Assembly: GCA_039028155.1 (NCBI GenBank)
Contig: JBCCIS010000018.1
Span: 1-64,000 of the forward strand
DNA length: 64,000 bases
From: Pseudomonadota bacterium
Lineage (GTDB): Bacteria; Pseudomonadota; Alphaproteobacteria; SP197
Direction: 5' to 3'
This document shows, piece by piece, positions 1 through 64,000 of the stretch (position 1 is its first letter; every line of letters starts with the position of its first letter). A program made the translations under genes and the position numbers. Under the pieces are notes generated by a model, which searched no databases, had not been told where the DNA came from, and worked only from the letters and a program-made list of their open reading frames with translations.

Positions 1-893
1 ATCAGGTGGTCTTCCAGATGGCGGCCGACCGCTGGCACCGCGGCGTTGACGGCGATGCCGTGCTCGGACAGATGGGCGGGATCGCCGACGCCCGACAGCA
101 GAAGAAGCTGGGGCGAGTTGATGGCGCCACCGGCCAGGATGACCTCGCGTTCGGCATCATAGCGTTCGACGTTGCCACCACGCTCGACGTCGACACCGAC
201 GGCGCGTTTGCCGTCGAAGACGACGCGGTGGGCGAGCGCCTGGGACAGCAGCGTCAGGTTGGCGCGCTGCAAGGCCGGGCGCAGGTAACCGTCGGCGGTG
301 CTCCAGCGCTTGCCGTTGCGCGTGAAGCTCTGGGCGACGTGGAACCCTTCGTGGTGTTCGCCGTTCTGATCCTCGGTATAGGCGTAGCCGGCCTCGCGTC
401 CGGCGGCGAGAAACGCCTGGTCCAGCGGGTGTTGGGCCGGACAGGACTCGATGTGTTGGGGACCGTCGCCGCCGCGCCAGTCGTCGGCGCCACGATCGAA
501 GGTCTCCATCTTCTTGAAGTAGGGCAGGCAGTGGGCATAGGACCACGCATTCAGGCCGCCGGCGGCCCAGCCATCGTAGTCGCGGGGGTTGCCCCGGTTG
601 GCGACCATGCCGTTGATCGACGACGAACCGCCCAGCACGCGACCGCGCGCTTCAAGAATGCCGCGTCCATTCAGGTGCGGCTCCGGCTCGCCAACGTAGT
701 CCCAACCAAACCGTGTATCGCGTGCGGCCATGGCGGCGGCGGCCGGCATCTGGATCAGCAGGTTCTTGTCGCTGCCGCCAGCTTCGACCAGCAGCACGCT
801 GGCGCCGGCGTCCTCGCTCAACCGGTTGGCCAGCACGCAACCGGCGGAGCCTGCGCCGACGATGATGTAGTCGTAGCGTTTCGTCTGAGCCAT
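1..893 (-). CDS. GMC-family FAD oxidoreductase (choline dehydrogenase-like), N-terminal part
   Basis: Reading leftwards from the ATG at 891-893 gives about 297 residues of a glucose-methanol-choline oxidoreductase. The gene runs off the left edge, so the C-terminal catalytic His region is not visible. The FAD-binding Rossmann motif GAGSAGCVLANRL lies at residues 13-25 and the GMC signature GGSSSINGM near 88-96, followed by NRGNPRDYDGW. Family members oxidise primary alcohols (choline and others) with FAD. The substrate cannot be named from this half. The gene diverges from the cupin gene at 1031 across about 137 bp. Confidence 0.93.
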   Translation of the reverse strand, partial: MAQTKRYDYIIVGAGSAGCVLANRLSEDAGASVLLVEAGGSDKNLLIQMPAAAAMAARDTRFGWDYVGEPEPHLNGRGILEARGRVLGGSSSINGMVANRGNPRDYDGWAAGGLNAWSYAHCLPYFKKMETFDRGADDWRGGDGPQHIESCPAQHPLDQAFLAAGREAGYAYTEDQNGEHHEGFHVAQSFTRNGKRWSTADGYLRPALQRANLTLLSQALAHRVVFDGKRAVGVDVERGGNVERYDAEREVILAGGAINSPQLLLLSGVGDPAHLSEHGIAVNAAVPAVGRHLEDHL

Positions 894-1030
894 GCGTGCA
901 ATCTGGAAGATTGGGCGTCGCAGTGCAACCAAGGACTCCGGAGGCACGGCGGGGGTGAGGGAAAACTATCCGACGGCCCACGCATCGCTCTATGATGTCT
1001 TGAGCCGGCGCCGCGCGACAGGAGGTCATG

Positions 1031-1366
1031 ATGGAAGCCCTGAAGGACGCCAGTCATCTTTTCGAAGTCGATCGCTATGACGTGCACGCCGAACGCCCGG
1101 GGTTTCGTATCGCCGAATACGATATCTCCGCGACGCAGCGGGTGCCTTGGCATTACCACAACCACATCGCCGATACGTTCTATGTGCTGGAGGGCCGGTT
1201 GCGGATTTATCTGCAGAACCCGAAGGAATCGGTTGATCTGGCGCCGGGCGAAACCTTCACTGTCGTGCCGAAGCGCCCGCACATGACGGCCAACGCGCTA
1301 GAGACAACAACGACCTTTCTGGTGCTCCAGGGTATCGGCGACTACGATTACGTGCCCTTGGTCTAG
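1031..1366 (+). CDS. small cupin-domain protein
   Basis: A single-domain cupin of about 111 residues. The metal-binding motif is visible as WHYHNHIADTFYVLEG (two His and a Glu in the usual cupin spacing), followed by the second cupin motif around PGETFTVVPKRPHMT. Such proteins act as metal-dependent dioxygenases, isomerases or ligand-binding proteins, so the reaction cannot be named. AGGAGG at 1020-1025 favours the ATG at 1031; the ATG at 1028 is only 2 nt from it. The stop is 3 nt before the PhyH gene, so the two are probably cotranscribed and may act on the same small molecule. Confidence 0.85.
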   Translation: MEALKDASHLFEVDRYDVHAERPGFRIAEYDISATQRVPWHYHNHIADTFYVLEGRLRIYLQNPKESVDLAPGETFTVVPKRPHMTANALETTTTFLVLQGIGDYDYVPLV

Positions 1367-1369
1367 GCG

Positions 1370-2197
1370 ATGGTTCACCGTATTCGCTCGCAGGATATCC
1401 TGAGAGACGGTTTTACGGTCATCCCCGATGTTGTTCCACGATCCCTGATCGAGCCTGCCATCGATGCCATATGCGCGTGGGGTAACTTCGACCTCGACGA
1501 TCCGAATACATGGTACAGCAACGCGCCAGAGAACACCGGCATTGTACCGTTGCATCATGGGCAGGCGCTCTGGGATATCCGCCAGTGCCCATCGCTATAT
1601 GAGGCGTTTGTCGAGATCTGGGGCGATCGCAGCCTTCGCGTCAGCATGGACCGTTGTTGTTTTCGCCCGCCCTGGCGCTCCGGTGAGGCAGGCGTCGGTC
1701 AAGGCAACATTCACTGGGACGCCGATCCCTTGGGCGGTGACCCGGGATGGGTACAGGGCACCGTCTATCTGACCGATGTCGGCCCGGACGCCGGCGGGTT
1801 TCAGTGTGCGCCGCCGGTGTTCCGCGACCTCGACGCCTGGCTGAACGACCACGGCGATACGCTCGACCGCGATCAGCCGCCGATCGGTAACGAGGACATC
1901 GTGCAGGTCGAAGGCAAGGCCGGAGACGTTGTCGTCTGGCATCCCCTGTTGCCGCACGGTCCGGCGCCCAACCATACAGCGCGACCACGGCTGTCGTTCT
2001 TCGTGAAGATGGACCCGATGCCGAGTGATCGGACTGAGGTCGAGGACCGATACGAGGACGCGGTGTCATGGTGGCGAGAGAAACGGGCGCCGCCCTGGTG
2101 GCGTGACCTGCCAGGGCAACAGGACCCTGAACCGGGCCCGGTGGCCGATCTGAGCCCCCTGGGACGCAAGCTGATCGGACTGGATGACTGGGGTTGA
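1370..2197 (+). CDS. phytanoyl-CoA dioxygenase (PhyH) family oxygenase
   Basis: A 275-residue non-haem Fe(II)/2-oxoglutarate oxygenase of the PhyH family. The iron ligands can be placed as H115 and D117 in NIHWDAD and H196 in LLPHG, with R205 or R207 as the likely 2-oxoglutarate-binding arginine. Family members hydroxylate or halogenate very varied substrates, so no substrate is inferred. It follows the cupin gene by 3 nt and is followed by 85 nt of spacer before the carrier gene at 2283. Length and motif order are normal for the family. Confidence 0.88.
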   Translation: MVHRIRSQDILRDGFTVIPDVVPRSLIEPAIDAICAWGNFDLDDPNTWYSNAPENTGIVPLHHGQALWDIRQCPSLYEAFVEIWGDRSLRVSMDRCCFRPPWRSGEAGVGQGNIHWDADPLGGDPGWVQGTVYLTDVGPDAGGFQCAPPVFRDLDAWLNDHGDTLDRDQPPIGNEDIVQVEGKAGDVVVWHPLLPHGPAPNHTARPRLSFFVKMDPMPSDRTEVEDRYEDAVSWWREKRAPPWWRDLPGQQDPEPGPVADLSPLGRKLIGLDDWG

Positions 2198-2282
2198 GCC
2201 ATCGTTCGGGCGCCGCCCTATGCAAGCGCTCGACGTAACCGGGGTCGCTGGTTAGTCTCTGCCGGCATAGCAAGGGGCGGGT

Positions 2283-4520
2283 GTGACGACGGATTCATCA
2301 GGTTACGCGAAGCGGCTGCCGCTGTGGGTGGTGATTGGCGCGGTGGCCGGTATCGCGGTCGGCGTTTTCTTTGGCGATCGCGTCGAGATGCTGAACCCCA
2401 TCGGCGAGACCTATGTCCGGCTGATGGAGATTGTCGTCTTTCCCTACATCATCTGCTCGCTGCTGCACGGTTTGGGCAGACTGGCGCCGGATACCGCGTG
2501 GCGGCTGTTCCGCTGTGGTTGGCATGTCTTTGTCCTGGTGTGGGGCAGCACCTTCTTGTTGATCTTCGTGCTGTCCTTCGCGATTCCCGAGGTGCCGCCG
2601 GCCAACTTCATCGATGCCAGCCAGCCGCAGCAAAGCCTGGGCCTGCTGGAGCAACTGATCCCGGCCAATCCGTTCCTGGCCCTGGTGCGCAACTACGTGC
2701 CGGCGATTGTCGTGTTCTCTGTCATCTACGGCATCGCCATCCAGCGCGTCGACAACAAGGACTCGTTCCTGCAGATCCTGGATCTGATCCGCAACGCCAG
2801 CGTAACGATCTGGGGTTGGGTGGTGTTGCTGGCGCCGTTCGGTGTGTTCGCGCTGTTCGCCAAGGCGGCGGGCACGCTGGATACGACCTCGCTCAGCGAC
2901 TTGTCGCTCTATCTGATCATCATGATCGCCGGCACCGTGCTGCTGGCCTTTTGGGTGCTGCCGTCGCTGATGGTGGCGCTGTGTCCTATAAGGTCACGCT
3001 CGGTCATTCGCGATCTGCAGAACGGCCTGCTGATCGCGGTGGTCACCAGTCTGTCGGTGGCGGCGCTGCCATTTATCCAGCAGGCGGCGGAGAAGATGTG
3101 CGACCGCCACGAGATCAAGGACAAGAACCGCGGCGAAATCATCAAGACAACGCTGGCCATCAGCTACCCGCTGGCACAACTGGGTAACTTCTTCATCTGG
3201 CTGTTCATTCTGTTCAGCGCCTACTATTACCGCATACCGCTGACCGAGGGTAAGGAGATCGCCTTACCCTTCATCACCTTCCTGTCGGGCTTCGGCTCAC
3301 CGACGACCTCTGTTGATTCGGTCGACTTCCTGGCCAGTTGGGTGCGGTTCCCGACCGAGGCGACGGAACTCTATGTCAGCATGATGACGATCACGCGCTA
3401 CGGACAGGTCGTCGCGTCGGTCATGGGCTTCGCCTTCGTCACCTTCCTGGTGACGTTGAGCTATTACGGCATGCTGAAGCTTAGGCTGAGCCGCCTGATC
3501 TGGTCGCTCACCATCACAGTCGGCGTGCTTGCCGTCATCGTCGCGGGCGGGCGCTATATCCAAGACAACCTGGTTGGTCAGGAGACGCCATCCTATCTGG
3601 GCTACACGCTTGATTCATCGTTGACCGCCGGCGTAACGGTGCTCAACGAGTCGGAGAGTGCATCAAGCGATGAGCCCGGGGACAGCGATCAGGCGGACAG
3701 TGACCAGGCGGACAGCGACCAGGCGGACAGTGACCAGGCGGACGGCACGACCGCTCTGAGCCGTATTCAGAAGAGCGGCGTCATGACGGTCGGTTACAAT
3801 TCCAACATCATCCCATTCAGCTACCGCAACAGCAGCGGCGATCTGGTTGGCTTTGATATCGCCTATGTCTACCGGCTGGCCCAGGACCTGAACGTCAAGC
3901 TGAAGCTGGTACCGTTCGAATGGCAGAAGCTGGCCGATGATCTGGAAAACAACAGGTTCGATCTTGCGGTATCCGGTATCTACGTCAACGACGACCGCCT
4001 GCAGCGTTTTTCGGTGACCGAGCCCTATATGCAGAGCCCCGTCGCCTTGATCGTGAAATCCGATCAGGTCGACAACTTCCTGACGCGCGATTCCATACGC
4101 GCGCAGGATAATCTGGTGATAGGCGTGTTTGACGATCCGATCCTGATCCCACTCGCCAGGCGCTTGTTCCCCAATGCGCAGGTCAAGGTCGTCAGCGATT
4201 ATGACGAGCTGCCCAAACATCCGGAGATCGGCGCGGCGATCTGGACGTTGGAACAGGCCAAGGCCTGGACGGCGCACCGGAACGATTACACCGCCGTCGT
4301 ACCGGACAACGTCGGCAGTCCGTTCCTGATCGCCTATCTATTGCCGGCAAACTCCTCGGAGCTGACCCAGTTCTTGAACTATTGGATGCGCCTGCAGCGC
4401 GCCAGCGGCTTCCACGACCGCATGGTCCATCACTGGATCGAAGGCAAGCCCGATGTTTCCCAGGAATCGCGTTGGAACATCCTGGACGACGTGCTGGGCT
4501 GGGGCGATGAGAGGCGGTGA
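2283..4520 (+). CDS. fusion: DAACS-type (SDF) secondary carrier plus family 3 solute-binding domain
   Basis: A 745-residue protein, GTG start. Residues about 10-400 match the dicarboxylate/amino acid:cation symporter fold: NPIGETYVRLMEIVVFPYI near 38-56, a first re-entrant hairpin TSLSVAALPF near 255-264, a second GFGSPTTSVDSVDF near 336-349. The usual NMDGT motif of transmembrane segment 7 is absent; the matching stretch reads GNFFIWLF. An extra hydrophobic segment near 405-424 would carry the C-terminus to the periplasm. Then comes an acidic linker with four DSDQA units, then a complete family 3 periplasmic binding domain (about 489-735; PFSYRNSSGDLVGFDIAYVY). The likely role is uptake of an amino acid or dicarboxylate with a tethered binding domain. 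The next gene overlaps by 4 nt. Confidence 0.9.
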   Translation: MTTDSSGYAKRLPLWVVIGAVAGIAVGVFFGDRVEMLNPIGETYVRLMEIVVFPYIICSLLHGLGRLAPDTAWRLFRCGWHVFVLVWGSTFLLIFVLSFAIPEVPPANFIDASQPQQSLGLLEQLIPANPFLALVRNYVPAIVVFSVIYGIAIQRVDNKDSFLQILDLIRNASVTIWGWVVLLAPFGVFALFAKAAGTLDTTSLSDLSLYLIIMIAGTVLLAFWVLPSLMVALCPIRSRSVIRDLQNGLLIAVVTSLSVAALPFIQQAAEKMCDRHEIKDKNRGEIIKTTLAISYPLAQLGNFFIWLFILFSAYYYRIPLTEGKEIALPFITFLSGFGSPTTSVDSVDFLASWVRFPTEATELYVSMMTITRYGQVVASVMGFAFVTFLVTLSYYGMLKLRLSRLIWSLTITVGVLAVIVAGGRYIQDNLVGQETPSYLGYTLDSSLTAGVTVLNESESASSDEPGDSDQADSDQADSDQADSDQADGTTALSRIQKSGVMTVGYNSNIIPFSYRNSSGDLVGFDIAYVYRLAQDLNVKLKLVPFEWQKLADDLENNRFDLAVSGIYVNDDRLQRFSVTEPYMQSPVALIVKSDQVDNFLTRDSIRAQDNLVIGVFDDPILIPLARRLFPNAQVKVVSDYDELPKHPEIGAAIWTLEQAKAWTAHRNDYTAVVPDNVGSPFLIAYLLPANSSELTQFLNYWMRLQRASGFHDRMVHHWIEGKPDVSQESRWNILDDVLGWGDERR
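3681..3740 (+). repeat. four 15-bp tandem repeats coding the DSDQA linker
   Basis: Four head-to-tail 15-bp units (GACAGYGAYCAGGCG) at 3681-3695, 3696-3710, 3711-3725 and 3726-3740, differing only at synonymous pyrimidines. They encode four DSDQA pentapeptides in the acidic linker between the membrane carrier and the solute-binding domain. In-frame 15-bp repeats can change copy number by slippage, so linker length may vary between strains. Confidence 0.95.
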
Positions 4521-5617
4521 CAGACAAACCTGACATACCTGAGACCATGGCTGCCGTCTTGCTGATGGGTCACGGCGGTTTTGACATGCTGGACTATCGC
4601 ACGGACGTGCCGGTGCCGAAGCCCGGCGACGGCGAGGTGCTGATCCGGGTTCGCGCCGCCGGCATCAACAACACCGACATCAACACGCGAACCGCCTGGT
4701 ACTCGAAGGCCGTCACGACCGACACCAATGCCGGCGGCGCGGCCGGTTTCTCGGCGGCGTCGGACGATGACGGCAGTTGGGCCGGTGTGCCCCTGACGTT
4801 CCCGCGCATCCAGGGCGCCGATTGCTGTGGCACCATCGCCGCGGTCGGCACGGGTGTCGACGCCGCGCGGCTTGGCGAACGGGTCATCGTGCGCAACATG
4901 CTGCGCACGCCGGTCGAATACCGCCCGTTCGAATGCTGGACCTTCGGCTCGGAGTGCGACGGTGGCTTTGCGCAATTCGCGGTGGCGCCGTCGGGCGAGA
5001 GCCATCGGGTCGACTGCGATTGGTCGGACGCGGAGCTGGCTTCGATTCCATGCGCCTATTCAACCGCCGAAGGCATGTTGCACCGCACAGGGGTCAAGGA
5101 CGAACAGGTGTTGATCACCGGCGCGTCCGGCGGCGTCGGCTCGGCGGCGGTGCAGCTTTGCAAGCGCCGTGGCGCGGAGGTCTGGGCTGTCTGCGGCGGC
5201 GCCAAGGCGGACGAGGTGAGGGCCCTGGGCGCCGACCACATCGTCGAGCGCGGATCGGATCTGGTCGCGGCGCTGGGCCGGGAGTCCGTCGACGTGGTGG
5301 TCGACCTGGTCGCCGGCGGCGACTGGCCGAGCCTGCTGGACGTGTTGCGGCGCGGCGGACGTTACACGACGGCGGGCGCCATCGCGGGCCCGATTGTCGA
5401 ACTGGACGTGCGCACGCTCTATCTGAAGGACCTCAGCTTCTTCGGCTGCACCTTTCAGGACGATGTCGTGTTCGAGAACCTCGTCGGCTACATCGAACGC
5501 GGTGAGATTCGGCCGGTGGTCGCCAAGACATATCCGCTTGAAGACATCGTCGAGGCGCAACGCGACTTCCTGGATAAGAGACACACGGGCAAGCTGGTCC
5601 TGATCCCGCCCGCGTAG
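4517..5617 (+). CDS. zinc-type alcohol dehydrogenase-like / quinone oxidoreductase (MDR family)
   Basis: A medium-chain dehydrogenase/reductase of 366 residues with an N-terminal GroES-like domain and a C-terminal Rossmann domain. The nucleotide-binding motif is TGASGGVGSAAVQLCKRRGA (about 193-212), followed by LGADHIVERG, typical of NADPH-preferring members. The GTG start at 4517 overlaps the stop of the carrier fusion (GTGA), which implies translational coupling; an ATG at 4547 is an alternative. Substrate unknown. The coupling suggests it may metabolise something imported by the carrier, but that is inference. Confidence 0.85.
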   Translation: MTDKPDIPETMAAVLLMGHGGFDMLDYRTDVPVPKPGDGEVLIRVRAAGINNTDINTRTAWYSKAVTTDTNAGGAAGFSAASDDDGSWAGVPLTFPRIQGADCCGTIAAVGTGVDAARLGERVIVRNMLRTPVEYRPFECWTFGSECDGGFAQFAVAPSGESHRVDCDWSDAELASIPCAYSTAEGMLHRTGVKDEQVLITGASGGVGSAAVQLCKRRGAEVWAVCGGAKADEVRALGADHIVERGSDLVAALGRESVDVVVDLVAGGDWPSLLDVLRRGGRYTTAGAIAGPIVELDVRTLYLKDLSFFGCTFQDDVVFENLVGYIERGEIRPVVAKTYPLEDIVEAQRDFLDKRHTGKLVLIPPA

Positions 5618-5627
5618 CGGTCTGTCG

Positions 5628-6224
5628 CTATTGGTTATAGAGGCCGCCGCAGGCCACCTTGTTGCCGGCGCCGTTGCCGGTGGAGATACAGGTCGTCGCC
5701 TGACCGCCGCACGCAGCATCGTTGCCCGGCCCATTGCCGGTGATGACGCATTGGGTCGACATGCCACCGCAGGCCGCCGCGTTGCCAGCGCCATTGCCGG
5801 TGGTCACGCATTGTGTCGCCTTGCCGCCACATGCCGCCGCGTTGCCGGATCCTGTTCCCGTCGTTTCGCAGCGTGTCGCCTCGCCACCGCAGGCCGCCGC
5901 ATTCCCGGGGCCGATGCCGGTGGTCTCGCAGCGCGATGCCTTACCGCCGCACGCCGCGTCGTTGCCCGGGCCAATCCCCGTGGTGATGCAGCTCGTCGCA
6001 TCGTCGCCGCACGAGGCAACGTTGCCCGGTCCCATGCCCGTGGTGATGCAACTGCTGGAAACTGCCTGTAGACTTTGCAGCGGTGCGTCATGCGACAGCG
6101 CCGTCGACGGTTCCTGCCAGGGCGTGGCGAGGGTCGACGATGCAGAGGCGAAGACCAGGAAGTAGGCGGTGCCGGCGCAGCGTACGGCACACCGCCGCCA
6201 GGTCTTCCACGTGCTTGCGATCAT
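5628..6224 (-). CDS. secreted protein of seven 20-residue cysteine repeats
   Basis: A 198-residue protein. The N-terminus has basic residues and a hydrophobic run (about 18-35), consistent with a signal peptide. Residues 59-198 are seven exact 20-residue units of the form C-x-T-T-G-x-G-x-G-N-x-A-A-C-G-G-x-x-x-x. The 14 cysteines fall at 59/72, 79/92, 99/112, 119/132, 139/152, 159/172 and 179/192, that is CX12C alternating with CX6C with no exception. Regular G/N/G turns suggest a solenoid or beta-helix stabilised by one disulfide per turn in the periplasm or outside. I do not recognise the family. It converges with the dehydrogenase gene, only 10 nt away. Confidence 0.75.
   Translation of the reverse strand: MIASTWKTWRRCAVRCAGTAYFLVFASASSTLATPWQEPSTALSHDAPLQSLQAVSSSCITTGMGPGNVASCGDDATSCITTGIGPGNDAACGGKASRCETTGIGPGNAAACGGEATRCETTGTGSGNAAACGGKATQCVTTGNGAGNAAACGGMSTQCVITGNGPGNDAACGGQATTCISTGNGAGNKVACGGLYNQ
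5631..6050 (-). repeat. seven 60-bp tandem repeats inside the cysteine-repeat gene
   Basis: The coding repeats of the secreted protein are seven 60-bp units in direct tandem with no spacers. They are diverged at both synonymous and non-synonymous sites (for example ITTG/ETTG/VTTG and GPGN/GSGN/GAGN), so they are not a very recent expansion. The last unit (towards 5631) ends in GGLYNQ instead of the usual linker. Confidence 0.92.
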
Positions 6225-6292
6225 TCCCGCGAATCTCCGATCCGTATTGTGCGCGCGAGGCGCGATGGTCTTCGACTAACGACGGGCGACGC

Positions 6293-6868
6293 TTATGCCT
6301 CACCACGCTGGATCTTGGTCATGAGGTCGTAAACCTTCTCGCCGTCTGTGAGGTAACGAAAGCCGACACCAACATAGCCGCGTCCCTGCGTCGTGCCGCT
6401 GGTTTCCGTGATGCTCTCGCGGCGCTGGGCAAAGTTGATGGTGGCGAGCTCGCCGCGCCGGTAGTCGATCTCCGTCTGGCTGTTGATCGCGTAACTCTTG
6501 ACGCGGTGGCCCGAACCGCCACGGGCGATCAGCGCGCGTTCGTTGGTGAGCGCGTAGCGTGTGCGCGATCGCGTGACGGAATCGGAGATGATCGGCACGG
6601 CAAGCCACAGGACGCCAAGCACGATGACGGCAACGCCGGCGCCTTGGGGAAAGCCGCTGGTTGAGGGCGTGCCGGTGATATGCTCACCGAAGATCAGGTA
6701 GACAAAGATGGCGATGAACAGGATGCCAAACGCCAGTCGGCGCCGAAGACGACCGTCCAGGCGAATGCCGGATGCGGGCCGACCTTGCCATAGGAGGCGC
6801 TCGCCATCGTTGAGATAGGGTTGCCACAAAGCGGCATCCGCTGAATCGCCGGCCGTGTCCTTTGCCAT
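6293..6868 (-). CDS. inner-membrane protein with a bacterial PH-like domain
   Basis: A 191-residue protein. The opening motif DGERLLWQGRPASGI (about 21-35) is typical of small alphaproteobacterial membrane proteins with a C-terminal bacterial PH domain. Two membrane segments follow (about 48-60 and 78-95), then the PH-like part: TRYALTNERALIARGG and the Arg/Ser-rich strand around VKSYAINSQTEIDYRRGELATI. Function unknown; some databases misname relatives as aspartate carbamoyltransferase, which nothing here supports. GAGG lies about 8 nt upstream of the ATG. Confidence 0.75.
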   Translation of the reverse strand: MAKDTAGDSADAALWQPYLNDGERLLWQGRPASGIRLDGRLRRRLAFGILFIAIFVYLIFGEHITGTPSTSGFPQGAGVAVIVLGVLWLAVPIISDSVTRSRTRYALTNERALIARGGSGHRVKSYAINSQTEIDYRRGELATINFAQRRESITETSGTTQGRGYVGVGFRYLTDGEKVYDLMTKIQRGEA

Positions 6869-7029
6869 ACCGTGCCTCTACCAAACGCCAAGCCGAGCGG
6901 AGTCATACACGACTATAGGGCGATGGGGCTATGGCCTTGTGTCGTGCGGCGTGTGCGCCGTGATCGGCATGGGTTCGAGCGAAGCGTCGACGACATTCGT
7001 AATCTGTGAGGCCGACTTCTGGACATGGA

Positions 7030-8283
7030 TCAGGGGTCTCGGGGGGCAAGAGGACTGTCGGATTTGTCCATAGCCTGCGTTTCAGCGCAGGGGCCCATGG
7101 CTGCAATGACCTTGGCGTAGCGTTTTGCCGCGGGCATGGCGGAAAGACCGTGCAGCAGTGCGCTGATCCACACAGCGTTGATCGCAAGCGCCAAGACGGG
7201 TGCGGAGAGCGCATCGGTAATCTGCTCCAGGATGAGGAGCGCGAAAAGTGCCGTCGCCAAGCCGCGCGGACCGAACCAGCCGAAGAAGAGACGGGTGACG
7301 GGTGCGGCATCGGTGCCGATCAGCGAGAGCCAGATCGCCAGGGGTCGCACGATGAATAGGCTGATCAGGATGATCGCGAGGCTCGACCAGGTGAGCTGCT
7401 GGATCGCGTCGGGCACCAGCGCCAAGCCGAGCAGGAAGAACGCGGCCCAGGCCAGCATCTGGCCTTCGCTCTCGGTGAACTCGTAGACGAACTTGCAACG
7501 GCCCTGGACGATCGCGCCGAAGGTCAGGCCGCCGGTAAAGGCGGCGATGAACCCGTTGCCGCCAATCGCATTGGCGGCGAGGTAGCAGGCGAAGGCGAGC
7601 GCCAGTGCGGCGATGCCTTCGTAGATGGTCGAGGTCAGATTGCGGTCCTTCGCCAAAAGCAGCAGCTTGGCGCCCGTAAGGCCGATAACCAGACCGGCGA
7701 CGGGGCCGAGGATCAGTTGTTTGGCGGCGAAGACCAGCCAGCTTGTTTGTTCGCTGTCCATGGCTTCGGCAGCGAGGCTCGCGAACAGAAGGACGGCGGG
7801 CAGCGCGAGGCCGTCGTTGAGGCCGCTCTCGACGGTCAGCGCGCGCCGAACCCGTTCGGGCACCAGGGGATTGGTGACGACGGCCTGGCCGAGCGCTGCA
7901 TCGGTCGGCGCCAGGATCGCGGCGACCAGCGCCACGCCGACCAGAGGCCAGCCGTCGAGGAAGGGAAATGCCGCGAGCGTACCCAGCGCGATGGTGAGCG
8001 GCAGGCCGATCGCCAGCATGCGCACGGGCCAGACGTGTCGCTTGCGAAACGCCATGACGTCCATCTGGGCGGCGTCCAGGAACAGCAGCACGACAAGGGC
8101 GATCTCGGCCACCAGATGCAGGGCATGCACGATTTCCTCGTGCGGCAGTAGACCCGTCAGCGAGGCCAGATAGCCCAGCGCCAGAAACACCATGGGCGCG
8201 GTAATCACCGTCGTCGACAGCCGCTTGGCCACCAGGGCGAAGACAGCGGTCACCAGCATTACCACAAGCAGACCGACCGTCAT
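7030..8283 (-). CDS. CPA1-family cation:proton antiporter (NhaP-type)
   Basis: About 417 residues with roughly a dozen hydrophobic segments. The CPA1 signature is clear: ALVVLLFLDAAQMD early, then ILAPTDAALGQAVVTNP with the ion-binding TD pair, and RRALTVESGLNDGLALP with the conserved Glu/Asn/Asp. It should exchange Na+ or K+ for H+ across the inner membrane. The C-terminus is short and has no cytoplasmic regulatory domain. I chose the ATG at 8281-8283, which has GGGGGA 8-10 nt upstream; an upstream in-frame start at 8328 adds 15 residues unlike the family. Confidence 0.9.
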   Translation of the reverse strand: MTVGLLVVMLVTAVFALVAKRLSTTVITAPMVFLALGYLASLTGLLPHEEIVHALHLVAEIALVVLLFLDAAQMDVMAFRKRHVWPVRMLAIGLPLTIALGTLAAFPFLDGWPLVGVALVAAILAPTDAALGQAVVTNPLVPERVRRALTVESGLNDGLALPAVLLFASLAAEAMDSEQTSWLVFAAKQLILGPVAGLVIGLTGAKLLLLAKDRNLTSTIYEGIAALALAFACYLAANAIGGNGFIAAFTGGLTFGAIVQGRCKFVYEFTESEGQMLAWAAFFLLGLALVPDAIQQLTWSSLAIILISLFIVRPLAIWLSLIGTDAAPVTRLFFGWFGPRGLATALFALLILEQITDALSAPVLALAINAVWISALLHGLSAMPAAKRYAKVIAAMGPCAETQAMDKSDSPLAPRDP

Positions 8284-8508
8284 GCGATCACATGTCCCCC
8301 AAAGCACGGCCAGCCGGCCAGATCTCAACTGGTGACGCCGATGGCCAGCCGACGGCGGTCAACGGCAATGCACCGAGGTTTGATTAAGCCATTGTGCGCG
8401 AAATCTCACCAACTGTCTGTCGAAGCACCTTGCCCCGTTTGCCGTGACGCAGGCAGCAAGGCGTTGAAGACCGTGATTGCGGCGCGCAATGCGTGGTAGG
8501 TTTGCTCC

Positions 8509-9630
8509 ATGGCAATCGATGACACGTTGAGCGCATGGGCCACGGCGCGCCGCGAGAAAGGCGACCGGGTTGCCCTGCCGCCGGAAGCCTACACCACCGA
8601 GGCGATGGCCATGCGGGAACGCGAGACAGTGTTCGCCAGCGGCTGGGTCGTTGTCGGCCATGTATCGCAACTGGAGAAACCCGGCGACTATCTGACCTTC
8701 GATCTGGCCGGACATCCGGTGCTGGTCGCGCGCGGCCGCGACGATGAGATGCGGGCCTTCTCGAATGTCTGTGCCCACCGCTCGGCGGTCATCGCGTCGG
8801 GCTCCGGCAACACGACGGTGTTCTCGTGCCCCTATCACGCCTGGACTTATGATTTGTCCGGCAAGCTGATGGGCGCGCCGCACATGGACCGCGCCGCGTT
8901 GGGCAATCTTGGCCTGAAGGGCTTACGTCTGGAGATCTGGCAGGGCCTGATCTTCGTCAATCTGGACGACAACGCCGAACCACTGGCGCCGGCGCTGGCC
9001 AGTCTCAACGATCGGATCGCGCCGCTCGCGCTCGACAAGCACGTTGTCGTGCTGTGCGAGGACATGACGTTCGACTGCAATTGGAAGGTCCTGGTCGAGA
9101 ACTTCTGCGAAAGCTACCACGTCTTTTGCGTGCACAAGGCGACGCTGGAGGACACGACCCCGACGGTGACGATCGAGAACCTGAAGGGCGGTCCCGGTTT
9201 CAACCACCACCTGATGCGCACCAACGCCGACTATGCGATCGAACCGGCGCGTCGGCGCGGCGTTCCCGAGGCCGACGTGACGGCGGGCCACTTGGTTTGC
9301 ATTTATCCGGCACTGGCCCTGGCCATCGACGGCGGTTCGGCGCTGTGGCTTTCGGTCATGCCGGATGGACCTGAGAGCTTGCGCGTGCGCATGTGGCAGG
9401 CGCTCTATCCGGAAGGCAACGAGCCGATCGATGCCCGCCACATTGCCGAAGCCAACGACGCCGTGCATGCCTTCATGGCCGAGGACAAGGACGTTATCGA
9501 AGGCGTCCAGCGTGGCCTGGCGGCCGGCACCGGCAATCGCGCGCCACTGCACCCGTGGGAGGCGACCAACTGGGAGTTCGCCTGCCACCTGTTGGAACGC
9601 ATGGGAATCGAGGCGCCTGACGTCCGCTAG
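8509..9630 (+). CDS. Rieske non-haem iron oxygenase, alpha subunit
   Basis: A 373-residue aromatic ring-hydroxylating-type oxygenase. The Rieske [2Fe-2S] ligands are C88/H90 (CAH) and C107/H110 (CPYH). The catalytic iron motif is NFCESYHVFCVH with H204 and H209 in the normal H-x4-H spacing, and the C-terminal Asp region is EDKDVIEGVQRG. Members hydroxylate aromatics or demethylate quaternary amines. No ferredoxin reductase is adjacent, so the electron donor is elsewhere. The TAG stop lies inside a dispersed palindromic element. It diverges from the antiporter over about 225 bp. Confidence 0.92.
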   Translation: MAIDDTLSAWATARREKGDRVALPPEAYTTEAMAMRERETVFASGWVVVGHVSQLEKPGDYLTFDLAGHPVLVARGRDDEMRAFSNVCAHRSAVIASGSGNTTVFSCPYHAWTYDLSGKLMGAPHMDRAALGNLGLKGLRLEIWQGLIFVNLDDNAEPLAPALASLNDRIAPLALDKHVVVLCEDMTFDCNWKVLVENFCESYHVFCVHKATLEDTTPTVTIENLKGGPGFNHHLMRTNADYAIEPARRRGVPEADVTAGHLVCIYPALALAIDGGSALWLSVMPDGPESLRVRMWQALYPEGNEPIDARHIAEANDAVHAFMAEDKDVIEGVQRGLAAGTGNRAPLHPWEATNWEFACHLLERMGIEAPDVR

Positions 9631-9717
9631 AGCTGATCGTGGTTTGACGGGACCGCGTCGGGACTCCTTAGTCGCGATTTAGTCGCGATTCCGTCAAGGC
9701 AGGTAAGACCGCTCTAG
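9627..9717. repeat. extragenic palindromic element, CTAGAGC...GCTCTAG
   Basis: CTAGAGC (9627-9633) is mirrored by GCTCTAG (9711-9717), and TTGACGGGA (from 9643) by TTCCGTCAA (to about 9696). The centre carries two copies of TTAGTCGCGATT. The element fills the whole space between the two converging genes and supplies the stop codons of both the Rieske gene (TAG 9628-9630) and the LysR gene (9714-9716). It belongs to the family also seen near 17490, 55927, 56890, 57583 and 59480. Confidence 0.8.
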
Positions 9718-10592
9718 GTGCCGTGGCTTTGCGCCTTGCGAATGGCATTCGACATGGCCGCGACAAGCCTCTCCGGCGCAGCGCGGCTGACGAGAAACGC
9801 GCGATGGATCATCGGCAACGTCGGGAAACCGTCTGACTGGGACAGCACCTTCATCGCATCGTCGACCGCGCTTAGCGGTGTGACGCCAACCGCCAGGCCC
9901 GCGCGCATGGCGGCCTGGGCGCTTGCGAAGTTCTCCGAGACATAGGCGCGGCGCCACGGTCGTTTGATCGCGTCCAACGCGTTGGCCGGCAGATCACGCC
10001 ACCAGCAGTTCCGGTCCAAGATGACCAGCGGCACCACGTCGTCGGCCGCGCCATCAAAGTCCAGACCGGCGGCCCACACGACGGGTTCGCTGTGAAACGC
10101 GTCCTTCGCTGACGCGCTGTTGTCGGAGCTGACCGCGAGATCGAGGTCGTTGCGCGCGATCGCCTCGGGGAAACCGGCGGTGCAGCCGGATCGGGCGAAG
10201 ACTTCGACACCAGGATGCTGTCGCCCGAAATCGGCCAGGGCGCGTTCAAGAATCATGTCGTTGTAATCGTCGGGTATGCCGACACGAATACGGCCGCTTA
10301 GGGGTTCGGCGAACAGAGCGCCGACCTTGCCAAGTTCCGACACGGCCCGGCTCGCGGCCGGCAGCAGGGTGCGGCCATGTTCGGTCAACGTCATGCCGCG
10401 TGCCTGGCGATCGAACAAACGCACGGCAAGCGCCTCCTCGAGCTTGCGCATCTGGACGCTGACCGCCGACTGTGTGCGGCCCAGCCGATCGGCCGCGTGT
10501 GTGATGTTCTGCACCTCCGCCACAACGAGAAAGCTGTGCAGGAGGTCGCTGTTGACGCGATTGCGTTCAATTTCGTTCATGATAGATATCAT
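9714..10592 (-). CDS. LysR-family transcriptional regulator
   Basis: About 292 residues. The N-terminal winged helix-turn-helix is typical of LysR: LLHSFLVVAEVQNITHAADR then LGRTQSAVSVQMRKLEEALA, followed by RLFDRQARGMTLTEHGRTLL. The rest is the effector-binding domain. The ATGs at 10590-10592 and 10578-10580 are both possible; the longer is given because a weak purine-rich stretch precedes it. It is divergently placed beside the TSUP permease gene, so that gene is its most likely target. Confidence 0.9.
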   Translation of the reverse strand: MISIMNEIERNRVNSDLLHSFLVVAEVQNITHAADRLGRTQSAVSVQMRKLEEALAVRLFDRQARGMTLTEHGRTLLPAASRAVSELGKVGALFAEPLSGRIRVGIPDDYNDMILERALADFGRQHPGVEVFARSGCTAGFPEAIARNDLDLAVSSDNSASAKDAFHSEPVVWAAGLDFDGAADDVVPLVILDRNCWWRDLPANALDAIKRPWRRAYVSENFASAQAAMRAGLAVGVTPLSAVDDAMKVLSQSDGFPTLPMIHRAFLVSRAAPERLVAAMSNAIRKAQSHGT

Positions 10593-10657
10593 AACGTTTC
10601 GTTTCTCTAATGCCAAAGCGATTCCTACCTTGGCCGCCCAACCCAGAAAGGCCAGGC

Positions 10658-11419
10658 ATGGGCATCGATACGGTAGCCTTCTTGATCGCAATTGGATTGT
10701 TCGGCGGCATATGGAACGCGGTTGCCGGCGGCGCGACGCTGTTCACGTTTCCCGCCTTGATGGCGGCAGGACTGCCCCCGGTCGTCGCCAACGCGACGAA
10801 CTATTTGGCGCTTCTGCCATCCAATGCCGCGGCATTGCCGGCTTACCGCAAAGAGCTGAAGACCGTCGGCGCCGCGCTGTGGCCGCTTGTGATCGTGTCC
10901 GGCGCCGGTGCGATGGTGGGCGCTGGTTTGCTTGTGGTATCGGACGAAGCGTTCTTCGTCTTCGTCGTGCCCTATCTCATCTTGGCGGCGACGTTTTTCT
11001 TCGCGTTCGGCGAACGGATCCGGCATGTCATCGTCGAGCGCGGCGGTGAACGCAAGGCAAGCGTGGGTCTTTATGGCGCGCTCTTCGTGTTCTCAATCTA
11101 CGGTGGTTACTTTGGCGCGGGCCTCGGCATTATCTTGCTGGCCATCGCGCAGGTGATGGGATTCAGATCGTTCCACGTGGCCAATGCGATCAAGAACCTG
11201 TTGGCGACAAGCTTTACCGTTCTGAGCATCGCCATATTCGGCGTGGGCGGTCTGATCGCCTGGCACGAAGCCATCCTGGTGATGATCGGAAGCACCGCCG
11301 GTGGCTATCTCGGCGGTCGCTACGCGCGCCTCGTCAACGAACGTTATCTTCGTTTCGCCGTGATCGCCTTCGGCCTTGTTCTGGCGGGCGTCTATTTCGT
11401 CAGGAGCCTGGGGGCGTAG
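10658..11419 (+). CDS. TSUP-family permease (TauE/SafE-like sulfite/organosulfonate exporter family)
   Basis: About 253 residues with seven to eight hydrophobic segments in two repeats. Family landmarks are the N-terminal FLIAIGLFGGIWNAVAGGA with PALMAAGLPPVVANATNYLA, and the second-half repeat SIYGGYFGAGLGIILLAIAQ with NAIKNLLATSF. TSUP proteins move small anions such as sulfite, sulfoacetate or organosulfonates. The ATG at 10658 gives the usual start; an in-frame ATG at 10610 would add 16 hydrophilic residues and leave almost no room for the divergent LysR promoter. Confidence 0.88.
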   Translation: MGIDTVAFLIAIGLFGGIWNAVAGGATLFTFPALMAAGLPPVVANATNYLALLPSNAAALPAYRKELKTVGAALWPLVIVSGAGAMVGAGLLVVSDEAFFVFVVPYLILAATFFFAFGERIRHVIVERGGERKASVGLYGALFVFSIYGGYFGAGLGIILLAIAQVMGFRSFHVANAIKNLLATSFTVLSIAIFGVGGLIAWHEAILVMIGSTAGGYLGGRYARLVNERYLRFAVIAFGLVLAGVYFVRSLGA

Positions 11420-11437
11420 AGCACGCCGGCCCTACCG

Positions 11438-12655
11438 CTAAGCCTCGTAACCGAAGGGATCGTCGACCGAGTGGCTGGGCTGGGTGAACCAGCGGGGGCC
11501 GTCGGTAGTCATGTGGAAGTGGTCTTCGAGCCGGATGCCGAACTCGCCATAGAGGCAGATCATCGGTTCGTTGGAAAAGCACATGCCCGGTTCCAGCGGC
11601 GTTTGGTTGTCCTTGACGAGGTAGGTCCATTCGTGGACGTCGAGCCCGATGCCGTGGCCGGTGCGGTGGGGTAGGCCGGGGAGCGCATAGCCGGGGCCGA
11701 AGCCGGCCGCCTCGATGACGCGGCGCGCGGCATCGTCGACCGAGCCGCAGGGCGCGCCGATTTGGGCGGCGTCGAAGGCGGCGGCCTGGGCGGCCTTCTC
11801 GATTTCCCAGACCTCGCGCTGGCGCGGTGAGGGTTCGCCGTAGACATAGGAGCGCGTGATGTCGGAGTTGTAGCCTTCGACCGTGGCGCCGATATCGATC
11901 AGCACCATGTCGCCTTCCTTCAAGGTCTGCGGGTAAGGGACGCCGTGGGGATAGGCGGTGGCTTCGCCGAACAGGACGATGTTGAACGTGGTCGGCCCGT
12001 CGACGCCAACCTTGCGGTGCGCGTCCTCGATAAATCCTTGGACCTCGGTGGTGGTGATGCCCTCGCGCAGGAACCGCGCGGCGGCCTTGTGGACCTCAAG
12101 CGTCATATCCTTGGCGCGCTGCATCAACGCGATCTCGGCCTCGGACTTGATCATGCGGCAGGCCGCGGTGATCGAACCGGCGTTGACGAAGTCGAACGCA
12201 TTGCCGGCGCGGCGCAGGCCGTCAAAGGTGAAGAATGGCGTCGTCTCGTCGACGGCGAGCGTGCCATTCGCCGCGCCCATGGAACGCACGGTGTCGATGA
12301 CCAGCGCGGTCGGATCCTCGTGTTCCTGCCAGCCGCGGATGTCGCCGGCCGAAGGCAGCATCGCCAGGATCGCCGCCTCCTCGAACGCGGGCACGACGAA
12401 GGCGATGTCGCCGGTGGCCGGCAGCACGGCGCCGGTAAGCCGTTCGCTGCCATGAACGTGCAAGCCGGTGAAGTAGAAGAGGCTGGTCGAGGCGTCGAGG
12501 TAGAGCGCGTCAATGCCAGCTTCGCTCATCAGTCTTTGAGCCTTGGCGATCCGCGCGGCGCGTTCCGCGTCCGTGATCGGGGCGATCCCGTCGCGCATCG
12601 AGGTGAGGTTGGCGAGTTCGGTTTCCGCCGCCGATCCGCCGACGCCTATGGTCAT
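11438..12655 (-). CDS. M24-family metallopeptidase (Xaa-Pro aminopeptidase-like)
   Basis: A 405-residue creatinase/prolidase-fold protein: N-terminal creatinase domain (about 25-160) and C-terminal pita-bread domain. The metal ligands are visible in IDIGATVEGYNSDITRS (two Asp), LPHRTGHGIGLDVHE (His), FSNEPMI (Glu) and IRLEDHF (Glu), the full set for a dinuclear peptidase. It probably removes N-terminal residues from proline-containing peptides. A creatinase-type activity cannot be ruled out, though creatinases usually lack full metal ligation. GGAGG is 6 nt before the ATG at 12653-12655. An in-frame start at 12712 is less likely. Confidence 0.9.
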   Translation of the reverse strand: MTIGVGGSAAETELANLTSMRDGIAPITDAERAARIAKAQRLMSEAGIDALYLDASTSLFYFTGLHVHGSERLTGAVLPATGDIAFVVPAFEEAAILAMLPSAGDIRGWQEHEDPTALVIDTVRSMGAANGTLAVDETTPFFTFDGLRRAGNAFDFVNAGSITAACRMIKSEAEIALMQRAKDMTLEVHKAAARFLREGITTTEVQGFIEDAHRKVGVDGPTTFNIVLFGEATAYPHGVPYPQTLKEGDMVLIDIGATVEGYNSDITRSYVYGEPSPRQREVWEIEKAAQAAAFDAAQIGAPCGSVDDAARRVIEAAGFGPGYALPGLPHRTGHGIGLDVHEWTYLVKDNQTPLEPGMCFSNEPMICLYGEFGIRLEDHFHMTTDGPRWFTQPSHSVDDPFGYEA

Positions 12656-12802
12656 GCTGCAGCCTCCGTCTTGCCGAGGCACTGTGTCATGCCGGTATCT
12701 TCTTTCCAACACGCAGTGGATACCGTCTTGTGGCGCGTGTTAGAGTTCGCATCAACCGGGCGTTGTGGGCCCAGGAAAGATGATCAGATTGGGGGACATT
12801 TG

Positions 12803-13180
12803 ATGAGAGTGCTGAAACGACTTGGCCTTGCTGCGGCTTTCGTGGCGGGACTGGCCCTGGCGGGCATGCCGTCGTATGAGACGCGCGCCCAGGAGTTCAT
12901 GGTGCTGGATGGCACGCACTGGCAAGAGATGGATGAGGGTCAGCGCATCGCCTTCGTATCCGGTGTCATGCACGTCCTGGAGTTCGAGCGCCAACTGAAA
13001 GGCGACACCATGATGGCGGAGGAGCGCAGCTTCGTGCCGCACATGATCGCCGCCGTGAAGGGCAGGACGATCGGCGAGGTCTCGGTTGACGTCACTGACT
13101 ATTACATTGGCAACCCGGACGATCTGGGCCGCCCGGTCATCTCGACCATCGTGCGTGTCTATACCGTTCAGCCGCTTTAA
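12803..13180 (+). CDS. small exported protein of unknown function
   Basis: 125 residues with a classical signal peptide: MRVLKRLGL, a hydrophobic core AAAFVAGLALAG, and likely cleavage near TRAQ-EF. The mature part (about 95 residues) has no family I recognise; WQEMDEGQRIAFVSGVMHVL near 40-60 looks helical. GGGGGA at 12791-12796 lies 6 nt before the ATG. A small lipoprotein gene follows 27 nt downstream, so the two likely form an envelope-protein operon. Confidence 0.8.
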   Translation: MRVLKRLGLAAAFVAGLALAGMPSYETRAQEFMVLDGTHWQEMDEGQRIAFVSGVMHVLEFERQLKGDTMMAEERSFVPHMIAAVKGRTIGEVSVDVTDYYIGNPDDLGRPVISTIVRVYTVQPL

Positions 13181-13207
13181 ACCGGCGCCAGACAAGAGGA
13201 TCGAAAC

Positions 13208-13438
13208 ATGAAGAAGCTCTGTGTTGCCGCGGTCGCGGTGGTTTTCCTCGGATCGGCCGGCTGCTCGGATCTGACGCAGCAGGAGAAGCAGGCGCTGACC
13301 GGCGGCGCTGTCGGCGCGGTCGGCGGTACCATCGTCGGCGCCATGGCCGGCAGCCCGGCGGTCGGTGCCGCGATCGGCGGCGCGGCAGGTGCCGCGACCG
13401 GCGCGCTGTGGGACGACATTTCGAAGCGTCTGGAGTAG
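13208..13438 (+). CDS. small lipoprotein with a glycine-zipper segment
   Basis: 76 residues. The signal peptide ends in a lipobox GSAGC with Cys19 as the lipidated residue. After a short polar stretch, residues about 31-66 are a glycine zipper (GGAVGAVGGTIVGAMAGSPA and on), resembling YMGG-type and SlyB-like envelope lipoproteins that pack in or against the outer membrane. The start is supported by AGAGGA upstream. Cotranscription with the exported protein at 12803 is likely. Confidence 0.85.
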   Translation: MKKLCVAAVAVVFLGSAGCSDLTQQEKQALTGGAVGAVGGTIVGAMAGSPAVGAAIGGAAGAATGALWDDISKRLE

Positions 13439-13492
13439 CCGACGTTCCAAACGGCGCTCGCGGCTCTCGCCAAGCGCACTGCGCAAAACAAA

Positions 13493-13522
13493 ACCGCCGG
13501 CGCCTTTTTGGGCGCCGGCGGT
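13493..13522. terminator. intrinsic terminator, probably bidirectional
   Basis: A perfect 12-bp stem, ACCGCCGGCGCC (13493-13504) with GGCGCCGGCGGT (13511-13522), and a 6-nt loop. Read on the minus strand it is followed by GTTTTGTTTTG, a good U-tract, so it ends the polyamine-binding-protein transcript coming from 14688. On the plus strand the tract is weaker but the hairpin also sits 54 nt after the lipoprotein stop. Confidence 0.9.
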
Positions 13523-13545
13523 TGTCGTTGTAAGGGGAAGCGGGT

Positions 13546-14688
13546 TTAGAAGCCGGCCTTTACCTCGTCGAACTTGATGATCATCTTCTCGCGGATGTCG
13601 GGCGGGATTTCGTCATAGAAATTGCCCTGGGCCATCAGCGCGACCGGATCGACGATGCCCAGGCTCTCCAGGATCTCCTCGTCGACCAGCTCATAGGTCT
13701 TCTCGTTGGAATGACCGTAGCCATAGGCCTCGATCAGGTACTGACCGGCGCGCGGCTCCATGGTCGCGTTCAGGTAGTCATAGATCAGATCGTCGGCCGA
13801 GTCGCCGGAAGTCATCACGGTGAAGCCGCAGATCCAGGTCATGATGCCCTCTTTGGGGTTCATGAACTTGACGTCGATGCCCTGGTTCTTCAGTTCGATG
13901 ATCGAGCTGTTCCACGACCACGCGGCGACAACCTCGCCGGCCGCCATGGACTGCTCGAACTCCGTCGGCGAGGCCCAGTAGTAGCGGACGTTGCCATGGA
14001 GCTGACGCACGATCTGGGTCGCGGCCTCGATCTCCTCGTCGGTCATCGCGAAGATGTCGTCAGCGCCTGCCAGCAGACCGCCGACGGCGAAGGTGGAGTC
14101 GACCGAATCGAACATCGCGATTTTACCCTGCAGCTCGGGCCGCAGGAGGACGTCATAGGACTCTTCTTCCGGCGTCAGCGGCAGCAGGTCAGGGCGGTAG
14201 AGGATCGAGCTGTTCCCCCAGTCCCACGGCATGAAGTAGTACTCGCCGTCGATCTGGACGCCACGGATCTCCTTGGTGGTCGGGAAGATATCGTCCCAGG
14301 CGTCGATCTTGGAGATATCAATCGGACGGATGGCGCCGGAGTCATTCCAGCGCGCGACCGAGCCGCTGCACGGATGCGAGATGTCGGTCGGGAAGCCGGA
14401 GCGCAACTTCTGCAGCGCTTCTTCTTCCTCGGCGAACAGCGAGAAGGTGGGCTCGGTGCCGAACTTCTCGACATAGGCCGGGAAGAACTCAGGCAGTTCA
14501 TAACCCGCCCATTCGAAGACGACGAGGTCGGCGGGGTTGGTGTTCTGGGCGAACGCGGAACCGGCCATGGTCGTGGTGCCGGCGAGCGCCAGGCCAGCGG
14601 CGCCCAGTGTCTTGTGGAAATCACGGCGCGAGATATCGCCGCTGATAAGGTCGTCTACCAGACGTGTTGCTTTTGACTTTCTGTACAT
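13546..14688 (-). CDS. polyamine (spermidine/putrescine) ABC transporter substrate-binding protein, Tat-exported
   Basis: 380 residues. The leader holds a twin-arginine motif SRRDFHKTLGAAGLALAG (about 20-37), so export is by Tat; cleavage is likely after SAFA. The mature part is a PotD/PotF-type binding protein: VFEWAGYELPEFFPAYVEKF, FPTDISHPCSGSVARWNDSG and MPWDWGNSSILYRPDLL are family landmarks. No ATPase or permease gene is adjacent, so its transporter partners must lie elsewhere. AGGAGG is 6 nt before the ATG and a strong terminator follows the stop. Confidence 0.9.
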   Translation of the reverse strand: MYRKSKATRLVDDLISGDISRRDFHKTLGAAGLALAGTTTMAGSAFAQNTNPADLVVFEWAGYELPEFFPAYVEKFGTEPTFSLFAEEEEALQKLRSGFPTDISHPCSGSVARWNDSGAIRPIDISKIDAWDDIFPTTKEIRGVQIDGEYYFMPWDWGNSSILYRPDLLPLTPEEESYDVLLRPELQGKIAMFDSVDSTFAVGGLLAGADDIFAMTDEEIEAATQIVRQLHGNVRYYWASPTEFEQSMAAGEVVAAWSWNSSIIELKNQGIDVKFMNPKEGIMTWICGFTVMTSGDSADDLIYDYLNATMEPRAGQYLIEAYGYGHSNEKTYELVDEEILESLGIVDPVALMAQGNFYDEIPPDIREKMIIKFDEVKAGF

Positions 14689-14843
14689 ACGAAACCTCCT
14701 GAGCCGGCCGTAGCCGGGGGTGTTGTTATGGCGCCGCGGACGGCGCTGTTTGGGTTGTCTTCTGTTAGACGTTACGGGTTTGTGTCGTTCTCCTTCGGGA
14801 TAAAGTGTGTCGAAACGAGGGCCGCCGCGATCGCACAGCGATG

Positions 14844-16052
14844 TCAGTGAAGGTGCCGGGTGACGTCGTCGCGCGTCGCCGCGAGTTTCTTCAGGTTAAA
14901 GCCATAGAGGCGCGCGGCATTGCCGCACAGCACGTCATGCGCCTGTTTTTTGGTCAGTTTGGCGCGGATCTCCGAGATCGGACGTTTCCCGTGCGGGAAG
15001 ATCCCTTCGTCGTGGGGATAATCGTTGCCCCAGAGCAGGCAGTCGGTGCCGGTGAACGAGATATTGTTCAGGGCGACCGGATCGTCGGTGATGGAGACGG
15101 CGCCTTGACGGAAAAAGTACTCGCTGGGCCGCAACTTCAGTTTGAGCATGCCGAGATAGCGGCGCTCCTGCATCTGGTCGAGCGCGTGCAACACCCAGGC
15201 CAGCCAACCGCATTCCGATTCGGTGATGACGAACTTCAGATCGGGATGGCGTTCCAGCACGCCGGAGCCGCATAGCTCAGCGATCGGCGACATGCCCGCC
15301 GCCATGCCGACGACCGAGATGCCGACGATCTCCGGCGCGTCCGCTTTCTCCTCTTTTTCGCTCAGCTCGCGCGCCTTGCGGTAACGGCTGGGGCTGAGGT
15401 CCGAGACACTGGCGAAATCGCCTTGCAGCGCCAGGTTACCTGAGAAGATGTGGAAGTTGACGGGAACCTTCGCCTCTGACGCCAGGCGCCAAAGGGGGTC
15501 ATAGACCTTCAGGCGATAGGGTTGCCACGGCACGACCGCCGGCAGAAACAGCGACGCAAAGCCTAGTTTCAGGCAACGCCTGGCTTCCGCCAGCATGCGC
15601 TTGGGATCGTCGACCGCGAGCATGGCCGCCGGCTTGAAGCGGTCATGATGGGGACCGAAGACATCCCAGACGAAGTCGTTATAGGCGCGCGCCCAGGCGT
15701 GATAGTAGCCGGGCGTGTCGTTGCCCATGGAACAGGCCAGCCCGATGTTGGGAAAGATGACCTGGCCGTCGACGCCTTCCAGCGCCATGTCGTGCAGGCG
15801 CCGGTCGAGATCGGTGCCCTGCGAGGGGTCGGTACGAAACTCGCGCAGCAAATCCTCAGGCGTCGGCTTGCGCCGCCGGCGCCGGACCAGCGGTTTCTCG
15901 CCCTTCATGCGAATGTCCAGATTGCCGTTCTTGTCGACGTCGAAAATGGGCAGCCGGTCGCGATAATGCCTGGGCAGGCGCCGCCGCAATGCCTCGGGTT
16001 CGCCGACATGGGCATCGGCGGTAATCACAACATCAGACGTCGTCGAACCCAT
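14844..16052 (-). CDS. amidohydrolase-family protein (ACMSD/amidohydrolase_2 type)
   Basis: About 402 residues from the ATG at 16050-16052. The N-terminal metal motif is reduced to TADAHVGEP; other family landmarks are VPVNFHIFSGN (His), FVITESECGWLAWVLHALDQ (Glu near the barrel end) and WGNDYPHDEGIFPHG, the Asp-containing end motif of this family. Members decarboxylate or hydrolyse cyclic and aromatic acids using one divalent metal. The substrate is unknown. An in-frame start at 16205 adds 51 residues that run into the divergent promoter and do not fit the family. Confidence 0.85.
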   Translation of the reverse strand: MGSTTSDVVITADAHVGEPEALRRRLPRHYRDRLPIFDVDKNGNLDIRMKGEKPLVRRRRRKPTPEDLLREFRTDPSQGTDLDRRLHDMALEGVDGQVIFPNIGLACSMGNDTPGYYHAWARAYNDFVWDVFGPHHDRFKPAAMLAVDDPKRMLAEARRCLKLGFASLFLPAVVPWQPYRLKVYDPLWRLASEAKVPVNFHIFSGNLALQGDFASVSDLSPSRYRKARELSEKEEKADAPEIVGISVVGMAAGMSPIAELCGSGVLERHPDLKFVITESECGWLAWVLHALDQMQERRYLGMLKLKLRPSEYFFRQGAVSITDDPVALNNISFTGTDCLLWGNDYPHDEGIFPHGKRPISEIRAKLTKKQAHDVLCGNAARLYGFNLKKLAATRDDVTRHLH

Positions 16053-16311
16053 GCACCTGCCTTGCGTGGTGTTCGGAAGATCTCCGATTTTACACCGTAG
16101 AGGGCATCGCAAAAGAACGAATTGATGCTTTTGTCGAACAAGTGCGTGAGCAGTGAGGCCGACCATCGCGCGTACAATCGAAGCGAACATTGCACGCACG
16201 TTCAATGTCGCGTTGAATTACGACCAACAAGAAGCGCGGTGCCCTCGACTGGGGGTTGAGAGAGAAGCGATACCGCCGCCGCGTGCGGCTCGCACCTTCA
16301 GAGAGGCAATC

Positions 16312-17094
16312 ATGAGCAGTGAACACGAGATCGAGTACACCGAAGGCTTCATGGATGTGATGGAGATGGTGTGGGGCGACGGTTTTCTGTCACCTGGTGG
16401 CAAAGAAGAAATCGCCCTCTTTCTGGACGGCCTCGATATCAACGGCAAGGACGTCCTGGACATCGGCTCCGGCTGTGGCGGCTGCGATGTCGTTCTGGTG
16501 AAGGACTACGGCGCCGGCAGTGTGCTGGGCATCGATATCGAGCAACCGCTGATGAACCGCAGCATTGCGCGCGCGGAACGCGAGGGGCTTTCGGACAGGA
16601 TCAGCTACAAGCTCGTCGAGCCCGGACCGTTCCCGCTGGCCGACGAGAGCTTTGACGTCGTGTTCAGCAAGGACGCGATGATCCATATCGAGGACAAGCA
16701 CGCCTTGTTCGCCGATGTCTACCGCGTGCTGCGCCCGGGCGGCGTTTTTGTCGCCAGCGACTGGACGCGCCGCGACGAAAATGATCCGGGACCGGAAATG
16801 CAAGGGTGGCTGGACGCCGTCGGCCTGACGTTCGGCATGCATTCGATGCCGTTCTACATCGATGCTCTAGAGAAGGCGGGTTTCCAAGATGTCTCAACGC
16901 GCGACCGCAACGATTTCCTGGTCGATGTCTTGACGGCCGACTACCAGATTTTCACAGACAGCGGTCGCAGCGAACTGGAAAAGCGCGCCGGGGGCGACGC
17001 CGAGTACTATATCACCATGTGGGGCGCTGCGAAGGCCGCCGCAGAGGTTGGTGAGCTTCGGCCCGCCCATATGCGTGGCTTCAAGCCGTCGTAA
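16312..17094 (+). CDS. class I SAM-dependent methyltransferase, phosphoethanolamine methyltransferase-like
   Basis: 260 residues. The SAM-binding motif I is VLDIGSGCGGCD (about 45-56), followed by VLGIDIEQPLMNRS and DVVFSKDAMIHIEDK. The tail layout (RVLRPGGVFVASDWTRRD, then YIDALEKAGFQDVSTRDRN) resembles phosphoethanolamine/phosphobase N-methyltransferases. A role in methylating an amine headgroup is therefore possible but unproven. GAGAGG is 6 nt before the ATG. The NIPSNAP gene follows by 22 nt and is probably cotranscribed. Confidence 0.8.
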   Translation: MSSEHEIEYTEGFMDVMEMVWGDGFLSPGGKEEIALFLDGLDINGKDVLDIGSGCGGCDVVLVKDYGAGSVLGIDIEQPLMNRSIARAEREGLSDRISYKLVEPGPFPLADESFDVVFSKDAMIHIEDKHALFADVYRVLRPGGVFVASDWTRRDENDPGPEMQGWLDAVGLTFGMHSMPFYIDALEKAGFQDVSTRDRNDFLVDVLTADYQIFTDSGRSELEKRAGGDAEYYITMWGAAKAAAEVGELRPAHMRGFKPS

Positions 17095-17116
17095 CGTTTG
17101 GGATGTGGAGGCAGGA

Positions 17117-17458
17117 ATGATCTACGAAGTCCGCGACTATCACATCCGGCCGGATATCTACGTGGCCTACAAGAAGTGGGGCGAGGAGGCGGTGCCAGTC
17201 TTGCGCGAGATGTTCGATGTCGTCGGTTTTTGGATCGAGGCGGGCCACGCCGAACCGGAGATCGACGGCACCCATCCCATCGGCGCGCCAATCGGCGAGG
17301 CGAATGTCACCTGGATTATCCGCTGGCCGGACAAGGCAACGCGCGACAGGGAAATCGAAAGCGCGTTCGCCAGCGATGTTTGGAAGGACGTCTGGTCGCG
17401 CCATCCCGATCCCGACGGCTATCTGCAGGCAAGCTCGCGGTTCATGACCGAGATCTAG
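17117..17458 (+). CDS. NIPSNAP-family small protein
   Basis: 113 residues of the NIPSNAP / dimeric alpha-beta barrel type: MIYEVRDYHIRP at the start, a central WIIRWPDKATRDREI and a C-terminal SSRFM segment. Members are small homodimers of uncertain role, often beside catabolic enzymes. GGAGGCAGGA precedes the ATG at a normal distance. It follows the methyltransferase by 22 nt. Confidence 0.85.
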   Translation: MIYEVRDYHIRPDIYVAYKKWGEEAVPVLREMFDVVGFWIEAGHAEPEIDGTHPIGAPIGEANVTWIIRWPDKATRDREIESAFASDVWKDVWSRHPDPDGYLQASSRFMTEI

Positions 17459-17489
17459 CGCTGTGCCGCCAAGCGGTTCCACGAACCAT

Positions 17490-17501
17490 GATCCGCTCTA
17501 G
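17490..17501. repeat. dispersed element core GATCCGCTCTAG at a gene end
   Basis: A copy of the GATCYGCTCTAR core, overlapping the stop codon (17498-17500) of the RidA-family gene. The preceding 30 nt, with GCGGTTCCACGAACC, form only a weak hairpin. It matches the cores near 55927, 56890 and 57599. Confidence 0.6.
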
Positions 17502-17881
17502 GGTCCGAGATAGGCGACGGACGCGACTTCGACCAGGAACTCGTCGCGCACGAGATCGGCAATGATGCAGTAACGCGCCGGCGGGTTGTCGCCGAAGAAC
17601 TCGGAGTAGACCGCGTTGAACGCGGCGTAGTCCGCCTTGTTCTTCAGGAAGATCATGTTGTAGGCGATGTCGGCGCGGGTGCCGCCGGCGGCCTCGACGA
17701 CGGCGATGATCTGTTCGATGACATGGCGGGTCTGCGCTTCGATATCGTCGCCGTGCAGACTGTTGCCATAGGCGTCGATCGGCAGCGTGCCGGAGACATA
17801 GAGGGTGTCGCCAGTCTTCGCGCCATGCACATAGGGCGCAATGGGTTTGGATGCGCCGTCGGGAATGATCGGCAAAAACAT
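17498..17881 (-). CDS. RidA (YjgF/YER057c/UK114)-family protein
   Basis: 127 residues with the full RidA fold. The motif PPARYCI carries the arginine that binds the carboxylate of imine/enamine intermediates, and GTLPIDAYGN plus FLKNKADYAAFNAVY are family landmarks. Canonical RidA hydrolyses reactive 2-aminoacrylate; subfamily members serve pathway-specific deaminations. It lies 33 nt downstream of the 2OG-type oxygenase gene on the same strand and is likely cotranscribed. The stop codon is part of a dispersed palindrome. Confidence 0.9.
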   Translation of the reverse strand: MFLPIIPDGASKPIAPYVHGAKTGDTLYVSGTLPIDAYGNSLHGDDIEAQTRHVIEQIIAVVEAAGGTRADIAYNMIFLKNKADYAAFNAVYSEFFGDNPPARYCIIADLVRDEFLVEVASVAYLGP

Positions 17882-17914
17882 GGGCTGTCCTTTCCGTCGC
17901 CTGCGGGATCTCCC

Positions 17915-18922
17915 TTAGGACGGCCAGGGTACCAGATGTTTATAGGGCGGGTAGTTGTGCAGGCGCCGCAAGAGGTGCCAGCCATAGGTGCCGCGCCCCA
18001 GAAGGGGATCGCCGGCGGCTTCGTCAGACTCGATCGGTGAGAGCGGGGCCGACAGCGCGGGTTCCAGGAAGTAGCCGACGGACTGGCGCGCGGTGCCCAG
18101 GTTGACGACCCGGTGCGGCGTCGCGGGCACCTCGCCATCGGTCATAGTCTCCAGCACATCGCCCAAGTGAACGGAGATGCAGTTTTCGATACGCGGCACG
18201 TCGCGCCATCGGCCGTCCGGCGCCTGGGCCTGGAGGCCCGGCTGGCGCTGCCATAGAAGCGAAACGCCGGCGCCGTCCGTATGCCGGCCCGAGGCCAGCG
18301 GTGTGCCGTCGCCATCAGGATGGCGATCGTCGGGCATCTCATCGACGACCACGGTGTCGATCGGCAGTTCGGGATAATTCAGAAGCCTGAGCGTCGAGTT
18401 GCCGCCGTCAAAACGCGACAAGAGGTCATCGTCGCTGAAGCCGGCAGCCCGGCCGACCGATAGCATGACCTCCATGGCGATGTCGTCCATGTGTTGGTAG
18501 TAGGCCCGCATGGTCGCTGACCAGCCGGAGACAGGCTCGACGGCGGGCCAGATGTTCTGTTCGGCCAGGATCGCCATGCCCGGTATCGGCGGACCGTCGA
18601 CGGGGTCGTCCGGTCCGATGTCGTAGATCTCGTGCTGGGTCTCGTTGACGGCGCCGAGTGTTGCCATATAGCCGCGATAGATCCACGCGTTGTCGGGCGC
18701 CATGACACGCGAGGCGACCGAGCGCTTGTGGTCGTCGGCGAGATCGAAGAACGACAGCATGGTCTCCGCGCGCGCATCGACCTTGTCGGCGTCGGGGTAG
18801 TTGGCGATGACAAAGCCGCCTGTATCGAAGACGGCGTCGCGGATGCGCCGGTCCGTCTCCTGGCGTTTGGCATCGTCGTTCCCGAACAACGGTTCGATAT
18901 CGATCAGCGAAAGCTCAGCCAT
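17915..18922 (-). CDS. isopenicillin N synthase-like Fe(II)/2-oxoglutarate oxygenase
   Basis: 335 residues. N-terminal DIOX_N-like half (IRDAVFDTGGFVIANY) and C-terminal 2OG-FeII_Oxy domain. Iron ligands are H214 and D216 (SGRHTDGAG) and H270 (TPHRVV); R279-Q-S281 is the expected 2-oxoglutarate RxS pair. Bacterial members hydroxylate or desaturate small metabolites, so the substrate is open. The ATG at 18920-18922 gives the normal family start; the frame stays open upstream to 19564 but that part is antisense to unrelated coding. Probably an operon with RidA. Confidence 0.88.
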   Translation of the reverse strand: MAELSLIDIEPLFGNDDAKRQETDRRIRDAVFDTGGFVIANYPDADKVDARAETMLSFFDLADDHKRSVASRVMAPDNAWIYRGYMATLGAVNETQHEIYDIGPDDPVDGPPIPGMAILAEQNIWPAVEPVSGWSATMRAYYQHMDDIAMEVMLSVGRAAGFSDDDLLSRFDGGNSTLRLLNYPELPIDTVVVDEMPDDRHPDGDGTPLASGRHTDGAGVSLLWQRQPGLQAQAPDGRWRDVPRIENCISVHLGDVLETMTDGEVPATPHRVVNLGTARQSVGYFLEPALSAPLSPIESDEAAGDPLLGRGTYGWHLLRRLHNYPPYKHLVPWPS

Positions 18923-19082
18923 GGCACCTATCCGGTCGTCATTAACAAACACGGCGCGATAGACGTCGCGCTCACGTTGGCCCTGATAGGAATGCCAAGT
19001 GCCAGTTGGCTTGAGAAAACCGTGCACCCGTCTGCGCGCGCCTGTCAACGCCGTGACCACCGCGTGGCGGCTCGGCGTTCGG

Positions 19083-20852
19083 TCAGGTGTCGCGCAGCTT
19101 CTGGGTCGCCTTGGCGTAGAGACGGCCGGTTTCGTCGGTGGCGACCTTGTAGATTTCCTGGGCGCGGTCGCGGCTGATGAGGCCCGCCATGACATCGTCG
19201 GCGACCGCCTCCGCGTCGCGTTTCTCGGGCGGGCCGTAACCGCCGCCGCCGCAGGAGATGCCGGTGACGGTGTCGCCGGGTTCGAGCACGACCTGGGCCC
19301 AGCCGTCGGCTTCCTCGTGACTGCCGTCGGCGCGGGTGATGTAGTTGCGCGCCGCGCCGCCGGGCCCACCGCCACGCGCGCCTTGGGGCGGATGGCGCGT
19401 TCCGTCGCTTTGATAGAGCACCTCCATCGGCGCCAGGCGCGGACCGAGCTCGACCAGGGAGGCGGGCGCGCCGCGATGGCGGCCGGGGCCTTCGGTGTCG
19501 GGCACCAGGCGGCGCTGATGCACCAGGATCGGATGGCGCAGCTCGTCGACCTCGATGCTGTCATAGAACGACATGCCGGCGGTGCCGGTGGTGATCATGG
19601 CGAGCCAGCCGTCGGCCTCGGGCCCGGCGGCGCCCAGCGTGTCGCCCAGAATGAGCTGGTCGACATAGGGCCGGTTGCGGTGCGCGGGGTCGAGGCCGGA
19701 GACGACCGCCTGGGAGGCGGTCTGCACCGCGCCGGTCTCGGCCAGGCCGAAACCCTCGCCCAGCTTGGCGAAGGCAAGCTGCACGGCGCTGGTCAGACGG
19801 TCGGCGACGTTCTGGGTCGCGACCGAGCAGCTTGTCGGGTGGCGCGGGATGCCGACCACGCAATTCTCACGCAGGTGGACACGCAACCGCCGGAAGCTGC
19901 CGGCATTGGTCGGTACGTCGAGGCCAAGGCTGTTAAAGGTGCCGACCATGGCGGCGGTACGGGCGCACGCTTCGCTCAAGTTGAGACCATTGGGCAGGCA
20001 GTCGATGTTGTCGGTCAGGTCGATCTCGATCAGCTCGTTGGCCGGGTCGACGGCAATCTCCGCCTTGATCGGGATGCCGTTGGGACCGGTGCCGGGAAAC
20101 GCATCGTGGCTGGTGGTGCCGGTAGCGGTGCCCGCGGGCAGGCGCGCGATCGCCTGGCCCATGACCTGTTCGCTATAGGTGAACCATCCGGTGATCAGCG
20201 CTTCGAAACGTTCCCATCCGAGCTCGTCGACGAGCGCTTGAAGCTCGCGTTCGCCGACCCGCGCCGCGCCGAGGCTGGCCAGATAATCGCCGCGCCATTG
20301 TTCGGGCACGCGGATGCGCATCTCGCACAGGCGGATGATGTCGGGGATGTCGCGGAAGTCCGATTGCACCTGGGTGGCGGGGAAGATCAGCGCGCCTTCC
20401 TCGTACACGTCGCGCGCGGCGGCGTGATAGGTGGTCGGGATCGCGTTGCCGATATCGGCCTGATGCGCCTTGGCCAGCACCGTGAAGCGGTGGGTGCCGT
20501 CGCGGTCGAACACGGGCACGAGGACGGAGAGATCGGCGGCGTGGGAACAGCCGTGATAGGGCGAGTTGTGCAGGAAGGCATCGCCCGGGCGGATGCCGGG
20601 ATGTAGGTCCAGCATGGACTGCGCCATCTGATCCGGCCCCGCCATGACATGGATCGGCAGGCTTTCGGCGACGGAGAGCAGCTCGCAGCCAGCGGTCAAG
20701 ATGCAGCAGGAAAAGTCGCGGCCGGTGTTGATGACGCCGGACCGCGCGGTCCTGAGCAGCGTGTTCTGCATCTTGCGCGTGATGCCCTCGATGCGCCGGT
20801 GAAACAGCGCCAAGTCGACGCCGGTGATGGTCGTGCTGTCGTCTGAAGTCAT
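19083..20852 (-). CDS. hydantoinase B / oxoprolinase-family protein (HyuB)
   Basis: 589 residues covering the full HyuB family. Landmarks are SVAESLPIHVMAGPDQM, GDAFLHNSPYHGCSHAADLS and a C-terminal glycine-rich CGGGGYGPPEKRD. HyuB pairs with HyuA in ATP-dependent hydrolysis of N-methylhydantoin, 5-oxoproline-like rings or (with a third subunit) carboxylation of ketones. The HyuA gene lies 4.8 kb upstream on the same strand, separated by unrelated genes, unlike the usual adjacent pair. Confidence 0.92.
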   Translation of the reverse strand: MTSDDSTTITGVDLALFHRRIEGITRKMQNTLLRTARSGVINTGRDFSCCILTAGCELLSVAESLPIHVMAGPDQMAQSMLDLHPGIRPGDAFLHNSPYHGCSHAADLSVLVPVFDRDGTHRFTVLAKAHQADIGNAIPTTYHAAARDVYEEGALIFPATQVQSDFRDIPDIIRLCEMRIRVPEQWRGDYLASLGAARVGERELQALVDELGWERFEALITGWFTYSEQVMGQAIARLPAGTATGTTSHDAFPGTGPNGIPIKAEIAVDPANELIEIDLTDNIDCLPNGLNLSEACARTAAMVGTFNSLGLDVPTNAGSFRRLRVHLRENCVVGIPRHPTSCSVATQNVADRLTSAVQLAFAKLGEGFGLAETGAVQTASQAVVSGLDPAHRNRPYVDQLILGDTLGAAGPEADGWLAMITTGTAGMSFYDSIEVDELRHPILVHQRRLVPDTEGPGRHRGAPASLVELGPRLAPMEVLYQSDGTRHPPQGARGGGPGGAARNYITRADGSHEEADGWAQVVLEPGDTVTGISCGGGGYGPPEKRDAEAVADDVMAGLISRDRAQEIYKVATDETGRLYAKATQKLRDT

Positions 20853-20893
20853 GGATCGGAGGGTACGCGACGCGTCGGTTCACAGCAACGCGC

Positions 20894-21616
20894 TCACGGG
20901 GATGGATCGTCGTCGGCGGCCGCCTTCTTGGCTTGCCGCTCCATCTCATGCTTCATGCAGGCCGCGCGCAGGTCTTCAATACGGCCGGGATAGGTCTCGT
21001 CCAGGAACTCAGCCGCGGTGATACGGTCGGTGCGGAAGTTGCGGAAGTCCTCGCGCAGTTCGCACCAGGAGGCGATCAGGCGCACGGTTTCGAAATAGAC
21101 CAGGCCGACCGGCCAGATCACGCGTTCGGTTTCGTCGCCACTGCCGTTGCGGTAGCGGATCCGGATCTTGCCCTTGGTGCGCATGTAGGTGCGCAGGCGG
21201 TCCATATCGAGCGCGTCGGGCTCGGGCGATCGGGTTGCCGGCGCAGTCACGATCGAATCGACCAGCATGGGGCGCAGGTGATCGGGCACGACATCGCTGA
21301 TCTTTGCGATCAGATCGCGCGCGGCCCGCGCAAGCGTGGGGTCGCCATGCTCCTCGACCCACTGGGCGCCGAGCACGGCGGCTTCGATCTCGTCGGGCCT
21401 CAGCATCAAAGGCGGCATGTCGTACCCTGGCTCCAGCACATAGCCGACACCAGCTTCGCCCCGGATCGGCACGCGCTGGGCGAGCAGGTCGGCGACGTCG
21501 CGGTAGACCGTGCGCAGCGACGTCTCCAGCTCCTCGGCAAGCTCGCGTCCGGTCAGCGGCCCGCTGGCGCTTCTCAGGATCTGGATAAGCTGAAACAGCC
21601 GGTCAGCGCGGCGCAC
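20894..21616 (-). CDS. WYL-domain transcriptional regulator (YafY/DeoR-type HTH)
   Basis: 240 residues, GTG start at 21614-21616 with AGGAG 8 nt upstream. The N-terminal winged helix is RADRLFQLIQILRSASGPLT then GRELAEELETSLRTVYRDVA. The C-terminal half is a WYL domain (IRIRYRNGSGDETERVIWPV, LIASWCELREDFRNFRTDRI), which in relatives senses small ligands or nucleic acids. It lies upstream of hyuB on the same strand and divergent from a PhyH gene; either could be a target. Confidence 0.9.
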   Translation of the reverse strand: MRRADRLFQLIQILRSASGPLTGRELAEELETSLRTVYRDVADLLAQRVPIRGEAGVGYVLEPGYDMPPLMLRPDEIEAAVLGAQWVEEHGDPTLARAARDLIAKISDVVPDHLRPMLVDSIVTAPATRSPEPDALDMDRLRTYMRTKGKIRIRYRNGSGDETERVIWPVGLVYFETVRLIASWCELREDFRNFRTDRITAAEFLDETYPGRIEDLRAACMKHEMERQAKKAAADDDPSP

Positions 21617-21713
21617 GGTGTTTTCTCCTTTTCATGGGTGTGCGGCCTCGGTTGCGCGGCTCCATGGCCTTCATCATACTTCAAGCCCGTCAGCGTAATC
21701 GGAGGAAAGCGCC

Positions 21714-22535
21714 ATGACGAAAGGCCTGGAACGGGTCGAGGGTTCGATCGAGGCCGCCGACCTCGCCAAGATCCTGTTGCGCGACGGCGCGGTGATCGTG
21801 AAGGACGCGCTTACGCCTAAGCAGCTCGCCGGGCTGAACGGCGATCTGGACGACGCGATCGCGGCGACGGCGCCCGGTCTGCGCAACCCGACCGAAGATT
21901 TCTATGTGGAGTTTTACGGCAGCCAGACAATCCGGCTGGACGGTCTGCCCGCGCGTTCGACGACGTTTGTCGAGTTGATGGAGTCGCGGTTGATGACGGG
22001 CGTCGCCGACATCCTTCTGCTGCCGAATTGCCAGGACTATGTGCTGAACACCGCGCAGCTCATCCAGATCGGCCCGGGTCAAACCGCGCAGATGCTGCAT
22101 CGCGACGAGGACGCCTGGAAGGAACTCACCGGCCCGAAACCGCTGCTGCAGGTCGAGGCGATGTTCGCGCTGACCGACTTCACGATCGAAAACGGCGCGA
22201 CCCAGGTGGTGCCCGGCAGCCATTTATGGCCGCCTGAGCGCGAGGCCGAGCCGCATGAGATCCAACGCGCGGAAATGGATGCGGGCTCGGCGCTGTTCTA
22301 TCTGGGCAGCGCGGTGCATGGCGGCGGCGCGAATACGACAAGTGACAAATGGCGGCGTGGCATGTTCTTCGGCTATGTCGTCGGCTGGCTGCGCACCGAG
22401 GAAAACACGTTCCTGACCGTGCCGATCGAGAGGGTGCGCGACATGCCGGAACGGGTCCAGGAACTGCTGGGTTACAAGGCGCATGGCGGTATCGGCGTCG
22501 TCGATGTCGGTAGCCCCATGGCGCTGTTGCAGTAG
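21714..22535 (+). CDS. phytanoyl-CoA dioxygenase (PhyH) family oxygenase
   Basis: 273 residues. The Fe(II) ligands are the His and Asp of MLHRDEDAW (about 125-133) and the His of AVHGGGANTT (about 202-211); the downstream Arg of KWRRG would bind 2-oxoglutarate. Its sequence is quite different from the PhyH protein at 1370. The substrate is unknown. GGAGG lies close upstream of the ATG at 21714. It is divergent from the WYL regulator across 97 bp, an arrangement that suggests local regulation. Confidence 0.88.
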   Translation: MTKGLERVEGSIEAADLAKILLRDGAVIVKDALTPKQLAGLNGDLDDAIAATAPGLRNPTEDFYVEFYGSQTIRLDGLPARSTTFVELMESRLMTGVADILLLPNCQDYVLNTAQLIQIGPGQTAQMLHRDEDAWKELTGPKPLLQVEAMFALTDFTIENGATQVVPGSHLWPPEREAEPHEIQRAEMDAGSALFYLGSAVHGGGANTTSDKWRRGMFFGYVVGWLRTEENTFLTVPIERVRDMPERVQELLGYKAHGGIGVVDVGSPMALLQ

Positions 22536-22541
22536 AGGGCA

Positions 22542-22576
22542 GGCAGACCGGACGGGATTGCCGCCCGGTCCTGCCA
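22542..22576. terminator. hairpin between converging genes
   Basis: GGCAGACCGG pairs with CCGGTCCTGCC across a short loop (one bulged base), within the 45 nt between the converging PhyH and glutathione transferase stops. There is no clear T-tract on either strand, so it is a plausible but weak bidirectional terminator. Confidence 0.45.
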
Positions 22577-22580
22577 TCCA

Positions 22581-23189
22581 TCATCCCCGCGGCATAGATT
22601 TCTGGAAGCCCGGCAACGCGCTGACACGGTCGTACCACGGCCCCAGTTGCGGTTCGTCCGGCACCGCCTCGGCGAAGCCGAGCTGGGTGACGTTGGAGGC
22701 GACGGACAGGTCGGCGATGGTCGGCCGGTCGCCGGCCAGAAAGTCGTGGCCTTTCAAGCCGGCGTTCAGAATCGCGCCCAGTTCCGGCAACGCTTTTTCG
22801 CCGCGCGCAATCGCCGCCTTGTCACCCTGATCGCCCATGAAAACCTTGTTCAACACGACATCGATCACCCGTGGCGACAGGCGGCTCTGATTCCAGTCGA
22901 GCCACTGGTCGATCGAGGCACGGGTCGCCGGGTCATCCGGGTACCACTCGGCGAGGCCGTGTTTGGCGCAGAGGTATCGAAGGATCGCGTTGGATTCGAA
23001 GAGCGTGACGTCGCCGTCGATCAGCGCGGGCACCTGGTGATTGGGATTGATGGCGGTGAAGGCGTCGCCAAAGTGCTCGCCTTTGTCGAGGGCGACGTGG
23101 ACAAGGTCATAGTCGATGCCGGCTTCTTCCATCAGCGCGACCACGCGGCGGCAATGCTGGGAATAGGGATTGTGATAAAGCGTCACCAT
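22581..23189 (-). CDS. glutathione S-transferase
   Basis: 202 residues. The N-terminal thioredoxin-like domain begins MVTLYHNPYSQHCRRVV, with candidate catalytic Ser10 or Cys13, and the glutathione-binding motif HQVPALIDGDVTLFESNAIL (cis-Pro and the E-S pair). The C-terminal helical domain includes LAGDRPTIADLSVASNV, the usual N-capping/hydrophobic staple motif. It probably conjugates or reduces electrophiles with glutathione. The ATG at 23187-23189 gives the canonical start; an in-frame codon at 23237 adds 16 unlikely residues. Confidence 0.92.
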   Translation of the reverse strand: MVTLYHNPYSQHCRRVVALMEEAGIDYDLVHVALDKGEHFGDAFTAINPNHQVPALIDGDVTLFESNAILRYLCAKHGLAEWYPDDPATRASIDQWLDWNQSRLSPRVIDVVLNKVFMGDQGDKAAIARGEKALPELGAILNAGLKGHDFLAGDRPTIADLSVASNVTQLGFAEAVPDEPQLGPWYDRVSALPGFQKSMPRG

Positions 23190-23349
23190 GGCTGCTTCCT
23201 CTGTCTGGTGTGGTGGGGAGCGCCGGGATAACAGCACCCTGCTGCCACCTTGCTGGCAGCAACCTGCAAGTCATTGACATAAATAAGGGAAACAGGATCA
23301 CAACACGCCGCCGCCATGATCTGACTTTCGTTCATGAGGGGCTATGTCG

Positions 23350-23916
23350 TCAGAAGACGTTCACGATCGGGTAGACGTAGACGAGATAGAGATAGAAGAA
23401 CGCCAGCGAGATGGTCAGCACGATGACGCCCAGCACGGGCGACTTGACCTTGAACTCGCTCAGCGAAAAGACGAACTCCGTCGCCTCCTGCTCCTCCTTC
23501 GCGCCGGTCTTTTCCTGGCGTCTCAGGCCGACGTGGAACTGAATGGCGGCGAAATAAATGCCGGCGAAAACCAGGATGATCACGACAACGAAGATGATCT
23601 TCGACGAGATGTCCTGCCACGTGAAGACACCGAGCCGGTGCGTGTAACCGGCTTCGCGATAGGCGTAATAGGCCTGCAGCGCGCTTTGATAGGCAGCGTC
23701 CGTTTCCGGGGACGCGAAACCGGCCGCCGGCGGGTCGGGCAGCGCGAGGTCTTCGCTCGTATCGCCCTGGCCACCGACCTGGCCCAGCCGTTCCATACGC
23801 TCTTCGAGAGACGGAAGGCTGCTGTCCTCCGTCTCTGGTTCTTGGGCCGGTGCCGACCCGGCGACGCCGATGACGATCAGCGCCGCGGCGATGGTGGAGA
23901 TAGTTCGTCTCAACAT
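23350..23916 (-). CDS. exported membrane protein of unknown function
   Basis: 188 residues. An N-terminal signal peptide (MLRRTISTIAAALIVIGVAG, cleavage near APAQ) is followed by an acidic low-complexity stretch, then two hydrophobic segments (about 108-126 and 161-183), with a charged loop RRQEKTGAKEEQEATEF between them. Family not recognised. It starts 12 nt after the stop of the exported gene 23929-24693 on the same strand, so the pair is likely one transcription unit of envelope proteins. Confidence 0.75.
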   Translation of the reverse strand: MLRRTISTIAAALIVIGVAGSAPAQEPETEDSSLPSLEERMERLGQVGGQGDTSEDLALPDPPAAGFASPETDAAYQSALQAYYAYREAGYTHRLGVFTWQDISSKIIFVVVIILVFAGIYFAAIQFHVGLRRQEKTGAKEEQEATEFVFSLSEFKVKSPVLGVIVLTISLAFFYLYLVYVYPIVNVF

Positions 23917-23928
23917 CTGCGGCCCGGC

Positions 23929-24693
23929 CTAGGGACTGACGAGCAGGTTGATCGTGTCGATGTGCCTGTCGATTTTTTCATAAGCCGACGACCCGGCGCT
24001 TTCGTTGGCCAGGTAGTTGTTCACCGAAGCTTCATCATCGCCGACCAGGGTCGAGATGATGATCAACAGGCTCTCGTTTTGCTGAGACAGCCAATCCGCA
24101 TGGGCGGTGTCGGGTGGCGTGCTTGGCGGCGTCGCTCCCTGGACATCCTGGAACAGCATGATCTGTTCCTGGCCGTCGGGGGTTATGATGGTGAATCCAC
24201 CCGCATAGTCCAGGCGAATGGTGCCGTCGGGAAAGCGCGACTCGACCTTGCCGTCGGGCAGGACCCGCCGCACGATGACGGCGCCGCCTGTTTCGTCGTC
24301 ACCGCCGAGCGTTTCAAACACGACGGCACGTTCGTCACACGCGGGAAGTGCATTCTGCCAGGATTGGCCATGCTGGATCTGCCGCTGAAAGCAGGCAACG
24401 GTCCATGTCGCATCGGTGGATTGTTCGCACAGATCGATAGCGTTTTGCCACATCCACCTGACGCCGCCGCCATGGTTCACGCCGCCATGCATGACGCGCA
24501 GGAAACACATGGCGGGTTCGATGGATTCGGCCCCGTGACAAAGCCGCCGAACATTGTCCGGCGCCCATGACGTTCGGCCGTCATAGTCCCAGGCGATCCG
24601 GCCCTGGACCGCTTCGGCACACTCTTCTGCCGCGCTCGAGGTAGCAAACATCACCAACATCGCAAGAGCCAAGCTTGCGCGGATTGCCCACAT
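23929..24693 (-). CDS. exported protein of unknown function
   Basis: 254 residues from the ATG at 24691-24693, which has GGGGAG 7 nt upstream; an in-frame TTG at 24699 is less likely. There is a signal peptide (MWAIRASLALAMLVMFATSS). Residues about 50-120 hold a Cys/Trp-rich unit, RRLCHGA...CFLRVMHGGVNHGGG...NAIDLCEQS...CFQRQIQHGQSWQNALPAC, with evenly spaced cysteines that suggest two disulfide-bonded hairpins in the periplasm. The remainder is polar. I do not know a function. Confidence 0.75.
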   Translation of the reverse strand: MWAIRASLALAMLVMFATSSAAEECAEAVQGRIAWDYDGRTSWAPDNVRRLCHGAESIEPAMCFLRVMHGGVNHGGGVRWMWQNAIDLCEQSTDATWTVACFQRQIQHGQSWQNALPACDERAVVFETLGGDDETGGAVIVRRVLPDGKVESRFPDGTIRLDYAGGFTIITPDGQEQIMLFQDVQGATPPSTPPDTAHADWLSQQNESLLIIISTLVGDDEASVNNYLANESAGSSAYEKIDRHIDTINLLVSP

Positions 24694-24809
24694 GGCCAAT
24701 CTCCCCGTTCGATCAGTTGCGCTCGGCTTTCTCCATTAAGGTGTTCGGACTTCAGGTTACGGCAACTTCGTTCGCTTGACCAATGTCTATGAACTCTGCC
24801 GCTACGAGG

Positions 24810-24860
24810 CCTAATCGAATACGACGATCAGGCAACTGGACTGAGCGCGTTGGGAGCAGG
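24810..24860 (-). pseudogene. remnant of a hyuA 3' end
   Basis: These 51 bp match the 3' end of hyuA at 25660-25710 at about 40 of 51 positions, in the same orientation. The hyuA reading frame is kept: the remnant would read QRAQSSCLIVVFD-stop against QRAQSGSLVVVID-stop in the intact gene. No further hyuA sequence was recognised upstream or downstream. With the intact end, it brackets the alpha/beta hydrolase gene as a direct repeat 850 bp apart. Confidence 0.75.
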
Positions 24861-24895
24861 CTTATGCGTTAGCTCTTGCGCCTTGCTTGCAGACG

Positions 24896-25597
24896 TCATG
24901 TGTGCGCTTCAATTACGTTGCGCAGGATTGCTCTTAGCGCATCCGGCCGCTCAAGGGGCACGTAGTGTCCGCATGAGGGAATGACATGCAGGCGGCCGCG
25001 CTTAGCAGAGGCAGCGAGTTCTGCACTTGCTTTTGGGCCGGGGGCAACATCGTCTTCGCCGGATATGAACGTTATGTCGCTCATGCACTCTGATACAAAC
25101 CGACCGCGGCTTGGTCGACTATGAAAAGCCGTAACACCGCTCGCGATGTCGCTGGGCGACTGGCTAAGCGCGGAGGCCCGTGCGGCCTCAATGATCGTCG
25201 AGTCCGCAGAGCTTGAGAACAAGGGCCTCCAATAGAGCTCCCAAGCGCGGCCAACGCCGTCTTTCTCGATCAGATCGAGCGCTGAAGCGTGTAGATCTGG
25301 ATCGGGGTTGTGCATCGCCTTGGTGCCAATAAGGACCAGTGCAGCTATTCGTTCGGGAGCAGCGGCTGCCACTTCAAGGGCGCACGATCCTCCGACCGAG
25401 CATCCAACGACAATCAACCGATCGCTCATAGGCTGACGGAGAACCGCGGTCGTCCATTCTTCGACGGTGTTGCCCAAACTGTACAGCGTCGGTGCGTAGG
25501 ATGAATCGGGAAGCAGATCCAGTTGATGTGACCACATGGAGCCGTCAAGCGGCAGAGCGTGGAGGAAGAGCATTCCGAGGTTGGTGGAATGGGACAT
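24896..25597 (-). CDS. alpha/beta-fold hydrolase
   Basis: 233 residues. The nucleophile elbow GCSVGG carries the Ser (about residue 67), the acid is in ISGEDDVAPG, and the His is in SCGHYVPLERP near the C-terminus, so the triad is complete. The size is small for the fold and the N-terminus FLHALPLDGSMWSHQLDLL resembles 3-oxoadipate enol-lactonase-type hydrolases, but a substrate cannot be assigned. The base composition looks lower in GC than the flanking hyuA gene. The gene sits between two copies of the hyuA 3' end, pointing to insertion or replacement. Confidence 0.85.
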   Translation of the reverse strand: MSHSTNLGMLFLHALPLDGSMWSHQLDLLPDSSYAPTLYSLGNTVEEWTTAVLRQPMSDRLIVVGCSVGGSCALEVAAAAPERIAALVLIGTKAMHNPDPDLHASALDLIEKDGVGRAWELYWRPLFSSSADSTIIEAARASALSQSPSDIASGVTAFHSRPSRGRFVSECMSDITFISGEDDVAPGPKASAELAASAKRGRLHVIPSCGHYVPLERPDALRAILRNVIEAHT

Positions 25598-25661
25598 AAG
25601 GCCGTGTCGAGCAACCTTTGGGCAACGGGCGGTTTATGCGTGCGCGCCGGGTTCGACGCGC

Positions 25662-27731
25662 CTAATCGATCACGACGACCAGGCTGCCGGACTGGGCGCG
25701 CTGGAAGCGGGTGCCGGGGTCGATGACGATGGTGGTGTAGGGTGTCTCGACGATGGCGGGACCGTCGTGGATGGCATCGACCACCAGGCCCTCGAAGCGG
25801 TGGATCGGCACGGTCAGCACGTCGGGGCCGGGAAAGACGACCGTCCGTTCGTGGATGGCGCTCTGGCCGCTCGCCGTGTCGTTGAGTTGGCCGATGGGGT
25901 TTTCTCTGAGGTCGCAGGAGACGGTGGCGCGCCAGTTGATGAATTCGATTTCGCCCAGCGGATCGTCGAACGCGAAGATCTCGCGATGCAGCCGGTGGAA
26001 GGCGCGGCACAGGTCGTCGACGTCTTCGTCGGACGAGAAGGTCGCTGAAGGCAGCGGCAGCTTGATCTCCCAGATCTGCTGGGCGTAGCGCGCTTCGACG
26101 CTGTAGTCGATTTGCGGGTTGGCGTTGGCGCCGGCCTTCGCCGCAAAACCCTCCGCCAGGGTGGTGAGACGTTTGAGGCCGGCGTTGACGCTCGTCCTGT
26201 CGAAGGTCGACGAGCGCGCCGGAAAGAAGGTCGAGAAGTCGTCGCTGAGCGGCGACAGAAGACCGCCGGTGGCGCTGAGCGCCGCACCCGTATCGGGAAA
26301 GATGACGCAGCGGCAGCCGAGCCGGCGCGCGATGGCGACGCTGTTGAGGCCGGCCGCGCCGCCGCCGCCGATCAAGACGGCGTCGCGCGGGTCGACGCCC
26401 TGGTTGACGGTGATGTCCTCGATGGCGCCGGCCATGGTTTCGTTGACCAGCGCGAAGATGGCGAGCGCCGCCTCGTCGACCGGCATACCGAGCGGCCCGG
26501 CGACGCGGTGCTTGACCGCGTGGCGCGCCTGGGCGGTGTCGAGCGTGATGCTGCCACCTAAGAAAAACTCGGGATCGATCAGGCCCAGCACGACGGCGGC
26601 GTCGGTCACCGTCGCTTCCTTGCCGCCGAGGTCATAACAGGCGGGGCCGGGGTCGGCGCCGGCGCTCAGCGGGCCGACGTGGAGCAGGCCGCCGCCGTCG
26701 ACCCAGGCGATCGAACCGCCGCCGGCGCCGACACTGCGGATATCGATGGAGGGAAAGCCCGTCATGTGGCCGAGATAGGGCTGGCCGATCCAGGTCTCGC
26801 GGGTCTCCGGGATCAGACCGTCGCGCACCAGGGCGACGTCATAGGTGGTGCCGCCGGTATCGGCGACGATGGCCATCGGCGCGTTGCCGTCGAGCGTCGC
26901 GTAGTGGCGGCCCGATACAGGCGCCATGGCGGGCCCGGACTTTACCGTGTGGATCGGGTTCGCCGCGACGTCGGCGAGGTCGCGGGTCATGCCCTGGGAG
27001 GTGATGAAGAGCGCGCGCCCGGCAAACTGCGCGCCGTTCAGGCGGCCGGCGAGTTCGCGCGCGTAAGCCGCCATGAGTGGCTTCAGCGAGGCGTCGATGG
27101 CGGTCGCCGAGGCGCGCCGGTATTCGCGCAAGGAAGGGTTCACCCGGTGCGACAGGCTGACCGCGGGGCCCGGCAGGTGTTTGGCGAGCAGGGTCTCGAT
27201 CCGGTGTTCGTGGATCGGATTAACGATCGACCACAGAAGACAGACCGCGATCGCCTCGACGTCGGCCTCGCGGATCTGTTCGATGATCGCCTCGCAGGCC
27301 TCGTCGTCGAGCGGGGTCAGGACCGCGCCGTCGGGCCCTACGCGCTCGGGGATCTCGAAGGTCAGCGCGCGCGGCACGTAAGGTTCGGGGTAGGGGATCG
27401 AATAGTCGAACAGCGGCAGGCCGATGCGCCCGCCCTCGCGCAAGGTCAGGATATCGGGGTGGCCGGCGGTGGTCAGAAATGCGGTGCGCGCGGTGCGTCC
27501 GGTGACCACCGCGTTGGTCGCGACCGTGGTGCCGTGCACGAAAAGATCCGTCGCGCTGAGCAGGCCTTCGAGGCCGGTGCCGCGATCGTCGCCCGCCAGG
27601 GCCAGCACATGCATCACCCCGTCGACCGGATTGTCCGGCGTGGTCGGAGACTTGTAGAGGCTGAGCCTCCCGTCATCGTCCTCGATCACAAGATCGGTGA
27701 AGGTGCCGCCCGTATCGACCGCCAGCCGCAT
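25662..27731 (-). CDS. hydantoinase A / oxoprolinase-family ATPase subunit (HyuA)
   Basis: 689 residues. The ASKHA-type phosphate-binding motif DTGGTFTD is at residues 6-13, a second nucleotide-binding segment IVADTGGTTYDVALV follows in the middle, and SVGAGGGSIAWVDGGG and LIGGGGAAGLNSVAIA complete the family pattern. With HyuB it forms an ATP-dependent hydrolase of hydantoin- or oxoproline-type rings (or the core of an acetone-type carboxylase if a third subunit exists). HyuB is 4.8 kb downstream on the same strand. A second, degenerate copy of the last 17 codons lies at 24810-24860. Confidence 0.93.
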   Translation of the reverse strand: MRLAVDTGGTFTDLVIEDDDGRLSLYKSPTTPDNPVDGVMHVLALAGDDRGTGLEGLLSATDLFVHGTTVATNAVVTGRTARTAFLTTAGHPDILTLREGGRIGLPLFDYSIPYPEPYVPRALTFEIPERVGPDGAVLTPLDDEACEAIIEQIREADVEAIAVCLLWSIVNPIHEHRIETLLAKHLPGPAVSLSHRVNPSLREYRRASATAIDASLKPLMAAYARELAGRLNGAQFAGRALFITSQGMTRDLADVAANPIHTVKSGPAMAPVSGRHYATLDGNAPMAIVADTGGTTYDVALVRDGLIPETRETWIGQPYLGHMTGFPSIDIRSVGAGGGSIAWVDGGGLLHVGPLSAGADPGPACYDLGGKEATVTDAAVVLGLIDPEFFLGGSITLDTAQARHAVKHRVAGPLGMPVDEAALAIFALVNETMAGAIEDITVNQGVDPRDAVLIGGGGAAGLNSVAIARRLGCRCVIFPDTGAALSATGGLLSPLSDDFSTFFPARSSTFDRTSVNAGLKRLTTLAEGFAAKAGANANPQIDYSVEARYAQQIWEIKLPLPSATFSSDEDVDDLCRAFHRLHREIFAFDDPLGEIEFINWRATVSCDLRENPIGQLNDTASGQSAIHERTVVFPGPDVLTVPIHRFEGLVVDAIHDGPAIVETPYTTIVIDPGTRFQRAQSGSLVVVID

Positions 27732-27873
27732 AAAGAAACCCCGGTGTGTGCGCTATGAGGCGAACCTAGCAACCAGAGTAGCGCACCGTCCACGCCGTGA
27801 AGAGAATTGACATCTCAAAAGTCTGCCAGACATTGAAAGGAGACAGCCAACAGCTTGCTCCAAGAGAGTGCTC

Positions 27874-28449
27874 ATGACGCAACCGACTTACTTCGTGACG
27901 GATGTGGAGACTAACGGGCCGACGCCTGGCGTTCACTCCATGATCAGTTTTGCATGCATCGCTTGTCGCGAGTCGGTCGGTATCGTTGATGGGTTCGAGG
28001 TAAACCTGTTGCCGCTACCCGAAATGAGCGAACACCCCGAGGTGATGGCTTGGTGGCGTACGGAGCCCGAGGCCTATGCATACGTCAACGAAGACCAGAT
28101 CGATGCAAGCGATGCGATGGACCAGTGGGTTGCATGGATTGAGCAATTCCCAGTCGAAAGGGTGTTTGTCGCGCATCCCCTGTCATTCGATGGCGCTTGG
28201 ATGGACTGGTACCTCAGGCGCTTCAGTGGACGCCCTTTGTTTCGTGGACCATTGAAGGGCGCCAGCCTGTTTTCGGACGCTGGTTTGGATTTGCCGTCAT
28301 ATGCGGCGGGTAAACTGGGCATCAGTCCGGAACTGATGGATCAACACGCCTACCCCGACGATTGGATGGGCGGCGTTCCGCATAGCCACCGCGCCATTGA
28401 TGATGCGACGGGCTATGCCCACCTCCTTCTCCGGCTCTTGACCACCTAG
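27874..28449 (+). CDS. stand-alone 3'-5' exonuclease of the RNase T/DnaQ (DEDD) fold
   Basis: 191 residues. The exonuclease I motif is VTDVETNGP (D10, E12), motif II is AHPLSFDGAWMDWYL and motif III is HSHRAIDDATGYAH with the His and Asp of the DEDDh class. There are no extra domains. It would trim 3' ends of RNA or DNA with two metal ions. The ATG at 27874 is preferred over the GTG at 27868. GC appears a little lower than in neighbours. It stands alone, divergent from hyuA and convergent with the DUF2569-like gene. Confidence 0.75.
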   Translation: MTQPTYFVTDVETNGPTPGVHSMISFACIACRESVGIVDGFEVNLLPLPEMSEHPEVMAWWRTEPEAYAYVNEDQIDASDAMDQWVAWIEQFPVERVFVAHPLSFDGAWMDWYLRRFSGRPLFRGPLKGASLFSDAGLDLPSYAAGKLGISPELMDQHAYPDDWMGGVPHSHRAIDDATGYAHLLLRLLTT

Positions 28450-28471
28450 ACCGAGGCGTATGCCGAGCGCG

Positions 28472-28960
28472 TCAGAAAACGAACGTCGCCTTCACGCGTT
28501 TGGAGACGAGCATATAGGGCACCAGGACGAGGGCGCAGAGCGCGGCGCGGGCGAGTTCGCGCCCGTTCTGGGCGTCGATCATCGGATCGGCCGGCACGAT
28601 CGAGCGGTAAAGCAGGGCATCGGCGATAACCCAGGCGACCGAGAACAGCGCGACCATGATGAAGGCAGCCGGAAACTGGCGGTGCCGGGTGAAGAAAATG
28701 CCGATCAGGACGAGGTTGGCGAGGATCAGGCAGCCGCTGACGAAGATCTCCAGCATGGAGAGCTGATAGAGCGCGGGCTCGGCGGTCGCCAGGAACGTCT
28801 CGGCCTCGGCGCCTGTGAACAACGCTGTGGTTTCCTTGAGGACAAACAGGTGCCAGGCGAGCCCGGCGAGGACCGCGGCAAAGACCAGCCAAAGCCATCC
28901 GTTGAGGCCGCAAGGATCCGGTTCGCGCCGCGTCGCCGCGGCGAGCTCTGTCATCGCCAT
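28472..28960 (-). CDS. DUF2569-like inner-membrane protein
   Basis: 162 residues with four hydrophobic segments (about 23-42, 74-93, 98-118 and 138-152). The C-terminal PYMLVSKRVKATFVF is the conserved end of DUF2569-type membrane proteins, whose role is unknown. The ATG at 28958-28960 has GGGAGGAG about 7 nt upstream. It converges with the exonuclease gene, 22 nt apart. Confidence 0.75.
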   Translation of the reverse strand: MAMTELAAATRREPDPCGLNGWLWLVFAAVLAGLAWHLFVLKETTALFTGAEAETFLATAEPALYQLSMLEIFVSGCLILANLVLIGIFFTRHRQFPAAFIMVALFSVAWVIADALLYRSIVPADPMIDAQNGRELARAALCALVLVPYMLVSKRVKATFVF

Positions 28961-29075
28961 GGTGTCACTCCTCCCAGGCCACCACGTCTTGCGCACGGTG
29001 TTTCCTGGCTACCGCACCAGCCCTCCGGTTATCGGCAGGCGACCTGGTAACGGCAGTTCAACGACAGAAAGGATA

Positions 29076-29097
29076 GCGACCTCAGCCCTGAGGTCGC
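29076..29097. repeat. perfect 10-bp inverted repeat in the 28961-29294 spacer
   Basis: GCGACCTCAG and CTGAGGTCGC separated by 2 nt. This is the main structure in a 334-bp gene-free stretch. A second inverted pair, AGTGCGG (29227-29233) and CCGCACT (29259-29265) followed by no T-run, lies close to the end of the HEPN-like gene. The GC content falls here, so this spacer is the probable left border of the foreign segment. No tRNA or integrase was seen. Confidence 0.6.
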
Positions 29098-29294
29098 GCA
29101 CTACGAAGGGTTACACCTTATTGCGGATAGGTGAGTCTCACGGGCAGATGCCTATTCAACTCCGCAGGACCCAAGGATCTGGTTCTGGCTGTCGTGGAGC
29201 CTGAGGACTCCACTTAGTGTGTTGCTAGTGCGGTCAAGAAGACTAGTGCTCTTTTTCGCCGCACTCGAAAGCGCGGGCCGCTGAAGGTGGTCGG

Positions 29295-30281
29295 TCAACT
29301 GCCCTGTGGTTTGCTCGGGATGAGAGCAAGCGCACTCTGTGATCCACCAGCCAATTTCATGAGCCCCTGTGCCATACCAATCAATGCACTCTCGCCGTTG
29401 TTGAACAGCATTCGAGCGTCTGCCTCGGTCAAAACAACGCGGGGATGGACAACCGGATTTCGATAGTCATCTTTCATCTGCCGAATAACTGCGAGAACTT
29501 TCGGATTTGGTTCTGGCGATGTCCCCTGTGGGAGCCCCTCTAAGTCCTTCAGATAGTCGTGCCAGCCTACCCTCGTCGCTCCGGGTTGATTGGTAAATGC
29601 TTGGTAATAGGATTCCAGTGTCGCCTCCACCGCACGAACGACGTGAAAGCCTGAGGCGGTGCATAGATTTAGTGCGAGGCAACGGCCTGCTGCACGCCAG
29701 TCCTCTTTGGATTTCTCGGAAATGAACTGCTGCAACTTACTCGGAAAACTATCATCCGCCCGGTCTATCAATGCTGCTGTGTCGTATATTCCTCGTTGAG
29801 GTATGTAGTAAGTAGTGGCTTCTGCCATCTCGGCACTGAAGACCGTCTCAAATGTGTCTACAGCGGAGCGCCACGCGCTAAAACGCCACTTTTCTACTGG
29901 CTTGGCATCTTCGCCAGGAATGTAAAACTCTCTTTCGCCGTCCGTGTTCTCGGTAGAAAAGTGTTCGGCCTTTATCCCGTCAATCTGTCTCTTGAGATCC
30001 TCGACAGCTGCTCGAGACACGCCAACTGGTATTGGTCGCCCGTCCAATAGTTGCCCAACAGCCTGTTCTGCAGTCCATAGTTCAAAGAAGATAATGTTTG
30101 GCGGAGTATCTACTTTGAAGCTGCTAAGCTCAGCGAGTTGTTTTGCTAGCTGGTAAAAGGCGTATTGATTAATCCGCTCCACGTCGTCCGCACCACATTC
30201 TTGTTCAGGGAAGGCTGAACATATTACCACACTCTTACCTGTGTTCGTGGATGCGTCACAATCAGGTCTAGAGAATCCCAT
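29295..30281 (-). CDS. HEPN-like protein of unknown function
   Basis: 328 residues from the ATG at 30279-30281; the frame stays open upstream to 30581 but there it overlaps the next gene in another frame. The C-terminal third looks like a HEPN fold: a helix TASGFHVVRAVEATLESYYQ (about 208-227) and then DDYRNPVVHPR, which contains R274-x4-H279, the RX4-6H catalytic pattern of HEPN ribonucleases. The N-terminal 200 residues are unrecognised. GC is visibly lower (near 50%) than in neighbours, a sign of transfer. HEPN genes beside phage repressors are often toxins or abortive-infection factors, which is an inference here. Confidence 0.6.
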   Translation of the reverse strand: MGFSRPDCDASTNTGKSVVICSAFPEQECGADDVERINQYAFYQLAKQLAELSSFKVDTPPNIIFFELWTAEQAVGQLLDGRPIPVGVSRAAVEDLKRQIDGIKAEHFSTENTDGEREFYIPGEDAKPVEKWRFSAWRSAVDTFETVFSAEMAEATTYYIPQRGIYDTAALIDRADDSFPSKLQQFISEKSKEDWRAAGRCLALNLCTASGFHVVRAVEATLESYYQAFTNQPGATRVGWHDYLKDLEGLPQGTSPEPNPKVLAVIRQMKDDYRNPVVHPRVVLTEADARMLFNNGESALIGMAQGLMKLAGGSQSALALIPSKPQGS

Positions 30282-30334
30282 TGCCACTTCAATCCGACAT
30301 CTTTTAGTTGTAGAGCTGGGCGAAGATTCAGCCT

Positions 30335-30733
30335 CTATGCGGCAAGTCCTGGCGAAGGCATTTCTTGCTCCAGCGCGTCGAGGCGCCGGTCGAGGCGGGC
30401 GCCGGCGCATGCGAGCGCCTGGGTGCAGTCGGCGACGACCTGGTCGAAGGTGTCGAGGGTCGCGGCCGTCTTGAGGTGTTCGAGCGCCGGCAGGTAGAGG
30501 CGGTGGGCGATGGTGCGGTCGTTGACGCCGTCGCGTTCGGCCGCCAGCGCGGTCCAGGAGAGACCGACGGCGCGGCCCCACAGGATATCGGCTTCGTCAG
30601 GCTCCAGCTCGGCCAGCCAGCGCAGCACACGCATGCGGGCAAGCGACAGCGGCGGGCTGGCGGCCGCGTCCCTCAACGCGCGCTCCAGCAAGGTCAGGGT
30701 CCAGGTTCTGGGCTGGCTCAACTGTTCGGGCAT
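30335..30733 (-). CDS. phage-type helical protein of unknown function
   Basis: 132 residues from the ATG at 30731-30733, with AAGGGAGA 6-7 nt upstream. It is mostly helical; VGLSWTALAAERDGVNDRTIAHRL looks like a helix-turn-helix and resembles the C-terminal part of the DUF6362-type protein at 33430. An operator matching the one at the repressor promoter lies 40 nt upstream (30774-30789), so the S24 repressor probably controls it. Confidence 0.6.
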   Translation of the reverse strand: MPEQLSQPRTWTLTLLERALRDAAASPPLSLARMRVLRWLAELEPDEADILWGRAVGLSWTALAAERDGVNDRTIAHRLYLPALEHLKTAATLDTFDQVVADCTQALACAGARLDRRLDALEQEMPSPGLAA

Positions 30734-30773
30734 GGCGATCTCCCTTAACGTCCTTCTTGGCGGGAGATCGTAG

Positions 30774-30789
30774 ATAGGTTTTACCCTAT
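30774..30789. promoter_or_regulatory. repressor operator, ATAGGTTTTACCCTAT
   Basis: A 16-bp imperfect palindrome whose reverse complement ATAGGGTAAAACCTAT differs at only two central positions from ATAGGGTAATTCCTAT at 31595-31610. It is placed just upstream of the gene 30335-30733, where binding of the S24 repressor would block transcription. Confidence 0.7.
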
Positions 30790-30831
30790 TTGTCAAGAGG
30801 CACACGCCTACTGTTGACGAAGAGCTGTGGG

Positions 30832-31539
30832 CTAATCGGCGTCGGTCGCGCCGACGATCAGGAAGCAGCCCTGGACCTCGGTGGCAGGGACCTCGATGTC
30901 GCGCTTGGGATTGAGTTGGCGCAGCTTATAGAGGCTGTCGTTCCTGGCGACGAACTGCTTGACGAGCGCGGTGTTGTCGTGGCGCACGATGACCACGAAA
31001 CGGCCGGCGCGGACGGGTTTGTGGGGGTTCACGTGGACACGGTCACCGTGGAAATAGCGGGGCTCCATACTGTCGCCGACCACATACATGCCCCATGCGC
31101 CGTTCACGCCGATAAGCTCCGGCGGCCTGTGGCGATATTCGACGACATGGTCATAGTCGACAACTTGCCCTTCATTGCCGGCCTGGGAAGACCCGTATAT
31201 CGGGAAATCACGAGAGCCATACTCTATTGAGACTGCGCCCGCGGGTGGGCCACTTCTTGTTGATTGTGTGACCGCCGACACTGTTCGCGCAGCCTGATCG
31301 TCCTGGGCCAGGCCGACCGGCAGTCGCTGGGTCTCGCGCAGCCGGTCGGGATCGATGCCCAGCAGGTGGGCCGCGCCCTCCCGGATCTCCTCGGGCAGGC
31401 CCTTCTTCGGCGAACGCCCGGAGACATACTGCTGGAAGTAGGCGTGGTTCAGGCCGAGCGCGCGCGACAGGTCGGCAAGCGTGAGGTTGTCGCGTGCCTC
31501 GACCAGCCGCTTGATCAGCTCCCGTGGGGTTTCGGCCAT
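30832..31539 (-). CDS. CI/LexA-type phage repressor with S24 peptidase domain
   Basis: 235 residues. An N-terminal XRE helix-turn-helix (LTLADLSRALGLNHAYFQQY, about 19-38) is followed by an S24 domain: the catalytic Ser157 is in VVGDSMEPRY and Lys194 in ALVKQF. An Ala-Gly bond (A120-G121 in SSQAGNEG) is well placed as the self-cleavage site. It should repress early genes and be inactivated by RecA after DNA damage. It is divergent from the gene at 31624, with operator palindromes in the 84-bp gap. Confidence 0.92.
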   Translation of the reverse strand: MAETPRELIKRLVEARDNLTLADLSRALGLNHAYFQQYVSGRSPKKGLPEEIREGAAHLLGIDPDRLRETQRLPVGLAQDDQAARTVSAVTQSTRSGPPAGAVSIEYGSRDFPIYGSSQAGNEGQVVDYDHVVEYRHRPPELIGVNGAWGMYVVGDSMEPRYFHGDRVHVNPHKPVRAGRFVVIVRHDNTALVKQFVARNDSLYKLRQLNPKRDIEVPATEVQGCFLIVGATDAD

Positions 31540-31560
31540 GATTCAGTGTCGCTCTGGTGA

Positions 31561-31610
31561 ATAGGAATTGCGACTAGGTTTTGACCTTGACGCAATAGGG
31601 TAATTCCTAT
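31561..31610. promoter_or_regulatory. divergent repressor/early promoter operators
   Basis: Within the 84 bp between the repressor and the gene at 31624: ATAGGGTAATTCCTAT at 31595-31610, a half-site ATAGGAATT at 31561-31569 that is the exact inverse of AATTCCTAT (31602-31610), and a degenerate TAGGTTTTGACC at 31575-31586. Spacing and sequence match the site at 30774-30789. This is the expected control region for autoregulation and repression of the rightward early genes. Confidence 0.75.
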
Positions 31611-31623
31611 CACATGGCGAATC

Positions 31624-32034
31624 ATGACGCAACACACCAGCTCAGCCTTAACCCCCGGGTTCACCCCCGACCCCATCCCTGACTCCACGGAATCCAGCGA
31701 AGCCGCGACAGAGCGGGCCAACCCACCGATCGGTTCCGAAGCGGGTATCGCGACCATCAGGGAGCAGGTGTTCGACTGCCTGTGGTTCTCCGACGGTTTG
31801 ACGCCCGACGAGGTGGCGTCGCGGCTGGGTCTCTCCGTCCTGACGGTGAGGCCACGGTGTTCAGAGCTGATGCGCCACGGGCGCATCGTCGACAGCGGCA
31901 CCCGGCGGGTCAACGCGTCGGGCCGCAAGGCCAAGGTTCTCGTGGTGCCGCGCGCCGGTTTCTTCCGCAGGCGCGGCGCGAAGGCGTCGGCGGGCGCAAC
32001 GCGGTGCCGGGCGGGTGGCCCCGCGCCCCGTTAA
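31624..32034 (+). CDS. phage-type winged-helix protein
   Basis: 136 residues. After a disordered N-terminal 45 residues, a winged helix can be read: VFDCLWFSDGLTPDEVASRL then SVLTVRPRCSELMRHGRIVD, ending in a basic tail rich in R/K/G. It resembles small phage early proteins annotated as helix-turn-helix or winged-helix DNA-binding proteins. It is first in the rightward early operon controlled by the S24 repressor. Confidence 0.65.
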   Translation: MTQHTSSALTPGFTPDPIPDSTESSEAATERANPPIGSEAGIATIREQVFDCLWFSDGLTPDEVASRLGLSVLTVRPRCSELMRHGRIVDSGTRRVNASGRKAKVLVVPRAGFFRRRGAKASAGATRCRAGGPAPR

Positions 32035-32180
32035 AGCCGCGACGCCATAGGGGCGGCTGCCGGTTGCCTCCTCAACCCCTACCGGCCGGCAGCCGTCTCT
32101 TCATCACCAAAAAACGAACCGGGCAGGGGACCCTTGCGACCGCAGCTGGCGGGGGGCGACTTCATGGGAACCACAGCACC

Positions 32181-32486
32181 ATGCGACACTGGGACGATCA
32201 GGAAGTTCAACAGCTCGAGCAATTTCTGGCGCGCGGCACGCCGGTCAGGGTTATCGCGAGAGAATTGAAGCGCAGCACCGGGTCGGTCACGCGCAAGATC
32301 CAACGGTTCAAGAAAAACCAGCTGGCGCCACGGCCGGCACGGCGGCGTGCCTTGACCGCGACGTCGAAACGCAAGTGCCTGTCATGCGGGCGCTTGTTCC
32401 GCAGCGAGGGCATCGGCAACCGGGTGTGCGGTCACTGCAAGGACAATCTGCGCGACATGGCTCACCTGGAAGGGGTGACCAAATGA
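32181..32486 (+). CDS. small protein with a SANT/HTH-like segment and a C4 zinc ribbon
   Basis: 101 residues from the ATG at 32181. The N-terminal WDDQEVQQLEQFLARG and VIARELKRSTGSVTRKIQR read as a helix-turn-helix, similar to GcrA/MADF-like phage proteins. The C-terminal part has two CxxC pairs, CLSCG and CGHC, which form a probable zinc ribbon. It overlaps the next gene by ATGA, so translation is coupled. It is likely a phage transcription or replication accessory factor, but its role is not known. Confidence 0.65.
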   Translation: MRHWDDQEVQQLEQFLARGTPVRVIARELKRSTGSVTRKIQRFKKNQLAPRPARRRALTATSKRKCLSCGRLFRSEGIGNRVCGHCKDNLRDMAHLEGVTK

Positions 32487-33433
32487 CGGCGGCGCAACCG
32501 TGGATGAAGTTCTTCCCGACCGACTGGCGCGGCGACCAGGCCTTGCGCATCTGCTCACTGGAAGCGCGCGGGCTTTGGATCGAGTGCCTGTGTTTGATGC
32601 ACGAGGCCGAACCTTACGGCTACCTCACCATCAACGGTCGCGCGCTTGACGCGGGCCATCTCGCCAAGCTGACCGGCATGGCCGAGGCACGCATCGGCGA
32701 GTTGATGGTCGAGCTGGAGGCAGCGGGCGTCTTTTCGCGCAACCGCCAGGGCACCGTCTATTCGCGGCGCATGATCCGCGATGCCCGGCGACTGCGCGCC
32801 GCGCGCGCCAACGGCAGAAAGGGCGGCAACCCGAACCTGAAGGCGGCTAAGCCGGTGGCGGGTGGGGGCGATCGGACGGCGCTTAAGACCCAGAGGCCAG
32901 AAGCCGAGATCCCAGACACCCAGATCCCACAAACCGAGAGTCCAAAAGAGGAAGGCCAGCCCCCTTTTTCGCATGACGGTTTGGCGGGGCTCGGCGCGCT
33001 CGCCGAGGACGCGGCGTTTCGCGATTGGGCGAAGGCGGCCGCACCCAACGCGGACCTGGCGCTGGAGATCGAAAAGTTCTGCGATCACAGCCGCGCCAAC
33101 GGCCGGCGCTGGGCCGATCCGCGCGCCGGGTTGAAGGCATGGCTGCGCCGTGCCCAAGGCTTCGCCGAACAGGACGGCCGCGTCGAGCAGGACGCACCGC
33201 CGCCACTGTCGCCCGCCGAACGTTGGTCGGCGGTGAAGGCGCTGATGAGGAAGGACGTGCGCAACATCAAGACCTTCCGCGAGGTGATCGCGCCGCTGGA
33301 AGCCGTCGGCTTCGACCCGCTGACGCTGACCGGCCCGCCGCCGGATCCAGCGATTGCCGACAAGCTGCGCGCGCGCTGGGGCGCCGACGTGGTGTTCACC
33401 GGTCCAGACGACAACCCCGTGGAGAACGGATGA
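32483..33433 (+). CDS. phage-type replication-initiation-like protein
   Basis: 316 residues from the ATG at 32483. The N-terminal part (WMKFFPTDWRGDQALRICSL, LTGMAEARIGELMVELEAAG, TVYSRRMIRDARRLRAARAN) matches phage proteins of the DUF1376/replication-initiation group with a winged-helix. A low-complexity linker carries PDTQIP and PQTESP repeats. The C-terminal third is helical and probably contacts replication partners. It overlaps the genes before and after by 4 nt each, marking a compact phage early operon. Confidence 0.7.
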   Translation: MTAAQPWMKFFPTDWRGDQALRICSLEARGLWIECLCLMHEAEPYGYLTINGRALDAGHLAKLTGMAEARIGELMVELEAAGVFSRNRQGTVYSRRMIRDARRLRAARANGRKGGNPNLKAAKPVAGGGDRTALKTQRPEAEIPDTQIPQTESPKEEGQPPFSHDGLAGLGALAEDAAFRDWAKAAAPNADLALEIEKFCDHSRANGRRWADPRAGLKAWLRRAQGFAEQDGRVEQDAPPPLSPAERWSAVKALMRKDVRNIKTFREVIAPLEAVGFDPLTLTGPPPDPAIADKLRARWGADVVFTGPDDNPVENG

Positions 33434-33828
33434 GCCATCCCGACGACATCACCGCCGCCGAGATCATGGAACGCCTGACCGAGGCCGCGCGCACCCTGCG
33501 CCGCCTTCCCGCGGTCAAGGGTCCGCACGAACACCGCAGCCATTGGCCCGACTACGTGCATGCCGCCCAGGAGGCGTACGGCTATTCGGGTGTCGGGCGC
33601 ATCCGCATCACGCCCTCGCCGCGCGACATCGACGCCATGGACGAGGCGATCCCGTGGCTGCAGCTGATGGCGGACGACGACGCGCGCATCGCCTGGGCAC
33701 GCGCCAACCGGACGCCGTGGTGGAAGATCGGCGCCATCGCCGGCTGCGACCCCCGCACCGCGCAGCGGCGTTTGATGGAAGCGCTGTTGAAGACGGCCGC
33801 GACGCTGAACGAGCGGAAGGCGGGGTAG
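33430..33828 (+). CDS. DUF6362-like phage protein
   Basis: 132 residues. The layout (AARTLRRLPAVKGPHEHRSH, WPDYVHAAQEAYGY, then WLQLMADDDARIAWARANRT) matches DUF6362-type proteins common in alphaproteobacterial prophages. The C-terminal half includes a helix-turn-helix, WWKIGAIAGCDPRTAQRRL. Its ATG overlaps the preceding stop (ATGA). It is the last gene of the phage remnant. Confidence 0.7.
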   Translation: MSHPDDITAAEIMERLTEAARTLRRLPAVKGPHEHRSHWPDYVHAAQEAYGYSGVGRIRITPSPRDIDAMDEAIPWLQLMADDDARIAWARANRTPWWKIGAIAGCDPRTAQRRLMEALLKTAATLNERKAG

Positions 33829-33917
33829 GGCGCAACCGTGACCACCTATCCGTGTCCCCGGCGCGTGCGCTGGGGCATACTGTGCCGCGCATAGCCACAC
33901 CGAGGGGGGATCAGGCG

Positions 33918-35036
33918 ATGGCAACGCAGCAATGGGCGATCCATGACGAAGGCGACCGGTCGCGGCTGATCTGGTTGAGCGCGTTTCCGCTGATCGCGTT
34001 GACGGTCTTGGGCGTGCGCCTGGTCCAGGGGTTCATCTTCTGGGGCGGGGCGAGCCGGCGGCTGTTCTATGACTTTCATGAGATCCACGGCGTCGATTTC
34101 GCGGTCAAACTGGATTTCGAGTCCGCCGGTTTTGTCGCCAACAAGATGGTGCACGCGCTGCCCGGCGCGCTTTGGATCCAGGAGCCGTTGGAGTGGACGC
34201 TCGCCAACCCCGCGCTGATCGACCTCTCCGTTTGGTTCTGGACGTTCGCCGAGTTGATCGTCGGGGTGGGCCTGATCTTCGGGCTCCTGACACGCGGCCT
34301 GGCGCTGGTCAGTGTCGTCCTCAACATCGCGTTGATGATGATCTTCGGCTGGATGGGGTCGACCTGTCTGGACGAGTGGACGATGGCGGTCTCTGGCGTT
34401 GCCATGAGCGGCGCGATCGTGATTGCTGGTGGCGGGCGCCTGTCGCTCGATCACCTGTTTTTTGCGCGCGCGGTCGACAAGGGCCGGCGGCTGTGGCTGG
34501 TGTGGCTGACAAGTGGCGCGTTGACGCCGGTGGCGACGCGGCGCGCCGGCATCGCGCTGGCGCTGGTGTGCGCCATCTTCACCGTCGGCACCTATCACAT
34601 CCTGTTCGGCGCGGTCGTCTCGCCGCTGGATCCGCGGGTGAGTTTTCACCGCCACCACATTGCGCTGAGTGATGCGGCGCTCGCCGACAACGGCAGCGTG
34701 ACCTTCGACGCCTATGTCGATGCCGGGCCGGATACCGGTGCCGCCTATGTCGTCGCGGTGACGTTGACGGATCAAAGCGGCGCGATGCTGGCGACCTGGG
34801 ACGGCGCGGCGCTGGCGGCGCTGCCGGAAAGCGCGATCGACAACGTCTATCCCTATGTCTGGGCGGCGCACTTCAAGACCGAGGTCGTCGGCTTCAGCGG
34901 ATCGACCGGCGCGCGCGCGACGATCACGTTGCCCGCGCCCGCGAGCGGACTTGCGTTGCAGGCCGGCACCTACGACATACGGTTCGAAGCGATCGACGGC
35001 GCGACGTGGAGCGCCGAGGCCGCGCTTGCCGAATAG
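33918..35036 (+). CDS. thiosulfate:quinone oxidoreductase, fused DoxD-DoxA
   Basis: 372 residues from the ATG at 33918 (GGGGGA upstream). The first 240 residues are a DoxD-type membrane domain: FIFWGGASRRLFYDFHEIHG, LPGALW, the helix FAELIVGVGLIFGLLTRGLA and WMGSTCLDEW. The last about 110 residues are a DoxA-like periplasmic beta domain preceded by one more membrane segment. In Acidianus, DoxD and DoxA are separate subunits that oxidise thiosulfate to tetrathionate and reduce quinone; bacterial fusions are known. The next gene, 24 nt away, carries the COQ4 motif, so both may concern the quinone pool. Confidence 0.8.
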   Translation: MATQQWAIHDEGDRSRLIWLSAFPLIALTVLGVRLVQGFIFWGGASRRLFYDFHEIHGVDFAVKLDFESAGFVANKMVHALPGALWIQEPLEWTLANPALIDLSVWFWTFAELIVGVGLIFGLLTRGLALVSVVLNIALMMIFGWMGSTCLDEWTMAVSGVAMSGAIVIAGGGRLSLDHLFFARAVDKGRRLWLVWLTSGALTPVATRRAGIALALVCAIFTVGTYHILFGAVVSPLDPRVSFHRHHIALSDAALADNGSVTFDAYVDAGPDTGAAYVVAVTLTDQSGAMLATWDGAALAALPESAIDNVYPYVWAAHFKTEVVGFSGSTGARATITLPAPASGLALQAGTYDIRFEAIDGATWSAEAALAE

Positions 35037-35060
35037 GCATCGAGAGGGAGGGGAGACGCG

Positions 35061-36017
35061 ATGAAGGTCGATGCCTCGCCACAGGCGATGGCGGCGGTTC
35101 TGGGCGCGATGAAGACGGTCGCGTCCGCCGGCGATAGCGGCGCGCCGAGTGACGACGACCGCGCGGCGATCGCGGCGGCGGGTCACTTCTTCTTCGACCT
35201 GAAGAAACCGCTTGATGTGGCCGGCGCGGTCACGCCCGGCGAACTGGCGGGCGCGCTCACGGGCGATGACCTGCGCGGCCGTACAATCGGCTTCCTCGCC
35301 GTCATGGCGTTTGTCGACGGCGTGGTCGACAAGAAGAAGATCGCGCTGGTCGAAGACTATGCCGACGCGCTCGGGTTCGATGCGCCTTACCTGAAGGAGA
35401 TGAACGAGGCTGTGCTCGGCCATCTGCGTTGGGCGGGCATGGACATGGTGCGTCACAACATGCTGTCGATCACGCACAGGATGTGGGCGGACGGCGACGT
35501 CATGCCGTGGCTTCTGCCCTATCAGGACGCCAACAACGACCCGGCGCTCGCGAAACGGTTCCACGATCTCGAGCACCTGCCGGAGGGTTCGCTGGGGCAC
35601 AGCTTCTGGGATCACTACACCCACCACAAGTTCGCGTTTCCCGGCGAGCAGAACGCGCTGAACGCGATCTTCGCCGTGCCACACGACACCACGCACCTGT
35701 TGAGCGGCTATGCCACCACCTATGCCGGCGAGATCCTGGTCTCGACCTTCACCGCCGGCATGCATCCCGACCAGCCGGTCGCCGGCCACATCCTGCCGGT
35801 GCTGTTCAGCTGGCACCTGGGTATCGAGCTGATCGAGCACGCGGGCGCCCATAAAGGCGCGCTCGACCCCGTCCACTTCTGGGAGGCCTGGTCGCGCGGC
35901 CAGCAACTGACGACCGATGTGTTCGCGCCGGACTGGGATTTCTGGGCGCATGCCGAGGAACCTCTGGTGGACCTGAAGGCCGCCTATGGCGTGCCGGCGA
36001 AAGAGGCGCAAGTTTAG
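35061..36017 (+). CDS. COQ4-like protein with a TerB-like N-terminal part
   Basis: 318 residues. Residues about 74-107 (GRTIGFLAVMAFVDGVVDKK and the ALVEDYADALGF helix) look like a TerB/tellurite-resistance helical domain. The C-terminal half contains PHDTTHLLSGYATTYAGE: H208-D209-x-x-H212-x11-E224, the exact HDxxHx11E metal motif of COQ4. Further His-rich motifs (FHDLEH; HYTHH) surround it. COQ4 in mitochondria and some bacteria acts in oxidative decarboxylation in ubiquinone synthesis. GGGAGG is 6-8 nt before the ATG. An unrecognised function linked to the quinone-reducing DoxDA enzyme is possible. Confidence 0.7.
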   Translation: MKVDASPQAMAAVLGAMKTVASAGDSGAPSDDDRAAIAAAGHFFFDLKKPLDVAGAVTPGELAGALTGDDLRGRTIGFLAVMAFVDGVVDKKKIALVEDYADALGFDAPYLKEMNEAVLGHLRWAGMDMVRHNMLSITHRMWADGDVMPWLLPYQDANNDPALAKRFHDLEHLPEGSLGHSFWDHYTHHKFAFPGEQNALNAIFAVPHDTTHLLSGYATTYAGEILVSTFTAGMHPDQPVAGHILPVLFSWHLGIELIEHAGAHKGALDPVHFWEAWSRGQQLTTDVFAPDWDFWAHAEEPLVDLKAAYGVPAKEAQV

Positions 36018-36095
36018 GAAGCCAAGGCGTTTATTGGTTCTCGCAGGGTTCAAATGCGCATTTGCGCGCCGGTTTGCGTTGACTCGTCACCGTTT

Positions 36096-36120
36096 GCATA
36101 CATACAATGACAATGTATGC
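36096..36120. promoter_or_regulatory. operator-like palindrome upstream of the first serine-hydrolase paralog
   Basis: GCATACAT (36096-36103) and ATGTATGC (36113-36120) form an 8-bp perfect inverted repeat with 9-nt spacing. A TTGACT hexamer at 36078-36083 lies in front, with CATACA 17 nt downstream of it, so the palindrome would overlap a promoter -10 region. This is a reasonable site for a dimeric regulator of the gene at 36260. Confidence 0.5.
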
Positions 36121-36259
36121 AGTTTGTTGACGGTGATGTCGCCGATGCGGTTCGTGCATTACTTCGGCTAGATTATCCACCGGCGTGCGCAACGCCCGCG
36201 ATCAGACAGACACAACGGTTACGGAGTACGTTCGACAACAACACAGAGGGGTAGGAGCG

Positions 36260-37996
36260 ATGACACCGCGTGCATCAAGACGTCTGGCAATTGCCGTTCT
36301 GACGGCAGTCCTGATCGCGGCCGCACCACCCCTTGTCCGGGCCGATGTCGCACCCCCTGGCGACACCCGCGACCGCTTGACCTTCGACGAGTTGATGACG
36401 GGCGCACCGAACCGGGACGGTCCTGTCCACAACGATTACTTCATGCCCATCGGTCACGCGGACCCGGCGCACCATGCGTTTGAAGGCGTGCTTGGTTTCA
36501 TTGGCGCACCCTTCTTCGTCGGACAAGGGCGCTTTCCAAGTTTCCAGGTGTCCTTCGTCACGACAGATGGATACCTGGTGCCTGTTGAGCACGACATCGT
36601 GCAGCCGCTTTCCGGCGGCTGGGATCTAATCCTGTCGCCGGGACGGGTCTGGTCGGAGCCCGGCGACAACGGCTGGTCGCGTGCCTCATTCCCGTTCGTT
36701 CTGACGGGAAGGACGTGGAACGACAGCCACAACGGTCTCGCCACCTTTCTCTACAACGATACCGACGTGTCGGATGCAACGTTCCAGATCGTTCAGGAAG
36801 CAGCGTCCTGGTCGCGCTTCGATGCGTGGTCGCAGTTGCAATTGCTCTATCAGCCTGGTCCCGTCGATGGGAAGGCCGACCTTGTCGCGACATTCAACGA
36901 TATGTTGGCGCAGCGTATACCAACCGCGCCTCTCGATACGCTTAGCGCGGACAGCCACCTAATCGACGGCATGGAGCGTGGCCTGGGGCATATCACGGTC
37001 ACCGGACTGCTGGATGACGGCGTGCTTTACCGCACGCCTTGTTACACCCGTTACGGCGACTATCCCTATTGCGACGACATGCGTCATGGCGTCTATGCGG
37101 TGACGATGTCGGCGGGCGCCGCGCTGAGTCTCTTGTGGCTGGCCGAGCGCTACGGACCGGAGGTGTTCGACGCGAAGATCGCCGACAATGTCGACGTTAC
37201 CGCCGATCACGACGGCTGGAACAATGTGACGTTCCGCGACGCCATCGACATGGCGACCGGCATCGGCGAAATGGCGCCCAACCAGACATCGGCTATCGAT
37301 GATATCTATGCCGACGGGGAACGCTTCATCTATCGTTTCGCCAACGCGCTTGGTGTTGAGACCAAACTCGATGTCGCCTTCGAGGACGGCCGTTACGAAT
37401 GGGGACCCGGTGAGGTCGTCCGCTACAACGACCTGCACACCTTTACGCTCGCCGTCGCCATGGATGCCTATCTCAAGGACAGGGAAGGCCCGGATGCCCA
37501 CTTGTGGGAAATGGTGAGCGAAGAGGTGCTGCGGCCGATAGGTGTCGCGGTGGCACCCATGATGCATACGCGCGAAGCGGACCGCTCCCGCGGCATTCCG
37601 ATCATGGGCTGGGGTTTCTTCCCGACCCTCGACGACCTCGCCAAAATCGCCCAGCTCTATCAGGATCGCGGCGCGCACAATGGCCGACAGCTTCTCTATG
37701 CCGATGAAATCGACGTGTTGCTGGACGGCTCCGGCAGCGACCTGACGATCCCATGGAGAACCGCCTATGGCACCTACCGCTATGACTTTTCCTTCTGGTA
37801 CATGCCCTATCGAGGCCAGGCGTCGTGCGGCGTTGCGATCCCTGAGATGATTGGCATTGGCGGCAACATCGTGACCCTGATGCCTAACGGTATGACCGGC
37901 ATCCGGCTGGCAGATGCCGACGACGATTCCGATGCCATGTGGAGCGGCGAAAACATGGCGGCGTTGGCGGACAACGTGCGGTCGTTCTGTGAGTAG
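36260..37996 (+). CDS. secreted beta-lactamase-fold protein lacking the catalytic motifs (paralog 1)
   Basis: 578 residues from the ATG at 36260 (GGAG upstream) with a signal peptide cleaved near VRA-DVAPPGD. By alignment to paralog 3 (45420-47237), this is a serine beta-lactamase/penicillin-binding-fold protein with a long N-terminal domain of its own family. Where paralog 3 has SVTK, it has A280-V-T-M283, and where paralog 3 has YRN it has Y389-N-D391; the C-terminal HMSGWGGN is MIGIGGN. Both the acylating Ser and the general-base Lys are gone, so no hydrolase activity is expected. Neighbouring motifs (TPCYTRYGDYPYC, MATGIGE, EWGPGE) are well kept, so the fold is under selection. Confidence 0.85.
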   Translation: MTPRASRRLAIAVLTAVLIAAAPPLVRADVAPPGDTRDRLTFDELMTGAPNRDGPVHNDYFMPIGHADPAHHAFEGVLGFIGAPFFVGQGRFPSFQVSFVTTDGYLVPVEHDIVQPLSGGWDLILSPGRVWSEPGDNGWSRASFPFVLTGRTWNDSHNGLATFLYNDTDVSDATFQIVQEAASWSRFDAWSQLQLLYQPGPVDGKADLVATFNDMLAQRIPTAPLDTLSADSHLIDGMERGLGHITVTGLLDDGVLYRTPCYTRYGDYPYCDDMRHGVYAVTMSAGAALSLLWLAERYGPEVFDAKIADNVDVTADHDGWNNVTFRDAIDMATGIGEMAPNQTSAIDDIYADGERFIYRFANALGVETKLDVAFEDGRYEWGPGEVVRYNDLHTFTLAVAMDAYLKDREGPDAHLWEMVSEEVLRPIGVAVAPMMHTREADRSRGIPIMGWGFFPTLDDLAKIAQLYQDRGAHNGRQLLYADEIDVLLDGSGSDLTIPWRTAYGTYRYDFSFWYMPYRGQASCGVAIPEMIGIGGNIVTLMPNGMTGIRLADADDDSDAMWSGENMAALADNVRSFCE

Positions 37997-38104
37997 GCGA
38001 CGATCATCAGGCATCCTCGCGGAGGCCAAGCCAAAACGACCGAAGGGTGTTTTCCTCCGTCACCTAGCTCACGACAACTGTTACCTATTGAAGGAGACAT
38101 TTCG

Positions 38105-39115
38105 GTGACATCTTCCAGGAACGGCGTAACCAGGCGGAACGTCTTGGGGGCGGCAGCAGGTTCGGTTGTGATGTCGGCTGCGGCGACCGCGGGCGCGCAG
38201 GAGATGGCGACAACACCGCTGGCCGCCGGAGAACCCATCATCTTGACGATTTGGCAATTCGGCCGTGACGCAAACGCCGTAGGTTTCCCCGTGTTGCAGG
38301 CAGGAGGCTCAGCGGCCAATGCCGTCGAGGCCGCCATCAATCATGTGGAATTGCGACCCGATGCGTATTGGGTGGGCTATGGCGGTGTTCCCAATGAGGT
38401 GGGCGAAACGACGTTGGACGCGATGATTCTATGGGGACCGACACACGACGTCGGTGCGGTCGGGTGCTTGAAGCGGGTCAAGCGCGCCATCTCTGTCGCG
38501 CGAACGGTCATGGAGGAGACGCAACACTCGTTGATTGTCGGCGATGATGCGACGCGCTTTGCCGTGCGGATGGGCTTTCACGAGACCTCCCTCTCGACGC
38601 CGGGTTCCCAAGCTGTTTGGGAAGAATGGGCGGCGACCAATGAGTCCTCCGATGCCTTCGGGCCTGAGCCATATCAAAAGGACGATCTGGCCGGGCATGA
38701 CACGGTCGGGTCTATCGCTCTCGATGCCGATGGCAATCTCTGCGTTGGGTGTTCCACCAACGGCCGTGAGTTCAAGATACCGGGTCGTGTCGGCGACTCA
38801 CCCATTGTGGGCGCAGGCGCTTTTGCCGATCAGGACGTTGGCGCTGCCGTTGCGACCGGGAATGGTGATGTGATGATGCGATTTTTGCCGACCTATCACA
38901 CGGTTGAACTTATGCGAAGCGGCATGCCGCCAGGCGATGCGGCGGCAGCGGCCATCAAGCGCATTACCGACAAGGGCTACACGTTCCGGGGCGGCATCGT
39001 TGCCATGGCCATTGATGGCCGGCATGGCGGTGCGCATTCAGGATGGGAACAAGCTGGATTCGGCTATGCCGTTCAGACCGAGCAGGGCGCGATGACCTTT
39101 CCCATTCCAGGCTGA
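38105..39115 (+). CDS. Tat-exported glycosylasparaginase / N4-(beta-N-acetylglucosaminyl)-L-asparaginase
   Basis: 336 residues, GTG start with AGGAGA about 7 nt upstream. A twin-arginine leader reads TRRNVLGAAAGSVVMSAAAT. The Ntn-hydrolase signature is GHDTVGSIALDADGNLCVG with T200 as the nucleophile freed by autocleavage between D199 and T200, and CSTNG follows. The family removes the asparagine from N-glycans or hydrolyses isoaspartyl peptides. Length matches bacterial glycosylasparaginase precursors. It lies between paralog 1 and paralog 2 of the serine-hydrolase family, on the same strand, 109 nt after the former. Confidence 0.9.
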   Translation: MTSSRNGVTRRNVLGAAAGSVVMSAAATAGAQEMATTPLAAGEPIILTIWQFGRDANAVGFPVLQAGGSAANAVEAAINHVELRPDAYWVGYGGVPNEVGETTLDAMILWGPTHDVGAVGCLKRVKRAISVARTVMEETQHSLIVGDDATRFAVRMGFHETSLSTPGSQAVWEEWAATNESSDAFGPEPYQKDDLAGHDTVGSIALDADGNLCVGCSTNGREFKIPGRVGDSPIVGAGAFADQDVGAAVATGNGDVMMRFLPTYHTVELMRSGMPPGDAAAAAIKRITDKGYTFRGGIVAMAIDGRHGGAHSGWEQAGFGYAVQTEQGAMTFPIPG

Positions 39116-39288
39116 CAGGAGTGATGGGTTTTGCGAGGACGGGCCAATTGGGACGCGTGCCAGGACGGTGCCCACCTTGTCACTCACGATGCTGGTGGAT
39201 CATGCGAGGGTGACGTGGTTGTAGGGTTCCTGCCACACAGCTTTGACACCACGTCAGCGCCACTGGGCTGCTGCCCACCGAGGCAGCC

Positions 39289-41079
39289 ATGAAGTCTCTG
39301 CCTGCCTTTGTCATTGTACTGCTGTTCACGGTAACGCCCATGGTGAGTCTCGCCGACGTTGCGCCGCCCGGCGATGTGCGCGACCGCCTGACCCATGAGG
39401 AGTTGATGGCGGACACACCAAACGAGGATGGGCCAATCCACAACGACTACTTCATGCCGGTCGGGTTGCATGAACCGGCGCTTCACGAGCTGTCCGGTGT
39501 GCTCGTGTTCTCGGCGACGGAGTTCTTGGAAGACACAGGGCAGACAGCCGACATGTATGGGCTGATGCTCAACGAAAGCGGCCATCTGATTCCGGCGGAA
39601 GAGTTCCCCGAGTTTGCGGCATCGTTCATGACCGTGCAAGGTCATCTGGTGCCCGTTGAGCGGGATGTCATTCGCACGCAGTCTCCCGACTGGGATGTTG
39701 TTCTTTCACCGGGCAGGGTCTGGACAGAACCCGGTGACGACGGGTGGTCACGCGCGTCGTTTCCGTTCGTTCTGGTCGGGCAAAAATGGAATGATACGCA
39801 CAATGGGATTGCGACGTTTCTCTATAACGAAACCGAGACGTCCGACCTTCAGTTTCAAATCGTTCAGGAATCCGCTGAGTGGTGGCGCTTCTACACGTGG
39901 GCGCGCGTGCCGCTGGCTTATCAACCGGGGCCGGTTGCGCAAAGACAGGAATTTGAGGCAGCGTTCGCCGACGAACTTGCACGGCGACTGCCGACCGCAC
40001 CCCTTGCATCCCTGGATGCCTCTTCTGGCGCGATCGACGGCATGACGCACAACCTCAAGCATTTGACGCTGACCGGGCTGGTCAGCGATGGGACGTTCTA
40101 TCGCACACCCTGTTACACGCGGTTTGGGGACTATCCGTATTGTGATGCGATGCGGCACAGCGTGTACAACGTGTCGGTCTCGGCCGGCGCGGCCCTAAGC
40201 CTCTTGTGGCTTGCAGAGAAGTACGGCCCGCATGTCCTGGATCTGAAGATCGTCGATTATGTCGATGTCGTGACACATCACGACGGCTGGCAGGATGTGA
40301 CGTTTCTGGACGCGATCGACATGGCGACCGGCATTGGCAGCCTTGCCGGGCTGGAGGGCTCTCGCCGTTATGACTTCGAAGACGACTTGGAAGCGCTCTA
40401 CTACGCGCAGTTTCATGACGCCGCGGACGCGCAAGGGCGGCTGGATGCCGCGTTCCTGGCCGGTAACTACAGCTGGGGACCAGGCGAGATCGCCCGATAC
40501 AGCACCGCACAGACCTTTGTGCTGACTGCCGCCATGGACGCTTATCTGAAGCAGGAGGAAGGGCCGGACGCACACCTGTGGGAGCGGGTATCCAATGAGG
40601 TGCTGTTGCCGATCGGCGTGCATCATCTCCCGATGGCCCACACACGCGAGTCCGACGGCGAACCGGGCTTGCCACTGCTTCACTCCGGCCTGCTTCCAAC
40701 AGGTGAGGATCTGGCAAAAATCGCCATGCTGATTCACGACCGCGGTGCCGTCGACGGGCGTCAGGTGCTTTATGCCGATGAAATCGATCGGCTCCTCGAA
40801 GGCGACCTAAAGAGAGGGTTGCCCATCAACTGGCGCACGCGCGATGGGCAGTACGGTTATGACTTCTCTTTCTGGTTCATGCCTTTTACCTCAGCGGATG
40901 GTTGTTGGGTCCGGATCCCAAAGATGATGGGTAACGGCAACATTGTCGCGCTCATGCCCAACGGTACCACGGCGATCCGTCTGGCGGATGCGACGCCTGG
41001 GACACCCGGCATGTATGAAGCAGAGAACATGGCGGCGTTGGCGGATAACTTGCGGTCGTTCTGTGAGGTGTCGCCATGA
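39289..41079 (+). CDS. secreted beta-lactamase-fold protein lacking the catalytic motifs (paralog 2)
   Basis: 596 residues with a signal peptide (MKSLPAFVIVLLFTVTPMVS, cleavage near LA-DVAPPGD). Aligned to paralog 3, the SxxK position reads N294-V-S-V297, the YxN position Y404-S-T406 and the third motif MMGNGN. So the catalytic Ser/Lys pair is lost, as in paralog 1, but by different substitutions. The surrounding TPCYTRFGDYPYC, MATGIG and SWGPGE motifs are intact. It heads a four-gene operon: its stop overlaps the next start (ATGA). Confidence 0.85.
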   Translation: MKSLPAFVIVLLFTVTPMVSLADVAPPGDVRDRLTHEELMADTPNEDGPIHNDYFMPVGLHEPALHELSGVLVFSATEFLEDTGQTADMYGLMLNESGHLIPAEEFPEFAASFMTVQGHLVPVERDVIRTQSPDWDVVLSPGRVWTEPGDDGWSRASFPFVLVGQKWNDTHNGIATFLYNETETSDLQFQIVQESAEWWRFYTWARVPLAYQPGPVAQRQEFEAAFADELARRLPTAPLASLDASSGAIDGMTHNLKHLTLTGLVSDGTFYRTPCYTRFGDYPYCDAMRHSVYNVSVSAGAALSLLWLAEKYGPHVLDLKIVDYVDVVTHHDGWQDVTFLDAIDMATGIGSLAGLEGSRRYDFEDDLEALYYAQFHDAADAQGRLDAAFLAGNYSWGPGEIARYSTAQTFVLTAAMDAYLKQEEGPDAHLWERVSNEVLLPIGVHHLPMAHTRESDGEPGLPLLHSGLLPTGEDLAKIAMLIHDRGAVDGRQVLYADEIDRLLEGDLKRGLPINWRTRDGQYGYDFSFWFMPFTSADGCWVRIPKMMGNGNIVALMPNGTTAIRLADATPGTPGMYEAENMAALADNLRSFCEVSP

Positions 41080-41864
41080 TCCGCGCAGTGTGCGTCATAC
41101 TTCTTGGCTGCCTGCTGACGACAACCGCACACGCCGAAAGTGAGATCGTCACGTTCCCGGTGACCGAGTTCTCGGGCGAAACGACCATGCTGCGGGCGAA
41201 GCTCAACAGGCCCGAAGGCGACGGCCCATTCCCGGCGGTCGCGCTGCTGCACGGATGCAACGGTCCAAACTTTGTGAGCACTTTGGACGAACAGATCTTT
41301 GAGCCGATGGGTTATGTCACGTTGGTCATCGACAGTTTCGGTCCGCGTGGTCTCGCGCACGCATGCGACAGCACGAACGCGTATGTCGCGCCTCCTTCGA
41401 TACGCGCCCTCGATTCCCATGCTGGAAAGGCGTTTCTGGCGCGTTTGTCCTATGTCAATGATGAACAGATTGGTGTTGTCGGATGGTCCCATGGCGCGAT
41501 GAGCATCTTGAGGGCCATCAGCAATGATGTCTTGAACCAGCCGGATCGACAGGCCCCCTTCAAGGCGGCCGTCGCGTTTTACCCACTCTGTCCAACGAGA
41601 CTAACCGGCACCGATGCTCCGCTGCTTATCTTGATCGGCAGTGCCGATACGTCGACACCGCTCGCGCGATGTGAGTCCTTGTCGCTAGCCGGTGACAGCG
41701 AGGTCTACGAGATCATCGTCTACCCCGGGGCCACCCATGCCTTCGATTGGGTGGACTCTCCCGGAGAGTTCTATGGTCACAGGATGATCTACGACGCCGA
41801 GGTGACGGAAGACGCCTACCGCCGCATGTTCGACTTCCTGGCGTTGCACGTGCAAGCGCCATGA
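41076..41864 (+). CDS. secreted dienelactone-hydrolase-like protein, copy 1
   Basis: 262 residues with a short signal peptide (MIRAVCVILLGCLLTTTAHA). The alpha/beta fold has nucleophile motif GWSHGAMS and a C-terminal His in PGATHAFDW; the acid is in ILIGSADTSTP. It resembles dienelactone hydrolases but is exported, which is unusual for that family. Start overlaps the preceding stop (ATGA) and its own stop overlaps the start of copy 2 (ATGA). The two copies share the leader, the ESEIVTFPVTEFSGETTML block and GDAP-type motifs, so they are a tandem duplication. Confidence 0.85.
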   Translation: MIRAVCVILLGCLLTTTAHAESEIVTFPVTEFSGETTMLRAKLNRPEGDGPFPAVALLHGCNGPNFVSTLDEQIFEPMGYVTLVIDSFGPRGLAHACDSTNAYVAPPSIRALDSHAGKAFLARLSYVNDEQIGVVGWSHGAMSILRAISNDVLNQPDRQAPFKAAVAFYPLCPTRLTGTDAPLLILIGSADTSTPLARCESLSLAGDSEVYEIIVYPGATHAFDWVDSPGEFYGHRMIYDAEVTEDAYRRMFDFLALHVQAP

Positions 41865-42652
41865 TCCGCGCACTTGTCACCACTCTTCTTGGATGTCTGC
41901 TGGCGACGACCGGTCGCGCCGAAAGCGAGATCGTCACGTTCCCCGTGACCGAGTTCTCCGGCGAGACCACGATGCTGGAGGCCAAGCTCACCGTGCCTCA
42001 AGGAGAGGGACCGTTTCCGGCGGTCGTGCTGCTGCATAGCTGCGGTGGAACTGACCAGGAGGGGACGTGGGCTAATTACACCCGGATAGCGTCGTGGGGC
42101 TATGTCACGCTGCGCATCGACAGCTTTGGGCCGCGCGGCATCGATCATTTGTGTGCGCCGTCACCGGACATAGACCGTGCAAGCTACGCCACGCGGGCGC
42201 GCGACGCCCACGCGGGACGAGAGTTTCTGGCGAGCTTGCCCTATGTCGACGGCGACAGGATCGCCGTTGTCGGCTGGTCCCACGGCGGCAACAGCGTCAT
42301 GAAGGCCATCAGCAACATATCGAGGTATGAGCCGCGCACGACGACACCATTCAACGCGGCCGTCGCGTTCTATCCCTTGTGTGATTTGACCCGCGGTCTG
42401 GATGCGCCACTCCTGATCCTGACCGGCGATGCGGACAACCTGACGCGGGCTTGGAACTGCGAGACGATGGAACTTCCCGATGCAACGCAAAGCTTCGAGC
42501 TCGTCGTCTACCCCGGCGCGACCCATGCGTTCGATTGGGAGGGTGAGGATGTTGTCTATCGCGGACATAAAATGTCCTATGACCCGGAAGCGACGGCAGA
42601 TGCCTATCGCCGCGTGGAGGCGTTCTTGGCGCAGCACCTGCAGGCGCCGTGA
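41861..42652 (+). CDS. secreted dienelactone-hydrolase-like protein, copy 2
   Basis: 263 residues, start ATG at 41861 overlapping the previous stop. The signal peptide is MIRALVTTLLGCLLATTGRA. The nucleophile motif is GWSHGGNS, the acid is in LILTGDADNLT, and the His is in PGATHAFDW. The N-terminal 35 residues are nearly identical to copy 1, whereas the active-site flanks have diverged (LLHSCGG against LLHGCNG). Both keep their catalytic triads, so they may have different substrates. Its stop overlaps the GTG start of the following gene. Confidence 0.85.
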   Translation: MIRALVTTLLGCLLATTGRAESEIVTFPVTEFSGETTMLEAKLTVPQGEGPFPAVVLLHSCGGTDQEGTWANYTRIASWGYVTLRIDSFGPRGIDHLCAPSPDIDRASYATRARDAHAGREFLASLPYVDGDRIAVVGWSHGGNSVMKAISNISRYEPRTTTPFNAAVAFYPLCDLTRGLDAPLLILTGDADNLTRAWNCETMELPDATQSFELVVYPGATHAFDWEGEDVVYRGHKMSYDPEATADAYRRVEAFLAQHLQAP

Positions 42653-43062
42653 CGCGTGCGACATGCATTGCGTTCGCCGCGTGCCTCATAGCCGTAGTTG
42701 CCGGCGCGCTATCTTTGTCGACGCCCGTTTTGGCAACCGAGCCAATCGTCGGTACCTGGCAGGGCATCATCATTGAAAGGGGTCTAGATCCCTATAACGC
42801 CACGCTGGTCATCGAGAGTACCGACGAGGGAACGAGTTCCTATCCCGAGTACGACTGTGACGCCCGGCTCACCCTGATATCCGTCGATGGTGCGATCCAT
42901 GAATACAGCGAGATCATTACGCGTGGGCGGTTTCGTTGTACAGACGGTTATCTCCAGCTGACCGTTGACGGCGACGAGCTGATCTACAGTTGGACCGAGG
43001 AGCGGCAGGGCGACGACGTCATCTACACAGGTAGACTGCAGCGACTGGATGAAGTGCCGTGA
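42649..43062 (+). CDS. small exported protein of unknown function
   Basis: 137 residues, GTG start overlapping the previous stop (GTGA). An N-terminal signal peptide runs to about LSTPVLATE. The mature part is beta-rich: VGTWQGIIIERGLDPYNATL, SSYPEYDCDARLTLISVDGA, GRFRCTDGYLQLTVDG, with two cysteines that could pair. It has a lipocalin/DUF-like look but no family is claimed. It closes the operon 39289-43062, so it probably works with the secreted hydrolases. Confidence 0.7.
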   Translation: MTRATCIAFAACLIAVVAGALSLSTPVLATEPIVGTWQGIIIERGLDPYNATLVIESTDEGTSSYPEYDCDARLTLISVDGAIHEYSEIITRGRFRCTDGYLQLTVDGDELIYSWTEERQGDDVIYTGRLQRLDEVP

Positions 43063-43181
43063 CCCGCGGTATCGTCGAGCGCTTCGACTTCCTGTCTGCG
43101 CGGGGAAACGAGGTCGCCATTTTCGCGGTTCACGCGCGTTCTGCCAGAATGGAGACGCTATCGCTGACGTGAGAGTCCGTC

Positions 43182-43556
43182 ATGGATGGTAACGACAGAG
43201 CGAGAAAACGACATGAGGAGGCCGCCAAGCTGCGGCAAGTGGCTAACTCCGCGGCGCCGCGCGCCTACCAGGATCCGAAGAAAGAGGCGCTTAAACTCGA
43301 AGACCTCGATCCCAACGACAACAACAACAAAGGCATGGACAACACCACCTTCGGTAATGTCGTCGATCTGTATGGCGCGTTTACCCAGGACGATTCGTGG
43401 CGCACCAGGCCCATCTCCACGGCGGTCTCGATGAGTTCCTATGCGCTCGCGTACATTCTTCTGCTGATCGTGCTGAGCGTCGCCCAGTGTTCCTGGTGGT
43501 ATGAGCCCGGCATGTACTCCGATAACGACGCGCGGACCGTGGCGCACGGCCGCTGA
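43182..43556 (+). CDS. small membrane protein of unknown function
   Basis: 124 residues. The N-terminal half is hydrophilic and asparagine-rich (LDPNDNNNKGMDNTTFGNVV), and one hydrophobic segment lies near 84-102 (AVSMSSYALAYILLLIVLSV). A short tail follows. No family is recognised. It is 119 nt after the operon end, on the same strand, and converges with the cysteine hydrolase gene. Confidence 0.5.
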   Translation: MDGNDRARKRHEEAAKLRQVANSAAPRAYQDPKKEALKLEDLDPNDNNNKGMDNTTFGNVVDLYGAFTQDDSWRTRPISTAVSMSSYALAYILLLIVLSVAQCSWWYEPGMYSDNDARTVAHGR

Positions 43557-43595
43557 TGCGCGTCGGCCGCGCGCCTCAGATCAGCGAGCGGCAGG

Positions 43596-44153
43596 TCAGT
43601 CCCCGTCGCCGCTGAGGTATTCGTCGGTCGACTTCAGCGTCGCATAGGCGAAGCCGAGCGCGCTCATATAGGCGGCGTGGGCTTGGCGGGCGGGGATGGT
43701 CTCGCCCTCGAACTCCAGGTCGCGGGACGCGCAGGCGTCGTGGATGACGGTGCAGGTGTAGCCGAGATCGCTTGCCGCGCGGGTCGCGGCGTCGACGCAC
43801 ATGTGGCTCATGGCGCCGCAGATGACGAGGTTCTCGACGCCGTTATTGCCGAGCACGTCCTGCAGGTCGGTCTCGTGGAAGGCGTTGACCTGGTGTTTGA
43901 GGACCTGCGGCTCGCCATCCTTGGGCGCGACGTCGCGATGGATCTCCGCGCCCGGCGATCCCGCGACAAAGAACGGCGCGTCGTCTTCGACAAAGTTGTG
44001 GTGGACGTGAACGATCAGGTCATCGGACTGGCGAAACTTCTCGACCATCTTGGAGGCATTGGCCGACGCGGCCTCGATGCCGTCAAGGGTCCACTTGCCG
44101 TCGGGGTAATAGTCGTTCTGCAGGTCGATGATCACGAGCGCGGTCTTGGTCAT
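43596..44153 (-). CDS. isochorismatase-like cysteine hydrolase
   Basis: 185 residues. The catalytic triad of the isochorismatase/nicotinamidase fold is D10 (LVIIDLQNDY), K86 (LKHQVNAF) and C119 (MSHMCVDAATRAA), the last with the conserved cis-peptide. Members hydrolyse nicotinamide, isochorismate, carbamoyl or N-formyl amides. The ATG at 44151-44153 is preferred; the open frame extends to 44246 but those 31 residues overlap the divergent promoter. It diverges from a GlxA-type regulator, a common arrangement for this family. Confidence 0.9.
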   Translation of the reverse strand: MTKTALVIIDLQNDYYPDGKWTLDGIEAASANASKMVEKFRQSDDLIVHVHHNFVEDDAPFFVAGSPGAEIHRDVAPKDGEPQVLKHQVNAFHETDLQDVLGNNGVENLVICGAMSHMCVDAATRAASDLGYTCTVIHDACASRDLEFEGETIPARQAHAAYMSALGFAYATLKSTDEYLSGDGD

Positions 44154-44268
44154 GGCGGTGTCCTCCGGCGGTTGCGTGTCGTGGGTGTTCCTGGGCTGGA
44201 CAACGTAGTCATGAGGGCGCAGGGTCGGAATTGGCACAAATGACATAAAACACGGTGAAACTGACAGG

Positions 44269-45249
44269 ATGACGGAAGAGAGCGGCGCCGCGACGGCGAT
44301 TGGCGTGCTGGCCTATCCGGGATCGCAGGCCTGTGCGGTGCACGGCCTGAGCGATCTGTTCGCCGTCGCGAACGGCATCGCGGAAGAGAGCGGGGCATCG
44401 TCGGGACCGGCCTTTTCCGTCAGCCACTGGGCGGTGTCGGGCGATGGCGGCGATGTCGTCATGACCGATGGTCCCGGTGAGGGCGGTCACCAGCAACTGG
44501 GCGCGTTGATCGCTCCGCCATGTCTTGGCGAGCAGGGGCCGGAGGCATTCGCGCCGCCCGTCCTGGCCTGGATCCAACGGCAGCACGGCGGTGGCGCGGT
44601 GATCTGTTCGATCTGCGCCGGCGCGTTCCTGCTGGGCGAGGCGGGGTTGCTCAACGGACGCGCGGCGACGACGCACTGGGCCCTGGCAGAGCAGTTCGCC
44701 GATCGGTTCAAGGGCGTGCGGCTTGAGACCGACAAGCTGATCGTGGACGACGGCGACATCATCACCGCCGGCGGCGTGATGGCGTGGGTCGATCTGGGGC
44801 TTCGTCTGGTCGACCGCTTCGTCGGTCCGACGGTGATGCTGGATGTCGCGCGATTTTTCCTTGTCGACCCCAGCGGCAGGGAGCAGCGATTCTATAGCGC
44901 CTTCGCACCAAGTCTCGGCCATGGCGACGAACCAATTCTGGCGGTCCAGCATTGGCTGCAGACCAACAGCGAGAGCGCCGTGACGATCGCGTCGATGTCG
45001 TCGGTCGCCGGATTGAGCGAGCGGACATTCCTGCGGCGCTTTCAGAAAGCCACCGGCCTTAAGCCCACCGCCTATGTGCAGTCGCTGCGTGTCGGACGGG
45101 CGCGCGAACTGTTGGAACAGTCGTCGCTGCCGTTCAATCAGATCGCCTGGAAGGTCGGCTACGAAGACCCTGCGGCCTTCAGCAAGGTGTTCCAGCGGAT
45201 CATGGGTCTTGCACCCGGCGAATACCGCCGGCGTTTCTCCGTGGGTTGA
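44269..45249 (+). CDS. GlxA-family transcriptional regulator (DJ-1/PfpI-like plus AraC HTH)
   Basis: 326 residues. Residues about 10-190 form a DJ-1/PfpI-like domain with AVICSICAGAFLLGEAGLL at the nucleophile-elbow position (a Cys is present) and TTHWALAEQF. Residues about 225-320 are two AraC helix-turn-helices: IASMSSVAGLSERTFLRRFQ and LPFNQIAWKVGYEDPAAFSK. The arrangement is that of GlxA regulators. The isochorismatase-like gene is divergent, 115 bp away, and is the likely target. Confidence 0.92.
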   Translation: MTEESGAATAIGVLAYPGSQACAVHGLSDLFAVANGIAEESGASSGPAFSVSHWAVSGDGGDVVMTDGPGEGGHQQLGALIAPPCLGEQGPEAFAPPVLAWIQRQHGGGAVICSICAGAFLLGEAGLLNGRAATTHWALAEQFADRFKGVRLETDKLIVDDGDIITAGGVMAWVDLGLRLVDRFVGPTVMLDVARFFLVDPSGREQRFYSAFAPSLGHGDEPILAVQHWLQTNSESAVTIASMSSVAGLSERTFLRRFQKATGLKPTAYVQSLRVGRARELLEQSSLPFNQIAWKVGYEDPAAFSKVFQRIMGLAPGEYRRRFSVG

Positions 45250-45419
45250 ACCAGGTGCGATCTGAAGGAGACCTGTAGCGGACGGCCATCCTGTGCCAAC
45301 GCGTTTTTCGGTCAAGCGGGCCGGCACGGTTTCCGTAAAGACGGAAAATGCGCTAACGTCGGCGCCGCGTGAACACATGTGTGACGTATCTCGGCAACAA
45401 GACCGGGGAGCGCCAACAG

Positions 45420-47237
45420 ATGAGCGACTATCTTTCGAGGGGGAAGGGGAGAAAAGGTCGGCGCGGGCGGCATGTGATGCCGTTCGGCGACGCCTTTGGC
45501 GTGCGCGCCGTCGTGCGGGCATGTATCGGGCTCGCGGTGTTGACTGCCATAGCGATCGGCGGGGCGCGGGCCGAGGTCGAGGCGCCGGGCGGGGTGCGCG
45601 ACGTGTTGACGGCCGAGGTGCTGCGTCATGGCCGGCAAATGGGCGACGAGGCCGTGCACAACGGCTGGTTCATGCCGGTCGGCGCGTCGGCGCCGGCGCT
45701 GCATGCGTTTACCGGCACGCTTCATCTGCCGGAGACGCGGATGGCGGGCTTCGACGGTGGCGACAGGGGTGATGCATGGTTCCCCGCGGTCGCGCTGACG
45801 TTCATCAGCCATGACGGTTATCTGATCCCCGTCGAGCCGGGCATCGTAGGCGGGACGGGTTCGCGCAGTCCGTGGGATATCATCGTGTCGCCAGGACGCA
45901 TTTGGTCAGAGGCCGATGACGGCGGGCGCTCGCGCGCGTCCTTCCCGTTCGTCTTGGCCGGCGGCGCGTGGTGGAACGAGGCGCATAACGGCTTGGCGAC
46001 GTTCGTCTTCGATGACGACGGCGTTTCCGACGTGCGGTTCCAGATTGTGCAGGAGACCGCGCCCTACAACACCTTCGACGGATTTGGCCGGCTCGAAGCG
46101 ACTTATGATCCCCATGATGTCGCGCAGGCGGCGGCCGTGCTCGCGGCGTTCAAGATGGACCGCGCGGCGCGTCTGCCGGTGCGCCCGTTCGCCGACCTGG
46201 AAAGCGGTTTCTCACTGGCGGCGATGCGCACCTTCGCCGGGCGCTATCGCGACGAGCCGGTCAGCGCCAGCGGGCTGGTGGTCGACGGCGTCATCTATCT
46301 GCGCCCGTGCGAAACGCGCTACGGCGACTTCCCCTATTGCGAGGAGATGCGCCATGGCGTCTTCTCGGTGACCAAGTCGCTGGGCGCGATGGTCGCCATG
46401 CTCTACCTTGCCGAAAAGCACGGTGACCATGTTTTCGATCTAAGGATCAGAGATTACCTGGAGGTCACCGCGCACCATGACGGCTGGCAGGACGTGACCT
46501 TTGCCGACGCGCTGAACATGGCGACCGGTATTGGCGAGGGATCGCCGAACGCGGGCAGCGCGCATTACTATGCCGAAGTCTTCCCGGGCTGGAAGACGAC
46601 ACTGTTCCTGGATTCCCCATCAACTTCCGGCAAGCTGCGCGCCGCGTTTGCCGGTCTTGACTATGACTGGGGCCCCGGCGAGATCTTTCGCTACCGCAAC
46701 ATGGATACGTTTGTTCTGGCGGCCGCCATGGACAGCCTCGTGAAGAGGTTGGAAGGGCCGGAAGCCAACATGTGGGACAACGTCATGGCCGAGGTGTTGC
46801 AGCCGATCGGGATTCCCTCGATCCCGATCTCGCGTACGGTCGAGCCGGATGGCGGGACGGGCATTCCGATGATGGCCGCCGGCCTCTATCCCAACGTCCA
46901 CGACATCGCCAAGATCACGTCGCTGCTGCACACCAAGGGCCGCCATGACGGCCAACAGCTGTTAAGCGAAGCGAAGCTGGACGAGGCGTTCTACCGCACG
47001 CCGATACGCGGGTTGGACGTGCCGGGGTTCGACGAGACCTATCACATGTCGCTTTGGTACTTCTGGGTGCGCCAGGGCCCGTGCCGGGTGACGGTGCCGC
47101 ACATGTCAGGCTGGGGCGGCAACATCATCGAGGTGCTGCCCAATGGGCTGACCGCGTTTTTCCTAAGCGACGACTTCGTCAACGAATACCGCGCGGTCGC
47201 CGAGGCGGCGGGCGAGGTACGTCCACTTTGTTCGTGA
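45420..47237 (+). CDS. secreted beta-lactamase-fold serine hydrolase with intact motifs (paralog 3)
   Basis: 605 residues from the ATG at 45420 (GGGGAG upstream); an ATG at 45477 would give a cleaner signal peptide around RACIGLAVLTAIAIGGARA, and a GTG at 45369 is least likely. Serine beta-lactamase/PBP-fold family: S316-V-T-K319 (SVTK), Y425-R-N427 and HMSGWGGN near the C-terminus match SxxK, YxN and the third motif. It should be an active acyl-enzyme hydrolase or peptidase of unknown substrate. The N-terminal about 250 residues are shared only with the two paralogs (DGYLIPVE, SPGRIWSE, RASFPFVLAG). Two cysteine-containing motifs (PCETRYGDFPYC) suggest a disulfide. Confidence 0.88.
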   Translation: MSDYLSRGKGRKGRRGRHVMPFGDAFGVRAVVRACIGLAVLTAIAIGGARAEVEAPGGVRDVLTAEVLRHGRQMGDEAVHNGWFMPVGASAPALHAFTGTLHLPETRMAGFDGGDRGDAWFPAVALTFISHDGYLIPVEPGIVGGTGSRSPWDIIVSPGRIWSEADDGGRSRASFPFVLAGGAWWNEAHNGLATFVFDDDGVSDVRFQIVQETAPYNTFDGFGRLEATYDPHDVAQAAAVLAAFKMDRAARLPVRPFADLESGFSLAAMRTFAGRYRDEPVSASGLVVDGVIYLRPCETRYGDFPYCEEMRHGVFSVTKSLGAMVAMLYLAEKHGDHVFDLRIRDYLEVTAHHDGWQDVTFADALNMATGIGEGSPNAGSAHYYAEVFPGWKTTLFLDSPSTSGKLRAAFAGLDYDWGPGEIFRYRNMDTFVLAAAMDSLVKRLEGPEANMWDNVMAEVLQPIGIPSIPISRTVEPDGGTGIPMMAAGLYPNVHDIAKITSLLHTKGRHDGQQLLSEAKLDEAFYRTPIRGLDVPGFDETYHMSLWYFWVRQGPCRVTVPHMSGWGGNIIEVLPNGLTAFFLSDDFVNEYRAVAEAAGEVRPLCS

Positions 47238-47267
47238 GTCATCGGACTTCTTAGCGGGCCTCTATTG

Positions 47268-49013
47268 TCAGGCCGGCAGTCCGGCCGAGGTCAGGTCGCG
47301 CAGGATACGATCGGTGATGACGCGATCGGCAAACTTAGGTTCGCTCTTCACGAAAGCGGACGCGCGAAAGTCCGGGTCGACGCGCAAGAGAGCGGCGACG
47401 GCGTCCTGCCGCTCGCCGGGGTCCTCTAGACACGCCTGATTGCCGACCCGATAGGCGAGCGCGCGCAGGCTCGGGCGACCAAGCCCATTGAAGGCGTCGC
47501 GCGCTTCTTCGTGCTGGCCGTTCAGATAAAGGGCGACGAACTCTTCCTCCCGGCACCAATCAGGCAGGAACGGGTCCTGTCGCATCGCCTGATGAACGAG
47601 TTCCAAGGCACGATCGAAGTTGCCGACGGCGATGTAGTGAACCGCTGAACGCGCCTTGACGTAGGCGTCGTTCGGATTGAGCTCTATCGCCTTTTCGTGA
47701 TGAACCTCGGACCGGCGAAAGTCGCCTTCATAAAGAGCAATGGCGCCGACGATGCGATGGGCCTCCGATTCATTGGGATCGAGGTCCAGGGCGCGGTTCG
47801 ATTCGTCGACGCTGCGCTTGTACCATTCGCCCCGATCGTCCATCAGCCAGTTCCACGAGCCCGCACAGGCCCGCCACGCGTGAGCGCGCGCGAAGTTGGG
47901 CGACAGTTCGATCGCCTTCTCGATCCATGTCACCGCCTGTTCGGCGTTCTCCCGCGACAAGCCGCCGACATGGTGAAAGGACAAACCGCGCAACAGGCAG
48001 TCATAGGCTTCAATGTTGTCGGGCGGCTGCCGCTTGGCGGCATCCATGCTGGAGGACTGCACACGATTGGCGATCGTCGCGACGATCTTGCCAATCAGTT
48101 CGTCCTGGACATCGAACAACTCCTCGCCCTTGGCATCATAACGTTCCGCCCAGACGTGGTTGTTGGTCTGGGCCTCGATCAACTGGGCTGTGATGCGCAC
48201 ACGCGGGCCCAGCCGCCGAACGCTGCCCTCAAGCACATAACGCACCCCCAGTTCCCGTCCGACCTGGGTCAGGTCGACCGCCTCGTCCTTGTAGGCAAAG
48301 CTTGCGTGCCTAGAGATGACGAAGATGGACTTGAAGCGTGAGAGTTCGGTGATGACGTCTTCGGTGAAGCCGTCGGAGAAGTACGCCTGTTCGGCGTCGT
48401 CGCTCATGTTCGTGAACGGCAGCACCACGATCGACGGTTTGTCGGGCAGCGGCGGCGCCAGGCCTTCCTGGCGCTGGCTGTTCTGCAGGCGGTTGACTTC
48501 GATGTCGCCGGCGACGGCATAGACCGTGGTCGGACCCTCGATGTTCTTGAATGCCTTTGGACCCAGGCATGTGAAGCCGAAGCCGGCCGATTTCGCCACC
48601 TGATCATAGATTGGCGCGCTGATATGAACCTCGCCGGGGGCACAACCGGCTTCGATGCGTGATGCGATATTCACACCGTCGCCAAGAAGCGTTCCATTTT
48701 CGACGATCACATCGGCCAGATGGACGCCGATCCTGAGCATCATCTTGCTGTCGGCCTCCAGCTCGCGGTTCTCGAGCACCAGGTCCCGCTGCGTCTCGAC
48801 CGCGCATCGCACGGCTTTGACGGGACTGGCAAACTCGGCCACGAAACCGTCGCCGGCTTCGCCGAAGATCCGGCCGCCGGCCTCGGCGACGCGGTCGGCG
48901 AGAATGCCGCGCAGCTTGGCCAAACGTTTTATGGCCGCTTCCTCATCAGCCCCGACAAGACGCGAGTAGCCGGCGACATCAGCGGCAAGGATGGCGGCAA
49001 GATGCCGTTCCAT
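47268..49013 (-). CDS. class III adenylate/guanylate cyclase with TolB-like and TPR domains
   Basis: 581 residues from the ATG at 49011-49013 (AGGAGG upstream). Residues 1-185 are a class III cyclase domain: the metal-binding Asp in ILAADVAGYSRLVG, a second Asp in GEAGDGFVAEF and MLRIGVHLADVI. Residues about 195-300 are TolB/FlgO-like (SIVVLPFTNMSDDAEQAYFS, GVRYVLEGSVRR). Residues about 340-560 hold TPR units such as NPNDAYVKARSAVHYIAVGN. This domain order is common in alphaproteobacteria and rhizobia. It makes cAMP or, if catalysis is lost, acts as a sensor. It converges with paralog 3. Confidence 0.9.
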   Translation of the reverse strand: MERHLAAILAADVAGYSRLVGADEEAAIKRLAKLRGILADRVAEAGGRIFGEAGDGFVAEFASPVKAVRCAVETQRDLVLENRELEADSKMMLRIGVHLADVIVENGTLLGDGVNIASRIEAGCAPGEVHISAPIYDQVAKSAGFGFTCLGPKAFKNIEGPTTVYAVAGDIEVNRLQNSQRQEGLAPPLPDKPSIVVLPFTNMSDDAEQAYFSDGFTEDVITELSRFKSIFVISRHASFAYKDEAVDLTQVGRELGVRYVLEGSVRRLGPRVRITAQLIEAQTNNHVWAERYDAKGEELFDVQDELIGKIVATIANRVQSSSMDAAKRQPPDNIEAYDCLLRGLSFHHVGGLSRENAEQAVTWIEKAIELSPNFARAHAWRACAGSWNWLMDDRGEWYKRSVDESNRALDLDPNESEAHRIVGAIALYEGDFRRSEVHHEKAIELNPNDAYVKARSAVHYIAVGNFDRALELVHQAMRQDPFLPDWCREEEFVALYLNGQHEEARDAFNGLGRPSLRALAYRVGNQACLEDPGERQDAVAALLRVDPDFRASAFVKSEPKFADRVITDRILRDLTSAGLPA

Positions 49014-49246
49014 AGGCGACCTCCTAGACCTCCCCAGACTAGCGATCGAGGGGCCAAAAATCCATTTGCCGGCTACAACAACGCCGCGTCCGTGCTGTGT
49101 CCGGCCGGCAAGAGCGGTTTCGCCTGCCTTGACGGAACCGCCAAGTGATCCCATCAAGGCCGGGTCCGCACTAGCCGATTGATCGGTTTTCTATTTCGAC
49201 GAAATGGGATCATATGGCTCCAGCATGCCGAACAGGAGGCCTAGTT

Positions 49247-49930
49247 ATGCGTTGGATTGCTGCATTTGCGCTCATACTGGCTTTGATGCCGGTTGGCCAC
49301 GCGGCTGCCGACGAGGCGCTGCTTGCCGAGGGCGAGGCGGCCTTTAACCGGGGCGACAACGAAACGGCGCTTTCGATCTTTCGCCCGCTTGCCGAAGAGG
49401 GCAACGCCACGGCGCAAGGTTGGCTTGGCACCATGTATCTGTGGTCGTTCGGCGTGAAGGAGAACTTCGGCCAGGCGCTCAAGTGGTCGCGTCTGGGCGC
49501 CGAGCAGGACGAGGTCTATTCGCTCTATCAGATGGGGCTCATGTACAAGTACGGCTTCGGTGTCAAACCTGACGACACGCAAGCCCAGCCCTATTTTGAT
49601 CGGCTCCTGGCGAAGGCGCAGCAAGACGATCTGCACGCCCAGAACTTGGTCGGCCAGATGTACCACGATGGTGACGGTGTGGTGCGGGACTTTGACGAGG
49701 CGCGACGCTGGTACCTGCTGGCATCCGAACAGGGCAACCCCTATGCATCGCTGAACCTGGGCTACATGTACGAGTGGGGCGACGGCGTGCCCGCCGACTT
49801 CAATGACGCCGCCAACTGGTTCGCGCTCTCGATCGAGCAGGGCTACGTGCTCGCCGAACATGACCTGGACCGCGTCGGCGGTGTCGGCGCCGGCTACAAG
49901 AGCGGCAAGGACGCCAAGCAGGAGAAGTAG
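49247..49930 (+). CDS. secreted Sel1-repeat protein
   Basis: About 227 residues from the ATG at 49247, with AGGAGG at 49234-49239. A signal peptide (MRWIAAFALILALMPVGHAA) is followed by about four Sel1-like repeats, for example NATAQGWLGTMYLWSFGVKE, DEVYSLYQMGLMYKYGFGVK and NPYASLNLGYMYEWGDGVPA. Sel1 proteins are periplasmic or exported adaptors. No partner is obvious. The longer start at 49214 is less likely. Confidence 0.88.
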   Translation: MRWIAAFALILALMPVGHAAADEALLAEGEAAFNRGDNETALSIFRPLAEEGNATAQGWLGTMYLWSFGVKENFGQALKWSRLGAEQDEVYSLYQMGLMYKYGFGVKPDDTQAQPYFDRLLAKAQQDDLHAQNLVGQMYHDGDGVVRDFDEARRWYLLASEQGNPYASLNLGYMYEWGDGVPADFNDAANWFALSIEQGYVLAEHDLDRVGGVGAGYKSGKDAKQEK

Positions 49931-50006
49931 GGTGATAGGTGCGTTGCTGGAAGTGAGCGCGCTGGTTGTCCTGGCGCGCTAACGCGCGCGATCCCGTCAC
50001 CCCGGG

Positions 50007-50027
50007 CCTCTCCCTCAAGGGGAGAGG
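50007..50027. repeat. extragenic palindrome CCTCTCCCTCAAGGGGAGAGG-type
   Basis: An 8-bp stem CCTCTCCC (50007-50014) with GGGAGAGG (50020-50027) and a 5-nt loop, in the 172-bp gap between the Sel1 protein and the efflux pump. Elements of this sequence are familiar in alphaproteobacterial genomes as repeated extragenic palindromes, often doubling as terminators. Confidence 0.65.
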
Positions 50028-50102
50028 GCGAGCAGGGGCGCCGGCCCCGCTGCCGCCTTTCTTCTAGCCTTCGCGCGGCCATCGGGTCATGGTCGCCGCG
50101 CC

Positions 50103-51350
50103 ATGAGAGACAGCAACGACACAACACGAAGCGGCGAGTCCGTGCCGAAGCAGCCGGGGCGGGGCGAGTTCATCGTCTTGATCGCGCTGATGATCTCGAT
50201 CGTCGCGATGGCGATTGACGCCATGCTGCCGGCGTTGGGCCAGATCGGCGAGGACATGGGTGTGGCGGGCGGCAACCGCCAGCAGCTCGTCGTCACCTTC
50301 CTGTTCCTGGGCCTGGCGTTCAGCCAGATCGTTTTCGGACCCTTGTCCGACAGCTTCGGCCGCAAGCCGGTGATCTATGCCGGCTTTATCATCTTCATGA
50401 TCGGCTGCGTCATGTCGATCGTGGCGACGTCGTTCTGGGTCATGTTAGCCGGGCGCCTGTTGCAGGGTATCGGCGCGGCGGGACCGCGCATCGTGACGCT
50501 CGCTCTGGTGCGCGACCGTTTCGGCGGGCGCGAGATGGCGCAGTTGATGTCGCTCGTCATGACCGTCTTCATCCTGATTCCGGTGTTCGCGCCCATTGTC
50601 GGCCAGGGCATCATGATGGTGACCCATTGGCGTGGTATCTTTGTCATGTTCCTGGTCCTGGCGGCGATCGCGTTCGTCTGGTTCTGGGTGCGTCAGCCGG
50701 AAACCCTGGCGCCGGAGAAGCGTAGCAAGCTGTCGGCCGGACGCATCGCCCGGGCGTTTCGAGAAACGCTGACCAACCGCACGGCGCTGGGCTATACAGT
50801 GACCGCCGGCCTGATCTTTGGCGCCTTTATCGGCTACCTGGTGAGCGCGCAGCAGATCTTTCAGGTCACGTTCGGCGTCGGCGAGGCCTTCCCGCTCTAT
50901 TTCGCCGTGTCGGCGGGTGCATTGGGTTTCGCGTCGATCACCAACGCGCGGCTGGTCATGCGGTTCGGCATGCGTCCATTAACCGGCGTCGCGCTGGCGG
51001 CGGCAAGTCTGCTGTCGATCGTCTTTCTGGTGGTCGTCGTACTGGCCGGTAACCATCCGTCCCTATGGGCGACGATGGTCTATATCGTCGTGACGTTCTT
51101 CTTCGTCGGTTTCGTCTTCGGCAACTTCAACGCGCTCGCCATGGAGCCCTTGGGTCATATCGCGGGATCGGCGTCATCAGTGATCGGCTCGGTCACCTTG
51201 CTGATCTCGCTGGCGCTGGGCACGCTGATTGGCCAACTCTATGACGGCACTGTGCTGCCGCTGGTCGCGGGCTTCGCAGTTTTGGCCACGGTGTCGTTCG
51301 CCGTCATGATGTGGGTCGAACGCACCTTGCCGTGGAACGCGCAGGATTGA
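50103..51350 (+). CDS. Bcr/CflA-type MFS multidrug efflux transporter
   Basis: 415 residues, 12 predicted membrane segments. MFS landmarks: GPLSDSFGRKPVIYAG (motif A, about 79-94), LLQGIGAAGPRIVTLALVRD (motif B/C region) and the drug-efflux feature in helix 5. It resembles the Bcr/CflA subfamily that exports bicyclomycin, chloramphenicol and others. It is one of two Bcr-like pumps in the window; the second is at 53536. It is convergent with the Rieske gene at 51371. Confidence 0.9.
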   Translation: MRDSNDTTRSGESVPKQPGRGEFIVLIALMISIVAMAIDAMLPALGQIGEDMGVAGGNRQQLVVTFLFLGLAFSQIVFGPLSDSFGRKPVIYAGFIIFMIGCVMSIVATSFWVMLAGRLLQGIGAAGPRIVTLALVRDRFGGREMAQLMSLVMTVFILIPVFAPIVGQGIMMVTHWRGIFVMFLVLAAIAFVWFWVRQPETLAPEKRSKLSAGRIARAFRETLTNRTALGYTVTAGLIFGAFIGYLVSAQQIFQVTFGVGEAFPLYFAVSAGALGFASITNARLVMRFGMRPLTGVALAAASLLSIVFLVVVVLAGNHPSLWATMVYIVVTFFFVGFVFGNFNALAMEPLGHIAGSASSVIGSVTLLISLALGTLIGQLYDGTVLPLVAGFAVLATVSFAVMMWVERTLPWNAQD

Positions 51351-51370
51351 CGGGGTTGTCGCCGGTTCTC

Positions 51371-52543
51371 TCAGCCGGCCTCGCCGGCCCGATTCAAGGC
51401 TTCCAGGTTAAGCGTGTTGAAGTGGTGAATGAAGTGTTCGCCCCAGCCTTCCTTTTGTTCCGGGTCGACCATAAGCCTGCCGGGTTTGTAGCCGCGTGAG
51501 CTGACGCCACGCTGCACCGCCTCGACGAGGTCGACATCCTCGGTGTTGAGCTGATTGCTGATATAGGCCTCGGCCGTCTCAGTGGGTTCGGACATCGTTC
51601 CGTCAAGGGTGAAGTATGTGATCCTCTCTGCGACGCGGTCCGGTCCCGCCGGCTTCATGTTGAAGATGAACAGCATGTTCGTTCCCGGGAAGACCGAGAA
51701 GGTCATGTTGGGCCACAAGAAAACCTGGTGGAACGGTGCGCCGCGTGTGTTGGTGAACGCGTCCGTCTCGTTCACGTCATAGGGGATGACCTCGGCTTTG
51801 CCGCCGCGCGCGGTGTACTCGATCGTTCGTCCGTTGATGTTGAACCCGTAAGTCGACGTATCAATAATGTGGCCCAGTGCGACGTGCGCTTTTCCGCAGC
51901 GCCCGACGTGATAGGCCTCCAGAAAGTTCTCGGTCACGATCTTCCAGTTCGCCTTGATGTCGTAGTCCTTGTGCGTCGCGTACCGCAGGTCGGGCGCCTC
52001 GGCGACCATGGCCATGACGATGCTCTCAAACGCCGGCGCCATCTCGCGCAAGGGTGTCGCGTCCGGGTCGAGATTGACGAAGACGAAGCCGCCGATGATC
52101 TCAACGTTGATTGGTGTAAGCCGGACATCCGTGCGATCGAAGCCTTTGACTTCGTCACACATCGGCGCGTTGCGCAGCTTGCCCTCCAAGTCGTAACACC
52201 AGGCGTGGTAGGGGCACGTCACCACCATCTTGACATTGCCTCGTCCGGTCAGGAGTTCATGACCACGGTGTTGGCAGACATTGTAGAAGGCACGGATCTG
52301 GTCGTCCCTGCCGCGTATGACGTAGAGCGATTCACCACCAATCTCGTCGACCAGATAGTCGCCGGATTTGGGCAGCTCCGTCTGGTGGCAGACATACTGC
52401 CACTCGTGCTGGAAGACCGCGCGCTGTTCAGCCTCGAAGAGTTCGGGGTCCGTGTAGTACCGGCCATGAGGCGCATGGGTTTGCGTCGCGTCTTCGGTGA
52501 AACCGTTTCCGGCGAAGTTGACCGATTCGACCTTCTCAAGCAT
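51371..52543 (-). CDS. Rieske oxygenase, alpha subunit (betaine/carnitine-demethylase-like), unusual iron motif
   Basis: 390 residues. The Rieske ligands are C90/H92 (CQH) and C110/H113 (CPYH). The catalytic iron region reads NFLEAYHVGRCGKAH: H212 and H220 are 7 residues apart where the usual motif is H-x4-H, so the second ligand may be displaced or supplied differently. The C-terminal Asp region is EDVDLVEAVQRGV. A BetI-like TetR regulator is divergent, and relatives act on quaternary amines such as glycine betaine or carnitine; that link is inference. ATG at 52541-52543. Confidence 0.85.
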   Translation of the reverse strand: MLEKVESVNFAGNGFTEDATQTHAPHGRYYTDPELFEAEQRAVFQHEWQYVCHQTELPKSGDYLVDEIGGESLYVIRGRDDQIRAFYNVCQHRGHELLTGRGNVKMVVTCPYHAWCYDLEGKLRNAPMCDEVKGFDRTDVRLTPINVEIIGGFVFVNLDPDATPLREMAPAFESIVMAMVAEAPDLRYATHKDYDIKANWKIVTENFLEAYHVGRCGKAHVALGHIIDTSTYGFNINGRTIEYTARGGKAEVIPYDVNETDAFTNTRGAPFHQVFLWPNMTFSVFPGTNMLFIFNMKPAGPDRVAERITYFTLDGTMSEPTETAEAYISNQLNTEDVDLVEAVQRGVSSRGYKPGRLMVDPEQKEGWGEHFIHHFNTLNLEALNRAGEAG

Positions 52544-52590
52544 GACGGACCCCTTTGTTTTCATTGCGAAAAGTCTTGCCAACCAGATGT

Positions 52591-52618
52591 AATACGATCA
52601 TATTAATACGAGCGTATT
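52591..52618. promoter_or_regulatory. tandem TetR-type operator
   Basis: Two contiguous 14-bp palindromes of the form AATACG-N2-CGTATT: AATACGATCATATT (52591-52604, one mismatch) and AATACGAGCGTATT (52605-52618, perfect). They sit between the Rieske gene (start 52543) and the TetR gene (start 52675), the expected position for the BetI-like repressor to control both. Confidence 0.85.
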
Positions 52619-52674
52619 GTGTCGGAGTCAAGCTGGTACCCAAGACATCCTGTGATCAGGCGGAGATTGGATCG

Positions 52675-53304
52675 ATGAAGACGCAGCCAAGCCCATCCCA
52701 CCGGCGTCTTGAAGATGCCAGGGGCATGCTGATCGATGCGACGATGGAATCGATCTTTCGGCACGGCATCGCCGAGACCAGCATCTCGACGATCACCGAG
52801 ATCGCCGGTCTGTCCCGCGGCATGGTGCGGCACTATTTCGCATCGAAGGACGCGATGATGGTTGCCGCCTATGAGGCGCTGTTGGCGAAGTGGAAGGAGA
52901 ACTTCTATCGAGCGCGCGAGGGTGGTCCGCTTCAGCGTATCGTTCGGCTGATCGAAACGATGTACACGCCGCCCAACTTCGACCCCAGAGATTTGTCGGT
53001 CTGGATCTCGCTCAACGCCGGTGCCCTGCACGACCCAAAGCTTGCGGCCATGTGCAGCAAGGAGACGGCAACCTGGTTGGATGTGTTCAAGGAGGAGATC
53101 GCCGCGTATGGCGAGCAGGTGGGACGGTCTTACGACACTGATCGCATTGCCGAGACTCTTCTCGCGGTATCCGATGGTTTATGGATCAAGCACATGATCG
53201 AGCCGAACAGGGTCGATCAGCAAAAGGCTTTGGGCATAAACACGAAGCTTCTTTTTGACATGTTGGGCATTGCGGGCGCTTGGCAAGACGACAAAGCCAA
53301 GTGA
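52675..53304 (+). CDS. BetI-like TetR-family transcriptional repressor
   Basis: 209 residues from the ATG at 52675 (GGCGGAGA upstream). The N-terminal helix-turn-helix is ARGMLIDATMESIFRHGIAE then TSISTITEIAGLSRGMVRHY, with the usual FASKDAM following. The C-terminal ligand domain (WISLNAGALHDPKLAAMC, GLWIKHMIEPNRVDQQKALG) resembles BetI, which senses choline. It probably represses the divergent Rieske gene from the tandem operator at 52591-52618. Confidence 0.9.
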   Translation: MKTQPSPSHRRLEDARGMLIDATMESIFRHGIAETSISTITEIAGLSRGMVRHYFASKDAMMVAAYEALLAKWKENFYRAREGGPLQRIVRLIETMYTPPNFDPRDLSVWISLNAGALHDPKLAAMCSKETATWLDVFKEEIAAYGEQVGRSYDTDRIAETLLAVSDGLWIKHMIEPNRVDQQKALGINTKLLFDMLGIAGAWQDDKAK

Positions 53305-53323
53305 ACCTCGCTGCCGATCCACG

Positions 53324-53352
53324 TTGACGGCGCGCCAGTGTGTTCGTAGGGT
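53324..53352 (+). promoter_or_regulatory. candidate sigma-70 promoter, TTGACG-N17-TAGGGT
   Basis: TTGACG (53324-53329) and TAGGGT (53347-53352) are spaced by 17 nt, 20 nt after the TetR stop. A start near 53359 would place the short leader ORF (ATG at 53384) about 25 nt into the transcript, ahead of a terminator and the efflux pump gene. Confidence 0.6.
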
Positions 53353-53383
53353 GCCGTCGCGAAAACCAAGGGAACGATTCAAG

Positions 53384-53431
53384 ATGACGACCTCCATCGT
53401 CGTAGTAGGCACGTGGCGCATGGTCCGGTAG
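53384..53431 (+). CDS. 15-codon leader-peptide candidate upstream of an efflux pump
   Basis: An ATG followed by 15 sense codons and TAG encodes MTTSIVVVGTWRMVR. It is preceded by AAGGGAACG at a normal Shine-Dalgarno distance. Its stop codon lies in a hairpin GGTAGCG / CGCTGCC (53428-53449), just in front of the intrinsic terminator 53457-53485 and the pump start 53536. This is the layout of a translated attenuator; the peptide has no known relative that I can name. Confidence 0.45.
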   Translation: MTTSIVVVGTWRMVR

Positions 53432-53456
53432 CGGAAACCATAACGCTGCCCTGTGC

Positions 53457-53485
53457 GCCCCCGATTCCGGTCGGGGGCTTTTTTT
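53457..53485 (+). terminator. intrinsic terminator between a leader ORF and an efflux gene
   Basis: GCCCCCGA (53457-53464) and TCGGGGGC (53471-53478) form a perfect 8-bp stem, directly followed by seven T residues (53479-53485). It is a textbook terminator, 153 nt after the TetR stop and 51 nt before the pump start. It could serve the TetR transcript or act as an attenuator. Confidence 0.9.
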
Positions 53486-53535
53486 GTGCCCTAGCTTTGA
53501 CGATGCCGCCGGTTCGACCCGGCCGAGAGGTTCCG

Positions 53536-54726
53536 ATGTTTCATCCCGCCGCGACGCCGCCACGCCTGGTCACGCTGATCCTGCTGACCGCGCTTGCGAC
53601 CCTGTCGCTGAACTTGTTCCTGCCCTCGCTCGCGGCGATGGCGGCGGATTTCGACGTAAGCTATGCGCTCATTAGTCTGACTGTCGCCGGCTACGTCGCG
53701 GTGACGGCGGCGCTGCAGCTGGTCATCGGGCCGCTCTCAGACCGCTTTGGACGCCGGCCGGTGCTGCTTGCTGCGATGGCGGTCTATGTAATCGCCTCGG
53801 CGGCCTGCGTCATGACCACCGATATCGGTGTGTTTCTGGTCTGCCGTATTCTGCAGGGCGTCATCATCGCCGGCTGGACGGTGTCGCTGGCGATCGTGCG
53901 TGACATGAAGCCGGCCAACGAAGCTGCCAGCACGATCGGCTACATCAGCATGGTGATGGCGGTCGCGCCGATGATCGGCCCGCTTGCCGGTGGCTTGTTG
54001 GATGCGTTCTTTGGTTGGCGTGCGAGTTTCGTGGCGTTCACGCTGATGGGTCTTGGCCTCCTCATCCTCTGCTGGGCGGATCTGGGCGAAACCAATGCCG
54101 CACGCACAGGCGGCTTCGCGGCACAAGTGCGGGCCTATCCCGATCTTCTGCGTTCGCGTCACTTCTGGGGTTACGCGTTATGCATGGCGTTCTCGGTCGG
54201 CGCGTTCTATGCCTTCCTGGCCGGCACGCCGCTGGTCGCGACCGCGGTCTTCGGCATGTCGACGGCGACGTTGGGCGCGGCCATGGGCAGCATCACGGCG
54301 GGTTTCGTCTTCGGCAGTTTCCTCTCGGGCCGGCTGGCCAGGCGCCATGCGCTCGCGACTATGATCATCGCCGGCCGGCTGGTCGCCTGCATCGGTCTTG
54401 CCGCCGGGCTCGTCTTGGTGATGGCAGGGTACCTGAATGTCGTCCTGCTGTTCGGCGCGACGATTTTCGTCGGTATCGGCAACGGTCTGACGACGCCGAG
54501 CGCCAGCGCCGGGGCGATGTCGGTGCGTCCGCACCTGGCGGGCAGCGCGTCCGGTCTGTTCGGCGCGCTGACGGCGGTTGTCGGCGCCCTGCTGACGGTG
54601 ATCACCGGCGCGCTGGTGACGGTGGAGACGGGCGCGTTCATGTTGCTCGCCATCATGCTGGCGGCATCGTTTCTGGCGCTGCTCGCCGCGCTTCTTGTGC
54701 GCGGGCCTGGGCCTGAAGAAATCTAA
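53536..54726 (+). CDS. Bcr/CflA-type MFS multidrug efflux transporter
   Basis: 396 residues from the ATG at 53536 (GAGAGG upstream); an upstream in-frame start at 53413 would run through the terminator and is not used. 12 membrane segments, with motif A GPLSDRFGRRPVLLAAMAV, ILQGVIIAGWTVSLAIVRDM and a long family-typical second half. Drug/H+ antiport of unknown specificity. Preceded by a leader ORF and terminator that suggest attenuation control. It overlaps the converging ParA-like gene by 4 nt. Confidence 0.9.
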   Translation: MFHPAATPPRLVTLILLTALATLSLNLFLPSLAAMAADFDVSYALISLTVAGYVAVTAALQLVIGPLSDRFGRRPVLLAAMAVYVIASAACVMTTDIGVFLVCRILQGVIIAGWTVSLAIVRDMKPANEAASTIGYISMVMAVAPMIGPLAGGLLDAFFGWRASFVAFTLMGLGLLILCWADLGETNAARTGGFAAQVRAYPDLLRSRHFWGYALCMAFSVGAFYAFLAGTPLVATAVFGMSTATLGAAMGSITAGFVFGSFLSGRLARRHALATMIIAGRLVACIGLAAGLVLVMAGYLNVVLLFGATIFVGIGNGLTTPSASAGAMSVRPHLAGSASGLFGALTAVVGALLTVITGALVTVETGAFMLLAIMLAASFLALLAALLVRGPGPEEI

Positions 54727-55559
54727 GCGGACTTCGCGCTGTCGCGGTCGCCGGTGCGCCGGCCGAAGGGCTGGTTGGGCTTGAGCGCGTTGCCGCCGAC
54801 GGGGCTGGGGAACTTGACGGCCTGGCGCGGTGGTTCGGCTGTCTCGCCAGTGTCGCCCTCGGCCCGGTCGAGACCGTTGTCCAGCGCGACGACCAAGGGC
54901 CGGCGCAGGCGCTCGTTGATATGCGGCCACAGTTCGATGACTTCCTTGGCCGAGCTCGACTTGGGCGCGGTCTCCATCACCGTGCGCCCGTCGATCATGG
55001 CCGACGCATAATGCACGCGGCTGTGCAGGATGACCGGCGCCACGGGGCCGTGCTGGGTAAGCGCGATCGCGGCGTCCTGATTGATGCGCGCGCGTGGCGT
55101 GCCGCCGTTCAACACGAACATCAGCGGTTTGCCCTGCGCCTCGACAATGTCGACGGTCGCGCCGACAGCGCGCAGATCGTGCGGGCTGGGCCGGACCGGC
55201 AGCACGACGAGATCGGCGAGCGACACGACGTTGCGGATACGCCGGGTGACGGCCGGCGGTGTGTCGATGATGACCAGGCGTATGCCGTCATCGCGCAAGT
55301 CGGCGAGGTCGCGGGCCAGCGTCCACTGATCATCCTCGCGGCGGCGCGGCACGCCAGTGAGCTTGACGACATCGTCGGGCGCTTCGTCATCGCGCGCCAG
55401 CCACCAGTGGTAAAGGCTGCCTTGCGGATCCGTGTCGATCATCGCGACGGGACCGTGGCCGGTGCGCGCGGCTTCAACCGCCAGATGGCCGGCCAGGGTC
55501 GTCTTGCCGGCGCCGCCCTTTTGTGAGGCGAGCGCCAAAACGCGCATGGAACTCAGCAT
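54723..55559 (-). CDS. orphan ParA/MinD-type ATPase
   Basis: 278 residues from the ATG at 55557-55559, whose start overlaps the stop of a 35-codon ORF (ATGCTGA); a downstream ATG at 55547 is the other option. The deviant Walker A motif is KGGAGKTTLAGHLAVEAA, followed by MIDTDPQGSLYHW and the D-T-P Walker B segment VIIDTPPAV. There is a long Pro/Gly/Arg-rich tail (about 225-278). No ParB or parS is seen, so it may position a protein complex or be a plasmid/integrated-element relic. Confidence 0.85.
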   Translation of the reverse strand: MLSSMRVLALASQKGGAGKTTLAGHLAVEAARTGHGPVAMIDTDPQGSLYHWWLARDDEAPDDVVKLTGVPRRREDDQWTLARDLADLRDDGIRLVIIDTPPAVTRRIRNVVSLADLVVLPVRPSPHDLRAVGATVDIVEAQGKPLMFVLNGGTPRARINQDAAIALTQHGPVAPVILHSRVHYASAMIDGRTVMETAPKSSSAKEVIELWPHINERLRRPLVVALDNGLDRAEGDTGETAEPPRQAVKFPSPVGGNALKPNQPFGRRTGDRDSAKSA

Positions 55560-55660
55560 CGCCGGCTTCCAGGCAGTTGGGTGTCGCGCGGCTCGAGCGG
55601 AACACAGACGATCTCGCCGCCGCGGCGGATCGCGCGTTTGCGGTTTGTGGTGACGGCCAT
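55553..55660 (-). CDS. possible 35-residue protein coupled to the ParA-like gene
   Basis: An ATG at 55658-55660 opens 35 sense codons (start MAVTTNRKRAIRRGGEIVCV) ending in TGA at 55553-55555. GGGAGACC is 7 nt upstream and the stop overlaps the ParA start, a sign of coupling. The basic N-terminus resembles small DNA-binding partners of ParA proteins, but too little sequence exists to say. The 270 bp further upstream to 55934 show no other feature. Confidence 0.4.
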   Translation of the reverse strand: MAVTTNRKRAIRRGGEIVCVPLEPRDTQLPGSRRC

Positions 55661-55926
55661 GGCCGGTCTCCCTTTGGCAGCCCCGCTGTCTTCGCCCGGC
55701 ACGGTATCCGGCGAAGACCGGTGGCTTTGCGCCCCGCCGTCGCCGGCGGTTTGCCCTTATCGAGGTGTCCAATAGGGACAGCCCGGCGGCGCGGTCGCGC
55801 GCGCGATGAAAGAGTCGGCAAATCAACCGCACATTTCCACGGCAATCGGAACCGGGAGTGACGGCGGGCACACTTATCGGGGCGATTGGGACGGCGTTGG
55901 GTGTCCAGGCGATCCAGATGGAATGC

Positions 55927-55938
55927 GATCTGCTCTAG
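55927..55938. repeat. dispersed element core GATCTGCTCTAG at a gene end
   Basis: A copy of the recurring core that contains the stop codon (55935-55937) of the AEC transporter gene. No matching second arm was seen nearby, so this looks like a half element. Confidence 0.55.
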
Positions 55939-56822
55939 ATCCAATAGGTCAACGCCAGTGTCATGACGACGATGGTGAGCAGGGTCGACACCATGATCAG
56001 GCCGGCCACCTCGTGCGCCAGCTCGGGCACGTGCTGGTCGACGAACAGGTAGGTGGCGACCGAGACGGGCATCAGGCACATCAGGATAAAGACGCCGCGC
56101 TCGGTGCCGGTGAAACCGAAAACCTGAAGCAGGCCCAAGGCGATGGCGACACCCATGGCGATGTGGAACAGACTGAGATAGGTGGCACGCCAGAGCGCGC
56201 TGATCTTCAAGGTGGCGAGCGTATAGCCCAGCGTCAGCAGCATGAGCGGGATGGCGAGGCCGCCGAGGATATCGAACGCCGCGTCGATTGGTTTCGGCAA
56301 GGCCGTGTCGGTCGCCATCAAGACAAGCGTGACGAGCACCGCGTAGATGATTGGCGAGGTTACAAGGCTGCGTATCGAGAAGCTGCCCATGGTCACCGCC
56401 ATGCCGACGGTGAAGATGCTGACCACGATGACAACGACAAACGCCATGGCATAGGCCATGCCGGCCTCGCCAAACGCGAGCAGCGCGATGGGCAGGCCGA
56501 CGTTGCCGACATTGGCGTGCATCATCGGCGACAGGAAAGCGCGGGTATTGAGGCCCATGATCTTCAAGAAGACGAAGGCCGCAACACAGAAGCACGCCAG
56601 CACCGCGACGGCCGCCAGCATCATATCGAGGAACGCGCCGATCGGCACATGAGCATCGGAGAGGTGGGAGATGATCAACGTCGGGTAACCGACATTGGCG
56701 ACCACGCCATTGACCATCTTGTTGTCGAACGGAACCTTGAACCGCGCAAGGCCGAAACCGATGGCGGCGCAGATCAGCACCGGCAGGACCACGTTGGTGA
56801 CGTGTAAGAAAAGCTCTGCCAT
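55935..56822 (-). CDS. AEC-family (auxin efflux carrier-like) transporter
   Basis: 295 residues with ten hydrophobic segments in two five-helix halves. Landmarks include NGVVANVGYPTLIISHL and MMHANVGNVGLPIALLAFGE with the conserved NVGNxGLP, and the C-terminal CLMPVSVATYLFV. Bacterial members carry malonate, malate or other organic anions. Gene ends within a dispersed palindrome core. No linked enzyme gives the substrate. Confidence 0.88.
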   Translation of the reverse strand: MAELFLHVTNVVLPVLICAAIGFGLARFKVPFDNKMVNGVVANVGYPTLIISHLSDAHVPIGAFLDMMLAAVAVLACFCVAAFVFLKIMGLNTRAFLSPMMHANVGNVGLPIALLAFGEAGMAYAMAFVVVIVVSIFTVGMAVTMGSFSIRSLVTSPIIYAVLVTLVLMATDTALPKPIDAAFDILGGLAIPLMLLTLGYTLATLKISALWRATYLSLFHIAMGVAIALGLLQVFGFTGTERGVFILMCLMPVSVATYLFVDQHVPELAHEVAGLIMVSTLLTIVVMTLALTYWI

Positions 56823-56889
56823 GAACGACGGCGCCCCCGTAGGCGAAGAGTCTACAGGAGGGCGCGCGCGTGATCCATCGCGCGGGCAG

Positions 56890-56900
56890 GATCTGCTCTA
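56890..56900. repeat. dispersed element core GATCTGCTCTA at a gene end
   Basis: The core contains the complement of the TAG stop (56898-56900) of the small gene 56898-57167. It is followed by AAAGCGCGG, as in the hairpin copy at 57583-57612. Confidence 0.55.
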
Positions 56901-57167
56901 AAGCGCGGAGAGGGTCTTCAGGGTGCTTTTCGTGATGACTTTGGTTTCGGCCATCATCAAGGCGAGCAGGTCATCGCCGGCGGGCGCACCCTGAAGGTCT
57001 TCCAAGGTCCGTCGTCTGGCAGTGAAGTCTGCGTAGGTCAGCTTTGGATCGGCCGTCTTCCCGAAGGCTTCGTGAAACACGATCTCGGCAATGTCGCGCG
57101 GCATGGCGAGCACCGTGTCGTCGTCGGGGCCGTCGGCAAAGATGACGTGGTTGTCCAGATCCAGCAT
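56898..57167 (-). CDS. small protein of unknown function
   Basis: 89 residues from the ATG at 57165-57167: MLDLDNHVIFADGPDDDTVL at the start, a helical middle and a Lys-rich tail ending KSTLKTLSAL. It is mostly helical and acidic. No family is recognised. The frame extends upstream to 57266, but that part looks unlike coding. It lies downstream of two other small genes on the same strand (57300-57455, 57640-57810). Confidence 0.5.
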   Translation of the reverse strand: MLDLDNHVIFADGPDDDTVLAMPRDIAEIVFHEAFGKTADPKLTYADFTARRRTLEDLQGAPAGDDLLALMMAETKVITKSTLKTLSAL

Positions 57168-57258
57168 GCCACACCCTGGGGGTCGCGGATGCCGATCGTA
57201 CACTACGTGGCGGCGAGCCCGCAGTGCCTTGTGGCGTGTCGAATGGAGGCATGTCGCC

Positions 57259-57289
57259 GAGCACATTGTCTCATTTTGGCAATGTGCTC
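57259..57289. repeat. perfect 10-bp inverted repeat
   Basis: GAGCACATTG (57259-57268) and CAATGTGCTC (57280-57289) with an 11-nt loop, just after the stop of the small gene 57300-57455. A short T-run follows on the plus strand only, so it may be a weak terminator for plus-strand transcripts or an mRNA 3' structure. Confidence 0.6.
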
Positions 57290-57299
57290 GGTTTTGCGA

Positions 57300-57455
57300 T
57301 CAGCGCGGCCGCGGAAAGATCTCCTGCTGCGGCTGGCGGATCGTCACGCGCAGGGACAAGCCGTCGATGATCTTCTCCATCGAGACATCGCGCCGCGACA
57401 TCGGCTCCTTGATGTCGAAGATGCGCTTATCGGTGTTGTTCAGCTTGTGCGTCAT
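57300..57455 (-). CDS. 51-residue protein of unknown function
   Basis: A small ORF from the ATG at 57453-57455 (MTHKLNNTDKRIFDIKEPMS at the start) to a TGA at 57300-57302. GGGGAGACC lies about 8 nt upstream, and the coding shows good third-position GC bias. Charged and largely helical, with no recognised family. The conserved-looking stretch MEKIIDGLSLRVTI might form a beta-strand. Probably a real small gene. Confidence 0.5.
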   Translation of the reverse strand: MTHKLNNTDKRIFDIKEPMSRRDVSMEKIIDGLSLRVTIRQPQQEIFPRPR

Positions 57456-57582
57456 GGCCGGGTCTCCCCAAGTGCGGATGGTTGAACCTCTGCCCTACAC
57501 ATGGGGAGGATGGCGTGGAAGACTGGTCAGCATGACAACATGCGTGATCAGTCGCCGCGATTTGGGAAGTGAATTATGGCGG

Positions 57583-57612
57583 CTTTAGAGCACGACAGGA
57601 TCTGCTCTAAAG
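57583..57612. repeat. dispersed palindromic element, hairpin copy
   Basis: CTTTAGAGCA (57583-57592) and TGCTCTAAAG (57603-57612) form a perfect 10-bp stem with a 10-nt loop that includes GATC. It is the cleanest hairpin copy of the GATCTGCTCTA element family. Confidence 0.75.
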
Positions 57613-57639
57613 CCGCGAGTGGTGATCGATAAGCCGGCG

Positions 57640-57810
57640 TTATTCGTCGGCGAAATAGTACCCGGCCGGCGTGGCGCCGGCCGCGCCGTTGGCTTGTGCA
57701 TTGCTGACGGCAGCCGCCAGCTTTTCCAGTTGCTCGTGGGAAAGGATGCCCCCGAGTTCGTTGTTCTGCGTGGTATGCTTGTCGGACTTGGAGCTCTTTT
57801 TGTCGGCCAT
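57640..57810 (-). CDS. 56-residue protein of unknown function
   Basis: Start ATG 57808-57810, stop TAA complement 57640-57642. The sequence begins MADKKSSKSDKHTTQNNELG, then GILSHEQLEKLAAAVSNAQA and a Gly/Ala stretch ending PAGYYFADE. The order (basic/polar start, amphipathic helix, small-residue tail) resembles leader-plus-core precursor peptides, but no modification gene is adjacent and the tail has no Cys, so that is only a thought. Third-position GC bias supports coding. Confidence 0.45.
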   Translation of the reverse strand: MADKKSSKSDKHTTQNNELGGILSHEQLEKLAAAVSNAQANGAAGATPAGYYFADE

Positions 57811-58036
57811 TGGTGTCGCCTCAATGCCTATGTTGTCTGCGCCTTGGCAGGTAGGTGGTAATGATCAACGTTAATGCTTGCCCGTGGCGTGGGGTTGGTG
57901 ACCGTGATCACCGGGTGTCGTGCATGTCCTGTGCCAGCCGACACACCTCGGCCGTTCGCGTTGCCGAAGCGCAACACCTTGTCCGCTGTCGTGTGGTGCG
58001 CGACACCGCGGGCCTAGCGTCGATTGGTCAGGGCCG

Positions 58037-58675
58037 GTGACGATTGAGACGTACCTGGCCTATGTGCTGGCCGCCTTTGTTGTGTTGATGATACCGGGCC
58101 CCAGCACGATCCTGGTCTTAAGCTACACGCTGTCGGAGGGTCGCCGCGCGATCCTGGCGATCGTGGGTGGCGTGGTGGCCGGCGACCTGGTCTCTATCAC
58201 CGCATCGCTGGCCGGCATCGAAATCCTGATCGAGGCGTTTCCGCCGCTGTTCGACGTGCTGAAGTGGTTCGGCGTCGTCTATCTGCTCTATCTGGGCTAC
58301 CGCTGCATTCGCCCGGCACACGCCGATCCTTCGATCACGGTCGAGCACGCGGGCATCCCGAAGAGAACGCTGTTCATACGCGGTTTCGTGATTACGGCTA
58401 TCAATCCCGAAGGCCTGGGTTTCTTTATCAACTTCCTGCCGGAGTTCATGGATACGTCGCGTCCCCACGTGCCGCAGATGGTGATCCTGATCGCGACCTA
58501 TGTCGGTCTTGCGGTGATCGGCCGGCTTATCTATGCCTTCGGCGCCCAAGGCGCGCGGGGACTGTTGTCGAGCGACCGGGCGCAGCTGTGGGTGCGCTGG
58601 GGTTCCGGCGCTGTCATGGTCGCGATTGCCGTGTGGTCGATTTTCGCGTTGGGCACTGGCACAAGCGTCACGTGA
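58037..58675 (+). CDS. LysE-family amino-acid exporter
   Basis: 212 residues, GTG start at 58037 with GGTCAGGG upstream. Six hydrophobic segments. LysE/RhtB landmarks are VVLMIPGPSTILVLSYTLSE, VVYLLYLGYRCIR and the ITAINPEGLGFFINFLPEF segment. It exports amino acids or small amines; the substrate is unknown. It converges with the methyltransferase gene, 7 nt apart. Confidence 0.9.
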   Translation: MTIETYLAYVLAAFVVLMIPGPSTILVLSYTLSEGRRAILAIVGGVVAGDLVSITASLAGIEILIEAFPPLFDVLKWFGVVYLLYLGYRCIRPAHADPSITVEHAGIPKRTLFIRGFVITAINPEGLGFFINFLPEFMDTSRPHVPQMVILIATYVGLAVIGRLIYAFGAQGARGLLSSDRAQLWVRWGSGAVMVAIAVWSIFALGTGTSVT

Positions 58676-58682
58676 TCGGCCG

Positions 58683-59438
58683 TCAGTCCGCGCGACCGGC
58701 ATAGATGAGCGAGCCGCCGAGGACCCCTGCCCGCAGGCGATCCAACAGGCCGCTATACAGACCGAGCACGTGATTGAAACCGTCGGTGCCGACGTGCGCC
58801 ACGATTGCTTCTTTCTTCGCTTCGATCTTGGCGACCAGGGCGATGTACCAGCCGATGTAGGCATCATCGATCGGCGTGCTGTCGTGCAGCCGCCAGCCGG
58901 CTTCATCAAGCAGACCCTCAACCCCTTCGCGCTTGACCGGCTGAGGAAGAAACGGACCGCCGGCATCGATCAAGGGATCGCGCTGGTAGGCGCCGGTGTC
59001 GACATAGTCAAAGATCGCGAGCGTAGCGCCGGGTGCGGCGACGTCGGCCAGGGCGCGCAACCCGGCCGGCTGATCGGGCAGGGCGTAGAGCACGTTGAAC
59101 ATGGTGATGACGTCGAAGCGGCGGTCGAGTTGGCCCGGCGCGGCGACGATGTCTGAGGCCAGGAATGTCGGGCCGGGATGGGTCTGGCGCGCGCCCTCGA
59201 TCGCGCGCGGCTCGATGTCGAATCCGGTGACCCGGCCCCAGCCGTGGTCTTGCAGATAGGCGGCCGTGCCGCCGAGCCCGCAACCGGCGTCGAGCAGATC
59301 GCGGTCGGGATCCCTGGCGATCGGCGCCATGGTCAACTCGATCGCCTCCTCCTCGCCGGCATGGGCGTAGTCGCCGTCGCGCACCAGTGCCAGCACCTGC
59401 TTGCCCTTGAAGGAGTTCATGGCGAAAGGAGCGGTCAT
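58683..59438 (-). CDS. class I SAM-dependent methyltransferase
   Basis: 251 residues from the ATG at 59436-59438. Motif I is LLDAGCGLGGTAAYLQDHGW, followed by VTGFDIEPRAIEGARQTHPG and VITMFNVLYALPD. The start has FKGKQVLALVRDGDYAHAGE. It resembles small-molecule O- or N-methyltransferases; the substrate is unknown. It is the left neighbour of a long spacer before the pilus operon. Confidence 0.85.
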   Translation of the reverse strand: MTAPFAMNSFKGKQVLALVRDGDYAHAGEEEAIELTMAPIARDPDRDLLDAGCGLGGTAAYLQDHGWGRVTGFDIEPRAIEGARQTHPGPTFLASDIVAAPGQLDRRFDVITMFNVLYALPDQPAGLRALADVAAPGATLAIFDYVDTGAYQRDPLIDAGGPFLPQPVKREGVEGLLDEAGWRLHDSTPIDDAYIGWYIALVAKIEAKKEAIVAHVGTDGFNHVLGLYSGLLDRLRAGVLGGSLIYAGRAD

Positions 59439-59479
59439 CGGAGCCTCAATTCGGTTATCTGGACCTTGCGCGCGGCAGC

Positions 59480-59525
59480 CTAGAGCAGATCGCACTCAAT
59501 CTGCACCGCCTGCGATCCGTTCTAG
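59480..59525. repeat. dispersed palindromic element, long copy
   Basis: CTAGAGCAGATCGCA (59480-59494) and TGCGATCCGTTCTAG (59511-59525) pair at 13 of 15 positions around a 16-nt loop. It is the fullest copy of the GATCYGCTCTAR family outside coding sequence. Confidence 0.75.
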
Positions 59526-60082
59526 TCACGCCGCCGGCCGCGACCAAGCCCCGCATCCCGGAACCCGCCTTTGGGATCAGCACCGGTAATCCCGGCGGCC
59601 GCCGCACGCGTGTTCGAGGGCCCTGATTCAGGCGGTCCAAACGACGCTGTCACATTCGAGGTACTCATAAAGGGTAGGCAATTTGCATCGCATCACAGAA
59701 ACGTTACCTGTTACATCACATAACATATGGCAGGACCAATGCCCTAGCGTCGCAAATAGCAAGCATTTCTGCCGTTTATCGTCCACCATGCCCGATCGTG
59801 TGTCGAAGTGTGACAAACGCCACACTCTCATTCTATACAACTTATAGTTTGTAGAGACTAACCCTTTGGAAATACTACATACTCCCAACGGAGGGGGCGG
59901 TCCCTGACAAAACGCGTCGCAGAATAAGGCGCGGAGGAGACCGCAAAACCTCATCGGTGAACAGGGTGGAAGCTGCAAGAAGGGCCACTGATTGGGCGAT
60001 TTAGCCCCGTGCAACGCGATGGATCAACGCGGGGTCGGTCAGTCAGCCTAAAAACAACGGCCTTATGGAGTCATGGCAAATC
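59526..60082 (+). promoter_or_regulatory. long AT-richer leader region of the pilus operon
   Basis: 557 bp without a convincing gene. It is lower in GC than its surroundings, especially 59640-59870, which contains CATTCTATACAACTTATAG and similar runs expected of promoters. It may hold a long 5' untranslated leader. GCCCCGTG and CGCGGGGT near 60005-60040 can pair. I did not identify a known riboswitch. The ORF of 128 codons on the other strand is not supported. Confidence 0.4.
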
Positions 60083-60625
60083 ATGAACCGTCTTACCCAA
60101 AAGTATAGCTCTAAACTCGTCGCCGGCGTCGCCGGTGCTTCCTTCGCGTTGTTGTCGGCGACCGCGTTGGCGACCGGCCCGTCCGGCCAGACCGATTCCG
60201 CTCTGGTCGAGATCGGCATCAACAACCTCTACAACATCGAGGGCATGAACGACATTCTGTTCGGCGTCTGGAATGGTCTGGGCGACGAGAGCCGCCAGGA
60301 TGACGTGTGCGTGTGGACCAACGTGCCCAGTGGTTCTTACAACGTCACGGTGACCTCGAGCACCGGCGGCTACACGCTGGACAGCGGCGCCAACCAACTT
60401 CCGGTCAGCATTTCATGGGCTGGTGCGCCCGGTCAGACCACCGGCACCGTGCTGACCTATGCCACGCCGTCTTCGTTCACGACCACGGCCACTGCGCCTG
60501 ACTGTCCCGGTGCCGACACCGCGACGTTCATCGTCGATATCCTCGCGACTGACCTTGCCGCCCAGCCGGCCAGCGCGACGGCGTACTCGGCGACCATGAC
60601 GGCCACGATTACGACTGGCCCGTAA
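60083..60625 (+). CDS. CS1/spore-coat-U-like major pilus subunit
   Basis: 180 residues from the ATG at 60083, with GGAG 12 nt upstream; an in-frame ATG at 60065 is possible. The signal peptide ends SATALA-TG. The mature part is beta-rich, with LFGVWNGLGDESRQDDVCVW near 59-78 and a second Cys in APDCPG, likely a disulfide. The same block occurs in the second domain of the next gene, so both are subunits of one fibre. It fits the alternate (CS1-like) chaperone-usher class, given the usher downstream. Confidence 0.7.
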   Translation: MNRLTQKYSSKLVAGVAGASFALLSATALATGPSGQTDSALVEIGINNLYNIEGMNDILFGVWNGLGDESRQDDVCVWTNVPSGSYNVTVTSSTGGYTLDSGANQLPVSISWAGAPGQTTGTVLTYATPSSFTTTATAPDCPGADTATFIVDILATDLAAQPASATAYSATMTATITTGP

Positions 60626-60657
60626 CCAGGTAGGCCCCGGCCGCAGGCCGGAGAAAC

Positions 60658-61734
60658 GTGAGCGCTGTTTCGGACATAGCGGCTTCGTTGCCGCGACGGA
60701 TTTTACCCGAGGCAGCGCTCATCGGCCTGCGGTTGGGCGCCCTTGCGCTTGTCGTGATGGTGGGGATCATGACATCAACCGAAACATTCGCGGCGAACTC
60801 GCAGTGCGCCGGACGGTTTCGTTCGTGCGCCGATCTTGAAGGGTTCACCGGCGACACGTTCACGATAACCTGGAACGGCGGTAACAACCGCAGCGCCGTG
60901 AGACGGCATTGCGCGCTGTCGAACCGGCCTTTCTTTTTCCGCCAGATCGAGGTTGTGGCTGTCGGCCAGGGTGCCGGCGGGGCATTCGAATTGAGCGGAC
61001 CGGGCGGCACGGTTCCCATCATCGTCCAGTACCGCAACCCGACCGGTGGAAGCTGGGTAACGCTGACGCCCAACACGCCGCGAAACTTCCAAAGCTTGAC
61101 CGAAGCGCAGTTCGACATTTGCACCAGTTCTGGCACCAACGCCGGCGGGCAACGCCTGCGCATCCGCATCATTGACGACGATCTGGAGAGTGTGCCCGCC
61201 GGTACCTATACCGGACGCATTCGTCTGACCATCAACGCGCCGTTCGGCGCCGGCACAGACACCGAATCGTCGGGGCTGATTACGGTGGTCAGTCCGCCGC
61301 TGATGAACTTCATCCGCTTGAAGAACAACTTCAACTTCGGCGTCTGGGACGGTTTCGGCAGCGAGACCAATGCCGATACCAGCGTTTGTGTGTGGACGAA
61401 CAACCGCCCGAGTGTCGGCGCGCCAGCGACCTATCAGGTGACGGCGATGACGGCAGAAGGCGCGTTCGAAGTCCTGTCCGGCGGCAGCCCGCCGATCCCA
61501 TACTCGGTCTATTGGGCCGGCAGCGGCGGCGTCAGTTCGATCGGTAGCGCGACACAACTGTTCTATGGCGCGCCGCAACAGTTCACGACGACGAACGATT
61601 CCGAGAACTGCGCCGGCAACTCCAACAACGCAAGCATGCTCGTGCACTTCGATGAAAGCGACCTGGGCGCTGCCCAAGCGGCTGCCGGCACCTACCAAAG
61701 CACCGTGCTGATCGAAGTCGCGATTCCACCGTGA
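60658..61734 (+). CDS. two-domain pilus subunit / adhesin candidate
   Basis: 358 residues, GTG start with GGAG about 8 nt upstream. A signal peptide or anchor ends near TETFAA. Residues about 50-205 form a Cys-containing first domain; residues about 210-358 (NFNFGVWDGFGSETNADTSV and CVWTNN) match the major subunit gene. A two-domain layout is typical of tip adhesins in chaperone-usher pili. It lies 32 nt after the major subunit and 6 nt before the usher. Confidence 0.7.
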   Translation: MSAVSDIAASLPRRILPEAALIGLRLGALALVVMVGIMTSTETFAANSQCAGRFRSCADLEGFTGDTFTITWNGGNNRSAVRRHCALSNRPFFFRQIEVVAVGQGAGGAFELSGPGGTVPIIVQYRNPTGGSWVTLTPNTPRNFQSLTEAQFDICTSSGTNAGGQRLRIRIIDDDLESVPAGTYTGRIRLTINAPFGAGTDTESSGLITVVSPPLMNFIRLKNNFNFGVWDGFGSETNADTSVCVWTNNRPSVGAPATYQVTAMTAEGAFEVLSGGSPPIPYSVYWAGSGGVSSIGSATQLFYGAPQQFTTTNDSENCAGNSNNASMLVHFDESDLGAAQAAAGTYQSTVLIEVAIPP

Positions 61735-61740
61735 TCAGCC

Positions 61741-64000
61741 ATGACGGAGCGCGGGGTAACATACAAAGGACGACGCAGCCGCTACCTTAGGGTGGCTGCG
61801 CCCTTGGTTGCGGCGGTAATGCTGGCGGCCGCCGGCTTGGGCGTCGTGCGCAGCGGCCTGGCGGAAGAGATATCGATTGCCGCCGACCTCGACTATATGC
61901 CGTCACTGGAGACGTTTATCGCCCTGATGCCGATCCCCGAACCGATCACACCTGATCAGTCGACAGGTGCGGTACCGGCCGGCTTCGAGAACCTTATCGA
62001 ACCGCAGACCAACGTCATCGACGTCTATTACAACGGTCGGATTTTGACATCCGCTGTGGCGACCTATGCGCCCGGCTCGATTACGTTCGATGATCCCGAC
62101 GCGATCGTGGACTTGATGGAAGATGTCGACAAGCGCGCCGCCGTCACGGCCGCCCTGACCGGACCGTTGAAAACCCACGGCGATCTGGTCTGTCTTCCCG
62201 GCGAGACATTGGAAGACGAAGGCTGCGGCGTGTTGCAGCCCACCGTCGCCGGCGTCGTTTTCGACCGCAACGCATTTCGCGCTGACGTCTTTGTCAACGG
62301 CACCTATCGCGCCGTACAGGGCAGCATCGGCGCGCGATACCTTGAACCAAGCGATGGCGACCCTGCGGTCCTGAGCTATCTGAGCGGCATTATTTCGGGC
62401 GGTGATCAGCAGACAAACGATTATGACATTCTGAACCACACTATTCTGGGATTTGAAGACAACCGTGTCGTCAGCGACCTGCTCTATGACAACCGCGACG
62501 GCTTTTTCCTGGATCAAGGGCAGTTCATCTCGGACCAGGAAGCGTGGCGTCTTCAGGGCGGCCTGTTCCGCACCGCGCCCTTGGAAGCGGTCGCTCAGGA
62601 AAAGATGATCGGCGTAGGCATTGGCACGCAGCTGGATTCCCGGATGGACCTGGACCTGGTCACCGGCACGCCGCTGGTTCTGTTCCTGCCCGTACGCTCC
62701 AAGGTCGACATCTTTGGCAATGGGCGTCTGCTCGCCAGTCAAACCTATGATGCCGGCAATCAGGTGCTGAACACTGCGACGCTGCCACCGGGCTCCTACG
62801 AGGTCACGTTGCGCATTCAGGAGATCGGCGGCGGCACGCGGGAGGAAACGCGGTTCTTCGCCAAGACGCCGGAGCTGCCGCCATCGGACGCGCCGACCTA
62901 TGTGTTTCAGATAGGCCAGTTGATCGATGACGACGTGCAAGGGCGCGACGGTGACTTGATTGGCGATGTCACTTCGACGCATCTGTTCCGCGCCGGAACG
63001 GTGCATCGCGTTGACGATCAGACCGGATGGTTTGCCGACCTGATGGGCAGCACCGATCAGGTCTTGTTGCAAACAGGCGGCGTTTTTCTGGACGAGTCGA
63101 CGCGATTGCAGGGCGGTGTCATCGCGACGACCGAACAGGACTACGGATACTTCCTGCGCTACACTGACCGGTTCGACAATCTGGGCATGAATTTGTCGCT
63201 GCGCCAGATCTTTGCCGGCAAAACCAGAGAGTTCCGCGACCCCGACATCTTCGATCCCTTCATCAACGATTCCCAACAGTTCAACGGCGCTCTCAGCTAT
63301 CGTTTCCCGGACTGGAGCACGACAGTCAGCATGGTCGGCAGCTACAGTGTCGAGGACGATCTGAAGGCCTGGTCGTTCGGCCCGCAATTCACATCGCAAG
63401 TGTTCTACGAAGATGGTCTGGACATCCAGTGGACGGGCAGCGTCACGCAATCCGACCGCGAGTTCCTGGCGTTGACGCAATTACGCTTCTCCTATGTCGT
63501 CGACAACTGGACCTATCAGGCTGCGCTTGGCTACCGCCATTCCGACCCGCGTCCGAACGACACATCGGACAACGGGTCCGGACCCGAGGGCGACGTTCTG
63601 GTTGTGTGGGACGATCAGGATCTGGTCGAGGGCGACCTGTCTCTGCGCGCAGGCGCGGTGAAGAACGTGTTCGAGGACTCGATCTATGCCGGCGGCGACT
63701 ATGCCAACGACATCGGCCGTGTCGGCTTCGACTACGAGACGGCATTCCACAGTGGCGGTTCGTTCACGACCTACGCCGGCAGTTTCGACGTCAATCTAAT
63801 CGGCAACCCCGACGGATTCGCGTTCGGTGGACCGGCATTGACCGAAAGCGGCGTCATGGTTCTGCTTGACGGCAACACCGATCCGGATCGGACGTTCCTG
63901 ATCAATGTCGATGGCGATCCGCAGGACAAGATCCGTTTAGGGGAGAGTGTCTTCTTGCCGCTGCCGCCCTACGCGACCTATGAAATCTCCCTGACCGACG
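61741..64000 (+). CDS. CS1-type (TcfC-like) outer-membrane usher, 5' part
   Basis: At least 753 residues from the ATG at 61741; no stop before the window end, so the gene is partial. A signal peptide (VAAPLVAAVMLAAAGLGVVR) is followed by an N-terminal periplasmic part, then KVDIFGNGRLLASQTYDAGN and LPPGSYEVTLRIQE, a pair of motifs typical of TcfC/CS1 ushers. Long stretches with alternating aromatic residues (GYFLRYTDRFDNLGMNL; FSYVVDNWTYQAALGYRH) are beta-barrel strands. It should secrete and assemble the two subunits encoded upstream. No chaperone gene is visible; it may lie beyond the right edge. Confidence 0.8.
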   Translation, partial: MTERGVTYKGRRSRYLRVAAPLVAAVMLAAAGLGVVRSGLAEEISIAADLDYMPSLETFIALMPIPEPITPDQSTGAVPAGFENLIEPQTNVIDVYYNGRILTSAVATYAPGSITFDDPDAIVDLMEDVDKRAAVTAALTGPLKTHGDLVCLPGETLEDEGCGVLQPTVAGVVFDRNAFRADVFVNGTYRAVQGSIGARYLEPSDGDPAVLSYLSGIISGGDQQTNDYDILNHTILGFEDNRVVSDLLYDNRDGFFLDQGQFISDQEAWRLQGGLFRTAPLEAVAQEKMIGVGIGTQLDSRMDLDLVTGTPLVLFLPVRSKVDIFGNGRLLASQTYDAGNQVLNTATLPPGSYEVTLRIQEIGGGTREETRFFAKTPELPPSDAPTYVFQIGQLIDDDVQGRDGDLIGDVTSTHLFRAGTVHRVDDQTGWFADLMGSTDQVLLQTGGVFLDESTRLQGGVIATTEQDYGYFLRYTDRFDNLGMNLSLRQIFAGKTREFRDPDIFDPFINDSQQFNGALSYRFPDWSTTVSMVGSYSVEDDLKAWSFGPQFTSQVFYEDGLDIQWTGSVTQSDREFLALTQLRFSYVVDNWTYQAALGYRHSDPRPNDTSDNGSGPEGDVLVVWDDQDLVEGDLSLRAGAVKNVFEDSIYAGGDYANDIGRVGFDYETAFHSGGSFTTYAGSFDVNLIGNPDGFAFGGPALTESGVMVLLDGNTDPDRTFLINVDGDPQDKIRLGESVFLPLPPYATYEISLTD

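Follow-up and report, generated by a model that had tools for sequence, protein, structure and literature searches.

Can an exported hydrolase that has lost its catalytic residues still be worth keeping, and what would it then do? Such dead copies of bacterial secreted hydrolases usually receive the label beta-lactamase or serine hydrolase in annotation, or else they are dismissed as decay. The question is raised by a marine-type alphaproteobacterium in which a 64,000-nucleotide stretch of DNA (the window) carries, at positions 36260-47237, three paralogs of one hydrolase family, here called P1, P2 and P3 (Table 1). An earlier note on this DNA had described three secreted paralogs, and this description is borne out: all three reading frames are intact, their N-termini are signal-peptide-like, and the proteins are 57% (P1-P2), 43% (P1-P3) and 41% (P2-P3) identical. 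Our reading is that P1 and P2 are very probably maintained pseudoenzymes. On balance we also favour the fuller account, in which they are exported members of a two-domain SxxK family that would act by binding, within a fast-turnover array that includes the intact P3.

Table 1. Features of the locus, in window coordinates.
Feature	Position	Strand	Remark
P1, secreted protein of two domains with SxxK hydrolase fold, catalytic Ser/Lys lost (AVTM)	36260..37996	+	
P1 codons for AVTM at the SxxK site	37097..37108	+	A280, M283 of P0001
Asparaginase_2/glycosylasparaginase	38105..39115	+	between P1 and P2
P2, secreted paralog, catalytic Ser/Lys lost (NVSV), third motif shortened	39289..41079	+	
P2 codons for NVSV at the SxxK site	40168..40179	+	N294, V297 of P0002
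Secreted dienelactone-hydrolase (DLH)-type alpha/beta hydrolase	41076..41864	+	start overlaps P2 stop (ATGA)
Second secreted DLH-type hydrolase	41861..42652	+	start overlaps first DLH stop (ATGA)
P3, paralog with intact SVTK, YRN, MSGWGGN	about 45477..47237	+	start codon inferred
P3 catalytic SVTK codons	46365..46376	+	S315, K318 of P0003

Homologs came from three sources: the host's order (matches in 14 of 16 genomes), a contig scan whose search patterns did not contain the catalytic motif (60 loci), and a sample taken across the class; the alignment and tree comprise 83 rows once duplicates and fragments are taken out. Rows are called SxxK-bearing, active or intact where the catalytic motif is present, a label taken from sequence alone. 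Family members occur in Alpha- and Gammaproteobacteria, Desulfobacteraceae, Chloroflexota, Actinomycetota and Rokuibacteriota, share an unannotated N-terminal domain of ~230 residues followed by an SxxK hydrolase domain, and nearly all keep the serine and the lysine. In Pfam, P3 scores 46 bits against PF00144 (gathering cut-off 27), and P1 and P2 fall below detection. The N-terminal ~230 residues had no Pfam match in any of the 48 members scanned, NCBIfam gave only a sub-threshold match, to 3-succinylated cholic acid synthase, and a plasmid search returned only distant homologs (about 31%), partly annotated as serine hydrolase or beta-lactamase family protein.

The SxxK region aligns without ambiguity between invariant flanking residues (GVFSVTKSLGA in P3, GVYAVTMSAGA in P1, SVYNVSVSAGA in P2), so that a misalignment, which the earlier note had named as a way in which it could be wrong, is not the explanation. 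P3 carries the SxxK and YxN motifs of a catalytic member, with a family-specific M-x-G-x-G-G-N in the [KH]-[ST]-G position and no classical KTG; P1 and P2 lack both the nucleophile and the lysine. The blocks C-x-T-x-x-G-x-x-P-Y-C, MATGIG, WGPGE and RASFPFVL are present in all three paralogs, as had been reported. The further claim that all three catalytic motifs were erased does not hold as stated, since P1 and P2 both retain the second motif and P1 also the third. Both proteins retain the tyrosine of YxN, and the YND of P1 and YST of P2 should not be counted as losses because members that keep SxxK may have any of N, D, S and T in the third place (YNS, YTS, YDT, YNT, YRD). Likewise, the MIGIGGN of P1 lies within the family range, being comparable with MIGTGGN (L026), MAGLGGN (L063) and MVGAGGN (L066b) of SxxK-bearing members; for P2 the claim stands, as MMG-NGN combines a one-residue deletion with a G-to-N change and is a real departure.

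How narrowly the changes fall on the catalytic residues can be seen at the 53 columns conserved at >=90% across the intact set of 72 rows. In P1 the exceptions are S315A, K318M and a gap at 530 next to an indel, in P2 they are S315N, K318V and G565N (P0003 numbering), and each protein keeps the 50 other positions; L038 and L041, their SxxK-bearing neighbours, have one and two exceptions. The probability that the serine and the lysine would both be among three random departures is about 0.002 per protein.

The modelled structures agree with this picture. AlphaFold2 models were obtained for P3 (pLDDT 92) and P1 (pLDDT 93, pTM 0.94), and both match the same structures, namely Lsa45, PIB-1, NylB-type enzymes and family VIII esterases; the PBP/family VIII esterase fold is thus kept in the model of P1. 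Lsa45 (8dc1), PIB-1 (8rlj), NylB (6-aminohexanoate-dimer hydrolase) and family VIII esterases such as EstG have SxxK, YxN and the fold in common with P3. The PBP/class C beta-lactamase superfamily (PF00144) shares its fold with the P1 model at about 15% identity to these proteins, and differs from P1 and P2 in having the nucleophile and the lysine. The models give most of the N-terminal ~230 residues a confident, beta-rich fold. This domain is extra with respect to all of these known relatives and is apparently uncovered by the PDB matches listed, the top ones being single-domain hydrolases with about 340-440 aligned columns in a full-chain search. A phmmer search of P3 against PDB chains returned nothing, and a profile search against the PDB gave weak matches to the catalytic domain only. 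P1 and P2 thus have homology to an enzyme family with the same fold (41-57% identity; PBP/esterase matches for the P1 model), as is expected of pseudoenzymes. Among the papers that our literature search covered, none offered a direct precedent for a pseudoenzyme with this fold.

The other mark of a pseudoenzyme, a gene maintained by selection after its catalytic residues are lost, was sought by codon maximum likelihood (GY94, F3x4, branch classes; a purpose-written implementation). With synonymous sites near saturation (pairwise dS 1.1-2.5), omega (dN/dS) on the P1 and P2 tips was 0.099-0.102 as against 0.12 (0.121) on the L038 and L041 tips, with no significant difference (dlnL 0.2-0.3). Fixing omega at 1 on P1 and P2 costs 74 log-likelihood units on the topology in which each pairs with its SxxK-bearing neighbour, and 156 when P1 and P2 are constrained to form a clade with its stem included. 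For the catalytic domain alone, omega was 0.084-0.087 in P1 and P2 and 0.087-0.09 in the SxxK-bearing sisters, and the amino-acid tip branch of this domain is 0.21 for P1 versus 0.48 for SxxK-bearing L038, showing no acceleration of P1. The per-branch dN/dS comparison called for in the earlier note therefore gives omega of about 0.1 in both proteins, the same as in their sisters, and relaxed selection is not seen. Serine and lysine are gone from genes with omega of ~0.1; P1 and P2 are under purifying selection, and decay is strongly disfavoured because omega is as in SxxK-bearing sisters. It should be noted that the losses could have occurred late on the P1 and P2 branches, in which case omega may in part record a time when the proteins were still catalytic; close orthologs of the two, by which the losses could be dated, were not found.

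Whether the active site was lost once or twice is less clear. In a careful tree with catalytic columns excluded, P1 groups with L038 (bootstrap 92) and P2 with L041 (bootstrap 96), a pairing that implies two losses; a P1+P2 clade, and thus a single loss, is not rejected (p-AU 0.12 and 0.07). Segment-wise tests of five segments favour no topology decisively, full-length codon likelihoods tie with the N- and C-domains favouring different topologies, and within the catalytic domain the codon and amino-acid data point to different ones. Exchange within the array could be behind this conflict. The earlier description of the sites as independently erased does not hold as stated: the one-loss alternative stands unrejected (AU p 0.07-0.12), and differing replacement residues do not establish independence.

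Loss of catalytic residues extends to other members, and in this respect the pseudoenzyme reading stands and reaches further than the earlier note had seen. L057d1 carries S315A and Y424N; L103b (SIGN) carries K318N and Y424L, departs at only those two conserved columns and adjoins an SxxK-bearing sister, L103; L119 and L121 have SMTP and SLSS at the SxxK site; and L123 (ALSH) lies on a long branch and is less certain. The SxxK-bearing L103 (7848-9711) is itself split by a frameshift in its MAG, which could be either a sequencing error or real decay. The seven dead rows require six changes on a quick tree, at least five of which are forced by well-supported branches. A single family has thus undergone such a loss on at least about five occasions, with changes almost confined to the two catalytic residues, and in g109, the genus of L119 and L121, all sampled genomes carry one dead lineage. 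A copy lacking the lysine is present in 6/6 genomes of this genus (SLSS, SMTP, AMSF), is syntenic in the three genomes examined, and shows pairwise omega mostly of 0.1-0.3, with one pair at 0.40. At loci L134, L135 and L136 of this genus, the genes of the conserved neighbourhood encode an ABC transporter, a glycosyltransferase, a metallophosphatase, a DAG kinase and a 17-kDa antigen. A search of the g109 genomes with L121 (E<=1e-60) returned no second family copy. A close paralog is therefore not needed for a dead form to be maintained, and an intact partner is no general requirement.

Comparison within the host's genus used two genomes, both fragmented (118 and about 500 contigs), and shows rapid turnover of the array. 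In G003 (MAG PL23b_bin.48), the other genome of the genus, the flanks are conserved at 85-90% DNA identity (33825-36480 corresponds to L048 5590-8242, and 43115-43556 to L048 19280-19720), and P3 corresponds to the start of L049, with an ortholog 90% identical. Between these flanks lie five other copies, only about 65-73% similar (L044, L038, L043 and the two halves, L057d1 and L057d2, of a fused double protein), together with three DLH genes; yet another copy, L041, sits elsewhere in that genome. The fused protein (L048:9590-13306) is a single 1238-aa ORF in which a dead domain (AITK, Y to N) precedes an SVTK domain, with no internal signal peptide. Conserved co-occurrence of all three paralogs, which the earlier note had looked to as support for a common system, is not observed, as only P3 has a close (90%) ortholog and the remaining array members differ. 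A block at the start of P1 (36185-36480) is ~85% identical to that of L044 (L048 7896-8242). This L044-like block takes in the opening ~220-300 bp of P1 together with upstream DNA, whereas the body of P1 is closest to L038 and L041; a start and a body from different clades suggest unequal exchange inside the array.

What is kept in both same-genus genomes is only a P2-type gene plus overlapping DLH-type hydrolases, P2 and L038 each overlapping the start of a DLH gene by ATGA. The glycosylasparaginase gene has no DNA match in G003, and no homolog of it was found beside any other family member; we rejected it as a linked gene, and it is probably outside the conserved unit. The single extracellular degradation system that the earlier note saw hinted at here does not hold as stated; the two DLH-type hydrolases do belong to the conserved unit. 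The stretch at 43596-45249 that separates the DLH genes from P3 holds an isochorismatase-type hydrolase and a divergent DJ-1/AraC regulator, neither of which occurs in the syntenic interval of G003. A cyclase/TPR gene at 47268-49157 adjoins P3, with homologs also near the fourth family copy (L054, L100); it was rejected as a linked partner because the genome that carries it has 23 matches to its product.

Taken together, lost catalytic residues, purifying selection as in the sister genes and, for P1, a kept fold make a retained non-catalytic role, as first proposed, the best reading. Lacking the nucleophile serine and the general base lysine, P1 and P2 would be unable to form an acyl-enzyme, and conservation by selection despite this loss points to proteins that probably bind rather than cut. 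For P1, whose pocket is otherwise retained, binding of the substrate class or pairing with an SxxK-keeping member would be the most likely role. For P2, an altered third motif and a stop codon overlapping a DLH start make a protein partner more likely, whether through protein-protein contact in general or as a partner of the DLH-type hydrolases. That P1 and P2 work together with the intact paralog or the DLH enzymes we rate at a little short of an even chance. A prozyme-type heteromer of dead and active copies is a candidate arrangement: the copies are neighbours in the array, and in the same-genus genome one dead domain is fused to an SxxK-bearing domain. More tentatively, the family may repeatedly yield dead paralogs that are obligate partners or substrate-binding subunits of SxxK copies, with fusions as the extreme form and with arrays diversifying between conserved flanks in close species.

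The main alternative, possible but the less probable, sees in P1 and P2 extracytoplasmic proteins that work alone, binding a ligand in the old substrate pocket with no intact partner. The near-complete set of other conserved positions in P1 is in its favour, as is the g109 lineage, the only detected family copy in all six genomes and set in a syntenic envelope-lipid neighbourhood. It is opposed by the damaged third motif of P2, which argues against unchanged ligand binding, and by the distribution of dead copies among related loci, where they are confined to multi-copy loci with SxxK-bearing copies (2/3 multi-copy loci, 0/56 others) and one is fused to such a domain. The fusion thus favours partnership and the solitary g109 lineage autonomous binding. 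New catalytic chemistry in the same pocket is improbable: the scaffold and the tyrosine of YxN are retained in both proteins, but no replacement nucleophile/lysine pair lies near the lost SxxK (AVTMSAG, NVSVSAG), and the site residues differ between P1 and P2, which would not be expected of one new chemistry. Least probable of all are decaying duplicates under relaxed selection, for although a fast-turnover tandem array and the longer tip branch of P2 (0.48-0.51) might suggest them, omega matches that of the sisters, the frames stay open and full-length at ~40% divergence, and departures fall almost entirely at catalytic positions.

Maintained pseudoenzymes of this kind have counterparts in other systems. 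Beetle GH28 polygalacturonases likewise form a secreted hydrolase family that has expanded and in which dead members persist alongside active ones; their role is unresolved and their inactivity was shown by experiment (PMC8213348), whereas the members described here are dead by sequence. They differ from P1 and P2 in being eukaryotic, pectin-degrading and of unrelated fold. In trypanosomatids, a dead paralog (the AdoMetDC prozyme; likewise in deoxyhypusine synthase) activates the active one in a proven complex (PMC5201418, PMC3663545). There too a dead paralog is maintained beside an active one, and activation by a dead partner would be a model for P1 and P2; the trypanosomatid proteins, unlike P1 and P2, are cytosolic biosynthetic enzymes. 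The present family is a natural setting in which to learn what the scaffold contributes beyond catalysis; it also cautions that annotation as a beta-lactamase is no proof of resistance or activity. As a minor observation, the sample label PL23b, carried by the same-genus bin, occurs in a study of Porites lutea coral skeleton (PMC9868349).
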